Below, piece by piece: positions 1 through 64,000 of a stretch of DNA of 64,000 nucleotides (position 1 is the first letter of the stretch; each line of letters begins with the position of its first letter). A program made the position numbers and the translations under genes. The DNA lies in NCBI RefSeq assembly GCF_020520425.1, contig NC_079491.1, forward strand, positions 37,665,027 through 37,729,026. Reading direction: 5' to 3'. The notes under the pieces were generated by a model. That model ran no database searches and was not told the DNA's origin. It saw only the letters and a program-made list of their open reading frames with translations. This stretch comes from Spinacia oleracea (Eukaryota > Streptophyta > Magnoliopsida > Caryophyllales > Amaranthaceae).

Positions 1-913
1 TTCCGATAGGATTAGGATTCGTTACGAACACGAGCGTCGCACGACCACGAGGGAAGCACGCAACGCGCAGGCCTTGCGGCCCACACGCATGAGCGCTGCC
101 TCGCAGCCCACGAGCACGCTCAGCGCGCGCGCCAGCAGCCTTGCTGGGCCTGACCTTGCGCTGGCCCTGGCGAGGCTTGTGACCTTCGTGTTGGGCGCTC
201 GGCTTGCTGGGCGTGGGCCTGGCTTCGTGCTGGGCCTTCGTCTAGCAAGCCTCGTCCGATGCTAATTCGTACGATGCGCTTCCGATTAAATTCCCGGTTC
301 CGGAATTCATTTCCCATACGAACAATATTTAATATTTCCGATTCCGGAATTAATTTTCGTTTCGAACAAATGTTTAATATTTCCGTTTCCGGAATTATTT
401 TCCGATTCCGATAATATTTCCGATTCTGACAATATTTCCGTTTCCGACAACATTTCCGATTCCGGCAATATTTCCATTTCCGATAATATTTTCCGATACG
501 TACCATGTTTCCGTTTCCGGCAACATCTACGACTTGGATAATATTTATATTTCCGATACGATCCATATTTTCGTTTCCGGCAATATCATCGTTTCCGGAG
601 TATTCATTTCTTGCTTGTGACGATCTCAGCTCCCACTGAAACCAAGATCCGTCGATTCCGAATATCCATAGATTAAGTATTTAATGCCATTAAATACTTG
701 ATCCGTTTACGTACTATTTGTGTGACCCTACGGGTTCAGTCAAGAGTAAGATGTGGATTAATATCATTAATTCCACTTGAACTGAAGCGGCCTCTAGCTA
801 GGCATTCAGCTCACTTGATCTCACTGAATTATTAACTTGTTAATTAATACTGAACCGCATTTATTAGACTTAACATTAAATGCATACTTGGACCAAGGGC
901 ATTATTTCCTTCA
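1..913 (-). mobile_element. Partial LTR of an LTR retrotransposon, probably Ty1/copia
   Basis: Read on the minus strand, an LTR begins with TG at 913 (TGAAGGAAATAATGCCC...) and runs leftward off the window edge. It contains a long stretch (about 290-600) built of variants of TTTCCGATTCCGG. I recognise this LTR type as abundant in Chenopodioideae genomes; assignment to Ty1/copia is inferred because no coding part is visible. It interrupts the gypsy element on its right, and the five bases after its end are gaaag. Whether this is a solo LTR or the 5' LTR of a full element cannot be seen here. Confidence 0.7.
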
Positions 914-933
914 GAAAGTGGGCTTGATGTCGA

Positions 934-1395
934 TTATTTGAACTCCGTGGTGCGTGCCACAGGCCCGGTTTGTATTGTAAGGTTGATTTTTCCCAACACA
1001 GGCCTTCGAGAGTTATCATAAGCTCGTACTCCTTGCGTGGAGGTTTGGAAGTTATCGTTTCCTAGCCCCAAGCAATGGGCGGTTCGCAATGGGCAAACAT
1101 TTACCGCCGAACCGTTATCTACGAGTGCTAGGGGGACGTTTTGTCCTTTGCATCCAACCACTAGATAGAGAGCCTTATTGTGGGCGCCTCCTTCTTTAGG
1201 TAAGTCTTTGTCAGTAAAAATTATTGCTTTTTTCTCAACATCTCTCGTGACGTGGCTAACCAACGAGTCAGGTGTGATGTCCGTAGGGACTGAGATGAGG
1301 TCAAGTGAGCGAATAAGTTTTTCACAATGTTCCTTTGAAGTGCACATGAGATCCCAGATGGTAATCTCGACTTTGGTTCTTTTTAGTTGCTTCAA
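934..1395 (-). pseudogene. Aspartic-protease region of the gypsy remnant
   Basis: The translated stretch carries an ALVDNGSAVNVCP segment followed by a G-x-R-A-Y-D-N-S-R-R-P-V-L-G segment, the usual layout of the retropepsin region in plant Ty3/gypsy elements. It lies downstream of gag in the same orientation. It belongs to a broken element truncated at 913. Confidence 0.65.
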
Positions 1396-1924
1396 GAGAG
1401 GATTTTCGATGACTTATGCGACGGTGGTGTGCCGCACGTTTTCAGGAGTCTGTCTGACTGGGATATCGTCCATGGTAGGTGGGCGAATATCCGGTTGGTA
1501 TATCCTTCCGGATCGGGTGAGATTGTCGACTTCAGGCTCCTGAGGGGTGGTGTCAATGAGAGCATACCCGGGCCAAGTTTCGGTAAAGAGGTCCTGGCCC
1601 GATACCTGAGATAGGTAGACATCTTCAGCATCATCATCCCATACACCGCACACTTCTCTCTCGATTCGATCCATAGGGACCACAGCGAGTGGTGCACCTT
1701 GAGGTGTAATGTACACCGTAGGGTCGAAGTTCTTATTTTCTGGTTGGTCGAGAGAGATGTGACAAGAGCCAAGTGGGCTCTTATTGTTGTTGGGTTTGCC
1801 AACGTTAGGGAGAGGTATTACTTAATCCTCTATCATGTCCTGGATTGTACATATTTTTTAGATTCCAGCAGTTTTCAGTGTCGTGCCCATTTCCTTGATG
1901 GAATTTGCAGTAAGTACCTTCGAC

Positions 1925-3022
1925 CTAATATTTACTTTTGACAGGAGGGTCACGGGTGGGGCCTATAGGCCTCAATTTTCCTTGATTAGTTAGTCTTTCA
2001 AAGGCTTGTACCAAAGTCGACCCGAGTGGGGCAAAGTTTCGATCTCGGGCCCATCTTCCAGGGCTTCTCCGGGCGGGGGTCTCCTCTACGGCATGGACTT
2101 CTTGGGCTTGAGATGTGTGGCCCCTGTTGTAGGTGTTACTTTTGTATGCGGGCTTGCTTTGTATTGTTTTTGCAACATCATCCTCGATGTTTATTCCCAC
2201 ATCATAAACTCTTTTGAAAGTATCAAGGCCCAGGTACCTAAGGTGTTGTCTGTAAGCCGGGTCCAGGTTGTCAATGAATTTCTGGACCAATTCTGTTTCG
2301 GGAGGCCTATTGATTAGTTGGGCCGCTTGGTCCCTCCATCTAGCAAAGTAGGTTGTGAAACCTTCATTTTTCTTTTGGAAGAGGACTTCCAGCTCGCGCA
2401 TGGTGACTTGAAAATCCATGTTCGACGAGTATTGATTGATGAAGACATTGACAAAGTCCTCCCAAGTGGGGAAGAGCTTAGGGTCCTGGTGGTAGTGCCA
2501 TTTGAGCGGCACAGGTTCCAAGGACAAAGGAAAGGCAGGTAAATACATGGACTTGTCCACGCCTTTCAAGTTCATGGCATTCACGAAGCTCAAGAGATGA
2601 TCACGGGGGTTGTCCGTGGCTTTGAATTTCGGTAAGTCAGATGAACTAAACTTTTCTGGTAGTTTGCCAGGAAAAGGTTCAGGATCGAGGGAGAAGTACT
2701 TGCTCCCCATGGTTTGCTGTAGAACCATTTTTTCGATCCTCTTCTCGTTATCGAGGTCGTTTTTGGCTTGCGCAGCTGCTAAGGCTTCGTTTTCCATTTT
2801 CAGTTGGCTCATGAGTTGGGTCATTTGGACCATCCGGTCTCGTAATTCTTCGATGGACATGTTTGAGGGTGCGAATCGAGGTTGGGGGAGCGGAGATCCT
2901 TGAAAGGGGGAATGACGGACGGAGCTTGGAGTTACTAAACCTTGCGTTGGTGATGTAGCTTCGAGACGCACTAACCTTTGATTTTCAGATCGACACCAAG
3001 TGGCAGGACCAACCCTATGCAT
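1925..3022 (-). CDS. gag frame of the gypsy remnant
   Basis: This is a 365-codon open stretch. Its middle part has the plant retrotransposon gag core: a PKFKATDNPRDHL-like start, a WHYHQDPKLFPTWEDF segment and an RWRDQAAQLINRPPE segment. A coiled-coil-like stretch lies near residues 50-90. It is the capsid precursor of an old LTR element and not a host gene. Its start is uncertain because the codons before the first clear gag homology are not diagnostic. Confidence 0.75.
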   Translation of the reverse strand: MHRVGPATWCRSENQRLVRLEATSPTQGLVTPSSVRHSPFQGSPLPQPRFAPSNMSIEELRDRMVQMTQLMSQLKMENEALAAAQAKNDLDNEKRIEKMVLQQTMGSKYFSLDPEPFPGKLPEKFSSSDLPKFKATDNPRDHLLSFVNAMNLKGVDKSMYLPAFPLSLEPVPLKWHYHQDPKLFPTWEDFVNVFINQYSSNMDFQVTMRELEVLFQKKNEGFTTYFARWRDQAAQLINRPPETELVQKFIDNLDPAYRQHLRYLGLDTFKRVYDVGINIEDDVAKTIQSKPAYKSNTYNRGHTSQAQEVHAVEETPARRSPGRWARDRNFAPLGSTLVQAFERLTNQGKLRPIGPTRDPPVKSKY

Positions 3023-4266
3023 AAGATAAGCTAAAGTTTAGGCCCAAAGTTTTAAGCGTTACTTAGTCTAGACTTTTGACTCTCTCTATCGGTTTTTTTT
3101 TTATTCTCTCCTTTGTTGGTACACTTTTTGGTTTTTTCCTTGGTCATTCTTTGGATTTTCGAAACACTTGCCCGTGTGACATTCATAGTTATTAGCATGC
3201 TCGGTTTTGGTGCCGAACATTGTCGTCGTAGGAGGCCTAACAACGTCACGAAGAGTTATTTATTACTATTTTTTTTTGTCGCTTTTAGAATCGAGTGCCT
3301 TTTCATACGCCCTCGAAGCCATTTTTTTACGAAAAGTTTTTTTTGCTACGTATTTTCTTTATGCGCGGGCGCCGAGGCTGTTGTGCCTGACCAAAAGGCC
3401 AGGCAGCAACTTCAGCGCCCAGCGAAGGGCGTGAGAAATATTGGTGCCCAGCCAGGGGCGTTGAAAATGCGTCCCTGGCTGGTTTTTGTCTTTCGGTTGC
3501 GTATATCTTTTCGTTTATGCGACTTTGATTTTGCGTGCTTGCCTAATAACGTCCTTTACGCGTTGTGCAGCGTTTGTGGGATTCGTTACGGGCCATCCCG
3601 AGCGTCGCTTATTTTTGTGGCGGTCGTTCGGGTTTGCGGAACACGTATTTTGGTATAACTCTTTGGCCAATTGGTTCATGAATGTTTGGGCAATTTTTAA
3701 GGTCGTTGGTTTTCTAGCATTATTTGTCACACACAATCACATAATTCGCTACACATAACTAACATTACATCATGAGGCAAAATAATAATATGTCACGTAG
3801 TTTATGATAGGCTTCTATGGGTAGTATTTGCGCCGGCTTGGTACCGCTTCTATCGCAGATCCAACACATGCCCCGGTCGAGGTAGTGCCTTCAACAGACG
3901 AATTTCGCCCAAGAGGCCAACCACGATGTAAGCCAAGGGGGCATGCACCAATGAGAGGGACCTAGTGGGCGAGCGATTGGGTTTGGGACGGGTGTACTAC
4001 TAGCGAAAGTGCCGAGTGGACAACATTCGAAGCGTATGCACCCCCCGGTTGGCGATGGGTATCCTTAGTCCCAACTCCCGAGATGAAACATCCAAGGGAG
4101 CCAAGATTCGTTATGCGGTTCTGTCCGTTCACATTAATATGCTGATTTTCAGGTCGTCCCAACTTGATGGGGAAATAAACGCGGGGTAGGATCGTTTCAC
4201 CCTTCGGCTATTTTGATTACCTACGAGCACGAGTATTTCCTTCACTATCCCCAGTGGAGTCGCCAC

Positions 4267-5711
4267 TGTGAGGGGGTCGAAAAAGCACGAGGCTAATGCG
4301 TGACCTCGTCCCTCGTGGGTGTGACGTTTCTTTTTGTCGAATCAAGTGTAATTGGATTTCCTGTGAGTTTACACCCAATTGACTAGTAATATAGGAGTCG
4401 CCATTCAGTTTTTAACGACAATGAGAAAAACTGACAAAACCCGGTTATCGTGACATAAAGGGAGTGCAATTATGTTTGACCAAGACGGCCATAGGTTCCC
4501 TTGTGATCCCTGGTGTGGGGATCTCTCAACGTACACCCGTAAGGTAGAGATTGAGGGTTCGGGGGACTGTAACTACCGAGAGGAGTACTCGCTCTTCGAT
4601 AACTCCAGAGGAAGGATATCCTTACTAGCTCAGCATAAATAATTAAAGGGACATGCGTTAACTATTAAACTAATCTGAATTGATTTTAACAATATGCAAC
4701 ACATAATACTGGATCGATCGTGATTATCTTGTTTAGATTGATTTAAGGGACCTAGAATGATAGTTCAATTTCCCAAGATATTATCTTTATTAGGCGTGAT
4801 AGAACAATCAGATTTAATAGTTTAACAGTTTTATAAAAGGGCGAGGAAAGCGATTAAATCATGCGAAGGGACACATTACGACGCACCCTTGAGAGGTGCG
4901 TCATGGTTCTCAGAAAACTAACCACTTTGGCTTTGCTATTTCTCCTTTTATTTAACGAATCTCAAGTTTCCGGGCTTAATTCTTCGGCTACAAGGGACAG
5001 GATACGTTCTGCTCGATTTTCGGATCGATTGCGACAGAACGCGGGATCAATTTTGCAGCGTGAGGCTTAGGCTTAGGGGTTGGAGTCAATACTCAGAATA
5101 TGAATTGTGTGTTGTTTCACGTTGAATTTGGGGCTGTATTTATAGGGAAGAGTTCGTGGAAAGATAGAATTGTAGAGCTCTAATCCAAGAAGAATTATGA
5201 GAGAACACGTACCCAGGTAATTTCAGCGCCCAGAGCCAGGCGTTGAAAATAGGGTCTGGGCCGTATTTCCTTGTCAGATTTGGACTCTTAGAATACGGAG
5301 TCTTTGAGAGTTATCCGAGTCTTTTAGTGCGTATTAACTTTATTACGGAATGCGTCTGGGCCCGTTACGAACTCTAGGCTCGTTTAGGATTTTAGTTAAT
5401 ACGTAACTCTTATTTTCGAATTATACTAGGAATAGGATTCCTCTTGCAAATTCTATCTCTTTTAGGATTTATGTCGGAGTGCAACACCTAATTCTGACAG
5501 GTTTCTATCTTTTATGTCTTGCCACTTTTAGCAACTACCCGTTACGGCAGTTACTATTTTTAGCAGGTTTCTATAAATAGCAGTTCCGGGTGAAATGAAA
5601 AGGGTGATTGAGATTCGTTATTTTATAGGAGATGCGTTGCCAAGTGGAGATTTTATGTTCTCATCATCGAACCTTCCCTTTCGGGAATGGGGACAAAAGT
5701 AGGTGTCTACA
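4267..5711 (-). repeat. 5' LTR of the Tat/Ogre-like gypsy element
   Basis: On the minus strand it starts TGTAGACACC at 5711 and ends CACA at 4267. Immediately downstream lies a TGGCGACTCCACTGGGG-like segment (about 4249-4266) that fits a primer binding site. The element sits inside older LTR-like DNA that continues at 5712. Nothing else gene-like is visible in this stretch. Confidence 0.7.
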
Positions 5712-7408
5712 AGTAGGCTCAATATATGCTAGACATCCTGTACTATAGCATAATAATAATAATAACTTGCATGCGCAATACTCATACATGCAAACCATCT
5801 TGAACAACATGCTTGACATAATTCAACGATTATAAAAGTCCATAACATGATAGTTCAACGGAATCTATAAAGCATAATTCAATTCATAACATGCTCGTTC
5901 ACATAGATTCAATAATAATAATCACATGCTTGTCTACATATCAAACATGAATTCCCAACATTAAGTTCACATGATTCGCATTCAAAACACTTCACAAATT
6001 CCTCAAGGGATGGGTGGTCACCCTAGTCTTGTACGTACCTGGAATACCTAAGTATGGGGGCCACTGTGCGAATCACGACTCACTAGAAATCAACTCCTAT
6101 AAACACAAAAGAGAAACTAAATTATTATCCATGTTTACTAAATTTCCAGCAACTATTTAAGATTCTAAAACCCTTAATTTAATTAGAAATCAATCATTAA
6201 TCGTTAATTTAATAGTTTCAATTAGTCAACTCAAGTCCTAACATAAAAACATTGACTTTAAACCATTAAAAACCATTAAAAACCAACTTTTTAAAGCTTA
6301 TAAACAATCTAAAAATTTAAGTTGATTCCCATAATTTAAATCGTCATTAAATTATGTGAATCAATCGCTTAATCAATTGGAATTAAAACCCTAGCAATAG
6401 GTTATCATAAAAACCATGTTTTGACTTCAAAAATTGACACTTCATTAATTTATTAAATCTGAAAATAATAATTTCAATCATCAAAACCAATCTCTTTAAT
6501 TTAAATACGACAATAAATTAATACGGTGTTAATAACCGTTCTAATCAATTTAAATAACCCAATTTATTAAATAATCATAATAATTAAAATAATTTAAAAA
6601 CTGAAATTAAAGTTTAAAAAGTATACAATTGATTATCACCAATCAACAACACACACACACACACACAACAATTGATGTGTTGTGTGTGTGGGGCGTCGAG
6701 CAACAACACAACAGCACGCACCGCAGCACGCAACGAGGGGGAGAGAGGAGAGGGCGCTGGCGCGGGGCACTCTACACAATAGCAGCAGCGAGCATGAGGC
6801 TCAGCGCTGCGGGGCGGGACGAGGGGCACGCGACACACAGCAGCAGCGAGGGCGCTGCGCTGCGGGGCTGGACGAGGAAAGGAGAGAGAGGGGTAGCGAC
6901 GTGTGAGGCTGGGCACACACACACACACGGCACACTCGTGCCTTGGGCTGCAAGCAAGATGTCGGACGAGAGAGGAGAGGGTGCCGCAAGGAGAGAGAAA
7001 AAGAGGAGAGAGAGAGAGAGTGCTGAAAATTTGTGAGGGTTTAATGGGAGGGTCTATTTATAGTTTTTCTCTCCCACATGGGCTAGGCTTTGGTAGTTTG
7101 AGTTGGGCTTATTTCCGGGCTCAATTAAATTTACTCCTTGCAAGCTTTGTTGGGTTTGATCATGGTTTAATTAAATTAAATTCGTTTTCGAAATACGACC
7201 CAACAAATCCCGATTAAATAAATTCGTTGAATCTATTTAATAAAAATGCGGTTTTCGTAATTAATTAATGATTAAATTAATTAAAAATAAAATGCGTCTA
7301 ATTCTCATTAAATGGAATTAATTTATAAAAATACTTTGTAAATACAACGAAATACTTTATAAATATAATAAAATATATTTATAATTATTGAAAAATACGA
7401 GGTATTAC
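5712..7408 (-). mobile_element. Truncated chromovirus-type LTR remnant
   Basis: The minus strand starts TGTAATACCTCG at 7408, resembling the TGTAACACCCCG start common in plant chromovirus LTRs and matching the type of the solo LTR at 45770-48560. The sequence is AT-rich, with (AC)n near 6648-6667 and 6913-6928 and purine-rich microsatellite sequence near 6980-7020. The gypsy LTR ending at 5711 is inserted in it. The open frames between 6614 and 7036 follow the microsatellites and are not genes. Confidence 0.55.
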
Positions 7409-7487
7409 ACAACTAGTCAAAACAGCTAATACAAACAGCTAACCGCTAACAGCTAACCGTTAACAGCTAGTCAAATCAGTTATCAAC
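7409..7487. other. Short unique flank between LTR remnant and mariner-type unit
   Basis: It holds several AACAGCTAAC-like short repeats. The motif continues at 11521-11540 on the other side of the mariner-type unit, so this was one continuous stretch before that insertion. It is probably old distal promoter DNA of the VPS37 gene or a decayed MITE. Confidence 0.4.
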
Positions 7488-8006
7488 TACTCCCTCCGTC
7501 TCTTTTTGTTTTTTACGTTTGGTATTTTTCACGCGTTTTAACGAATAATAAATTTGCATTGAAATTCCTCAATTTTTTTATTTAAACGAGATAAACTACG
7601 TTTATTTATAATGTTTTCACTTTTATCAAGATTCTGATATTGGGAAATGAGAAAAATTTAATATCCCAATGAAAAAGTGTGAGAAATTAAATGATCCAAT
7701 GAATTTAATTGGTTTAAATAATAATTGGACACAAATTTTGATAGAATCAATAGGTCTTGTGCGCAACAGGTGTACGTTAATATTAACGTACACCAAATAG
7801 TTCACACGTGCGAAATATTTCACTGATGTTTTACCTGAGACGCGGACAAATATCCTCACGATATTTCATGAAAATAACCAGAGGAGAGAGGGAAAAAAAA
7901 TAACCCAGAGGAGTGATCGATTGGAGATCGAAAACGCAAACTATAGGAGAGAGAAAGAGAGAAACACAAGCATACTGGTCTTCTTCACCATGTCTTCCTC
8001 ACTATA

Positions 8007-8455
8007 ACTTCTTCTGTTGCGGATTTCAAGAAGGTTACAAACCTTCTACAGTCTTATTCGATTGCCGATTTTAGTTGGCTTTTGTCGATATACAATGATG
8101 ATGAAGGCGGAGCTAATTTGGCGATTCCGCCGATAGTTACTGCTCGGGTTTGGTCTTCAATTGAGTAAGTGCAGATTAATCAGAAGGTGAAAGACCAAAT
8201 TGATTCAGCCAATTACGTCGTTTCGTTGGCTGGCCATAATCAGAGGTATCGGGAGGTGATTGTGGAGGAAGGAGTGGTTTCTCTGTTGTTGAGGCTTTTG
8301 AAGGATGGAGGAGGTTCTCGCCGGAATGTCAAATTGCGGCTGCTACGGCCTTGTACTTGTTGGTGGATGAGACGGAAAGGACTGGTATTGTTACTAATGA
8401 GGGGAGGAATACTATTATTGAAACTAAGATATTCTGGAATATATGCTTGAATTTT
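8007..8455 (+). pseudogene. Captured fragment of an armadillo-repeat protein gene
   Basis: Translation gives an N-terminal region (SSVADFKKVTNLLQSYS...) and then a characteristic armadillo helix pattern: NQRYREVIVEEGVVSLLLRL, and in a shifted frame SPECQIAAATALYLLVDE. This resembles plant ARM-repeat proteins of the ARO type, where a single repeat reads similarly. There is an in-frame TAA at 8166-8168 and a frame change near 8310, and only about one repeat's worth of sequence is present, so it is not functional. It lies inside the mariner-bounded unit and is best read as a captured host fragment. The parent gene is not identified. Confidence 0.6.
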
Positions 8456-8772
8456 CACTACCTGTCAAATATTATGAAGACTAGATAACTGGATGATTGA
8501 GAGTTTGAGACTAAGAGAGTGGTTGGTTCATAAATTTGAAAAGCTACAGAGATCTTTGACTACAGAGTCAGACTGTACCTACATTGGATCTTTGACTTGC
8601 GATCTTTGGTTTTATATGGTTTAACTTGTACAAATTGTTGATGTCTTGGCAAATTGTTGTTTACCCAGGTTTTATATGGTTTAACTTGTACAAAAAATAC
8701 ACAAATTCCCCTTCATAATCTTTTGATGGCTATGTACTCCGTTTGTTCTACATTGTGTGTTTTTATTTGGAA

Positions 8773-8844
8773 AGTCTATTAGCTTAACTGGCCGAGCACC
8801 GTGCAACTTGCGCGGAGCTGTAGGTTCAAATCCTACATAGGCTA
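8773..8844 (+). tRNA. tRNA-like sequence (pseudo-tRNA or SINE head)
   Basis: Bases 8773-8844 fold into a full cloverleaf by hand. The acceptor stem AGTCTAT/ATAGGCT has seven pairs including one G-T. The D stem is GCTT/GAGC, the anticodon stem CCGTG/CGCGG, and the T arm GTAGG-TTCAAAT-CCTAC. The A box TAGCTTAACTGG and B box GGTTCAAATCC are good. The anticodon loop is CAACTTG, with A instead of U at position 33 and anticodon ACT, which normal plant nuclear tRNAs do not use. A shortened second copy lies at about 9958-10000, at a boundary of the tandem array. I therefore favour a tRNA-derived repeat over a working tRNA gene. Confidence 0.5.
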
Positions 8845-8854
8845 TTTGTTTTAT

Positions 8855-10690
8855 TATAAAAATATAAAAGTCAGACTTTTAGCAGTTAAAGTTAAGTTAT
8901 TAAAAGTAAAAGTTAGGCTTGAGTCGACGGAAGACTGTCTTAACTTTTAGAACAATTTCCATAACTTTAACCAACATAACCACAACTTTAACACATAAAA
9001 TTACAAGGTGTGGAATAAAACAGATTACATGAGTCACATTAGCCGAAGAAAGGTAGAAATATAAAAGTCAGACTTTTATTAGTTAAAGTTAAGTTAATAA
9101 AAGTAAAAGTTAGGTTTGAGACGACGAAAACTGCCTTAACTTTTAGAACAATTTCCATAACTTTAACCTATAGAACCACAACTTTAACACAGACAAGTAC
9201 AATGTGTGAAATAAAAATAATGCACGACTCACATTAATTGAAGAAATGTAAAAATATAAAAGTCATACGTATAGCAGTTAAAGTTAAGTTATTAAAAATA
9301 AAAGTTAGGCTTGAGTCGACGGAAGACTGTTTTAACTTTTAGAACAATTTCCATAACTTTAACCAACATAACCACAACTTTAACACATAAAATTACAAGG
9401 TGTGGAATAAAACAGATTGCATGACTCACATTAGCCGAAGAAAGGTAGAAATATAAAAGTCAGACTTTTAGTAGTTAAAGTTAAGTTAATAAAAGTAAAA
9501 GTTTTAGGTTTGAGACGACGGAAAACTGCCTTAACTTTTAGAACAATTTCCATAACTTTAACCTATAGAACCACAACTTTAATACAAACAAGTACAATGT
9601 GTGAAATAAAAATAATGCACGACTCACATTAGCTGAAGAAAGGTAAAAATATAAAAGTCGGACTTTTAGCAGTTAAAGTTAAGTTATTAAAAGTAAAGTT
9701 AGGCTTGAGTCGACGGAAGACTGTCTTAACTTTTAGAACAATTTCCATAACTTTAACCAACATAACCACAACTTTAACACATAAAATTACAAGGTGTGAA
9801 ATAAAACAGATTGCATGACTCACATTAGGTGAAGAAAGGAAGAAATATAAAAGTCAGACTTTTAGTAGTTAAAGTTAAGTTATTAAAGGTAAAAGTTAGG
9901 TGAACTTATATAATGCTTTTCTTAACTTTTAGTACAGCTAACTTTTATATTGATATTCTTAACTTGAACGGAGATGTATGTTCAAATCCTACGTAGGCTA
10001 TTTGTTTTATTATAAAAATATATAAGTCAGACTTTTAGCAGTTAAAGTTAAGTTATTAAAAGTAAAAGTTAGGTTTGAATTGACGGAAGACTGCCCTAAC
10101 TTTTAGAACAATTTCCATAACTTTAACCTATAAAACTACAAATTTAACACATAAAAGTACAATGTGTGAAATAAAAAGAATGCACGACTCACATTAATGA
10201 TGGAAGACTGCCTTAACTTTTAGAACAATTTCCATAACTTTAACCTACATAACCACAACTTTAACACATAAAATTACAATGTGTGAAATAAAAAGAATGC
10301 ACGACTCACATTAGCTGAAGAAAGGTAAAAATATAAAAGTTAGACTTTTAGCAGTTAAAGTTAAGTTATTAAAAGTAAAAGTTAGACTTGAGTCGACGGA
10401 AGACTGTGTTAACTTTTAGAACAATTTCCGTACGTAACTTTAACCAACATAACCACAACTTTAACACATAAAATTACAAGGTGTAGAATAAAACAGATTG
10501 CATGACTCACATTAGCCGAAGAAAAGTAGAAATATAAAAGTCAGGCTTTTAGTAGTTAAAGTCAAGTTAATAAAAGTAAAAGTTAGGTTTGAGACGACGA
10601 AAAACTCCCTTAACTTTTAGAACAATTTCCACAACTTTAACCTATATAACCACAACTTTAACACATAAAATTATAAGGTGTGAAATAAAA
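8855..10690 (+). repeat. Tandem array of ~197-bp units in alternating dimers
   Basis: The marker TCAGACTTTTAGCAGTTAAAG recurs at about 8871, 9068, 9263, 9460, 9658, 9854, 10027, 10340 and 10541, a spacing of 195-201 bp except for two deleted units. Two subtypes alternate: one with GAGTCGACGGAAGACTG and AAAACAGATTGCATG, the other with GAGACGACG and AAAATAATGCACGAC. This gives a higher-order dimer of about 390 bp. No coding potential is seen. Confidence 0.85.
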
Positions 10691-10927
10691 ATTGAGTGTT
10701 TAGATTTAAATGGTACAAACTACAAAGCAATTGAATGAACCCACTCAAACTTCAGGATAGATTGAACATGACAAAATATTTCATCATGTGCAATCAACAT
10801 GTCTTCACTGACATTGAAGAAAACAGTGGGTTGAATGTAGTATCACTTTGAACCTAATTCTTCTCCTGCTTCGAGCTTAGCTCCACTTGCAAGTCGCAAA
10901 TCGCAATGCCTGATCTTAATATCTTAT

Positions 10928-11158
10928 TTATCGCATCACCTTCGCAAACTGTTCTGAATTGGTCAGAGAAAATCCAAGAATGTTGAGTATTTCAGCCCCA
11001 ATACCCTTCTTACAGTGCTTACGGAAACATCGATGAAATGAAATTCGACCCACGACGGTACTCTCGCCGGAAGTAGCTCGAACAAAGCGTTCCCAATTCC
11101 CTTGAACCCTCATCGATAGCGTCATAACATCAAAACTGAAAAGAAAAAAAAAATCCAA
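10928..11158 (-). pseudogene. Possible captured gene fragment, unidentified
   Basis: A 76-codon frame contains GNWERFVRAT, which resembles the NWxRLVRATL stretch near the N-terminus of plant callose synthases of the GSL8/GSL10 type. The rest does not match what I know of that family. It lies in opposite orientation to the ARM fragment, near the right end of the mariner-bounded unit. The match is short and may be chance. Confidence 0.25.
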
Positions 11159-11540
11159 TTGAAGAGAAAAACGAAAGGAACGGAGATCGACATACGTGAA
11201 TTGATAATTGAATCAATGTCTTCATTCTTCAATGGAAGGAGGAGATGGCAAAAGTGTGAGGAGAGAGAACGTGAAAAGATAATGATGGCAGAAGAAAGGA
11301 AGATATTTCATGTTCTACTCACACGTGTGAGCCCAGCCCAAAAGCAATAAAGGTTTATTAGTTGGGCTTGGTTTACAATAAATTAGCGTACAACCTTTGT
11401 AAACAAGAATCTTGATAGAATACTAAGGTCATTTATGTGATAGTATAAAAGGAAATGTAAATAACATTTTAAAATACCCAAAAAGGAAAACGTAAAAAAC
11501 AAAAAGACACGGAGGGAGTAACAGCTAACGACTCATAACC

Positions 11541-11549
11541 AAACCTGCA
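11541..11549. repeat. 9-bp target duplication, left of MULE copy 1
   Basis: AAACCTGCA directly precedes the left TIR and is repeated exactly at 14518-14526 after the right TIR. A 9-bp duplication is typical of Mutator-like transposition. Confidence 0.95.
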
Positions 11550-11679
11550 GAGCGATTTCCGTCAATAATGCACAAAGATAAGTTAATTCCCAAAATACGT
11601 TACTTTTTTTGTTAATTCCCACCATACCGTCCACGTCAGCATAGTGAACCGGTCTTTTTTTTTTAAATAAGCGGCGCAA

Positions 11680-11803
11680 AACCGCTATCTGAGATAGCGG
11701 TTCATGGGGGTTAACCGCTATCTGAGATAGCGGTTCCTGTTTAATGAACCGCCATCTCAGATAGCGGTTCCTATTTAATGAACCGCCATCTCAGATAGCG
11801 GTT
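11680..11803. repeat. Left subterminal palindrome cluster of MULE copy 1
   Basis: There are four near-copies of a 23-bp palindrome with arms AACCGCTATCT/AGATAGCGGTT around one central base, starting at 11680, 11713, 11747 and 11781 (33-34-bp spacing). Each could form a hairpin or bind a dimeric protein. A matching cluster lies near the right end (14253-14380). Confidence 0.9.
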
Positions 11804-12609
11804 TACCACTTATCACTTACCTCCAGGAAGCAAATTCAAAAAATCAAAAGCACAAAAAAAACCCCGCTTTGTTCTGCGTCTCTCTCTCTGTCTCCGTCGT
11901 CCTGCGGTTAACCCGTCGTCGTCCCTGTTTCTCTCTCCACCGGCCGGCTCGCCGTTAGCCGACCTCATTCCTCGCCCTACCTCCGGCCGTCGCGTCGAGC
12001 CTCCTCACCCACAACGGATTCTCGAGTCTCTTTCTCACCCTTCTCCATCGTTCCTCCGTTTCGAAATTGTTCCTGAGCCCTTGCCGGCTGTCGGACCTCT
12101 TCCTCACCACCACTAGCCGTCGAGCCTCCTCATCAGCCACCAAAGCCGTCGAGCTTCTTTCTCACCCACCACCGGTCGTCGGTGGTTCGAAATCAGGTAA
12201 GCCCTAATTTTTTTTTGAATTAATATATTTGAAGCTAATTATTAATTCAGTAATAATCGTTGCTATGTTTAGGTTTGTTTGATGATGTTATTAGGAAGAT
12301 CATGCTTATGTTTGATTGATGAGTTTATGATATGATTACCCTGAATTAATTGTAATTTTTTTTATTGTTAACGTATATCTAACCGCTATTTGAGATAGCG
12401 ATGTTATGAATTATATTATTTTAAAGTGATTATGCTGTGATTTTTATTTTTTTGAATTATTTCTGATCTTTGATTCGTTTTAAGCTCTTGAGTTTTTCAA
12501 TTTGGAATTTTAGTCTTCAATTTTTCAAGTTCAATTGAATTGAAATCAGATTATGATGGCCCAAATTAGGGATTTCATATTATTAATCATATTATTTTTT
12601 GTTTAGAAT

Positions 12610-13167
12610 ATGGAGTTGCCAGACTATCCTATTTATTGTCATTGGGGAGGGGAAATTTTGCAAAGTAGCGGTGATGTTACATATAAAGGAGGAGAGCGAA
12701 AATTTGGGTTTGTCAATTGTCAAATGAGTTATGATGAGGTTTTGAGTAAGGTTTATGATCTTATGAGATGTGACTCGAGATATGTGGAGTTGAAGCTACT
12801 AATGAGGTATCCAATGATGTCCGGTTCATATGAAGCCATTCCGTTGGATGATGACAATTCTTTAAAAGCAATGTTGATTGCTATGTCTCAAACACAATCA
12901 ACCACAATGCAATTGTTCATCGAGCAACATCCAAAGCAACCCGAAACTCAATCCCACTTGGAATCCTTTCATGAAATGGATTCATGGGCGAGTCCATTTC
13001 CCTACTTGCCCTTGACAAATCAAAGTGGGTTAACGGGTTCATTCACAAGAATGCTTACGGATGAACAATATGCTAGTGAACAATATGCAAATATGTGGAG
13101 GAGTGGCGTGATCGTGAGAGTCGGATTGTTCAAGGCACTCCTTTTGCCGGTCATCGTGAGAGGATGA
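12610..13167 (+). pseudogene. Truncated MULE transposase frame joined to PMD gene tail
   Basis: The first 157 or so codons equal the N-terminus of the full transposase at 52692, including the PB1-like domain. At the deletion junction (13083-13086) the frame enters PMD exon 3 sequence out of frame and stops at 13167. One coding difference from the long copy is His for Leu (CAT/CTT) near 12930. The 5' UTR intron (12197-12606) is kept. No catalytic domain remains. Confidence 0.85.
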
Positions 13168-13905
13168 AGGAGTATATGGATTGGTATTGTAGCATCACGA
13201 GACTCCTCATTACTCCTGTTACACGATCACCCCCCACCACTCATTATCAGCCGTCTTCCTCTGATATTATTTTGGTAAATTAATCCTTGTTCCATTTTCA
13301 TGTATAATGTTTATATTCATAACTAATGTTGAATTCTAATTATTGTTTCACATTCTTTTTTGTAGTCACATGCATTGGCTGATCTTGCCTCAAGATGCAC
13401 TCGAGCTGTGGATTCTGCGTTAGAGTTACCTCCCAGTTTGGCCCTTCCTCTCACTCTTGATACGTTACGCAATTTGAGTTCCTCTTGCATTGAGACCTTA
13501 TCAAGAGTGGGGCAAGAACATATCCTCCAACAATATGATTTAGCCTCGTCTCAGTGTACACCCGACACCTCCACCTCACATGTTTCTCGAGGGCGTGGTT
13601 TTCGACCACCACGTGCACGCCCTCCACCACTTACTCCTCCTCTACGCCCTCTAGCACTTACTTCTCCACACCCTCCACCACCACCTTCTCCACGCCCTCC
13701 ACCACCACCTTCTCCACGCCCTCCACCTCTTACTCCTCCTGCATCTCCGCCAGCATCACAAGTTATTTCATCTCCTCCTTTGCAGCTTCTCACTTACCGG
13801 CGACAAAAGGGTTGCTCTCCTAGTCAACGTCCCGAGCCAATTGCCGAGGAGGATGAGTCCTCATTTTCATCGTCCGAGCATTCAAAGAAACAACGTAGAA
13901 CTTAG
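13087..13905 (+). pseudogene. Retained 3' end of the PMD gene in MULE copy 1
   Basis: The region matches part of PMD exon 3 (13087-13274), an intron (13275-13365, GTAAAT...TTGTAG) and exon 4 (13366-13905) of the long copy. It encodes the tail, not the PMD core. The last exon is proline-rich (PPPPPSPRPPPPPSPRPP type) and ends in acidic/serine then basic residues. Exon 3 here reads EEWRDRESRI, whereas the long copy has a TAG in place of the W codon. Confidence 0.75.
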
Positions 13906-14526
13906 ATTTGAGCTACATTAGAAATTTTGTGTAATCTTTTGTTCTTTTTGCTAGTATTGGAACTTTTAGAACTTTTAGAAACTCATGTGTCATTATTGGA
14001 ACGATTGAACTTTTGGAAATTTTTTGTTTGCACTCTTCTATTTTGTTGCATAAGTGTTATGGTTTGGTTGGTTGGTATGATTTGTGGAGGTTGTTGGAGT
14101 TGGATTACAGACGTTGGAGTTGGATTATAGACGTTGTTGGAGATCTTGGATTTGTTTACAGGTTGTTGGAGTTGGACTATTTGGCAGAAGATCTCAGCCC
14201 ATTTTCTGGCTGAACACTGGAAACTGCAAGCTTGGATGCAGGGGGCATTATGAACCGCTAACTGAGATAGCGGTTTGGTTTTGAACTAAACCGCTATCTC
14301 AGAATGCGGTTAAGTAATATAAACCGCATTCTGAGATAGCGGTTTAGTTCTAAATCAAACCGCTATCTCAGATAGCGGTTTAGTGTTGAACCGGAAAAAA
14401 AAAAATTAGTTTTCTCTCTCCCTTGCTGACGTGGACGGTATGGTGGGAATTAACAAAAAAAAAGTAACGTATTTTGGGAATTAACTTATCTTTGTGCAAT
14501 ATTGACGGAAATCGCTCAAACCTGCA

Positions 14527-14701
14527 TACACTTCTGAATGTTTTGAATAAGGATGGTAAGGGCATGACGGTCATTATACAGCTCCAAAAGGTTATGTTTT
14601 GCGTTGTAAAAGGTTTAGGATTTCAATTTCTGTCCTACTTAGAAATTTTGATCCCTTTGCTTTGCCCAAATCTCGACTGCAACCGGTTGCTTCATTTCTC
14701 G
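14527..14701 (+). promoter_or_regulatory. Proximal promoter/5' leader of VPS37
   Basis: The 175 bp between the target duplication of MULE copy 1 and the VPS37 ATG must hold the leader and perhaps the core promoter. I see no convincing TATA box. Any upstream promoter elements are now separated from it by 3 kb of MULE and 4 kb of mariner-type DNA, or are supplied by the MULE. Confidence 0.4.
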
Positions 14702-17700
14702 ATGTTCAGATTCTGGTACGTACGTATGATTTTGTCTAAATTTTTGCAATTTCCCGATTGATTCAATTTGGTAGCTTCAATTTTGATGTTTGGTTTAGTT
14801 AGTGGTTCAGTTAAATCAATTAGTCAGATGCTTGTTTTTCAGAAATCAAGGATTATATGATCATGTGTTTCTTAATACCAACTGAAATAATTGAAATAGT
14901 TAAATGTTGTAGACTTGTAGTACTTAATCATACTGAATTTCTTGTGAAATACAAACCGCATATTGGTAGTTTTACCCTTTTAGGGGTGATCATATGTTTC
15001 TGAATTAGATTGCCCAGGTTGGTTTTTTTTTTTGGAGAATGAACAATTGGCTTTTCAATAAATAGTTTTAATTCGAAATCCAAAGTCTTAAAAAACAACG
15101 CTTATGATGGGAGAACATGTTTCGAAAGGGTGTTGTCAAACCGTGAATTCGGCTTTGAATTCGGCTTGTGATGGCCATTGGAATGAGGGGGTAATATTGA
15201 ATTACTACAAGGGTGCGGAAGGAGTGGAAAAATGGGGTCAACATGAGGTGGTGGTGGTTGTTAGGGAAAGAGAGGACTAGCAGGGGCGGGGCTAAGATTA
15301 TAAGAGCCGTGTGCAAGTTCTACAACTGGGCAGTTTATTCACATTTTAAAAGAAATACAATCAACAAACACCTGAATTTTAAATTCTTGTCAATTACAAG
15401 ATAAACATAAAAAAAAATTCGCAATATTGGCAGAATTGCTATCTTGTCCATTGCTAGAACTGCCTCTAAGGACTGGGGAAGGGAGGGAATAATTACACAG
15501 GTTTAAGGAGTCCTAGTAACCCAATTTAGGCATAATTTTTTACCATCCGCAATATTTCACATGTTGAATTGCCTTCGATGATAATTTTTGCATTGGATAT
15601 TACCACTTAATTGATTCCCCTCTTTCCAAACAGTTCAAGTGTTTTATTAGGTGTCTTAGCTGGTAAGCTCATGAAAGTTCTCTTTCTTGCACTTTGTGTT
15701 ACCCTCTTACCCATGCTCTTTTCATTTTTGAGACTGGGACTGCTATTTGCTGCGAGTGTTGCTGTCTATATGTTATGAATTTTGATGAACTCATAGACTT
15801 TTGTTAATATTTGGAGATTTAAGGCAGGATAAAATCTTTGGAGATCTCTGAGTTGTTCTCCTGTGGTCTTGTTGTGGGGTAGTAGAAGTATTTATGTATA
15901 GATCACTGGTTGTGAATATTTGGAGTAATTTCTGACTTCTCTTTTGTTTTTTTCCCTTCTTATCTTCTGTGATGTCTGTTGTGATTTGCTAAATGTTTTT
16001 AGTGGATTCATGCCCCTTCTCGAACGTAGAAATTGCTATTAAATAAAGAGAAGTTGTCTAGAGCACTACATCCAGTCGATCTTGAGAAAAGGTTATACTA
16101 GGGATTGTGGCATCAGCTTCTTCCCCCCCGCCCCCCCCCCCCCCCCCCACCCCTCCCCTGAAGATGGAATGCTCCAAAAGTTAACCATTTTTTTCTTCTA
16201 ACATTTGGGTTTGTGCCAAGTTAATTTCCTGCTCATGTTTCCTATTTTGGAAAAGAGATTCCTTCCTTCATGCTTATATTCAATGAAATAATCATCTCAC
16301 TTAAAAGAGACATTCCTTCCGTACTTGTCTACAAAACCGCTCCGGATGAACTTTATGCCGAAAAATAGAAAACCATTTCAGTATGAGGCCTCCGAGCTTT
16401 CATCAAGAAAGGTGATGTTGAAGATTCCAACCCAAAGATTGTGAAGCCTTATTTGTTTGGATAACATGTTCTAAACGGCACAAAATGTATTGATGACATG
16501 TTGATACAAGACCTTGACGGAGTTAGTAAGTTAAGAGACGAGGAACCTTCTCATTTTACATTGTGAAGTGATAAAGCTCCTCGGAATTGGCTATTTGTTA
16601 CAACAGGGTGTTTAGAGGTTATCTCACTTTATGTGTTATCAACTTTCTTAGTTACTGATGTTAGTTTTGCGAGTACTTAGAGAGAATGACCATTGAATAT
16701 TGCCCTGCTAAACATCTATTTTTTCTGTTATATTAGTTTTTGAATTTTAGAAGTAAAGGCCATTGATTACCGTCCTGCTTCACTGTTCTTTTGGTTTTAT
16801 GATTTGAGAAAAATGAGGGAGTATTGTGGATAAGCCAGAGGTGAGGATTTTCGGGATGATGAAACATATCTTGTGTTACTTTCCTACCTCACCTTTATAA
16901 GTAACTTGAATCTTATGAACCTCTAATTGTTTATAATCCCTGAAAATGTGAATCTGGTATGTATTGTGGCAGTTTCCATCTATTTAAGAATGAATAGTTT
17001 AGAGGATAAATACACCGCATTTATACTTTAAGATGTATTTTTAAGGGTGGGGGAAGCTGACGTACCTTTATAGAGTTTAAGGATGTTTTTTTTAATGAAT
17101 TAATCGGTGACTTTTGATTTCCATCAAGGTGGCATTTTACCATACAAGGGGCAACCTATTGATAGGGGACCATATACGTCATCATGTTGTGACTTTAGTA
17201 TGTCTATAGTCTTGAGTTATTTGTAATAGTTGGTCTTGCAGTCTTGCCATTCAATTTACCATGTGGAGTACTTGATTGTGGTCTTCATGTTGGTTGCTTA
17301 CAGGGGATCTCAGGACCAAGAACCACAATCTCGTCCACAGGATGCTCCTTCACAAACAGGGTACCCATCCTTTGTTGGCAATTCTTCAACATATTCTCAA
17401 CCATTAACAGCTGGTAACAATGCTTCTAACAGCTATAATCTACAGAGGCCATTTGAAAGGCCTCAGTCTCCTTCGCATGTCTCACCTGCTGAAGCTGCTG
17501 GAATAATTTCATCATTGAAGTACAAGAGGTAATTATCCTTGTCTCTCTTCTTTATTGATAAGAGATCATCCTTATCTCTTGATCTGTTATTTAGTACTTA
17601 TTGGTTGTATCAGCTATCATGTATGCGTGACATTGGTAATAGTAAAAGTACAGATTTGGTAATTCGGAGTGGAGCTTGGAAGGTCCATCTAACCAAGTGA

Positions 17701-20700
17701 CTCGGCTGATCTAGCGGCTAAGGCTTGGTTATGGAGAACTATGCAATCCAAATTCCTAAATCCAACTCATTTTAATATCTATAAAAAATTAGCTTATGGT
17801 GGAGTGTTTAAGGCCTAAAATTAGATTGAGAATAAGACGACAATCTAATTTCTCAATTGACCCATATCTTAAGTTTCTAAATGTAATGAACTAACAAGGC
17901 TTGTAAGCAACCATGGACGTAGTTACATGTGAAAAGACCCCTATATCTGTGCATGTGTACATAGTCCACACACGCATGAAATTTCCAAATGTTCCAAATA
18001 CAACACATTTCCTTGAATTACCCTAACAAATTCAAAATATAATCGATATTTGCTGCTTCTTCTTGTGGGCAATCACAAAGGCAATTGAATTCATAATACA
18101 ACTGGAAACTTGTGATGTGAAAGAACTTAAGTTGGTACCACTGTATCTATGGCTTTTATCTTCTTTAATATTTTGACCTTGTTAGTATTGCTTGAGTATG
18201 TGTCAACTCATACAAAGGCATATCCACCCCCCCTCTCCCACAACTGGCAATGAGTAAAAAATACTTATTGTTTTTGTATATTTGCTAGTTGATCATGACT
18301 GATTATTGCATTTAATGTCCTCCTCACAACTTTCTGTTTATGTAGACTACAGTAATGACTAATGACCAATGATAAGCAGTATTTGGATGTGCACCGGTTT
18401 GACTTTTTTGTGTCACAAAATGTTATGACATGATTACATAAAACTCAGAATACTGAATTAATCATTGGTTGAGTGATAGTTTTTTCTAGACATGTTATGA
18501 CTTGGAATCCTGAAGTAGGGTAGACTTGTTAGGTCAATTTTTAATGTTCAAAAGGTATCACATGGTGACCTTCAATCTATGTTACATACTTACATGGCTT
18601 TCCAGAGAAGGATTGCCTTGAGAAAGGTTTTGTGAGCTGCTTGTGGCTGTTTTCGTTGATTTTAACTGCTGTTCACCAATCTAATTTTACTAAGTAATGT
18701 GGTTATGGCTATCCTTGTAACTATGAAGTGTATCACTGAAACTTGGGTAGTAGTGTCAGACATGGGTATACATGATGTAAAAATGTAAAATGAAGAGTCA
18801 GATTGTCATCATAACATTCTCCATCGATACAATCTTATGGAATTATATATTTTAATTTTTAAATAGGAGCCAAATTTAGAATCCAGAATTTTTATTTACT
18901 ACTAGTATGAGCTATGACAGTGGGGAAATATACCCAGAGAGTTTAATTTTGTTTTGCTCAATTATGACTGTGGTTCTTAGCCATCTTAGAAAGAGAACTA
19001 TAAAAGTAATTGGTACATAGTGTTTACAAGGAATTTAATAATTGAATCAAATGGCTCTTTCTTGAGTCTCTTTCTATTTTCTACTGTGTGTAGCCAATAA
19101 AGCTGAAACAACAAAAGAGACAAAAAATCAACCCTTACCCCCTGGAGAAAAAAAGGAAAAACCACGAACTCTTTCATCAACTATTTCACCTTTTTAATGC
19201 CCCATGTAATATTTCAAGTGTTTGTTCTCTGTGGCTGATCATATTTAGGGGTCTGGTGGATATTGGCTTTATGATCCATATTATGGTTTCTCTAAGCCAT
19301 GCTGTCAAGTAACTGAGCCTTTTTCTGCTAGAACCAGCCTGCTACAATTTTTGTTGCATTTTTCCTCTATATAGGCCCCTTGCACCTGAAAGGTTGACAA
19401 CATATGCATTTGAGAGTGCTTAAGAACTCATACTTGGTCCTTTAACAAATGATATATTCCTCAATCCTCACCCCCCCCCCCCCCCCTCCCCCCTCTCTGT
19501 CCTCCTCAATCTTTTGTTTGTTTCTTTCGAGTGTTCTTTTTTTATCATTCCTTGCCATGTTATTTGCCTATGCACTTTGTGTGGTGGTTCTTAATTTAGG
19601 TAGCTGGGGTGTACGAATAGTTTATCCTACTTTAGGCAAGGCAAGCTAGCAGTATTCTTAATTCCATATAGAAGCAACAATTGTGAACGTGACTGGATGA
19701 GGTTTGTTTCTGTAAGGATGTTCATAATTCTTAGCATCCAAGTGAAGGACTTTCAGATCTACTCGTTTTGAAAATGCTTCTTTGGATTGGCAGGGTTTTA
19801 AAGAGATTTCTATCCCACTATCCTGTTTAACAACCATTAACTGCCACCGTTTGGACGTATGGTGCTGCATCTCCCTTTTCTTTCCTGAGTTTCCTCTAGC
19901 TAACAGTTGATAGCGATTTTCTTCATTCTTAAATTTGTAGTTTGTTTGGAACAATTAAGTGATGGCTGTTGATTTTATCCCTTTATATGTGAAAATTGTC
20001 TATTACCCATAAGCGAGACCTTGCTTCTTGAGGCTGGTCTGGAATTTTATATTCAACTTGATGTTTTATGGAGGAGACCTTGCATGGGTTAAGTTGCTAT
20101 GTGACACGCTGTTTAGTGTTTACATGTTTCTTGAGGCTCATTAGTAGCTGGGTAGTGAAACAGGAGAATATGCCTGCTCAACGACTGGTGGATTTGGGGG
20201 TGTCCATGTGAATACGATGCAAAATAAACACTTGGGAAGGGGAAGTGGAATGAAGAATTAGTGATGGATTATCCTTAACGGAAGGGCTTGGCAATTTTTC
20301 TTTCTTATTGATCAACAAGAGGTTCAATTAATAGATTATGATTCTGACCCGAGCTCATTGCTCATTAATTGACTCCCATCTTTGCTTGCAACTAATGTGT
20401 TCATTTTGTCTGTCTTGAACTATAGCGTTGATGAGCTACGTATGCTTTTGACCGACAAAGAGGCCTACAACCAATTTTTACTTGCTCTTGATCAAGTCAA
20501 GGCTGAAAATAATGTGAGTTGTCCAGGATGCTTTTAGTTCCCTTCATGTGTTTGTTTACTTTGTTTAGTAACCGAGTCTGAAAACACCTTATCCTCAAGA
20601 AATCGTGTACTATAAGTTTTTAGTGCTTTGTGCTGAGTTTCAGGGTATCACTTACTTGCTCATTTTCTGCGAGTTATGTTCATCAACGACAACGCAATAA

Positions 20701-23700
20701 ACCAAGTCTCTTCATTACATCTTATTATGAGGTCCTATGTTAGATGTAGAATGATCACTGCTTGTGGTCTTTTCAAATAAAGTAATTTTTCTGAACACAG
20801 TTTGAGAGGGTGATGAGGTCAATTTGCATCGACAGAAAAATCAGATTGCTGATTCAACTCAAGGAACAAAAGCCATGGAAAAGGAATTGACCATTTGCTG
20901 CAAAGCATTGACTTCTGTGTGGTTGTGTTGTTTTGAATAGTGAGTTGTTTGTGCCTGTTTCCTGAACCTTGAGACAGCTGCGTAATTTTACATAATATTA
21001 TTTTTATATCCTTTCGATTTCTCTCTTCGCTCCAGAAGTCTTATCGTGCTACTAGGATATTAATTCAATTGGAACTCATGAAACTTCACTTGACAGTTGT
21101 GACTTTTAAGACCTTAGATTTGAATTTACCAATACCAGATAACGCTCTGTTACATGTTTCCTTTCTTAAGTGTTTATTTTTTTAATTTTTTGTTATTGTT
21201 GTTGTTCTTTTGTGTGTAATTGGTGATACTTTCCTGATTTTTGTCTTTTATTTGAGTTGGGCATTGCTGAAAAATGAAATAATATAAAATTAAGTATTAG
21301 TTGACTCACCTAAATCTAGATATCCAGTTTTGGCCACACTGATCGGGATCATATTACTTGAACTCCTGAAGTGAGGCTCAGTTTTCCAACCAAAAACTAA
21401 ACAAACTTTATTAGAAATCTGAAGCAACCCAGGCAGAAACGAAGCCGGCCTGAAATTTGGTAGACTTTTATGATTACCCATGCCCGAAATGCACCTAACC
21501 AAAGTTGACCCGAATTGAAAAATAACTGGTATGTGGATGACCAAACCCAAACCATACTGATAATCAACTAGATCTAACTCAATAACTATCTCAGAATTTC
21601 ATTTTCTTTTGAAATTTTTATACTTATTGTTGTACTTCCATTCTTGGGATGTACGAACCATCTTTTATTTGGATTATAATTTGTTTTTTTCCTGAAGAAC
21701 CTATGAATATATACTTGTATCTTATTGAGTTATCAAGCATACTATCGTTCAGAATGTGTTATTTTTCTTTTAAGGAGAAAGAGGAGAATATACAAACTTT
21801 AGATAGTGCAATTTAGCCATCAATCTACCTAACCACTCATATACATCCCTATAAGTCTATAACATCACAATTTATCTATTGTCAACAATAAACAACATAG
21901 AATAACACTAATGTAAATGTGTTCAATCTTTCCAAAATTGCAGAGAAAAAGAATCCTGTAATATGTTGTAAGTCATAGTGCATAAGGACCTTGTGTTGTT
22001 GGAACCTGATATCCCAATTTTGACATTGATCTAGTAGAAATGATATGAAACTAAGACCTGCATCGAACCTAAATCTGGAAAATCGAGTCAGTCAAATATT
22101 CACTCTTTTTTTAGCTCCTTGAAATTTGCGACTCAGTAAGTCAGTAACTACTGAATCAGACATTGATTATGAGTTACACTCAACCCAACCTGGAGTGTTA
22201 AACCTAAACCTGAATGGACTGGACCGAACCTGAACAGTACAAGAAAACCCTACTTAACTTGATACGAAAGGATCTGATTCAAACTACCAACTTTCCGTTC
22301 TTTTTGATCTTTTGTATCAAGAAACAATTGTTTTTTATTTGCAGGATGACCGGAAGTGTACTATGATCCATTTGCATATACCTGCAACAATGAAATGTAC
22401 TAGTGATTCTTTTTTTTGATGTGACTCAGATAAAAATAGAAGTATCTGATTATGAAAACCAAAACCTGTAGTTTTTTTTATATATATTTCTTTTCCAGTG
22501 GGACATTAATCTTTTCACACTTCCCCATTGAAACATTAACTCTCTCTCACATTCCCAATGTCATATTCTGGATAAAAATGAAAACATTATCAATAAACTT
22601 AATTTGCATTGTTTAAATAAAAAAAAGAGGAATCTTTATCCACATTAGTTAGTTGTTAAATTGCTTGCATGATACTAAACGTAAAGAATAAAAAAGGACG
22701 GAGAGAGTAGCTATTTTGATATGAATATAGTGTGTTTCTTGAACTTTCTTACTCTTAGTATGCATCTTGTATTAGTCCCTGTCGTGCCACATGGACTGAT
22801 CCTTATTATGCTTTTGTCTCTTATGCGTAGTACTAATGACCTTGATGTTGCTTTCAAGTATCTGACTAGTTTATTTTCTTATGGTCAGGTTAGAGATGAA
22901 ATACAGAAAGAAATGCTCCAGCTTGCTAGTAAGTAAATCAATATTTTTTTTTATACGGTCTTCTAGAAAAGTGAGCCAATGGCTTATGATGTTTAAACAT
23001 TTTGGCTCTGATAGGATCGAATTTGGATAAAGAGCCACAGATTGTAGAACTGAGGAATCAAGTGAGTTTCACCCATTTATTAACTAAGAGACTTAATTGT
23101 TGCTTTTGGTTCTGAAAAAGTAGACTGTTAAACCTTTTCTGATATTTTTTGTATATATTGCTGCAGTGTAGTATCATCCGGACGACTGAGCTGGCTGCAG
23201 CGCTGGAGAAATTAAATGACTTGGAGAAGAAAAAGGAAGAGCTCCTGAAGTGCTACTCTTCAGCATCTCTTCTGCACAGATTGCAAGGTATTTCTTAGCA
23301 CACCATAGACTTGGTCCGCAGTTTTTTCTTTTACAGGTCACATTTCAGAAAATGTAACTTTGGTATCAAGTACTTTTGAGGGAAAAATTGTGTGCATAGG
23401 ATTATCTTCTCCCTCTCTTATAATCTACTACTACATATTACGTAGTATATTTATGGTTCTACTAGTACACTCCAAATAGGTTGGTAGAGAATTTTGTGAT
23501 GAACCACCCGCACCAACCACTTGACCGATTGTTTACTCTAGGAGGCACATAAAGAGACAAATAGAAGAAACAGGTAGCATGTTGGTGGAGAGGTCCGTTG
23601 CCACAGCTAGCGGACAAGAAAATCAATTAATGAAATGTGTACTAGGCATTACGCTTATGTGCATAAATAGAAACAGAGGAAGAGAGAGCGATGTGTGTAT

Positions 23701-26700
23701 TTTGTAGTGAACTTGAGAGACTTGTGACCTAAAGTCACTTCCATTGAGATTTGTAGCATAAAGCTCCTACTTGTTTACTTTTCGTATTGTTTATGTGAAT
23801 CAAAAGCCTTCTCTGTTCTCAATTGTTGTGAATTCGTTACAATTTGTTGGTTGAATTAGCAAGAGTATTGCACTTGGTATCAGAGCGGGTTCGAACCAGA
23901 GGTGATAGAAGGAGCAGTCATGGTGATTTCTAATACCCAGAGATTGGATGCCATGGATAGTGCTATTGCAGAGGCCGGACAACGAATGAACGGTATATAA
24001 GGAAGGTTGCAAGGAATGGAGAACACCATACAACAAATGGTAGTGGAAGGGCTAGCGGCTTTCCAAAAACCGCTAGCAAGAAAACGCAACTCACCGCTTG
24101 GAACGCATAATTGATCGCTTCCGAGAAGACCATAATGCTCAGGTGGTAGTCATGAAAAGAGATCAAGAGAAATTTCAGGCTAAGATGAAGGAGTTGGTGA
24201 CCGAGAAAGGGAAAGCCGTGCTAACACCTATTACAGTGGAAGACAAAGGGGATTTTTCGGAGAACCACAACCTGATAAGGGAGAGGGTGAGAGAGACCGG
24301 AAGGGTGTTCGAGAGAGGCCGATCGTTTGATGAAGGCGGTGGCGGCGACCACTGGAAATACCGGAAGTTGGATATGCTATTGTTCATAGGTAGTGACTCG
24401 GATGGTTGGATCCTCCGAGTAGAAAAGTACGTCGACTTTTACCGTCTATTGGAGAGTGAGAAGTTTGGACGCAGCGGTGGTCTCCATGGAGGGGGACGCT
24501 TTGAGGTGGTTTACCTTTGAATCAAGGAGGAATCCGATTAGGTCATGGGCTGAATTGAAGGCATGAGTGCCGACCAAATACCGTCCCACTAATGTCGGAG
24601 GTTTACATGAACAATGGTTTTCCACCACCCAAACCACCACGATGGCCGATTACCAGCGACGGTTCATCGAGTTAGGGCAACTCTGGATGATGTTCTCGAG
24701 AGCGTAACGATGCGAAAATTTGTAAATGGCTTAAGGGAGGAAATCAAGGTGGAGATTAGGGTGTTAAATCCGTGTACCTTGGAGTAGACAATGCAGTTGC
24801 CCGAGCTAGCCAGTCGGGTGGAGGAGAGGAATCGGGTATAGGGGCTCAACAGAAACGGATACGCGCTTGGCCGGAAATGGATCATTCTCCTACTTCAGCA
24901 AGGACCAGATTGTTTCAACTCAAAACACAATAGGGTCCAAGGCTTAATCTCAAATGTTAACCCCAAACCATTACAACATAGTAGCCAAGGAGGGAGGAAT
25001 TAAACAACCTAACTCCACAACCGTGACTTCTTACAGTTCCAATAGCAAAGTTCCAATAGCAAAGCCGCACCCCGATCAACGACGACGTCTTCTAGAATCA
25101 TTGGTGACACTAAACGCAGAGCGGGAATACCAAGAGAAGAGGGCAAGGGTTGTGCTTTCGGTGTAACGATAGATAGGGGATTGGCCACCAATGTAAACGG
25201 AAGGAGCTAAGTGTGTTGATGGAAGAGGGTGACGTAGAGGAGAGCGAAGAGGGTGCGAACTTCAAGATATAGAAATTCCCGAGGAGGAGATTCCCACCAC
25301 TATTTGTATCAATTCCATCATTGGTCTCACCAACCCGAAGACTTTGAACTTAATTAGGAAAATTCGAGTAGGGGAGGTGGTGGTCATGATTTACCCGGGG
25401 CCAACCCACAATTTCATCTCCTTGAAGCTTAGTTTTAAAAGCGCGAAGCGCAAAGGGTCCCTATCGCCTAAGCGTAAAACGCTAGGCGAAAGTGGCGCTT
25501 CTTGTAGGTGAAGCGCACCTAATTATACATATTTTATTCTTTCTCGTCTCTTGTGTGAATTTCAAATAAAACAGGCCAAAAAAGATTAAGAAAAGCTAAA
25601 GTAAAGCTGATGTCCCCCCATTTGAAGTTCTACAACAGAAAAGAAATAAAAAAGGGTCCACTGACAATCACTGACAACTCAAAATTGTAAAAATATATTT
25701 TAGAGTATAGTAAAGTAAAAGTAGGCGTCCTTGCTGATAGTGCCAAGATGGAATGAGAAACTTTATTTTAATGTCAAAAAGAAGAAAAAAAAGTAAAAGT
25801 AGGTGACTGACGGCTCAAAAGTCTTTTGTAAGACACAGAAAAGAAAATTAACGCAAAAAAAGAATTAAAAAGAGAAGATAAAAAGGCAAATAGAAAAAGA
25901 AAAATAAAACCAAATAAAAACACAAAACAGAACAGAACCCCATTTTGTTCCTTCTTCGTCTTCTTCGGCATGCTTCGCTGTTCTGATCTCCTCCCCTCTT
26001 GTCAGCCTCCATCTCCTTTCACCATCAACGATTCCAAATTGCTGCTTCCCCCTCGAAACGAACCAGCCCCACTGCAGACCCCTTAGTTTGTCTCAACATG
26101 ACCGGTAAAAATGTCGATCTGGGCTACCCAAGAACATGACCGGACCTCCAATTTTGACTCCCTCAAAATTAGGGTTTTGGTCTTCTATTTGATTTAGGGT
26201 CGAAATTCAAGCAATTATATGCAATTGATAGAGGGTTTTGAGTCGAATTAGATTTGTTTAGCCAGGTAAGATGTAGATGTTGATTTGAAGAAATACGATG
26301 TTGTTTAAGCTTTTTTTTTTTCTCTATTTGCTCTTCTTTGTCGCCCCCCATCCGAAAAGCGTCTACCTTGCGCTTCACCAAACGCGATCTGGGCGCGCGC
26401 TTGCCTTCTGTAGATCGCTTCGCTCGGGTTTGCGGAAGCGATTTTCTGCTCGGCCCTACTCGCTTCTCGCTTAAGCGGCGCCTAAGCGCGCTTTTCAAAA
26501 CTAAGCCTTGAAGGTGGTGGAGCGGCTTGGATTTGCGTAAACTAAGTCTGCGGCTTTCGATGTTTCCTTAGGGAATGGAGAGGCGGTACAGGGCACTAGA
26601 GTGCGCAAGGAAGTGACTTTGAAACTAAATGATGGAGTGGAGGCGCTCGAAGATTTTGGAAATTCAGACGTTCTACTTGGTATACAATGGTTTGCGAGGC

Positions 26701-29700
26701 CAGGAGATTAAGTGTCAAGTGGAGGGTGTTACCGTGACATTCAACGGAGACTCATCGTTGACTCGATCCATAATCTCACTCAAGGCCATGATTAAGGTTC
26801 TGAGAAAAAAATGAGGGGGAATTTTGGTCGAGTTTAACCAGATGAAAGGTGAGAGAGCTACCAAGCTGGAACACCCCGCATTCTTGCGTAGGCTACTGAC
26901 CAGATTTGGGGAGGTGTTCGAACAACTCAAGGGGCTGCCACCACCGCGGGTCCACGAACATGCCATCATATTGAAGGAGGGCGGCGACCCGGTTGGGTTT
27001 CGACCTTACCGGTATCCTCAGATTAAGAAGGAAGAGATAAGAGCGGTTAATTGGTGAAATGGTCGATGCTAGAATCATAAGACCTTCTACTATTCCATTT
27101 TCACGCCTGGTTTTGTTGGTTAAAAAGGATGGGTCTTGGAGATTTTGTGTAGACTACTGAAACAAGGAAACCGTGCCAGATGAGTATCCCATTCCGGTGA
27201 TTGATGAGTTTCTTGATGAGCTACATGGAGTACAAATGTTCTCCAAGCCATACCTAAGGCATGATACCACCAAAATCTTGTAAGGGAGGAAGATGTTCAC
27301 AAGAATGAATTCCGGACACATAAGGGACATTTTGAGGTTCTCGTGATGCCTTTTGGACTTACCAATGCTCCTGCTACATTTCTGTCGCTTATGAATGAGG
27401 TACTTCGATCTTTTTTGAGAACTTTTTTACTTGTTTTTTACGATATTCTCGTGTACAATTCATTTGAGGCAGAACATATACATCACATGAGTGTGGTTCT
27501 GCCGACATCGAGGGATCATACATTTTTTGCGAATTTAAAAAATAATGGTAGTTCGGGAAGAAAGAGGTAGCATACCTCGACCACATAATCTCTAGCCATG
27601 GTGTGGCCGTTGATCAAGACAAAGTTCAAGCCATACAAGATTGAAGCATCCCAAACAACATGAGGGAATTACGTGGTTTTCTGGGATTAACCGAATACTA
27701 CAGAAAATTTGTAGCAAGTTATGCGCAAATCGTCCACCCTCTCACTCACCAACTACGAAAAGGCAACTTTGAGTGGTTGGAGGAAGCTACGAAATGAAGA
27801 GGCTGAAGGAAGCGATGATCACTGCCATTATGTTAGCCATGACCGATTTTCACAAGCAGTTTATTGAAACAGATCCTTCCGGGTATGGGCTAGGAGCCTT
27901 TATGATGCAAGATCATTTGCCCAGTGCTTTCTACAACATGATATTAGGCCCTCGAGCCCGAGGGAAATCGATTTATGAAAAAGAGCTCTGTAGAAAAGTG
28001 AAAACACCATCTCCTTGGACGACATTTTGTAATTCGCACCGAGCAACAAAGTCTCTGTTACATCATTCAACAAAGATAAATTGGCGTAGATTATCTAAGG
28101 TAGGTACGCAACTTAATTGAAATTCAATATAAACTTGTGACGGCCAATTGGGTCGCGGATGCGCTTTCCCGGAAGGGGAATGGTGAATTGGAGATGGGAG
28201 GGTTGGAATTGGGAGCCTTAATTTCGGCCAAAGGATAGATTGGGGAGAAATTAGAAGGCGAGGTACAAAGAGATAGTAAGTCTCAGAAGGTAAGAAAGGA
28301 CGTGGAAGAGGGAAAGGGAATTGTCAATGGGGCGGGGCGGGGCGGATGCGGATATAGGTCCCTCCATCCAACCCCCACCTAAAATTTTCATCCCCATCAC
28401 CCACCGCGTTCAAAATTCATCCTTATCCCCGCCCCAAAGGGTACAAACTAAAATTTATCTCTATTCCATCACCTTGGGTATCCATCCCCGTCCCATCCCC
28501 ACCCATACCCACGCCAATACCCGCCTAATTTTTTATTTATTTAGCAAACATCTGACAAAATATATAATGAAAAGTTAACTTTAAAAAAACACCTTACAAC
28601 TAAAAATAACAAATATAATGGGAGAAACACCCAAACACAATAAACAAATGTTCAATTTTAGATCTTCTTTAAAAGTTTCAATTCAAGTAGGAAAGGATAC
28701 TCGGGTCGAGTTGACGGGTATGAAACGGGTGGGCGGGGGTGGAGCGGGTCCAATACAAAATCCACACCCGCCCCATCACCCATGGCGGATGCAATTTTCA
28801 TACCCATCCCCGCCCATCACCCGTCAAACCTCCCCCCCATCCTCGCCCCATCATCCGCGGGCGGGTCTCCTAAAAAACCCTCAAACCCTCCCCACTGACA
28901 TCCCTTGGTGCTTGCGTAAACATCGGCCTTCATTCCATTGCTCTTACGAGAGTACCATGACTTACCCACGGAAGGGCATTCAGGAGAGGTGAAGACTTAT
29001 ATGAGATTAGCATCAGAATGGTTTTGGCAAGGTATGCGTCTCTTAGTCAACACGTCAGGGGATGCATTATATGTCAAAGAAACATGCACCCCCAACAACC
29101 GACAAAGTTACCTCAACCTTTGCCCATCCCTACGGCGGTGTGGGAAGATATTTCCATGGATTTCATTAAGGGGGGTTATCCTTATCACACGGTGTGGATA
29201 CTATATTGGTGGTGGAGGACCGACTGTCGAAGTTTGCGCACTTCATAAGGCTCAAGCATCCTTTACAACACTATCAGTGTCTAATAATTTCATCAAAGAG
29301 GTGGTAAGGCTACATGGGTTTCCCTCCTCTATTGGATCAGGATAGAATTAACTTAGTATTGTTTGGCGAGAACTCTTCAAACTCCATGGGACATCATCAT
29401 TATCATTATTATCATTACCCCATTGCCTCAAAGAGGCTGTCACAAGAAGCGGGGTAAGAGGGGGTCGGACGTACGCAACCTTACCCTTGCAATTGCAGAG
29501 AGGTTGTTTTCAATTGACCCAAAAGCGATAACACGACGACAACGGGACGACCATCTTCTACTTCATGGAGAGGAAGCGAAGAGATATTAAGAGCCATTTT
29601 GATTTAGTCCATTACATCCCACAACCAAAAGAACAAATGAATCTTTGGTTCCATCGGAAATGGACAAATCAAACTCCATGGGACAAATTTGAAAAAAATT

Positions 29701-30940
29701 ACTTCATACCATCCCCAAACGGATTGGTAATATGCTTTGTTGGTGAGAAGCTGAAAGGATGGGCCAAGTGGTTGGGATGGGCGGAATACTCGTATAACAC
29801 TTCGCCGCATTTGTCTACGGGCATGACCCCTTTCCAGGTAATGTACGGTAGAAACCCTCCAAGACTGTTTCAAGTTGGTACGGGTGGTGGATAGTCTAGA
29901 GATGTTACAAGAAAGATATTATGTTTTGGATGAACTCAAGCTGAATTTGTCTAAAGCCCAACAGATCATGAAACGTAACATGGATAACAGATTAACAGGA
30001 GAAGAGATGAGAACTTTGGAAATGGGGACATGGTTTTCGAAATTACAACCCTATCCCCAACGCTCCTTTGCCATGAGACCGTACTAAAAGACCATACTAG
30101 AAGCTGGGTGCTCGTTTCTATGGGCCTTATGAAATCATTCAGAAAATTGGAGAAGTGTAAGTTGAAATTACCCCCCACATATAAAATACACCCGGTTTTT
30201 CATGTGTTTCAACTTAAGAGAGCTATTGGCAACCAGGTGGTGTCTCCAACAATTCCCGAGCAATTAACAACTGAGTTGGAGCTCGTGGCAGAGCTGGAGG
30301 AGCTGCTTGAAGTGCGTCACAGGGGAGAGGAGAATGCAGTGTCTGAAGTCTTGATTAAGTGGAAGGGGCATGTCACCATTTGAGGCGACTTGGGAAGAGG
30401 CAGTGCTGATCCAGGCTAGGTTTCCGGACTTCCACCTTGAGGACTAGGTGGTTGTTTGGGAGCGGAGTGATGTGATGAACCACCCGCACCAGGAAGAGAG
30501 AGCAGTGTGTATTTTGTAGGGAATTGAGAGACTTGTGACCTAAAGTCACATCCATTGAGATTTGTAGCCTAAAGCTACTACTTGTTTACCTTCCTTGCTG
30601 TTTATGTGAATCAAAACCCTTATCTGTTACTACCAAATTGTTGTGAATTCTTTACAACCTGTTGGTTGAGTTAGCAAGAGTACTGCAAATTTGCTGCAAT
30701 ATTGAGGAAAATTACTATCAGCTTTTTACTTCACTTTGTAATACTATCTTATTATATGATTGGTGTTGATTTGCAGAGGAAATGAACAAGACAGATGGAG
30801 AGTCTGACAACCTTCACAGCCAGTTCCTTGACAGGGAAATTGAGCTCATGGCATTTGTCCAGAAACACAAGAAACTAAGATCTTTGTACCATCGCCACGC
30901 AATGACATATCTTGCTGCCAAGACATCTCTAATGCCATGA
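14702..30940 (+). CDS. VPS37: VPS37-like ESCRT-I subunit (Mod_r domain), seven exons
   Basis: VPS37 is a subunit of the ESCRT-I complex (with VPS23/ELC and VPS28), which sorts ubiquitinated membrane proteins into multivesicular endosomes. Exons read from GT-AG borders with continuous phase are 14702-14715, 17304-17528, 20426-20513, 22889-22928, 23015-23061, 23167-23287 and 30777-30940. They total 699 bases, encoding 232 aa. The protein starts MFRFWGS like Arabidopsis VPS37 proteins, has a Ser/Pro/Gln-rich linker, then [15 protein letters not shown] and [34 protein letters not shown] and a final [18 protein letters not shown]: the Mod_r domain, largely coiled coil. No break is seen. Intron 6 is 7.5 kb because it carries a chromovirus; intron 1 is 2.6 kb. 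Two MULE/mariner insertions lie just upstream. Exon borders were placed by eye and by homology recalled from Arabidopsis. Confidence 0.92.
14716..17303 (+). other. VPS37 intron 1
   Basis: The donor GTACGTACG follows MFRFW and the acceptor TTGCTTACAG precedes GGSQDQ-type sequence. There is a poly-C tract at about 16126-16148. A stretch near 16290-16560 translates in pieces to something like [15 protein letters not shown] and may be a decayed gene or retrocopy fragment that I cannot identify. No other gene is seen. Confidence 0.7.
17529..20425 (+). other. VPS37 intron 2
   Basis: This 2.9-kb AT-rich intron has a poly-C tract near 19470-19493. I see no coding sequence or intact element. Confidence 0.7.
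20514..22888 (+). other. VPS37 intron 3
   Basis: This 2.4-kb intron ends in a stretch (about 22480-22710) finishing AAAGGACGGAGAGAGTAG, which looks like the right end of a decayed Stowaway-type MITE. A degenerate region rich in AACCTGAACC-like words lies around 22010-22270. No gene is seen. Confidence 0.55.
23497..23872 (+). repeat. 5' LTR of intronic chromovirus
   Basis: It starts TGATGAACCACCCGCACC and ends GCAAGAGTATTGCA. The right LTR shares both ends but is about 160 bp shorter internally. Flanking bases do not give a clean 5-bp duplication, consistent with age. Confidence 0.8.
25428..26505. mobile_element. hAT-like non-autonomous element (1.08 kb)
   Basis: The ends CTTAGTTTTAAAAGCGCG and (reverse complement) CTTAGTTTTGAAAAGCGCG are inverted. 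They are flanked by an exact 8-bp duplication CCTTGAAG (25420-25427 and 26506-26513). An 8-bp duplication points to hAT. The subterminal regions are rich in GCGCTT/AAGCGC words; the middle is A-rich and has no transposase. It is inserted in the intronic chromovirus. Confidence 0.8.
28324..28904. repeat. GC-rich dispersed repeat in the chromovirus
   Basis: The region opens TGTCAATGGGGCGGG and closes with the rough inverted counterpart CCCTCCCCACTGACA. It is full of GGGCGGG/CCCGCCCC and CCCATCACCC words and is unlike its surroundings. It is probably a decayed MITE inserted in the chromovirus; no clear target duplication is seen. Confidence 0.5.
29394..29668 (-). mobile_element. SINE-like retroposon with 17-bp target duplication
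   Basis: TCAAACTCCATGGGACA occurs at 29377-29393 and again at 29669-29685. Between them, on the minus strand, lies the sequence GGGTAAGGTTGCGTACGTCC and then a tail of TAATGATAATAATGATAATG type. This matches the body and tail of the widespread plant Au-like SINEs. It is inserted in the chromovirus, which is inserted in VPS37 intron 6. Confidence 0.8.
30473..30687 (+). repeat. 3' LTR of intronic chromovirus
   Basis: It starts TGATGAACCACCCGCACC like the left LTR and ends GCAAGAGTACTGCA, 89 bp before the last VPS37 exon. Confidence 0.8.
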
Positions 30941-31814
30941 GTCTATCAGATGCTCATGCTGGGATTTGGTAGTGTATACTTTTTACATTCATTTTCATAT
31001 GAGCTGGTATTCGGGGTTTGGTTGCTTACGCTAATTTATTTTTCTATTTGTATGTAAAAATTTAATCGATAATGTATATTTTTGAGTGTAAAGGAGGTAG
31101 GTGTGTTGGCAAAACTATTCGCTACTGGCCACTGCTTCTTCATTAGATTTCTGTATCCATTCTTATTCTGTAGCAGAAAGTGATGTTGAGTTTTCAAGTT
31201 GCCATCGGTCCCATAAATATGTGATGTAAGATATTGTGATATACTGCGGATAGAGGTGAATCTGGTTGTAGTCTTCAAAGCTCTCTATCTCGCAGTTCGG
31301 GGAAACCCTGAATGTAAATTGGGAGAATCTCGATACCAAAATTCAGACGAGGATAGCAATCGAATTTACAGTAGTTTCTTTCAACCATAATTTAAATTTC
31401 AACCATTTTTCAACCGAAAACTACTATTTATAAAAAGAAGGGATTATTCTTGCCTGGACCTGATCTACAATAATGTATTGTGGATCTAAAGCCAACAGTT
31501 TTCTCTAATATCTCTTCTATGTACATGGTGACCTTTTCGTTACATAATTACTAAAATAAATTAAACACCAATTTTCTTAGATCTACTAATGTTTTTATAA
31601 GAGAATCGTGACTTAAAATGAAGTAATTCAAGCACAATATTTACTAATGACACCAATTTGATACTTTTTCATAATAAATCTAATAAACATGAAAAAGTAA
31701 ATTAAAAACAAGTGTTGACTTTGTTTTTTTTAAGGTATGGCCCATAATAAATTTAGTATGGACAAAATTCGGTTAAAAATTGGTGTAAAAGGAGAAGCAA
31801 GTAGTTTCCCAAGA

Positions 31815-32049
31815 TTTTGGATCCTCTAGAGTTCTAAAATAACTCTACAAGGTAGAGTTTGAGCAATATCGACCATTAGATGAAAAATCAATGGCTCATA
31901 TATTATCTTTTCAAAATCTCCCTTATTTTTCTCATTAATATCCACCTACTGATTTTCACTTTCCACTTATATGAGCGATTGATTATAAAATGTGTGGTTT
32001 ACATACAACTCTACTTTATAGAGTTTTATTAAAACTCTAGAGGATCCGA
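31815..32049. mobile_element. Inverted-repeat MITE
   Basis: The left end reads GGATCCTCTAGAGTT and the right end AACTCTAGAGGATCC; internal ACTCTAC...GTAGAGT pairs extend the symmetry. It is about 235 bp with no coding content. The family is unknown and no clear target duplication was found. Confidence 0.6.
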
Positions 32050-34015
32050 ACTCGTTTTCCAAAAGACAAGTTGTTGACAGAAAAAGAAAAAAAAAAAAAA
32101 CAATCGATTTTATTTGGTTTGGGTTTAGTTTGGTTCGGATGTAAGTCAGATAAAGTTGCTATTTTGACCGGTTACAGCGGGTAGGGGGTCATGTCCGAAT
32201 CAGATAAGTCTCGGGTTCGGGTGTATGTCAGATTCGGTTACTATTTTAACCGGTTTACTACGGGAAGGATTCATGTTTGGAACGGATAAAGTCTCGCGTT
32301 CGGGTCAAGTTTGGATCGTGATTCTCGGGTTCTGGTCATGTTCAATCAGTCGTACCTCAGATCCGGGTCAATTACGGATTGAGTTTGCGGTTCGAGGTAA
32401 GATCACGTTGGCTTGTATTCTTATGTTTTATGGATCGAGTAACTTTCGAGTTCATTGCCAAATTCGGATCACTTTATTATTCTAATATTTCATGCCAAAT
32501 AATGCTTTTTTTTTTAGAATTTTACTCCCTCCGTACAAAATTAATCTTTCTACTTATTAAGACACCTTAACACAAAGTTTTATGTCCAAAATTCAGTTGA
32601 AAGTTGATTTTGGGTCCATTCCGATCGGGTCAACTACAATGCGGGTTAAACCGGATATCAGCTTTGTCGGGTCGGGTCGATTGCAGTTGTTATCGGGTAA
32701 AATCGGATTTTGGATTGCTATCGGGTCGAATGCGGGTTGGGTTCGGTTAATATTAGTCAGATAAATCGGGTTACGGGTCTGCTTGAGTTGTTAGCTGATC
32801 GGGTTGGGGTCTTTGATTCACTGGTTAAATGAGATTTCGGATCAATGGAGGTTCGGTTCGGATCGGTTTCAAGAGTCTCTACTTCTCGAATATATTCGGT
32901 TCGAATATCTATCGATTTCGGTCGGTTTCTCAGATCGGATCACTTTTTGACGGCCCTAAATATACTACACATGATACGATAGCCCGTAGGATCATTATTA
33001 TTAATTTTGATATGACTCGACTATAGACAATTAATATGGTTTTAAGTTGTTATATGATAAAGACGGTCATTTACAGGTATTTGTTTGAAAATAGCGGGCT
33101 TGATAGAGTACTTCTTTGTAGGAAGATTTGTACGGATACTGGGAAATTTGGAAAACGAGCCTCATAACTTATCAATGCAAATTAGTCTCATTACTTACGA
33201 TTGGAGCAAATCAATCCCACTCCTTTTATACTTGTGCAATTAAATCTTTTGCAAACCACAAATAATGTTGCAATTAATCAGAAATGAGTAAAAACGAAAA
33301 AGTATTGCAATTAGGGTCTGTTTGGTAAGCACTTTCAGTCACCTTAAATAATTAGGTGTTAATATGATAAGTCACCTTAAACAATTAGGAGTGTTTGGCA
33401 GGTAGTTGAAATAAAATATAAGTTGGATAAAGTGATCGATAATGAAACGTTAATCTAATTAACGTTTGAGTTTCAGCTCCTGAAATTATTATTTTCTTTT
33501 TAAAAAAATTGATAATAGAATCTTAAATAATGAAAAAAACCCTAATAACGTTATATTTCACAATTTACAATTCAACCCTCCCCCCAATAACGTTATATTT
33601 CAATAGAGTACTTGGCAGACTCGACACTCTGGAACTCGACCGTATTCGGTATGTGACGTTTCTTTCTACTTCTCTATATTTTTCTTATTGATTCTCTTTG
33701 AATTTGATTGTAAATTATATGATGAATTGTTGTCAATTTTACTATTTTGATTCTTATGTTTTTCATTGCAATTCTGGTGTTGGTTTGGAGTTTTTGGGGT
33801 TCGATCGTAAACTATAATTGTTGCAGTTATTTGATTTTTGGGCACAGAGTAATTTTTATTCTTTTAAAAGTTATCAAGATATTGGTTTTTGTATTAAAAA
33901 TATTTTTAGATTCATAACATGACGCATTATAGATACATACTACTAACTTTTATGGAGTAATACATCCATTAAAATAATTATAGATGTTAAAATATATAGA
34001 ATGTCAATTATACTA

Positions 34016-34272
34016 CTCCCTCTGTTGTTGATTATTAGTCTCTTTTAGAATCTTAACACTATTTACAATTGAGGAAAATCTTCTAATTTCTTTCCAATAC
34101 ATATTTCAAAATATATTTATGTGATCTAGTTTTGTTCGCCTCAATACGTAGTTTATCAGTATCAAATTTTTATATTTATTTAACGTACGTATTTGGAGAT
34201 ATTCATATTTAAATATTGAGTTGGAACGGACTAAAAAGTCAAAAAGGGACTAATATTTAAGAACGGAGAGAG
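34016..34272. mobile_element. Stowaway-type MITE
   Basis: It is 257 bp, starting CTCCCTCTGTTG and ending with the imperfect inverse CGGAGAGAG, flanked by TA on both sides (34014-34015, 34273-34274). It has a GACTAATA/TATTAGTC inverted stretch further in and no coding content. Confidence 0.7.
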
Positions 34273-34550
34273 TAGTAAAAATTCCAGGTACTTACAAAAC
34301 TAGTTCTACCAAACAGACAACATAATCAGTTACCTTATCAATTTCAGGACCTTATCAGTTTCACGTACTACCTTATCAATTTCAGCGGCCTTAATATGCG
34401 ATAAATGGAGAATTTAATTATTAGGGCATACAATAAAATTATGAAGGCTCACTTTATAAACAGTAATATCGACAAAAGTAGAGTAATATATATTTTTTTG
34501 ATAGGGGAAAAAGTGAGTAATAAGTCTCGTACACTCCTTGTATCTTTCAT

Positions 34551-36112
34551 TCATTTGGTAACCAATGTTTGGCTAAGATGGTGAATAAAAGAAGTGATAT
34601 TCAAGTATGAAGAACCACCTTTTTGTACAGCCTTTTTAGCTTTCTCCCCAAATTCTTTTGCTCTTTTTCTTATTTCTTGTCCTTCACACATAAGTTTATC
34701 TATTGCATTTCTCACAGTCTCCCACTTAACATAAATTCCTTCATTTTGCTCCTCTCCCCAATGCATAGTCACCTCAACACCTATTCTTACGCCTATTTTT
34801 AGTACTTGAACGATTAACTTTTCATTGTAAAATTGTTCGGCAAACATTGGCCAGGTGATCATAGGCACACCCGCACTTACTCCTTCTAATGTCGAATTCC
34901 ATCCACAATGCGTTAAAAACCCTCCAGTCGAAGGGTGAGATAATATCAACACTTGAGGTGCCCACCCTTTGATTACTATCCCTTTTCCATTAACCTTTTC
35001 TTCAAAGTTTTCATTTATTATCCACTTGTCTATTTCTTCATTATAATCAACATCTCTAATAATCCAAATGAATGGGAAATTTGATGCTTCTAAGCCCTTA
35101 CCAAGCTCTATCAATTGTTTAGGTCGTAGATGACAAAGGCTACCAAAACAAACATATACAACCGACCTTGGTTTCATAGACTCGAGCCATCTTAAGCAAT
35201 GATGCTCGTCAATAATGCTAGTGTCTTTTTCCTGCATTAATTAGTACCACCAAATATATATTATGCATGCATGTTATTAATTATAACTTACAATAACCTA
35301 AAACTTAATAAACAAGGCCGGATGAAATTTTGTACCATTTTGTTGCAAAGAGAGAGAGGTCCAACACACAAGACGTTCCTCATGACCGCCTTTTGGTATG
35401 ATTTCACATACTCAAACTCAAGTTCATCAAATGTGTTTACTAATAACCCTTCCGCGGATGAACAAGCTTGGTTGAATTGATCACGAATGTCCTTGATATC
35501 AATACCATCACCAATATGTGGACTACTTCTCTTCATCATCTTAGGCAATTGAGCATAAGTAAACTCAATTTTATCCGGGACATCCGGCACCAAAAAGGGT
35601 TCATTATCATACTCATTGTTTTCATGAACTTTATGAAGCACCATTTTGTGAGAGCACAAGAGAGTGAAGCAAGAAATACCTTGGTAAGCAAACCTAGGGA
35701 TATTAAACTTATGTGCAACATCACTTGTCCAAGGGAGGCCAGAAATTATACAATTAGGCTTTGGATCTATATTTGCAAGGTAACTTTCTAGTGGTGTTTG
35801 TAATAAAGAAGTTGCTACAAGGAATTTAGTTTGTAAATGAGGAGATGGAAGACTATCAAGGTTTTCACATCCTTCGGGTAGCCCTGCCTTGTTGCATGGA
35901 AATGGAAGAGACACGAGTTGGATTCCAAGGCCAGAGAGTATGGCTTGATTGATGGTAGCTTGGTAGCGAAGGGCATTTCGTGGTGTAGTGATTATAGTGA
36001 CTATAAGCCCTCTTTCTGCTAATTGTTTAGATAGATCTATCATGGGGATTAGATGGCTTTGAGACATTAAAGGGATAACTATGACATGAACATGGATATC
36101 GGTCGAAGCCAT
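34551..36112 (-). CDS. UDP-glycosyltransferase, UGT73-like, two exons
   Basis: It would transfer a sugar from a UDP-sugar to a small acceptor in the cytosol; the acceptor is unknown. Exon 1 is 36112-35336 (259 codons) and exon 2 is 35231-34551, with a 104-bp GT-AG intron in phase 0, giving 485 aa, the usual family length. The N-terminus has the catalytic-His context MSQSH20. The PSPG box (residues 349-392, [15 protein letters not shown]...HCGWNS...FAEQ) is complete and ends in Gln392, the usual mark for UDP-glucose. [11 protein letters not shown] before the intron and [12 protein letters not shown] after it are typical of UGT73. One oddity: the segment [11 protein letters not shown] (121-131) looks two residues shorter than the family's ISD-x-x-x-PW pattern, and the Asp that partners the catalytic His appears absent. 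It may be inactive or unusual. Confidence 0.9.
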
Positions 36113-36171
36113 TGTTTTAAATATTGAAAGGGAGAGTTGTTTTGCTAGAGTAGAAAATCAAATGTAATGTG

Positions 36172-36192
36172 AGGTATATATATATTTATGGT
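36172..36192 (-). promoter_or_regulatory. Probable TATA box of the UGT gene
   Basis: On the minus strand, ATAAATATATATATACC lies about 60-75 bases before the start codon, a normal distance for a plant TATA box with a short leader. Position and composition are the only evidence. Confidence 0.5.
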
Positions 36193-36238
36193 GACTTTTT
36201 TTATACAATTATAAATGACTAATAATGCTCACGTACTA

Positions 36239-36410
36239 CCAATTGTCTGTTGGTTCAGTGGTGATTGGGGCTGAACTTGGTAGGGAGAATTCGTGTTCGA
36301 TCCCTCGCAACAACAATTGGGAGGGGACTGGAACCTATCCACCCAGAACTCTCCCCGAATCCGAATTAACCCTAAGGATGAATCGGGTGCTAACAAAAAA
36401 AATAAAAAAT
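36239..36410 (+). mobile_element. tRNA-derived SINE (172 bp) with 11-bp target duplication
   Basis: A pol III A box (TGGTTCAGTGGT) and B box (GTTCGATCCC) lie near the 5' end, and an A-rich tail closes the element. CTCACGTACTA flanks it at 36228-36238 and 36411-36421. Such SINEs are known from Amaranthaceae genomes. It sits about 125 bp upstream of the UGT start codon, in opposite orientation. Confidence 0.85.
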
Positions 36411-36424
36411 CTCACGTACTAAGG

Positions 36425-37621
36425 TTTATTAATGTAAGTGCACAAAGTCACATTGGCTTATATCATGTTTTGTGTAATCAATTAAGCGCGGGGAGAAAAG
36501 TAGATTTTGATATATAATATGAAGACAAAACCATATATGCTGGTCGGTTTATATAACTTATCTTAATCGACCACTAATCGCAAGTGATTAAGTTGGATTC
36601 TTACACAACCCTATAACCCTACCTTGAGGCATGATCCAGATAGGATGTAACTAGTAATGGGCTACTGAAACAACTACCTAGCTAACTTGTGGAAACCAAA
36701 TAAAAAAAACGTCAGTCTCAAAAAAATATATATGTACTAATACTACATCCGTTTCACAATACTTGGATCATTTTTTTTTCACATATTTTAACACGCTTCT
36801 TTAAACATTAATATTAACACGCTTCTTTAAACATTAATATTTTTAATTGAGTATAAGTAAAAATAATAAAACTTGATATTTGCTGCTCTTTTATTTATTT
36901 ATAAAAAGAGTGAGATATGATGCTCTTGCTACTACCATCTATAGTATATATATGGATGCTTCGCAATATGGCAGCGTGGGAGCATAAGGTATTACTCTAT
37001 CTGTATTTATTTAAGGGATATATTTGGCCAAACACGGATATTAAGAAGAATAATTGAATGAAATAAAATAATAAAGCAAGTGGGGTTGGGTAGATATTTT
37101 AATAAGTAAATAAGTGGGGACCATGTGATTTTGGGGGGTGGGGCGTGGGGTGGGTTTATGAAATTATTTGTTTAATAGGATGGTGGATCATAGGGTAAAT
37201 TAGATGTATTATTTAATTAGATAGTGGAATTGATAGTTACTAAATATGACAAGTGTATCTCTTAAATAAATACGGCCGGAAAAGGCAAGTGTATCACTTG
37301 AATAAATACGGAGGGAGTACATCCTCAAGTTGTAATGAAACCTATTAAAAATATTGTTTGTACTAGGGTTAATCAGGTTGTTCCTAGTAAAATTGCAGCG
37401 TGATAAATGTTGGTTAGCTTCCCTCTAGGTAACCTTTTTTTTGAGGGCCTCTGTTGTTTGTTGCTAATGCCTTATAGTTAGTTTGTTTCTCCCTTGGATT
37501 TAGGAAAGCCCTTCCTAGAAGGTAAGTCCCCCTTGGGGCTTGGCATCGTTCGCGTTTGTTTCTCTCTTGTTCCTTTTATGGGACGTTATGCAATATATTT
37601 TTCTCTTACTTATTAAAAAAA
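36425..37621. other. Intergenic stretch with MITE and probable LINE tail
   Basis: Near 36790-36841 the 26-bp unit starting AACACGCTTCTTTAAAC is directly duplicated, next to a one-ended Stowaway-like start (about 36746). A Stowaway MITE occupies 36995-37317. From 37320 to 37621 the sequence (GGATTTAGGAAAGCCC..., ending TTATTAAAAAAAT) resembles the 3' end of a plant LINE. No host gene is seen. Confidence 0.5.
36995..37317. mobile_element. Stowaway-type MITE
   Basis: It is 323 bp, flanked by TA (36993-36994 and 37318-37319). The right end, reversed, reads CTCCCTCCGTATTTATTCAA; the left end is CTCTATCTGTATTTATTTAA. No coding content. Confidence 0.7.
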
Positions 37622-37801
37622 TAAAGGAAGTTAATCCGTGAGTGATTATTATTGCTTGAATGAGTATTTATACATGATACACATAAGCTATTCTAAGTAA
37701 CTAATATCACAAGGATATTTACAAGATCAATTAGAATCAATTACAAAAGATTACGATCAATCAAGATCAATTACAAAAGATTGTATACACATAATCTAAC
37801 A
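37622..37801 (-). repeat. 3' LTR of the split copia element
   Basis: It starts TGTTAGATTATGTG at 37801 after a GTGGGGGTG purine tract. Its last 35 bases match the 5' LTR remnant at 48695-48729. Confidence 0.75.
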
Positions 37802-37810
37802 CACCCCCAC

Positions 37811-39571
37811 AGTTGAAGCGGGAGGACGCCGTACGCTGAGACTGTCCCGAAAATCATTAAAGAGTACTAGCGGAAGCCATTTCGTAAAAATATCGACGAT
37901 TTGATAGCGGGAAGGGACATGTAGGACACGAACTTGTCCTTTAGCAACTTTCTCACGTACAAAGTGTATGTCCATTTCAATATGTTTCGTGCGTTGATGT
38001 TGAACCGGATTTCCAGAGAGATATATAGCACTAACATTGTCACAATAGACCAACGTAGCTTTGCTTACCGGACATAGAAGTTCTAGTAGCAAATTTCGAA
38101 TCCAACAAGATTCGGAAACAACATTAGCGACACCCCTATATTCGGCTTCTGCACTAGAGCGGGAGAGTGTAGCTTGTCGTTTGGATGACCAAGAAATGAG
38201 GTTATCTCCTAAGAAGACAAAATAGCCGGACGTCGAACGTCTCGTATCCGGGCATCCCCCCAATCTGCATCTGTATATGATGTAAGAGTAGAAACAGATG
38301 ATGGATAAAGGTGCAAATCAAGATCTAGAGTACCTTGGATGTAGCGAATGATACGCTTGAGGGCATGCATATGCTCTTGGCGTGGATCATCCATGAATAG
38401 GCAGACTTGCTGAACGGCGTAGGAAATGTCTGGCCGTGTGAAAGTGAGATACTGAAGTGCACCTGCAAGGCTGCAATAGTGAGAAGGGTCATCCGTAGGG
38501 GGACCCGCAGAGGCGCCTAGCTTCGCCTTAGTGTCTACGGGAGTGGAAGAAGGCTTGCAAGATGTCATGCCTGCACGCTCAATAATTTCTGAAGCATACT
38601 GTTTTTGAGACAAGAATAGGCCACCTGAGTGACGTGTAACAGCAATGCCTAAGAAGTAGCTTAGAGGACCCAAGTCTTTCATTGCAAACTTAGAGAAAAG
38701 CAAAGACATAATAGAAGTCCGAAGAGTGTCAGAAGAAGCAGCTAGGATAATGTCATCACCATAAAGCAGAATATATGCCATATCATTACCCCGACGATAA
38801 ACAAAAAGAGAATAATCAGACCTGCTGTTGAGAAAACCGATGGTGGATACGAAATCCGCAAAACGTTGATACCATGCACGCGGAGCTTACTTTAAACCAT
38901 ACAAGGACTTTTTCAGAAGGCACACATAATCTGGATGAGCTGGATCTCGGAATCCTGGAACCTGGTGCATATAAACTGTTCCGCAAGAGTACCATGGAGA
39001 AAAGCGTTTTTGACATCTAGCTGATGGAGACACCATCCTTTTGATAAGGCAATGCTGAGGACAGTGCAAATAGTAGCTGGTTTCACAACAGGACTGAAAG
39101 TTTCAGAACAATCAATACCAACTTGCTGACCTGCACCATCTCCCACAAGGCGGGCTTTGTATCTATCAAACGAGCCATCCTTGTTCTTTTTATGCCTGAA
39201 AATCCACATACTGCGAACAATATTAGCATTCAAAGGACGGGGCACCAACTCCCACGTCTTATTTTCAACAAGAGCATTGTATTCATCAAGCATGGCCAAT
39301 TTCCAATTAGGGTCTTTTAGAGCCGTAATGGGATTTTTTGGAAGAGGAGAGATGCTAGGAGCGGTGGCATGCACTAAGGTTGAACAATTGTTTGGGTTTG
39401 AATATACCGTGTCTGCTCCTAGTGGCCATATGGTGAGATGAGATGGGCTGGGGCGTGGCTGAGGCATGAGATGGGGCTGTTGTTTGTGTTTGGGTCGTTT
39501 GCTGTGGCGGGATCACAGCTGGGCTTTGGGTGCCGCAGGGTATGGGTAGGGAAAGGGAGTTGTTGGGCAGC
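37811..39571 (-). pseudogene. Reverse transcriptase and RNase H part of the split copia element
   Basis: Recognisable blocks are the start of the copia RT (EYNALVENKTWELVPRP, YKARLVGDG, FSPVVKP, LDVKNAFLHG), the catalytic YGDDI block at about 38760, and the RNase H domain (DTRRSTSGYFVFLGDNLISW, SSAEAEYRGVAN, HIEMDIHFVREKV). The region is broken in several places. Confidence 0.85.
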
Positions 39572-40674
39572 AAGCACTAGTGGAAAAAGGGTCATTTGCA
39601 TCCCCGCATTTGCCACACAATTCTGAACATGTGATGCAAATAACAAATTTTACCATAAAATTTACTCATTTGCGTCGCAGCTTTGTTAAACTGCGAGGAA
39701 AATGACTCTAGGATGCCCCCTAGAGTCATTTTCATCGCAGATTAACAAAGCTACGAGGCAAATGACTCAATCAAGTGCATCGCAGATTTATAAATCTGCG
39801 ATGCACTGCGTGTCCACCTAGGAATGTACGATAATACCCTCAACTCTAATCTAACCCCCCAAAAAAAAAAACTAATTACCGTACTCCTACCCTAAGACTT
39901 CGATATCACCAAGGAGAGTCTCTTCATTCCTCCTCCCCTCTCTTTCTCTCTCCTCTTCTTTCCAGAACTCCACTGCTGAGATATCAACAACTCTGAATCT
40001 TTCCTTCATTTGAAATATCCTCTAACCATCATACCTATTGTTCCATTTACTCGGAAAAATCAAGCTTGCGAAAACACGGCTCGAAGGGGAAAAATCTTAT
40101 ATTCTGCCGCGAAGAAGGAGATACTTCGTATCACAAAGCAGCGCAGCTCGATTTCTAGTGGGTCACCAAATCTGCGACTTAGTTCGTCAGCGTCGTCGAA
40201 TCGTTTCTTTGTATATAGCGGCAGGTACAATGCAATTTTTTTTAATTAGGGTTATTGTTTATCAGCCTACAGTGTATTCTGATTTCTAGGGTTCTTGTTT
40301 GTCAGCCTATTTCTAGGGTTTTTTAAGGTTGGGTAAAACGCCAAAGAGTTGGTGCTGAGCTCCGGTTAACGTCGCCGCCATCGTTAATGACCTTATTTCT
40401 TAGGTATTTCCCCTCTCTTTACCGTGAATCCAACTTCAATTAATTTTTACTTTTTTTATATTGTTCTGATGAATATAAGGTTTGATTGTGTTAGTTAGTT
40501 TGTAAATTCGAATATTTTTAGCGATTGTTTGAACTTTAAATTGAGGATTATTTCAAAGTTTCCTTCCATTGTTGATTTTTTGGTTTCTTTGAACTTTCTA
40601 TTTTGATAAATGGGTTAGTACTGATTTTGTGACCGTTTCTAATAATGGGTTGTTTTTTTGGAACAATTGAGCAG

Positions 40675-40923
40675 TGATAGTGATGGAAACTGCGAAAAAG
40701 GCATTACAGTTTCCGGGTTTGGATGAAGAGAACAGTGCAGTTGGGTGTTCTAATGTATGTGGAATTTCAGCTCCATTTTTCTTTTTCTTTCTCCATTAAT
40801 TAGTTTCTTTTCATAATTTTTTTGATGATTGTTACAATGTATTAGGGGTTAAAGGTGAATTTTATTTTCTCTGACTATTCCATGCCTGAAGTTATTGGAT
40901 ATGATCTGCTGAAAAAGATTAAG
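40675..40923 (+). pseudogene. Captured type-A cytokinin response regulator fragment (two exons)
   Basis: Exon-like segment A (40675-40754) encodes IVMETAKKALQFPGLDEEN and a Ser-rich end; segment B (40846-40923) encodes GLKVNFIFSDYSMPEVIGYD followed by LLKKIK. Together these match the middle of the receiver domain of plant type-A ARR proteins, where the corresponding text is close to [23 protein letters not shown]. The phospho-acceptor Asp in the DYxMP block is kept. GT-AG borders and phase agree for both, so the genomic gene, not its mRNA, was captured. The rest of the receiver domain is missing, so it cannot be a working regulator. Confidence 0.85.
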
Positions 40924-41503
40924 GTTATTTTCTCCATTTTAGGTGATTTCCCCTTGCAGTTATTTGTTTGTTTGTAGCATAATAAACTCAATAATATTTC
41001 TGTTTTGTGTTACTCGGGTACTCGTGTTCAAGTATCCGATTAGGTTATTTTATGAAAATTTCCCATGATTTTCGCCCAAATTTACTGTTCCAGTAACAAA
41101 ATTCTGTTTGCTGAAAGAAAAGATTAAGAGTATCTTTGGTTCTGTGAATCTTTCTTTCGATTTCCGCGATTTCCCCTTGCAGTTATCTGTTTATTTGTGG
41201 CGTATTACAACAGGACTACTGATTCCGGACGATAGAAGTATAATATATGGAGTCAATTATGCTCTTACCATTTAGAACCAAGATATGGTTCAATAATTAG
41301 AAAACCCCTAGACCCAAGAAAAAGATTACATAGTAAAGTTCTTGTCATTAATTCACTATATGAATATATTGTCCTGTTTTTTGGTCTTGGTAATGTTGGT
41401 GGGGTTTATTTTAAAGCCTACTTGACCTGTTTTTATAATCTTTTAATCAACATTGTATATAAGCAATCAAGTTCCAATGTTTTATTTGTACTTGATGCAA
41501 CAG

Positions 41504-41595
41504 AATCAATCAAGAATATGGCTCAGAGAAGTTTTGCAGATAAGATTTGATGAGCAGATAGACATCTCAGACTTACTTGCAGACGGGGAGTTGCT
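41504..41595 (+). pseudogene. Captured exon of unidentified gene in the CACTA element
   Basis: An open segment between CAACAG and GTAAGA encodes NQSRIWLREVLQIRFDEQID, then ISDLLADGELL. The W-L-R-E-V-L and L-x-D-G-x-L-L pattern vaguely resembles the start of a calponin-homology domain, but I cannot name the parent. A further possible exon follows a TTATTCAG acceptor at about 42465. These may come from a different gene than the response-regulator exons. Confidence 0.4.
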
Positions 41596-42787
41596 GTAAG
41601 AACTTCTCTTGCACTCATTTCCCAAATAATTTCTCTCTCTTAACACTACTCAATTACTTGATGGAAAATCTTTCCAGCTATTGATGTGGACTAGCTAGTA
41701 GCCAAAATGTACATTTGCACTGTATCAACAGAACTGAGAAATTGTGGTGGTAGTGGTAGTCTGTGTGTGTGTCAGTGTGTGGGGGGTTCTTTTGGTCACC
41801 TGCTATTGCAAGTAAAGACTGGAACGCTGTATCTTACCTTAAGCTCCCAAAATAATTTGAGTTGCCTTGTGCTTGTGAAAAATTGAGGTGGGATAAACTT
41901 AGCTGCTCGAAACATGTTCTATTTGTTTCCTTTAGGATATTTTTATTTCCGCCTTGGGGGATTACTTTTATAATTGTGAGTTGTCTTAAATCTTAATGAC
42001 TAGTGGTTATGAACTTTAGTTCTAAGGTCAGTTACACAACTTCAATGCATGGATCTCATGTTATTGCACATTAGTGGTTGCATGTACTATGCAACTTGAG
42101 TGCAATTGTATGATTGAAAAAAGAATTAGCACTTAGTTAAGATGCAAAATTATAGATGATTCTACATGTATATTCGTGTGCTCTTTTTTGGCTTTTGCCT
42201 CAGTATTCTCAATAGGCCACAAACTTAAGACCCTTAAAGATCTGTATGATTGTTTAGATAACTTAATTGTCCTCCCATGAAACCAACAAAAATTAATGCA
42301 ACTGTCCAGATTGCTGCTTCTACTTTTAGTATTCCTCTTAGCTTTGTATTCATATAAGAGACTAGTACAGATAAGGTAACGAACCAGCAGAAAAATGTTA
42401 AATTCTCACTCATTAATATTTTAGAGCAACAAAACTCACTTGTATTTTCCTGTTTCTTTATTCAGCCAAACAGGTTCCAAATTCATCACTAACTGCAGCA
42501 TCAGCAAGTTCTGATATTTACGGTTTTGCAGTTCTAGATGCTTTGTTGGTTGATCTCTAGCTAGATACCTTTGTTGTAGTAATTTTATGTTTGTTGTAAC
42601 ATGTTGGTTGATCTATGACGAATTTAATTGCCTTTTATTGGGAACGTTAATTACGTTGTAAACTATTGTGACAGGTATTATTTATAAATGTATTCCCGGT
42701 ATTGTGAAGCGTCTACTTTCAAAGACGATCATGTTGGAATTTCCAATAAAATATTAAAAAACCAATTTTAAAAAAAAAACAAAAAAT

Positions 42788-43160
42788 AAGTCATTTGCCA
42801 CGCACGTTAGCTTAATGTGCGAGGCAAATGACTTAATTCTTTGGCGCCAAAAATGTCATTTGCGTCGCACATTAAGCTATTGTGCGAGGCAAATGACTTA
42901 ATTTTTTGGCGCTCAAATTGTCATTTGCGTCGCACATTAAGCTATTGTGCGTGGCAAATGACTTTTTTTTTTGGCGCCTGAAAGTCATTTGCCACGCACT
43001 TTAAGCTAATGTGCGTGGCAAATGACTTTTCAACATGGTGCCCGAAAAGTCATTTGCCACGCACATTTGCTTAATGTGCGACGCAAATAAGGGTCATTTG
43101 CATCGAGATCTTTTGCCACGCACAATGTGCGACGCAAATGTGCTTAAAAGTGCGATGCAA
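42788..43160. repeat. Right subterminal palindromes of the CACTA element
   Basis: Five consecutive inverted units follow the plan GTCATTTGC-CACGCAC-...-GTGCG-GGCAAATGAC, each roughly 45-50 bp and 60-70 bp apart. The left end carries a similar set at 39655-39805. CACTA transposases are known to bind repeated subterminal motifs. Confidence 0.85.
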
Positions 43161-43184
43161 ATGACCTTTTTTCCACTAGTGAAG

Positions 43185-45727
43185 GGAGGAGAGTTGGTGG
43201 GATGGGCCACTGGACTTGAGAGAGGGGAGTGTGGTCCATGGTCCATGTCAGGAGATTGGGCCGACTGGGGGGATGGTGGTGTGGGCCCAATTCGAGTATG
43301 GCCTTGCTGGACATGTTGGAGGACATAAGGGGATAAGTCTGAGTTTAGAAAATCATAAGTGTGGGATTTGGGCTTATGAATTTTCTGAAACGGGAATTCG
43401 GTCTCATCGAAAGTGACATGGGGGGATATGATTATCTTGTTAGAGGAGAGATCAAGACACTTATATCCTCTATGATTATCCGGAAATCCCAAAAATACAC
43501 ATGGTGTAGACCGTGCTTGGAGTTTGTGAATGGAGTTGCTAGGGAGGTGTGGAAAGCAAAGGCAACCAAAGACACGAAGATGAGCCAAAGAGGGTTCCCG
43601 ACCATAAAGACGACTGGTGGGAGATGAGTAGTTCAAGATTTTGCTTGGTAACACGTTATGGAGATAGGTGGCAAAAGAAAGAGCGTGGTGCCAATATGAT
43701 GGTGGTGTGGATGAGTGAACTAGAATAGTCCTGACAATATCGTTAATTGAACGAATTTTCCTCTCGGACTTTCCATTTTGGGACGAAGTATGGGGACATG
43801 AGAATCGAAAAAGCATGCCATGGAGTTCACATTGCTTTAAAAACGACCCATTATCATATTCTTTGCCATTGTCACATTGAAAGGTCTTGATTTTCCGTTC
43901 AAATTGAGTGTGAATTAAAGTTTGAAAATTCAAGAACGTTGCAAAAACTTGTGACTTAGTATGCAAAGGAAACGTCCATAGAAAATTCGTAAAATCATCC
44001 AAGAAAAGCACATAATATTTATGGCCCTTATTAGTCAAAACAGGAGAGGTGAATAGGTCGTTATGCACGATATCAAATGGTGCAAACGTGCTAGAATTTG
44101 ATGCATAAAAGGGTAATTTAACATGTTTACCAAGTTGACAGGAATGACAAATTAAAGAACTACTAGGCTTATTACATAAAATGGAATTGTTTTGCCTAAG
44201 AATATTAAAAATAGCATCCCCGGGGCGGCCAAGACGATCATGCCAAGTGGTGGAGGAAATGGCGGCAAAGGTTGATGGAGATGGAGGTGTGATGGCCTTG
44301 GTGAGGGGATATAAGTCTCCCGAGCTATTACACCTCAATAGATGCGTTCCCGTCTGTAGGTCCTTCACACAAAAACCAAGGGGGTCAAACTCAACTAAAA
44401 CACCATTATCAATAGTAAATTTGCGAACCGACACTAGATTTTTGACGAGTTTGGGAGCATGAAGGACATTACGAAGGGATAAAGGGGGACATGGTGGGGA
44501 AAAATTAACGTGACTGCAACCATTAATAGGAATTTTATGGCCATTACCAACAGTAATATGATGATTATTGCTCAAATTGAAATAAGACGAAAGGTTACCT
44601 TGGTTGGAAGTCATGTGAGAGGTGGCCCCCGTGTCCATGTACCAATTTTCATCGGGGACATTGAGTGACATAGTGTGCATAGCCGCTTCGATATCGGTCG
44701 GAGAATAGCTATTACCATTCGGAGCACCCCCATAATAGCAAGAATTGTTGGGCCAAGCAGCATAGGCCTGATGGGTTGGATGTTTGCCAAGAATACCTGA
44801 AGCTCCTGTTGGGCCGCGAGCAGGGAGTGTGGGCCTGGCCCATCCAGTGGTTGGGTATGGGCAGGGACCTGCAGTCCATGATTGAGGATAGTAATATTGC
44901 TGCTGCCATGACGTGGGTTGCCAGCCGACGTTGGGTTGTTGTGGCTGTGGCTGGTGGTTGCCACGGCCACCGCCGCCACCACCGCGGCCCTTACCGATGT
45001 GATACTGTCCCTTTCCGCGACCCTTTCCCTTGTAGTTGTTACCACGGTTTGAATTTTTGTTGCCACGACCATGATTAACGGTTGCGGGAGGGCTATGATC
45101 ATCATCATCCCCATTAGGGTGGTGCGGTTGATGCGGGTGATGGGCTGCGACCATGGCTGTATTATTGACGGGATTGTTCTCCATACCGTCCTCCTCCAAA
45201 ACAAGCATCGAACGGGCTTTGGTGAAATCTGGAAGAGGGTCTGTGTGTTTGATGATGGAGCCCATATTCTTGTACTCGTCCGTGAGACCTGCCACCATCT
45301 GTAGAACAATCCGTTGTTCCGTCACCGGAGCCCCGACATTCTTGAGTTGATCAGCAAGCATCTTTAGCTTTTGGCAGTAGGATGTAACGTTGGGAAAGTT
45401 ACACAAGGAGACATGAGAGAATTGTCTTTCAAGAGCCACAGCATGAGAACTTTTATTGTCCTGGAATATGTTCTCTAAGCGTTCCCAGGCTTGTTTTGCC
45501 GTAGAACCCGATTCAAGAATAGTGTTCAAGAGGTCATTGGAGATGGTGCCATATATCCATTGAAGGACAATGGCGTCGAGACGTTCCCAGAGGGCTTTGT
45601 CAATGGTAGAAGATGCGGCTGGGGCATCAAGGGAAGGAGTGAGGATATGGTCCATGACTTCATATGCAGTGGCATGAATGTTGAAGAGTTCAGCCCACGA
45701 GATGTATTGAGCATTCTCCAATTCCAA
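43185..45727 (-). CDS. gag, protease and integrase part of the split copia element
   Basis: The frame begins MELENAQYISWAELF with a copia gag domain (about residues 1-160), a Gly/Arg/Gln-rich stretch, the protease motif WYMDTGATSHM (about residue 360), a GAG-pre-integrase domain (WHDRLGRPGDAIFNIL, zinc-binding H/C) and the integrase core (HNDLF...DDFTNFLW...CDNGKEYDN). Its right end continues toward the CACTA insertion. It is part of a broken retrotransposon and not a host gene. Confidence 0.85.
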
Positions 45728-45769
45728 AGTGATTGGAATGAAGTTTCTGATGTTGTTGACAGCCAGGGC

Positions 45770-48560
45770 TGTAATCCCCCGTAAATTTATAAATTTTATT
45801 AATATATTTTAATGTATATTATTTATATTAAAATAGAATTTATGAATTTTAGTAATAAATATATAATTAACGTATATTTATTTTATTTTAAGTACGTTCT
45901 AAATATTTAACGATTTTTGAACTTTATTATATTTATGTATTTAATGTATATTTAATTTTATTTAAATATATTCTAAATATTTTAACGATTTTTGCAATCA
46001 AGAATAATTTTAGAATTTTATGTTGAAAAGAATTTGAATTAGGAAAACTCGTTGAATTCGGAAAAACAATCCTATTCGATTTTGACTCAAACACTAAAAC
46101 CCAAATCCTAATCCTAGCCCACATGGGAAAAGCCCAAAATAAAAACCCAAAAACTCCCTTTTCTATTTCACGTAAAAACAAAATAACACCAAAACCCCTT
46201 GTCCCTTCCTATTTCACGTGAATACCTTCAACCCTCAAACTCCTTGCTGCCCTAGCCACCACCATCAGCCGTCGCACCACCTCCCTGCGCCACCAGTCGC
46301 TTCCACCCGACCACCGTCGCTCCTCCTCCTGTGTCGGGTAATCTCCTCTCCTTCTATCTTCCTCTTTCGTTTTCCTTGCTTTCTCACCCCGTTTCTGCTT
46401 CTGTTTCGCGACCACCGAGCAGCCCCCGCGTCGCAGCCCGAAGCTGCGCCGCACCACCACCGACCAAACCTGCCGCTGTCGTGCCCTGCTCGCCGGCAGT
46501 CCCTCTCCTCCCCTTCTTGTTTTGGTTATTTCTTAAACCCTAAGTTATTTAAATATTTTGATTTAAGTTTATTGATTTTAAATTATGTTTCTTGAATTAA
46601 ATTATTAATCTTTATAGTTAAATTATAATTTTCAGATTTGATATTGATGTTGTAAATTAATTAATTTCAGTTGTGGTTGATTAATATGTAAGTTAGGGTT
46701 TTAAATTAGTTTAGTGATTTAATTCGTGTTTATTGAATATAAATTACAAGTTATTATGATTAAAGTATATTTTCAGATTTTATATTATGTTTAAGTAACA
46801 AATTTAATTTCCAGATTTATTAATTTGGTTAAATAAGTATTTTAAACTATTAAAGCATGAATTTTTAAGGTTTTATTATGTTTAAAATCATAATAGAATG
46901 ATTATACCTATTAAAGTTATTATTTTATGATCTTAAGGATGTTGAATATATTTTGAGCAAGTTTTGAATTATTTTATATTGCTGGAAATTTAAAAAGGAA
47001 CGTTTGTTGGAGTTTATGATAATTAGGGATCGTTAGGGAATTAATAACTATTCTAGGAAGTTAATTAATTAAGTTTCGATATTGGGGAATGTTCTAAATA
47101 TGTTTAGGATGTGTTTAGAGTACGTTAGTGTTGCTGTAAATTATTAGGAATTGATTTGGGTACGTTTCTTGATTATTTTAGGCGGAGAATTCTTTGTAGG
47201 CGACTTTTGAATTCGTTAAAGTGGCCTATCAGTTTGTTTACACAAGGTACGTACATACATGTGTGCTTGGATGTGTGTTGTATTGAGAATATGATGAATA
47301 TATTTATGAACTTGTTTATGTTGGAATTTCATGTTCAATGTCGTTGAATTAATGCGTTGAGCATAGAACTTTATTTATAAGAATTGAATCATGTTAGCAT
47401 GGAATATTGATGCAAGCATGTTGGTTTTGGGGAACTTTATACTATTTAATATTGGTTTAGATCTTTATTGATCGTTGTTCCTCTTTAGATTTTCACTACT
47501 TTATAAGGGCTAAGGACCTTGTTTGGTAGTTGAACCTTTTACCTAATAAAGGTTTTTAAATATGGATAAAGGAAGGATTAAAATAGTTGGGATTGGCTCT
47601 TGGTTAAACGTTGTGATCACTTGTTTAATTCAAAGATAAAAGAAGTTGTGTTTATTTGTTGAATATAATATTTATGTTTGATGAGTCATAACCAAGTATT
47701 AAAAGTTAAGTCATGTAAAGTGAAAATGAGTAGCAATAGCTTTAGACTGTGCACGTCTAAAGTGACGGACAATCAGGAGTTGGGGTCATGGGTAGCCTAT
47801 GGCTTTTTTCTGGGGCCGGATTGATCACCGGTTCTATTTTTATTTAAAAGTCCCTCGATATCGCAGGTCATTGGGGTTTACAGAGTCGCGCCCGTACCTC
47901 GTCTTCCTTAGTGAAGAAGAAGAAGTTTCTAGTAGCAACTCGGTCCATTGACTATTTCAATTAAAATAATGTTATTGTTATAAAAGTCTAGTCCAGTCTA
48001 GCCTAGTCTAGTCAAGTGTGGTATTCAAATTAATATGTGTTGTTTGCCCTTACTTATGTTTCATTAGCATCATGTTAGGATTGTTCGTTTAATAGAATCA
48101 TGTTAGGATTATTATTGATTTATTATGTAGTACTCAGCTTTGCTGATTACGTGCTTTTGCTTGTGCATGTTGATCATGGCTATGCCTTATTGATCCTGTG
48201 ATGACCCAATCTTTGGTGAGCAGTCTCTAAGGATCAATAAGCATTGTCCATCCGCAGGTTTGAAGATGTTGCATCATTGGGATCGGGAATAGAGAGCTTG
48301 TATTTAGTTTTGATTTGCTAAGTTGACTTGGGTTTGTTTAATTGGACTTTAAACTTGTTAGTTGATCTTATTTTCGTTGATTGGTTTTGGGATTATCTAT
48401 GTAATCGATTATTTATAAACCTGAAGTTAGTTTTATGTTTTCCGCTGTAAAATTCTGAATAAGCCGTTACGTTTTCACACGGGCGATAATGCCTTGATAA
48501 TTCTCTACGTTTTATATAAAAAGGTTATTTTAGAAAAGAGAGAATTGTCGGGGTGTTACA
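45770..48560 (+). mobile_element. Solo LTR (2.8 kb), chromovirus type
   Basis: It starts TGTAATCCCCCG and ends GGGGTGTTACA, with an exact 5-bp duplication AGGGC (45765-45769 and 48561-48565). The last 500 bp (GTACTCAGCTTTGCTGATTACG..., ...CATCCGCAGG...) look like the 3' part of a large plant chromovirus LTR. There is no internal retrotransposon sequence, so it is a product of LTR-LTR recombination. It interrupts the gag start region of the copia element. Reading frames inside (46209-46595, 47156-47347) are not genes. Confidence 0.85.
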
Positions 48561-48729
48561 AGGGCAGGGTGAAAGGAAGAGGCGGGCTTGTCTGTGTCAA
48601 CCATGGTGATGGAGAATGAAGGTGGTCGGCGGCAGAGAGTGAGGGAGAAGAGGAGAGGAAGGTCACGACTAGAGTTGAGAGGCTCGTGATACCATAAAAG
48701 GAACTTAATCCGTGAGTGATTATTATTGC

Positions 48730-51620
48730 ACTTGACTATGTTTGTTCTAACATAATGGTAAAAGAATGATTGTCAAACTTGGTTGATGAATAATTGAATA
48801 GTGCCCAAATGTAAAACGATGCATGTATTGCTGAACGGAAATAGTACTACATATACAATATACAAACATAAAATATACAACAATATACTTTGTATATAGT
48901 TTTTTTTCTTACCAAAATAAGTATATAATTTTTTTCAGGATAGTGAAAATATTTCATATGTGAGACGGATGGGGACTATTACTTCCGAATGGAATACTTC
49001 CGTAGCCCAACCTAAAATCTTTACTAACTCTAACCTTCTCGCCTATTGCCTACTTCAATGAATGCATTTCCCGATTTTCGTTTCATATCTCATTATTGAA
49101 TAATAACGTGGATTTTCAGTAATCGATAGTAGTGAAGGGTCAATATAGAGAAAAGGTGATGAGTGTAGAGGAGCTTTATACCCCACCAACCAATGAAATT
49201 AATCACTAGTTCACTACTACAAGTCTACAATTTTAGTGATGACAAAAGTTCATTATTTGAGCATTATTACTTTCTCATATAAATTGATTTGCTATATTTA
49301 AATATTATTTCTATAATATTATTATTTTTATCCACCCATAAAAGTTTTCCTTTTTCAATTTTAATCTTTGTCTCTTATATACTTTTTCTTCCAACTTGAC
49401 CTCATATAATTAATACTGGATTTTAGCCCGCGCGATGCACGGATTCTATTAAATTGTTATGTTTAAATAAAAATCCTATGTATATACCACTTTTATATAT
49501 TAGATTAGATTAGTTTCTGATTTTGCATTGAATTTCATTTTCGATTTTCTTTTTATTATGAGAGTGTTTGTTTTTGGATGAAATTGTATATGCGTAATAT
49601 TAATTATTAATTAATAAAAAATATCTACGTGACACTTAATCATTTCTTTACGTAGCACTCGAATTTTTTAATTCAATATTAATTTTTAAATCTTATTTTT
49701 CATTGGCCGAAACCATTAGATTTTTCTACGTGGCGCTCTAATATTGGATTAATGTTTGATTTTAAATTGAATTTTATTTTATTTATTTTATTTTAGATTA
49801 TTGTTTGATTTTGGATGAATGTTATTTTAGAATCATTTTTTAACTATTAGAGTGTTTGATTTTAGATGGAGTTCTATATATTAGTAATTAATTAATTAAT
49901 TAAAATATTTACGTGGCACCTAATTAATTATCTACGTGACAATCAATTATTTTTTAATTATTAGGGTGTTTGATTTTCGATGGAGTTGTATATATTAGTA
50001 ACTAATTAATTAAAATATCTACGTGGCACCTAATTAATTATATACGTGGCACTTGGTTTTTTTAATTCAAAAAGAAATTAGAAATCTTATTTTTCATTTG
50101 CCGAAACCATTAGTAATCCTAGGTGGCGCTCTAATCTTTCAGCAAATATGCCTCCTTTATATATGTATATTAGATTAGATTAGATTTGTGTTAAACTCAA
50201 ACGTGAAAATAAAATTAAAGGAAGGAATTAAAAAATTGTTGAAGTTAATTTAATTACGGCAACTTTTGTGTAAGACCGCCTTACCGGAAAGACCACTTTG
50301 GTTGCTTAACTAATTGGTTCAATTTCTTAACTAAGTGGTTACATTGCTTAACTAATTAATTCATTTGCTTAACTAATTAATTCTTTTGCTTAACTAATTG
50401 GTTTCAATGCTTAACTAATTAGTTCAAGTGCTTAACTAATTGGTTCCATTGCTTAACTTATATGATACCAAAGTGGTCTTTTGTGTAAAACCGCCTTATA
50501 AAAAAGTTTGTAATTTAATTATACGTTTACAATAAATTGCATTGGATTTATTTCAAAACTCCGAAAACAAAACGAAAGACTCCATCGCACTTGGAATACT
50601 GAATCATACAACGATATGAAAGAGTTGGATCTGATCTCGTCCATAACGACTATGATTATGCCAAATTAGAGTGGAATTCTTTGCATTTGTTGAGAATATA
50701 AAAAAGTTGGAAAAGTACATAAAAAAGGAAGAATAAAGTTTGAAAAGTACCTAGTCATAGTTTCGTGATACATGCTCCCATGCGTCCAACCTGCCCCTTC
50801 CTCCCATCACAACAATCTTTAACATTATTATTTGTATATTTACATTTATTATAATCAATCATATGTTGTTATAATAAAGTTATTATTATTTTCTAATTGC
50901 ATGAGACTAATTAGTATTTTTAATGAGGTACAATTGTAAAGGGATTTGTCTTACAGCTGCTTCATAAGTAAGTTATTCCATTTAGGGTTAACAAACCCTA
51001 CAAATTAGGGGTATAGCCTTTATAGGGTACAGTCAAATGTCCATTGACATTAACACATGTGTCCCTTTTTGGGAGCAGAGCATATACTCCGTAGTTATTA
51101 AGGAATAACTTAATTAATTGATTACCTCACTTATAAAAAGTTAATTGATTAATTAGTGGACAACCCAACCCTAAAGCTATATGTAGAGCCATAGAGCACC
51201 TAATTAACTAGCTTAATTAAGTACCTTAGATTAATTCACACCACTCCATTAATATTTTAACGTGGGGTTTGTCATTTTGTTATAGCCATGGTTTTAGGGA
51301 GGTTAGATTCAATGTGATTTAGGATCCTTATGTCGGCGACTACGCTAGCCTGATGAACGAAAAGATGCACGAGCGATGAGAATTCAAACACGCCGTGTTT
51401 TACTGGGAAGAGACCTCGTTCATTTTCCTTTGTTTGTTTTGTTAAGGGTGGAATTTTTTTTCAAAAAGCTGAAAAAAAAACTTTCTATATATAGAGGAAA
51501 ACCAACTTTCCTTTTGAGAAGAAATAATGGCACATTTTTCACTCTAATTCCTTACATTTCCTTTCCTATCTTCTCATTTCCACTTCTATGTTCTTTTTCT
51601 TTATAATTTTTTCTTGTAAG
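48730..51620. other. AT-rich intergenic region with decayed repeats
   Basis: Around 49420-50190 the sequence is internally repetitive: CTACGTGGCACCTAATTAAT-like segments and TATATTAGATTAGATTAG each occur more than once, and the block opens with AGCCCGCGCGATGCACGG. At 50275-50510 a short tandem array sits between inverted flanks. Apart from these, no gene or intact element is seen. Confidence 0.5.
50275..50510. repeat. MITE-like unit with tandem ~23-bp repeats
   Basis: About seven copies of GCTTAACTAATTGGTTCAAT variants run from about 50310 to 50456. They are enclosed by GACCACTTTGGT on the left and its inverse ACCAAAGTGGTC on the right, and then by the word TTTTGTGTAARACCGCCTTA in direct orientation on both sides. 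Confidence 0.65.
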
Positions 51621-51629
51621 GAAACAAAC
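51621..51629. repeat. 9-bp target duplication, left of MULE copy 2
   Basis: GAAACAAAC precedes the left TIR and is repeated exactly at 59246-59254 after the right TIR. Confidence 0.95.
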
Positions 51630-51761
51630 GAGCGATTTCCGTCAATAATGCACAAAGATAAGTTAATTCCCAAAATACGTTACTTTTTTTGTTAATTCCC
51701 ACCATACCGTCCACGTCAGCATAGTGAACCGGTCTTTTTTTTTTTTAAATAAGCACCGCAA

Positions 51762-51885
51762 AACCGCTATCTGAGATAGCGGTTCATGGGGGTTAACCGC
51801 TATCTAAGTTAGCGGTTCCTGTTTAATGAACCGCCATCTCAGATAGCGGTTCCTGTTTAATGAACCGCTATCTCAGATAGCGGTT
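51762..51885. repeat. Left subterminal palindrome cluster of MULE copy 2
   Basis: There are four near-copies of the 23-bp palindrome (arms AACCGCTATCT/AGATAGCGGTT) at 51762, 51795, 51829 and 51863. The second is degraded (CTAAGTTAG centre). One partial copy also lies in the 5' UTR intron near 52462. Confidence 0.9.
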
Positions 51886-52278
51886 TACCACTTATCACTT
51901 ACCTCCAGGAAGCAAATTCAAAAAATCAAAAGCACAAAAAAAACCCCGCTTTGTTCTGCGTCTCTCTCTCTGTCTCCGTCGTCCTGCGGTTAACCCGCCG
52001 TCGTCCCTGTTTCTCTCTCCACCGGCCGGCTCGCCGTTAGCCGACCTCATTCCTCGCCCTACCTCCGGCCGTCGCGTCGAGCCTCCTCACCCACAACGGA
52101 TTCTCGAGTCTCTTTCTCACCCTTCTCCATCGTTCCTCCGTTTCGAAATTGTTCATCAGCCCTTGCCGGCTGTCGGACCTCTTCCTCACCACCACTAGCC
52201 GTCGAGCCTCCTCATCAGCCACCAAAGCCGTCGAGCTTCTTTCTCACCCACCACCGGTCGTCGGTGGTTCGAAATCAG

Positions 52279-52688
52279 GTAAGCCCTAATTTTTTTTTGA
52301 ATTAATATATTTGAAGCTAATTATTAATTCAGTAATAATCGTTGCTATGTTTAGGTTTGTTTGATGATGTTATTAGGAAGATCATGCTTATGTTTGATTG
52401 ATGAGTTTATGATATGATTACCCTGAATTAATTGTAATTTTTTTTATTGTTAACGTATATCTAACCGCTATTTGAGATAGCGATGTTATGAATTATATTA
52501 TTTTAAAGTGATTATGCTGTGATTTTTATTTTTTTGAATTATTTCTGATCTTTGATTCGTTTTAAGCTCTTGAGTTTTTCAATTTGGAATTTTAGTCTTC
52601 AATTTTTCAAGTTCAATTGAATTGAAATCAGATTATGATGGCCCAAATTAGGGATTTCATATTATTAATCATATTATTTTTTGTTTAG
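52279..52688 (+). other. 5' UTR intron of the MULE transposase gene
   Basis: The donor CAG/GTAAGCCC and acceptor TTGTTTAG/AATATGG flank a 410-bp T-rich intron placed just before the start codon. The upstream UTR is a C/T/G-rich, A-poor stretch (51950-52278). The same arrangement is kept in copy 1 (12197-12606). Confidence 0.75.
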
Positions 52689-52691
52689 AAT

Positions 52692-55256
52692 ATGGAGTTG
52701 CCAGACTATCCTATTTATTGTCATTGGGGAGGGGAAATTTTGCAAAGTAGCGGTGATGTTACATATAAAGGAGGAGAGCGAAAATTTGGGTTTGTCAATT
52801 GTCAAATGAGTTATGATGAGGTTTTGAGTAAGGTTTATGATCTTATGAGATGTGACTCGAGATATGTGGAGTTGAAGCTACTAATGAGGTATCCAATGAT
52901 GTCCGGTTCATATGAAGCCATTCCGTTGGATGATGACAATTCTTTAAAAGCAATGTTGATTGCTATGTCTCAAACACAATCAACCACAATGCAATTGTTC
53001 ATCGAGCAACTTCCAAAGCAACCCGAAACTCAATCCCACTTGGAATCCTTTCATGAAATGGATTCATGGGCGAGTCCATTTCCCTACTTGCCCTTGACAA
53101 ATCAAAGTGGGTTAACGGGTTCATTCACAAGAATGCTTACGGATGAACAATATGCTAGTGAACACATTTCAGAGCTCACTTCTCCAACTCAAACACCACA
53201 TGTAGAAGCTACAAATGGTGATCCATCTATGATACTTTTCGATTCTCTAGATCAAATATGTGTTGATTTTTTTGGAGATGAAGCGGTTGGGGTGGATAGT
53301 GATGTTGATGAAGATGAAGATACACAAGATGCTAATGACAAAGCTATAAGAGAAAGCGCTCCATCTCAAATTTTCAACAATGTTGCAGAGTTGGATCCGA
53401 TTTTGCTTGATTCTTGGAGGACTTGGTCCAACAACCACTCTTTCGATGGTGAATTTGCTATTGGGCAAGAGTTTGATTCTTTGGCACAATTGAAAGACAT
53501 AGTCAAAGGTTATTCCATAGCTAAAAATCATTCATTTAAGGTGTTGGAGAGTGAGCCCACAAAATACGTAGTTGAGTGTAAAAGAAAGAGTTCATGCAAA
53601 TGCTCATGGAGGATACGTGCAATCAAGGATCTTTGTCTTGCTTCATTCAGAATTGTGAGGTATAATGGCCCCCATGCAAGTAATTGTTTGGGTGACATAA
53701 ACTCAATCGATCATCCTCTTCTCTCCTCTGATTTTGTATGCAATGAGATAAAAGATCTTATTCGTGCCGATCCTTCTTTGAAAATCCGTGTTATTGTGCA
53801 AGCGGTGAAAGTCAAGTTTAAGTATACCATCACTTACAAGAGAGCTTGGTCAGCGAAACAAAAGGCTGTTGCAAGCATTTTTGGTGATTGGGAGCAATCT
53901 TACGAAGAGTTGCCTAGGTACATGCAAGCATTGAAAGAATCTAATCCAGGAACCGTCGTGGAATGGTGTACCTTGGCTTCTAATGAAGATCCTTCTGTTC
54001 ACATTTTTTTTAGAGTGTTTTGGGCATTCAAGCCTTCCATCGATGGTTTTAAGCACTGTCGACCCCTAATCACCATAGATGGAACTCATTTGTATGGTAA
54101 GTACAAGGGCACGTTACTCATAGCCATGGGTACAGATGCGAATTCTCAATTGTTCCCTCTTGCTTTTGCTATTGTTGAAAGTGAAAATGGTGAGAGTTGG
54201 AAATGGTTCATGAAATGCATTCGGCATTTAGTTACTCAGAGGGAAGGTTTATGTGTCATTTCTGATAGACATGCAGGGATTTTGCAAACAATGAATGAGG
54301 TCAATAGTGGGTGGGAGGAGCCGCGTGCCCACCATCGATTTTGTACTCGTCACCTTGCCTCTAATGTCAACACTCAGTTCAAGAATGCTTATGTGAAGAA
54401 CCTTTTCGGAAAAGCCGCAGATGCTCGTCAAAGAAAGAAGTTTGATTACTACTTGGGAAGAATTGGTGAATTGAATGTTGAAGCTCATAAGTACTTGATG
54501 GATATTTCTTCTCATCGGTGGTCGATCCACCATGATGGTGGTTTTAGATATGGCGTGAAAACCACAAACATGTCCGAAGCTTTTAATGGGGTGATGAAAG
54601 GTGCTCGTTGTTTTCCGATAACCGCCCTTGTTCGGATGACGTTTTACCGAGTGAACTCCTACTTTGTTATAAGACGAGGTTGGGGTAAAAGGAGAATTGA
54701 AGAAGGCCACGATTTCGTTGAGAAGGCCACAACAACAATTGAAATGAACATGGCAAAATCTGGTGCTCACGAGGTCCAAGCCTTTGATCATGGGATGGGG
54801 CTATTTGAGGTTACAACTGGACGAGGAGGCAGGGCTTCAGGTAAAGGTGGTAACGTACACACTGTTAACCTTGTAGCCAAAACTTGCACTTGTGAGAAAT
54901 TAAAAATCTACAAGTTGCCATGCTCCCATGTGCTTGCGGTTTGTCGTTCTCGCAGCTTATCTTATGCTGCTTTCGTTGATCCTTTCTTTACCACTGTCGA
55001 GTATAAGCAAACATACTTGAAGAGCTTTCATCCACTTCCTGATGTTCCCTATTGGCCTCATTATACTGGGGTGAGAATAGTTGCTGATGCTAGTAAACGG
55101 CGTGGTGTGGGACGCCCAAAGTCGTCTCGATACCCTAATGAGATGGATTCGAGTGCTCGACGCAGTGTCAATGTAAAATCATGTAGCATTTGTCGACGTC
55201 AAGGGCATAATAAGAAAACTTGTGCAGCTAGCGGTGGTGTTGGATCATCGGGGTAA
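52692..55256 (+). CDS. MULE transposase (MURA-type), 854 aa
   Basis: The enzyme cuts and joins the element ends in the nucleus. Domains in order: a PB1-like N-terminal domain (about 1-105), an acidic linker (about 185-215), a MuDR-type DNA-binding zinc region (about 255-340, with C-x-C and H-x5-C ligands in CKCSWRI and GPHASNC), the MULE DDE core with D463 (ITIDGTH), D525 (VISDRHAG) and E629 (NMSEAFNG), a SWIM zinc finger C732-x-C734-x10-C745-x-H747, and a C-terminal CCHC knuckle C831-x2-C834-x4-H839-x4-C844. All key residues are present in one unbroken frame. The start ATG follows a 5' UTR intron. The PMD gene begins 111 bp after the stop codon. Length and layout are normal for plant MULEs. 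Confidence 0.95.
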   Translation: MELPDYPIYCHWGGEILQSSGDVTYKGGERKFGFVNCQMSYDEVLSKVYDLMRCDSRYVELKLLMRYPMMSGSYEAIPLDDDNSLKAMLIAMSQTQSTTMQLFIEQLPKQPETQSHLESFHEMDSWASPFPYLPLTNQSGLTGSFTRMLTDEQYASEHISELTSPTQTPHVEATNGDPSMILFDSLDQICVDFFGDEAVGVDSDVDEDEDTQDANDKAIRESAPSQIFNNVAELDPILLDSWRTWSNNHSFDGEFAIGQEFDSLAQLKDIVKGYSIAKNHSFKVLESEPTKYVVECKRKSSCKCSWRIRAIKDLCLASFRIVRYNGPHASNCLGDINSIDHPLLSSDFVCNEIKDLIRADPSLKIRVIVQAVKVKFKYTITYKRAWSAKQKAVASIFGDWEQSYEELPRYMQALKESNPGTVVEWCTLASNEDPSVHIFFRVFWAFKPSIDGFKHCRPLITIDGTHLYGKYKGTLLIAMGTDANSQLFPLAFAIVESENGESWKWFMKCIRHLVTQREGLCVISDRHAGILQTMNEVNSGWEEPRAHHRFCTRHLASNVNTQFKNAYVKNLFGKAADARQRKKFDYYLGRIGELNVEAHKYLMDISSHRWSIHHDGGFRYGVKTTNMSEAFNGVMKGARCFPITALVRMTFYRVNSYFVIRRGWGKRRIEEGHDFVEKATTTIEMNMAKSGAHEVQAFDHGMGLFEVTTGRGGRASGKGGNVHTVNLVAKTCTCEKLKIYKLPCSHVLAVCRSRSLSYAAFVDPFFTTVEYKQTYLKSFHPLPDVPYWPHYTGVRIVADASKRRGVGRPKSSRYPNEMDSSARRSVNVKSCSICRRQGHNKKTCAASGGVGSSG

Positions 55257-55367
55257 TAAACTCAGTTTATGTTTCTCTTGATGTGTGATTCTAAGTTTAA
55301 TTTTTGTGCATATATTTCTTTTGACGTGTGATTTTACGATTTCTAATAAACTTCTTTTTCAGGTCTC
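55257..55367 (+). other. Gap between transposase and PMD frames, intron-like
   Basis: The gap begins just after GGG/GTAATAA and ends with a strong acceptor-like tract, ATTTCTAATAAACTTCTTTTTCAG, immediately before GTCTC-ATG. It is too short for an ordinary promoter. The nearest donor would join the two frames out of phase, so either another donor is used or the PMD ORF is expressed another way. Confidence 0.45.
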
Positions 55368-58300
55368 ATGGAGCCGACGATCCATCCCGGCCCACGTGAT
55401 ACTTCGGTTTTGACGTTGCAGACGGAGCATAGGAGTGAGGATGTTTGGGGAGGGGGTATGGACAGGCTTTTGACGTGTCGGGAGCACGTGCTTGGTTTAG
55501 GAGAGTGGGTGATACATGATCGAGTCTTGGAGTTTGTTAGATTAGCAGGGTTCTATGGTGTACATAGATTGGTTGGTGGTGGATTAGCCTTAGATAGGTC
55601 TTTGATCACAGCATTGATTGAGAGATGGAGACAGGAGACGCACACTTTTCATTTGGCTGTTGGTGAGGCTACTATTACTCTGCAGGATGTCGCTGTTTTG
55701 TTGGGGCTCAGAGTTCATGGGGCTCCTGTCACAGGGGATGGTACTGGGGTGTGGTCAGCTTTAGTCGAGGAGTTGTTAGGGATACGACCAGAGCCTGGTG
55801 ATGATGGAAAACCTGTTCTCCAGGGTTCATCATTGAGGATGACTTGGTTGAGGCGACACTTCAGTCAGGGCCCCCCTGATGACGCTGCTGATATTGTTTA
55901 TGAGAGGTTTAGCCGAGCATATATTCTTGCACTTATGGGGTCCATTTTGTTTGCTGATAAGAGCGGTGATGCCGTGCAGCTCGTCTACTTGCCATTGATT
56001 CGCGACTTGCGTAGAGCTGGGACATACAGCTGGGGGAGTGCGACCCTTGCTTATTTGTATCGACAGATGTGTCGAGCCGCTCGTAGACGATCCCGTGACA
56101 TTGGTGGTCCACTTATACTTCTGCAGTTATGGTCATGGGAGCATATTCACATTGGTCGTCCGAGGATTTCGAGAGTTCGCGATGCTCCACCTCCTGACCC
56201 AGAGCATCCTATTGAGGTCGACGATCCATCTATTCTTGGTACTCAGCATCAGCGTGGAGTGGACCCCTTAGCATGCAGGTAACTTATTTGTTTAACTACT
56301 CATTACTACTTCGATAAATCAAGTAATTTGTTAACACTTTACTTTACTAACACTTTACTTTACTTGTTTTGTTAGTTGGCTTAGGGTTCACTTTTCATGT
56401 GGCCATACAGCTAGTGGACTCTCTTTCTTTAGGGATGCACTTGACCATCAAAAGGAGACACAGGTATTTAATATCTCACCTTACTAATTACTCAAATGCT
56501 TCTTTTGTTTCAAGTTAGGTCAACTTTGGTCAATTTTTGTCAATGTAGGTGCATTAAAGTCAACTAGTTCAACTTTGGTCTAAATTGTCAATTTAAGTCA
56601 ACTTTGGTCTAAATTGTCAATTTAAGTCAACTTTGGTCTAAATTGTGATTAATTCAAGTTAAAAGCATAAAATGACCTAAATTCAACTAAAATAGCATAA
56701 ATTGACCTAAATTCAACTAAAATAGCCTAAATTCAATTAGTTAGGTCAACTTTGGTCAATTTAAGTCAACTTTGGTAAACTTTGGTCTAAATTGTGATTA
56801 ATTCAACTAAAAAACCATAAAATGACCTAAATTCAACTAATATAGCATAAATTGACCTAAATTCAACTAAAATTGCCTAAATTCAACTAGTTAGGTCAAC
56901 TTCGGTCAATTTAAGTCAACATTGGTCAACTTTGGTCTAAATTGTGATTAATTCAACTAGTTAGGTCAACTTAGGTCAATTAAGTCAACGAACGTCAATT
57001 TGAGCTCCCTCGATTCTACTTAGATAAAGTTATGTTAATTTAGGTTAATTTAGGTAAATTTGTGCTATTTTTGTCTTAAATAGCCTACATTCACCAAAAA
57101 TTGTCTAAAAATTCCCTTAATTCACCAAAAATTGCCTAAAAAGGCTAAAATCGCATAAAATAGCTTCAATTCACCTTAATTAGCCTAAATCCACCAAACA
57201 TAGCATAAAAAGGCCTAAACTAGCTTAAATTCACCTAACATAGTCTAGAATAGCTTGGATTCACCTAAAATAGGCTAAAATAGCTTAAATTCACCTAAAA
57301 TGGCATATAATAGCTTAAATTCACCAAAGATTGCCTAAAAAGGCTTAAGTTCGCCTAAAATGGCCTAAAATCGCCTTAAATAGCTTCAATTCACCTTAAT
57401 TAGCCTAAATCCACCAAAAATAGCCTAAATACACCTAAACACGCTTAAGTTCACCTAACATAGTCTATAATAGCTTAAAATCACACCTAAAGGCTTAAAT
57501 TCACCTAGAATTGTCCAAAATAGCCTAAAATTGCTTAATTTCACCTAAAATTGCCTAAATACTCACTTTTTACTTATTGTAGATGACTTGGCAGCCATAT
57601 TCAGAGACGGTACTTGGTTTACTACCCGAGATTTGTAGATGTGATAGAGATATATGGCGCTCAGTTGTACCGTTGATTTGCTTTGACATTGTTGAGTACC
57701 ACTACCCAAATCGAGTGATGCGTCAGTTTGGATTGGAACAGTCAGTTCCCGTTGCGTGTGACACGAGTGTTGATCTTCATTATGTGGATCGACGGCATAA
57801 AAACAAGAAGTTTGAAGAGATGCATCGCAAATATGTGGAGGAGTAGCGTGATCGTGAGAGTCGGATTGTTCAAGGCACTCCTTTTGCCGGTCATCGTGAG
57901 AGGATGAAGGAGTATATGGATTGGTATTGTAGCATCACGAGACTCCTCATTACTCCTGTTACACGATCACCCCCCACCACTCATTATCAGCCGTCTTCCT
58001 CTGATATTATTTTGGTAAATTAATCCTTGTTCCATTTTCATGTATAATGTTTATATTCATAACTAATGTTGAATTCTAATTATTGTTTCACATTCTTTTT
58101 TGTAGTCACATGCATTGGCTGATCTTGCCTCAAGATGCACTCGAGCTGTGGATTCTGCGTTAGAGTTACCTCCCAGTTTGGCCCTTCCTCTCACTCTTGA
58201 TACGTTACGCAATTTGAGTTCTTCTTGCATTGAGACCTTATCAAGAGTGGGGCAAGAACATATCCTCCAACAATATGATTTAGCCTCGTCTCAGTGTACA

Positions 58301-58645
58301 CCCGACACCTCCACCTCACATGTTTCTCGAGGGCGTGGTTTTCGACCACCACGTGCACGCCCTCCACCACTTACTCCTCCTCTACGCCCTCTAGAACTTA
58401 CTTCTCCACACCCTCCACCACCACCTTCTCCACGCCCTCCACCACCACCTTCTCCACGCCCTCCACCTCTTACTCCTCCTGTATCTCCGCCAGCATCACA
58501 AGTTATTTCATCTCCTCCTTTGCAGCTTCTCACTTACCGGCGACAAAAGGGTTGCTCTCCTAGTCAACGTCCCGAGCCAATTGCCGAGGAGGATGAGTCC
58601 TCATTTTCATCGTCTGAGCATTCAAAGAAACAACGTAGAACTTAG
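55368..58645 (+). CDS. Plant mobile domain (PMD) protein carried by the MULE
   Basis: PMD is found in the host proteins MAIN and MAIL1-3 and in several plant transposons; its biochemical role is unclear. Exons with consistent phase are 55368-56278, 56376-56463, 57583-58014 and 58106-58645, 656 codons in all. The domain spans about residues 35-405: HVLGLGEWVIHDRVLEFVRL, LITALIERWRQETHTFHLAV, VAVLLGLRVHG, then SFFRDALDHQ, MTWQPY, DIWRSVVPLICFDIVEYHYP and RVMRQFGLEQ. A proline-rich tail follows. Codon 421 is TAG (57844-57846), where copy 1 has TGG, so this copy would end after the PMD core and lose the 236-residue tail. The 1.1-kb third intron is a degenerate repeat array. Exons were placed by eye. 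Confidence 0.85.
56464..57582 (+). repeat. Intron of the PMD gene filled with degenerate short repeats
   Basis: Almost the whole 1119-bp intron consists of short words repeated with variation. From 56520 to 57000 these are mainly AGGTCAACTTTGGTC and CTAAATTCAACTAAAATAGC; from 57060 to 57570 mainly TTCACCTAAAATAGCYTAAA. The CCTAAA core recurs dozens of times. It resembles an expanded minisatellite rather than unique intron sequence. Confidence 0.8.
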
Positions 58646-58983
58646 ATTTGAGCTACATTAGAAATTTTGTGTAATCTTTTGTTCTTTTTGCTAGTATTGG
58701 AACTTTTAGAAACTCATGTGTCATTATTGGACCGATTGAACTTTTGGAAATTTTTTGTTTGCACTCTTCTATTTTGTTGCATAAGTGTTATGGTTTGGTT
58801 GGTTGGTATGATTTGTGGAGGTTGTTGGAGTTGGATTACAGACGTTGGAGTTGGATTATAGACGTTGTTGGAGATCTTGGATTTGTTTACAGGTTGTTGG
58901 AGTTGGACTATTTGGCAGAAGATCTCAGCCCATTTTCTGGCTGAACACTGGAAACTGCAAGCTTGGATGCAGGGGGCATTATG

Positions 58984-59111
58984 AACCGCTATCTGAGATA
59001 GCGGTTTGGTTTTGAACTAAACCGCTATCTCAGAATGCGGTTAAGTAGTATAAACCGCATTCTGAGATAGCGGTTTAGTTCTAAATCAAACCGCTATCTC
59101 AGATAGCGGTT
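58984..59111. repeat. Right subterminal palindrome cluster of MULE copy 2
   Basis: There are four copies at 58984, 59019, 59053 and 59089. The two middle ones share an AATGCGG/CCGCATT variant and are inverse to each other, so the pair could itself fold into one long hairpin. Confidence 0.9.
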
Positions 59112-59254
59112 TAGTGTTGAACCGGAAAAAAAAAATTATTTTTCTCTCTCCCTTGCTGACGTGGACGGTATGGTGGGAATTAACAAAAAAAGTAACGTAT
59201 TTTGGGAATTAACTTATCTTTGTGCAATATTGACGGAAATCGCTCGAAACAAAC

Positions 59255-59434
59255 AAAGGAAAACCATTTTCCCTTTATGTTTTGCCTTGAAAATCATTTT
59301 CATTTGAATTTTTTTTTTCTTTAACACAAAAGGAGCCTTAAAGTTGTTGGTTTGTTGACTGGGTTGAACTAAAAGGGAATAAAAGGGAATAAAAGGGAAT
59401 AAAAGGGAACAAATTATTCTAATAATTAAAAAAG
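59255..59434. other. Short flank between MULE copy 2 and the copia LTR
   Basis: It contains four tandem copies of AAAAGGGAAT (about 59370-59410) and no gene. Its AAGGAAAACC words resemble those left of the MULE (about 51487-51520), so the MULE probably landed in a small repeat. Confidence 0.5.
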
Positions 59435-59698
59435 TGTTAAATATGGTATAGGACGGTGCATATAGTGAATGTCCTACAATCAATGGTAGCTCATCATATT
59501 TGACAAATCAATGACAATTCACATTGTTTTATTGTAGTAAAAGTCAAATGTGTCATACTTCAATAGTAACTAAGTTTCCCTATAAATACTTACATTCAAG
59601 TTGTAAATTTCACCGAGCAACTCAATACGAATATATATATATCTGAGTTTTGCTTTATCTGTTAGTAAAATCATTCGGTTTCTTTCTATTACCTCACA
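59435..59698 (+). repeat. 5' LTR of the right-hand copia element
   Basis: It starts TGTTAAATATGG and ends TTACCTCACA, with a TATA-like CCTATAAATACTT at about 59579. The ATACGTTATCAGCAC that follows is a leader start I recognise from many plant copia elements. Confidence 0.7.
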
Positions 59699-60493
59699 AT
59701 ACGTTATCAGCACCAATTTTCCTCAGGTATTTTTTTTACCTGTTACTCAAATTTTTAGAAAAATGGTTATATCCTTAACAAAATGTTTTTGAGGAGTATG
59801 CTCTATAGTTGCCCATATTCGGGATCCTCTATATCAGAAACTCTAAACACCCGTTTTAATCATCAAAGAGAGTTCACATTACTACCGGTCTTATGATCAA
59901 CTTGGTAAAAGAAGAAAATTCTTGTGTACTACATTTATGACACTTGGTTGTTTTTTTTTTTTCTCATTCATGTATAGTTGTATATATGCACTCTTACGTA
60001 CTACCTGCATGCATAGTAATATTAGCCATGCATTATCATTACACATATATACTATTCATTTGCATGCCTACATGCATATAGATAGACTAGACTTAAAATA
60101 AAATAATTTTTTTTTTGGTAAAAACGATGTAGCCTTTATTTTCAGCTACATCTTTATTTTTGTTTCTCGAACCCACGATCTCTTAAACAGACTAGGGTTC
60201 TCGGACCATTATGGCTTGCATCCCGGGGGATATCCTTTTACAACTTTAATTCTATATATCCATTATTTCTTTTCAAATCCACACTGCCATTTTTTTGGTA
60301 GTAAATACTAAAATTATCAACCTCTTTAGACTATAATATACCAGTTTACTGTAACAAATTGTATAATACAATCATGATTTATCCCCTATAAAAGGGGGAT
60401 TACCCGTCCCATTTTCACCACACAACATCTTATCTCCTTCTTACTTTTATCCAAAACCACACAAATTTTCCTCCTCCATTTTTCCGATCAAAC

Positions 60494-60637
60494 ATGTTTC
60501 CGGCCGGCAACCCCGACCCTCCACACGTCTTGACCTTCGAGGAAGATTTAAGAAAATTAAAACAATATTTTGTTTTAATGATGGCCTTAGTAGTCCTTCT
60601 TATGGCATTAATGATTTTCATAATTTTAAACAAATGA
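60494..60637 (+). CDS. Small membrane-type ORF (47 aa) in the copia leader
   Basis: The frame reads MFPAGNPDPPHVLTFEEDLR, then a basic stretch KLKQYF, then about 22 strongly hydrophobic residues (VLMMALVVLLMALMIFIIL) and a NK end. This predicts a tail-anchored single-pass peptide. A TATA-like CCTATAAAAGGGGG lies about 105 bp upstream at 60387 with a pyrimidine-rich leader. It sits between the LTR and gag of the copia element and is not a known copia part. It could be an element accessory ORF, a captured small gene or chance. Confidence 0.5.
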   Translation: MFPAGNPDPPHVLTFEEDLRKLKQYFVLMMALVVLLMALMIFIILNK

Positions 60638-60974
60638 AGATCTACATTTTTTATGTTTTTGTTTATTTCCGGCAAGTAAGAACAAAATGCATAATTCTTG
60701 TAGTACTTCATTTTCCATTTTGATGTATTGCATTTTGTTGCATTTTTAATTTTTTTTTAACCATAATGTAACATTATTATTGTCATTTTCATCTTAATTT
60801 TTTTGCTTAAATTAACGTTACTATCATGATTTATTTATGTGCGGTTCATATTAATTAACTAAGGGGGAGAAGAAAAGACAACATTTTAATTATAGTTAAT
60901 TATTATGATTATGATTAATCAATTAATTATAATGTTGATTACTAAGTTTAATGATTATTTGATTGTAGTTAAAA

Positions 60975-62029
60975 TGGGAGATTTGATGAAAAGACAATTC
61001 AATGTGCTAGACTTGTTTGGGCACAATTTTCTGGAATGGACTGTTGATGCACAAATGAATTTAAAGCCCAAGGACTGGACCATACCATAAAAGATATACT
61101 GGTTCCAGGCACTACAGAAATCAAAACTGCCACCGAGCAGAAAAGGCCAAAGCCAGAGTCCTTATAAGACATCATTTACATGACAGCCTGAAAACTGAAT
61201 ATCTGTTGGTGGAAAATCCCAAAGAGTTGTGGGATAGCCTTAAAGAAAGATATGGACACCATAAAAGGGTGCTCCTACAAAAGGCTCAATTTGACTGGAC
61301 CAATTTGAGGTTCCAGGATTTTAAATCTGTCAGTGAATATAACTCCACACTATTCAAAATTGTATCATTGCTGAAATACTGTGATCAAGCGGTCACAGAA
61401 GATCAAATGATAGAGAAAACCTCTCCACATTTCATGCGAACAATATTGTATTGCAACAACAATACCGAGAGAGGGGCTTTAAGAAATACTCTGAGCTGAT
61501 TTCTATACTATTAGTTGCCGAACAGAACAATGATCTTCTGTTGAAAAACCATAATCTTAGACCAACTGGGTCTATGGCATTCAATGAATCAAATGTTGTT
61601 GAAAGGTCAAACCCACCTGAGGCAAATGTTGCTCACAGAGGTGGACGTGGAGGATATAACCACCGCGGTAGAGGACGCGGAAACCACCGCGGGCGTGGCC
61701 GTGGTCATGGTCGTGGAAGGGGTTATCTCGCCCCTAGAAACAATAACCACAAAGGGCATCAACAAGGAAATCAAAAGCAGACCCCCTCAAAAGAAAAAGA
61801 CACATGCTTTAGATGTGGCATGATTGGCCATTGGGGGAAAACATGCCGTACTGCCAAACATTTGGTAGATTTATACCAAGCATCCATAAAAGGCAAAGGA
61901 AAAGTTGCAGAGGCAAACTATGTAAATGAGGAAAATAGCTCAGTGCCAAGCTTTGATGTGTCTGATTTCTTCGTGGATAACCCTGACAATGGCAATGATT
62001 TGATATTTGGGAATAATAGTAACATATAG
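60975..62029 (+). pseudogene. gag region of the right-hand copia element
   Basis: It begins MGDLMKRQFNVLDLFGHNFL, the usual start of copia gag. It continues with ENPKELWDSLKERYGHHKRV and a VSEYNSTLFKIVSLL block, then a Gly/Arg/His-rich stretch and a CCHC knuckle (CFRCGMIGHWGKTC, about 61806-61848). It is part of a broken retrotransposon. Confidence 0.8.
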
Positions 62030-62169
62030 ATACCCCCATATAATTATGTCATGTATTGTTCTATGTATTTCCTTATGTATGTTTCGAATACCTTGTTATA
62101 AGTTCTTAATCAATAAATCTTTTATTATCATCATTTCTCTAAACTAATTACATATTTATTTATGAAGAT

Positions 62170-63423
62170 ATGAATCTACCTGAAGTTGGTTCCCAATGTC
62201 AATGCCTTCTGGATAGTGCAAAAATGCATACTATCTTAAAAGATAGAAAGCATTTTTCAAATTTGACAAAGTTCCAAGCAAATGTCAATACCATTTCCGG
62301 GACAGCAAAGCTAATAGAAGGATCTGGAAGAGCTTGCATTGTGCTCACAAATGGAACAAAATTGATTATTAATGACGCTTTATATTCGAGTAAATCTCGA
62401 AGAAATCTCTTAAGTTTTAAAGATGTGCGTCAAAATGGTTATCATTTAGAAACAATGACAGTGGATCAAAAGGAATATTTATGCCTCACGCCAGAAAAAT
62501 GTGGCAAGAAACATATTTTTGAGAAATTTCCAGCATATTCTTCGGGGCTACATCGTATAGATATAAGGCCAATTGAAATAAATATGATATCTAACAAGAA
62601 GTTAGATGACAAGAATTTGCTTACATTATGGCATGACCGTTTGGGTCATCCTGGAACAGGAATGATGCACAAGATTATAGAAAATTCAATCGGGCATTCA
62701 ATAAGGAATGTTAAAATACCCCGATCAAATGAATTGACATGCTCTGCATGCTCGCTTGGAAAATTGATTATAAGGCCATCTAAAACCAAAATTGCCACTG
62801 AATCTCCATCATTCTTAGAAAGAATTCAGGGAGATATTTGCGGGCCAATTAATCCTGCAAGTGGACCATTTCGATATTTCATGGTATTAATCGATGCTTC
62901 AACACGATGGTCACATGTGAGTCTCTTGTCAAGCAGAAATGTTGCATTTGCAATTCTACTTGCTCAGATTATCAAATTAAGAACACAATTCCCAGGCCAT
63001 GCAATTAAGAAATTAAGGCTCGACAATGCTGGGGAATTTACATCCCAAACTTTTAATGATTATTGCATGTCAATTGGAATTGCTGTTGAACATCCAGTGG
63101 CTTATGTGCATACACAAAATGGTCTCGCTGAGTCACTTATCAAGAGACTACAATTGATTGCCAGGCCATTGTTAATGCTATCAAAATTACCCTCATCTAC
63201 TTGGGGCCATGCTATTTTACATGCGGCAGCGTTAATAAGATTGAGACCAACAACTTATCATGAGTTCTCACCTTTACAGTTGGTATATGGTCGAGAACCA
63301 AATGTCTCACATCTAAAAGTATTTGGTTGTGCCGTGTATGTTCCCATTGCTCCACCCAACGCACAAAAATGGGTCCACAAAGAAGGCTGGGAATTTATGT
63401 TGGGTATGATTCACCCTCTATAA
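62170..63423 (+). pseudogene. Protease-end, GAG-pre-integrase and integrase region of the copia element
   Basis: It contains a GAG-pre-integrase zinc domain (LWHDRLGHPGTGMMHKII ... CSACSLGK) and the integrase core (GDICGPINPASGPFRYFMVL, LRLDNAGEFTSQTFNDYC, HTQNGLAESLIKRLQ). Downstream (63424-64000) the linker before reverse transcriptase includes an AT-hook-like RRKRGRPFGSKD. It is part of a broken element. Confidence 0.8.
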
Positions 63424-64000
63424 TTAGATACCTTGAGCCAATGACTGGTGATTTGTTTAAAGCAAGGTTTGCTGACTGTCATTTTAATGAGTCAGTATTC
63501 CCAGCCTTAGGGGGAGAGAAAGTGGACCCGCGAAAAAAGGAGATTGAAATCATATGGAACGCAACACAACTATCAATATTTGATCCACGAACAAATTCAT
63601 GTGAACAAGAAGTCAAGAAAATTGTTCATTTACAAAGTGTTGCAAATCAATTGCCTGATGCATTCACGGATACAAAGAAGGTGACAAAGTCACATATACC
63701 AGCAGAGAATGCACCTGCATGCATTGAAATTCCAACTGATAATAAGGCCATTGAAAATGAGTCTATGGCACGACGAAAACGTGGAAGGCCATTTGGTTCA
63801 AAAGATTCTAAGCCAAGAAAAGTAAAGAAGCCTGATGGAGTAACAAATGAAATCAATATTGATCCTCTAAAAGAAGGTCATGAAAGACCAAATGAAGAGG
63901 AAAACATTGATAAAGATGATCCTCCTAAAGAGGAGGAAGAAAAACATAAAGAAATCGATAACGATGAAATTTCAATGAACTATGTTTCAACGAAGAAACA

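Follow-up and report, generated by a model that had tools for sequence, protein, structure and literature searches.

A MULE family of spinach with a conserved plant-mobile-domain gene beside its transposase gene and a candidate role for that gene at the element ends

Described systems and the spinach element

MULEs that carry a plant mobile domain (PMD) are known from grasses and Amborella (Ikeda et al. 2017, PMC5418596), an association that PMC9289625 credits to Babu et al. 2006. As described in PMC5418596 and PMC7156037, MAIN/MAIL1 function in silencing and gene expression, and Ikeda et al. already proposed that PMD is used against silencing (PMC5418596). The 7,616-bp MULE presented here, at 51630-59245 of the window (the whole analysed stretch of 64,000 nucleotides from Spinacia oleracea NC_079491.1), shares with those elements a MULE transposase and a PF10536 PMD encoded within the element; the spinach PMD may be of the MAIN/MAIL kind and host-captured. 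It differs from them, as they appear in PMC5418596, in that their PMD is fused whereas the spinach one is predicted to be a separate overlapping gene with an out-of-frame join, in its eudicot host, and in that selection on the element PMD has been measured.

Three further systems pair a transposase with a second product. VANDAL21 and VANDAL6 are likewise MULEs with an extra gene, VANC; tandem repeats that vary from copy to copy occupy their non-coding parts and one of the VANC introns, and the VANC protein has tandem peptide repeats; VANC however belongs to another protein family, VANDAL TIRs are degenerate, and anti-silencing has been established experimentally for VANC whereas we only infer it for the spinach PMD (PMC5735166, PMC10398659). 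In Spm/En, a CACTA element encoding TNPA and TNPD, the transposase ORF likewise falls inside the presumptive first intron of the second product, repeats sit just inside both ends and derivatives retain those ends; yet it belongs to another superfamily, TNPA is not a PMD protein, and the alternative splicing and binding demonstrated there are only predicted for the spinach MULE (PMC2613891). KI-MULEs, with a ULP1-like protease, also carry a conserved captured host domain as an extra gene, although theirs is a different domain, runs in reverse to the transposase and resides in non-TIR elements (PMC13317346, PMC2528002). The spinach family is young, comprises many copies and has two genes, and a signature of selection has been measured in it. 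Candidate target sites lie at each end, probable short derivatives offer natural targets, and the one genome contains both copies whose PMD is open and copies whose PMD is not; the role of transposon-encoded PMD proteins is thereby open to direct RNA, binding and methylation tests.

Architecture of the element

The limits of the element, and a second family copy in the same window, are as follows.

51621 to 51629, no strand: left target-site duplication GAAACAAAC (repeat comparison)
51630 to 51721, + strand: left terminal inverted repeat, 92 bp (inverted-repeat comparison)
59154 to 59245, - strand: right terminal inverted repeat (inverted-repeat comparison)
59246 to 59254, no strand: right target-site duplication GAAACAAAC (repeat comparison)
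11550 to 14517, + strand: second, internally deleted family copy, 2,968 bp, with a perfect duplication (copy search, duplication check)

MULE target-site duplications are typically about 9 bp long. Both the perfect 9-bp duplication and the 92-bp TIRs of the preliminary description are borne out: GAAACAAAC flanks 51630-59245 with 9 of 9 positions matching, and the inverted arms 51629-51721 and 59154-59246 are 99% identical, with one mismatch in the 92-bp TIR. The ~9-bp duplication, the long TIRs and a MuDR-type DDE transposase with a MULE domain place the element among the MULEs. Its genes are arranged as follows.

51900 to 52278, + strand: probable 5' leader exon, donor CAG/GTAAGC (copy alignment, ATG counts)
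52279 to 52688, + strand: probable leader intron (copy alignment, ATG counts)
52692 to 55256, + strand: transposase ORF, 854 aa, with MULE DDE, SWIM and CCHC (ORF, Pfam, residue check)
55253 to 55362, + strand: probable intron, donor G/GTAATAA containing the ORF stop, acceptor TTTTTCAG/GTCTC (copy alignment, related-family comparison)
55363 to 55399, + strand: probable C-terminal tail of the transposase, GSHGADDPSRPT-stop; the PMD start lies within it in a different frame (reading of the sequence)
55368 to 56278, + strand: PMD exon 1 (Pfam PF10536, copy alignment, spliced frame)
56376 to 56463, + strand: PMD exon 2 (copy alignment, spliced frame)
56464 to 57582, + strand: PMD intron 2, with a 10-bp-period array (repeat analysis)
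57583 to 58014, + strand: PMD exon 3 (Pfam PF10536, copy alignment, spliced frame)
57844 to 57846, + strand: private in-frame stop in PMD exon 3, codon 421 of 656 (copy alignment)
58106 to 58645, + strand: PMD exon 4, proline-rich, with tandem repeats (ORF, copy alignment, repeat analysis)

The transposase matches MULE (PF10551, E 1.2e-20), DBD_Tnp_Mut (PF03108, E 1e-11) and SWIM, with D463, D525 and E629, the SWIM motif at 732 and the CCHC at 831 all located. The intact 854-aa transposase noted beforehand thus stands as an open frame with its residues and motifs, but the exact product probably differs from it and likely has a spliced C-terminal tail, because the stop codon overlaps a splice donor.

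The second gene lies on the strand of the transposase, and PF10536 matches its exon 1 (E 1.2e-57) and its exon 3 (E 1.4e-18). Its four-exon model has GT/AG intron ends and continuous phases and yields 656 codons in intact copies; the GT and AG are unchanged wherever aligned, except in L023, where the exon 1-2 region is rearranged. The four-exon, same-strand gene inside the TIRs proposed at the outset therefore holds as a model, but the private stop in exon 3 had been missed: it lies inside the PMD domain, is the only stop in the spliced frame of this copy, and the codon is sense in 19 of 19 other aligned copies (15/15 and 4/4). The window copy cannot make the full PMD protein. The deleted window copy lacks intron 2 and L009 has 166 bp of it; in the remaining 17 of the 19 further aligned copies its length ranges from 294 to 1648 bp, so that with the end arrays the family has copy-variable non-coding motif arrays of the VANDAL kind. 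Pfam searches of the second gene returned no family besides PMD, and hence no VANC, with exon 4 alone giving no match; the solved-structure search with the PMD protein gave only weak Gag matches (E 0.18-0.36), which fall beyond the PMD at residues 478-526 and which we take as chance. A single-sequence AlphaFold2 model of exon 1 was discarded at pLDDT 35.

Conservation of the PMD gene and copies of the family

This MULE lineage has stably retained the PMD gene, on which purifying selection has been nearly as strict as on the transposase. Among the transposase matches reaching the C-terminus (ending at residue 845 or beyond; 25 of 57), 22 of 25 are followed by PMD exon 1 at a distance of about 110 bp, and 4 of those 22 are relatives at only 64-71% transposase identity. 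Two family copies compared with three diverged copies of one related family gave a between-family dN/dS of 0.11-0.14 for the transposase (546-733 codons; pN/pS 0.19-0.22/0.69-0.70) and about 0.13-0.19 for PMD (133-620 codons; pN/pS 0.21-0.28/0.67-0.71), ratios that are rough because dS is near saturation. Since selection has kept PMD nearly as strictly as the transposase, the element probably uses its PMD gene. The three diverged copies compared among themselves gave 0.81-0.98 for the transposase and 0.29-1.48 for PMD, as expected for decaying copies. Within the family, the shared PMD changes, 5 nonsynonymous and 2 synonymous, do not suffice to demonstrate recent constraint, and in both genes the private changes resemble neutral ones; it is important to note that the within-family transposases were picked as open frames, so that their absence of stops is no result.

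This separate measurement of dN/dS on the two genes, one of the checks put forward in the preliminary description, together with the synteny favours an accessory gene over a passenger, for which PMD should be missing or decaying neutrally beside a constrained transposase. The suggestion that PMD is an accessory factor of the family is favoured at this level, but not for the window copy, with its interrupted PMD frame. An HMM search for PMD relics in the relatives L030 and L033 found none, L029 serving as the positive control.

Of about 40 left ends, 26 were looked at, and the 24 fetched family loci and two window copies yielded 20 aligned copies; L010, L017, L020, L024, L025 and L027 were left out, the element running beyond the stretch or being too truncated or rearranged. 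Further relatives at 81-90% identity lie elsewhere in the genome, at C3:38707505, C5:118920878 and C1:110279407. The expected further copies with both ORFs exist, both genes being open in 7 of the 20. Among the 11 copies with an open transposase, 4 have a broken PMD, and PMD therefore need not act in cis. Recent activity, earlier raised as a possibility, is borne out by a private divergence of 0.05-0.32% in nine close copies and by the 15 of 20 aligned copies (12/16 and 3/4) whose ends show a perfect duplication no shorter than 9 bp; one of the others has a duplication with a mismatch and four have none.

Splicing, palindrome arrays and the possible role of the PMD protein

The probable leader exon lacks an ATG in 18 of 20 aligned copies, whereas the adjacent intron has 12-16 (13 in 52279-52691 of the window copy), a pattern that suggests alternative splicing of the Spm/En kind. 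A bacterial promoter scan of the leader was set aside as inapplicable. Just inside the TIRs lie arrays of a 23-bp palindrome.

51762 to 51885, no strand: left array, four 23-bp palindromes of the AACCGCTATCTSAGATAGCGGTT type, 34-bp period (repeat and motif search)
52463 to 52485, no strand: degenerate ninth palindrome, 3 mismatches, within the leader intron (motif search)
58984 to 59111, no strand: right array, four 23-bp palindromes (repeat and motif search)

The palindrome occurs 18 times in the window against 0 expected by chance, and at 1,648 places genome-wide against 0 for the control. Of the 50 perfect sites listed for C1, 40 are no more than 450 bp from a listed TIR motif; a perfect palindrome is on the inner side of 29 of 46 listed ends and on the outer side of none, with 17 of 46 lacking one within 450 bp. 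Palindromes also occur in probable derivatives of ~600 bp. Among relatives, the comparison sets the PMD-carrying, diverged L031, with five AACCGC/GCGGTT half-sites at its 3' end, against the PMD-less L030 with none and L033, of uncertain limits, with one; L029 and L032 no longer have their original 3' ends, which were lost or replaced.

We propose a scheme modelled on Spm/En and its production of TNPD and TNPA. One promoter and the ATG-poor leader exon would supply both products through alternative splicing, leader to transposase exon giving the transposase and leader directly to PMD exon giving the PMD protein. The latter would act in trans on both ends, directly or via a host partner of the MAIN/MAIL1-PP7L kind, its candidate target being most likely the palindrome arrays and its effect that the ends are kept unsilenced; the transposase and the PMD protein would also mobilise short derivatives reduced to ends and palindromes. 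We infer from the sequence that the element ends are where the PMD protein acts, as an anti-silencing factor or a transposition cofactor, and we give even chances to a two-gene MULE whose alternatively spliced PMD product keeps those ends unsilenced in trans. Its fullest version is doubtful: a MULE lineage would have taken a MAIN/MAIL-type silencing gene and overlapped it with the transposase tail exon, and the resulting Spm-like spliced regulator would recognise the palindromes of both ends, unsilencing and mobilising autonomous copies together with short derivatives that probably number in the hundreds genome-wide.

The transposition-cofactor role, a close second to anti-silencing at the palindromes, would make the PMD protein TNPA-like, binding the subterminal palindromes and assisting the transposase in end pairing or cleavage, with no part in silencing; we hold this possible, if unlikely. 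The arrays just inside both TIRs and their retention in deletion derivatives speak for it, as does TNPA, which binds subterminal repeats and is required for transposition (PMC2613891), but MAIN/MAIL1 work in silencing and gene expression (PMC5418596, PMC7156037). A PMD-less MULE relative, L030, also exists. To our knowledge, moreover, no published PMD is a transposition factor. The palindromes could instead be transposase sites.

The junction between the genes bears on how the PMD product would be made. A donor-like GT overlaps the transposase stop, and the PMD ATG follows that stop by only 111 bp, 5 nt into the next exon after an acceptor-like site. The same arrangement recurs in L029, L031 and L032, of one related family, so that donor and acceptor are kept while the sequence between them has diverged. 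Because the PMD start lies inside the next exon in a frame other than that of the transposase tail, the two genes as predicted overlap and are unfused. PMD might instead be transcribed separately, from a promoter of its own within or close to the 3' portion of the transposase gene; the acceptor ahead of the PMD ATG would then serve only the transposase tail exon. We consider this reading less likely still than the cofactor role. The AATAAA between the genes makes separate transcripts possible, and the PMD-less L030 likewise shows a GT at the stop and, downstream, an acceptor followed by a short open tail, so that the acceptor may predate PMD; the short stop-to-ATG gap and the 5 nt before the ATG nevertheless allow hardly any space for a separate PMD leader. 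Very improbable is a single fusion protein made by splicing, as Ikeda et al. 2017 report from grasses and Amborella (PMC5418596), which the donor at the transposase stop and the acceptor before PMD would invite: the join is out of frame in the family of 51630-59245 (tail GSHGADDPSRPT-stop) and in L029, L031 and L032 (tail GSNGQSGPSS, L or I, GS-stop), and an in-frame fusion at the predicted sites was rejected on these four sequences of two families.

Least credible is a useless passenger, a host gene captured in the manner of Pack-MULEs: gene capture is frequent in MULEs, PMD is broken in several copies and a related host gene (L040, below) exists, but PMD keeps its position and order in families at 64-71% transposase identity, and its between-family dN/dS already contradicts the lack of constraint expected of such captured sequence. 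Eight other PMD loci (L001-L008) were rejected as capture source at 20-25% identity to the element PMD. The nearest presumed host PMD gene in the genome is L040, which we take to be of MAIN/MAIL type, with 38-42% identity and one shared phase-0 intron position.

The element in the window and the state of its two genes

Our searches covered the spinach genome (894,210,420 bases in 242 contigs), and the window holds two copies of the family:

51630-59245, forward strand: complete MULE, with 92-bp TIRs differing by one mismatch and a perfect 9-bp duplication
11550-14517: second family copy, internally deleted, with its own perfect duplication

The preliminary description of the complete element holds for its ends, its duplication and its 854-aa transposase frame, in which Pfam recognizes MULE, DBD_Tnp_Mut and SWIM domains and the features named there (D463, D525, E629, SWIM, CCHC) are all present. 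The second gene it described, encoding a plant mobile domain (PMD), does lie on the transposase strand in four exons, but its spliced frame is broken within the PMD by a premature stop, codon 421 out of 656 (57844-57846). This stop is private to the window element, a sense codon standing there in 19 of the 19 other aligned copies; since intact copies also exist, the gene belongs to the family, and the window element is no source of the full protein. Both genes are open in 7 of the 20 aligned copies and neither is complete in another 7; an open transposase accompanies a broken PMD in four (the window element, L022, L023 and L037), and an open PMD lacks a complete transposase in two (L012 and L013). 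The GT/AG borders of the PMD introns are kept in the other copies at every aligned site, with the sole exception of the rearranged L023. The shorter window copy retains TIRs and palindromes, most of its transposase and the whole of PMD exons 1-2 being deleted.

Private substitutions amount to 0.05-0.32% in nine close copies, or roughly 0.1-0.5 million years if each site changes at about 7e-9 per year; this supports the family activity suspected earlier as recent on that time scale.

Linkage and selective constraint of the transposase and PMD genes

The case for an accessory gene draws on a genome search for copies with both frames and on separate dN/dS estimates for each, as the preliminary description had suggested. 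Among 57 transposase matches genome-wide, 25 extend to residue 845 or beyond, and 22 of these are followed directly downstream, on the same strand, by PMD exon 1. Corrected to full codons, the intervening gap measures 97-114 bp in 21 of the 22 pairs and 83 bp in the remaining one, where the PMD match begins inside the exon; four of the pairs are relatives with 64-71% transposase identity. The three exceptions comprise a copy without an exon 1 match, a relative with 53% identity, and a case in which the PMD lies 24 kb further on, probably through a nested insertion.

Comparison of two family copies with L029, L031 and L032, three copies of one diverged PMD-bearing family, finds both genes constrained, with dN/dS of 0.11-0.14 for the transposase and 0.13-0.19 for the PMD (with family copy L015 as query, 0.11-0.15 in PMD exons 1-2 and 0.19-0.25 in exons 3-4), ratios that are rough, since synonymous change approaches saturation (pS about 0.7). 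For the PMD, pN is 0.21-0.28 and pS 0.67-0.71; neutrality would put pN near pS, and the values argue that the gene is no neutral passenger. Two further comparisons add no support: among L029, L031 and L032 themselves dN/dS is 0.81-0.98 for the transposase and 0.29-1.48 for the PMD, and among close copies private changes are neutral in both genes alike, shared changes being too few to judge selection. Relatives L030 and L033, about 50% identical, lack a PMD both by tblastn and by an HMM search run with a positive control, so the gene was either gained in the branch of PMD-bearing MULEs or lost in theirs. At the level of the family, the PMD is well supported as an accessory gene; the function of its protein we infer.

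Gene junction, leader and candidate target sites

The transposase stop codon sits within a donor-like G/GTAA, and an acceptor, TTTTTCAG/GTCTC, lies immediately 5' of the PMD ATG; L029, L031 and L032 share this pair, although the stretch between has diverged. Read from the sequence, splicing would give the transposase a tail of GSHGADDPSRPT in the window family and of GSNGQSGPSS(L or I)GS in the diverged one. The PMD ATG falls 5-6 nt into this putative tail exon in a different frame, and the two frames thus overlap without fusion, in contrast to the transposase-PMD fusions that an excerpt of PMC5418596 reports for grasses and Amborella. Among the prior reports listed, PMD-MULEs appear in known contexts only, with none for the window family, which may yet have been described elsewhere or entered in Repbase. 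In PMD-less L030 (3900-4120), too, the sequence reads as a GT at the end of the transposase frame, followed by an acceptor and a short tail exon with an ATG a few bases in.

Upstream of the transposase, a probable leader exon, about 379 nt long, runs up to the donor CAG/GTAAGC. It is free of ATGs in 18 of 20 copies and the intron that follows has 12-16, a contrast that is suggestive only, as 4% of simple shuffles of the leader are also ATG-free. The simplest reading of both genes is alternative splicing, in which the shared leader would be joined to the transposase exon or, past the transposase, to the PMD exon. Splicing of this kind occurs in Spm/En, whose large transposase ORF lies within intron 1 of the tnpA transcript according to part of PMC2613891. 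Leader exon and leader intron (51940-52688) differ by about 16% and 7%, respectively, from L022, L026, L036 and L037, and the transposase by just 0.6-0.8%, as though elements had swapped their 5' ends.

Just internal to each TIR are four 23-bp palindromes, and a degenerate one sits in the leader intron; with both family copies included, the window has 18 such sites, versus 0 expected. Genome-wide, the palindrome recurs at 1,648 places with up to 2 mismatches and the conserved inner TIR motif at 727 with up to 1 (0 for either control). Among the matches listed on contig C1, up to 102.45 Mb, 29 of 46 TIR motifs have a perfect palindrome no more than 450 bp away on their inner side, none has one on its outer side, and 17 have none within that distance; conversely, 40 of 50 palindromes are close to a TIR motif. 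At least seven inverted TIR-motif pairs on C1, spaced 546-630 bp and most with palindromes inside, are probable MITE-type derivatives of the family, for example:

C1 23126232-23126859: inverted TIR-motif pair
C1 67483265-67483895: inverted TIR-motif pair

Repeats also mark the PMD gene: intron 2 is a 10-bp-period array (294-1648 bp in 17 of 19 other copies), and exon 4, which carries tandem repeats, codes for a proline-rich peptide. Diverged L031 keeps a related TIR with five AACCGC/GCGGTT half-sites just inside it; the diverged PMD intron 2 is devoid of the array and, close to where it begins, has two words resembling GGTCAACTTTG. End palindromes and intron array are candidate targets, and together with the exon 4 repeats they recall VANDAL21, in which, according to an excerpt of PMC5735166, the motifs bound by VANC occur in intronic tandem repeats and in others that precede the transposase gene. 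The left flank of family copy L019 (1-163) contains an inverted, related TIR-like end (77%).

Origin of the PMD gene and other PMD loci

Searched with the MULE PMD, the genome returns listed matches that are all at least 57% identical, except one of 42% at C1:98.015 Mb. None of the 57 genome-wide transposase matches lies near this locus, L040, which is therefore taken as a host gene. Aligned to MULE PMDs, L040 shows 38-42% identity and eight other PMD loci 20-25%; L040 and the MULE PMD have one intron in common, at an identical place and phase before a conserved xW, their other introns differing. Both are probably of the MAIN/MAIL type, an assignment that follows Ikeda et al. and general background. 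These features fit a MAIN/MAIL-type gene that would have been captured as DNA, long ago.

On contig C4, at 141.7-143.7 Mb, L001 and L004-L008 form a cluster of PMD genes that each have one long frame and share 20-25% identity with the MULE PMD, probably a host gene array. Fifteen places on several chromosomes match nearly the whole PMD profile (2-347), in frames 561-703 aa long and with scores of 103-111 bits, and a further group matches positions 12-296 and shares stop codons; these groups are possibly retrotransposon-borne.
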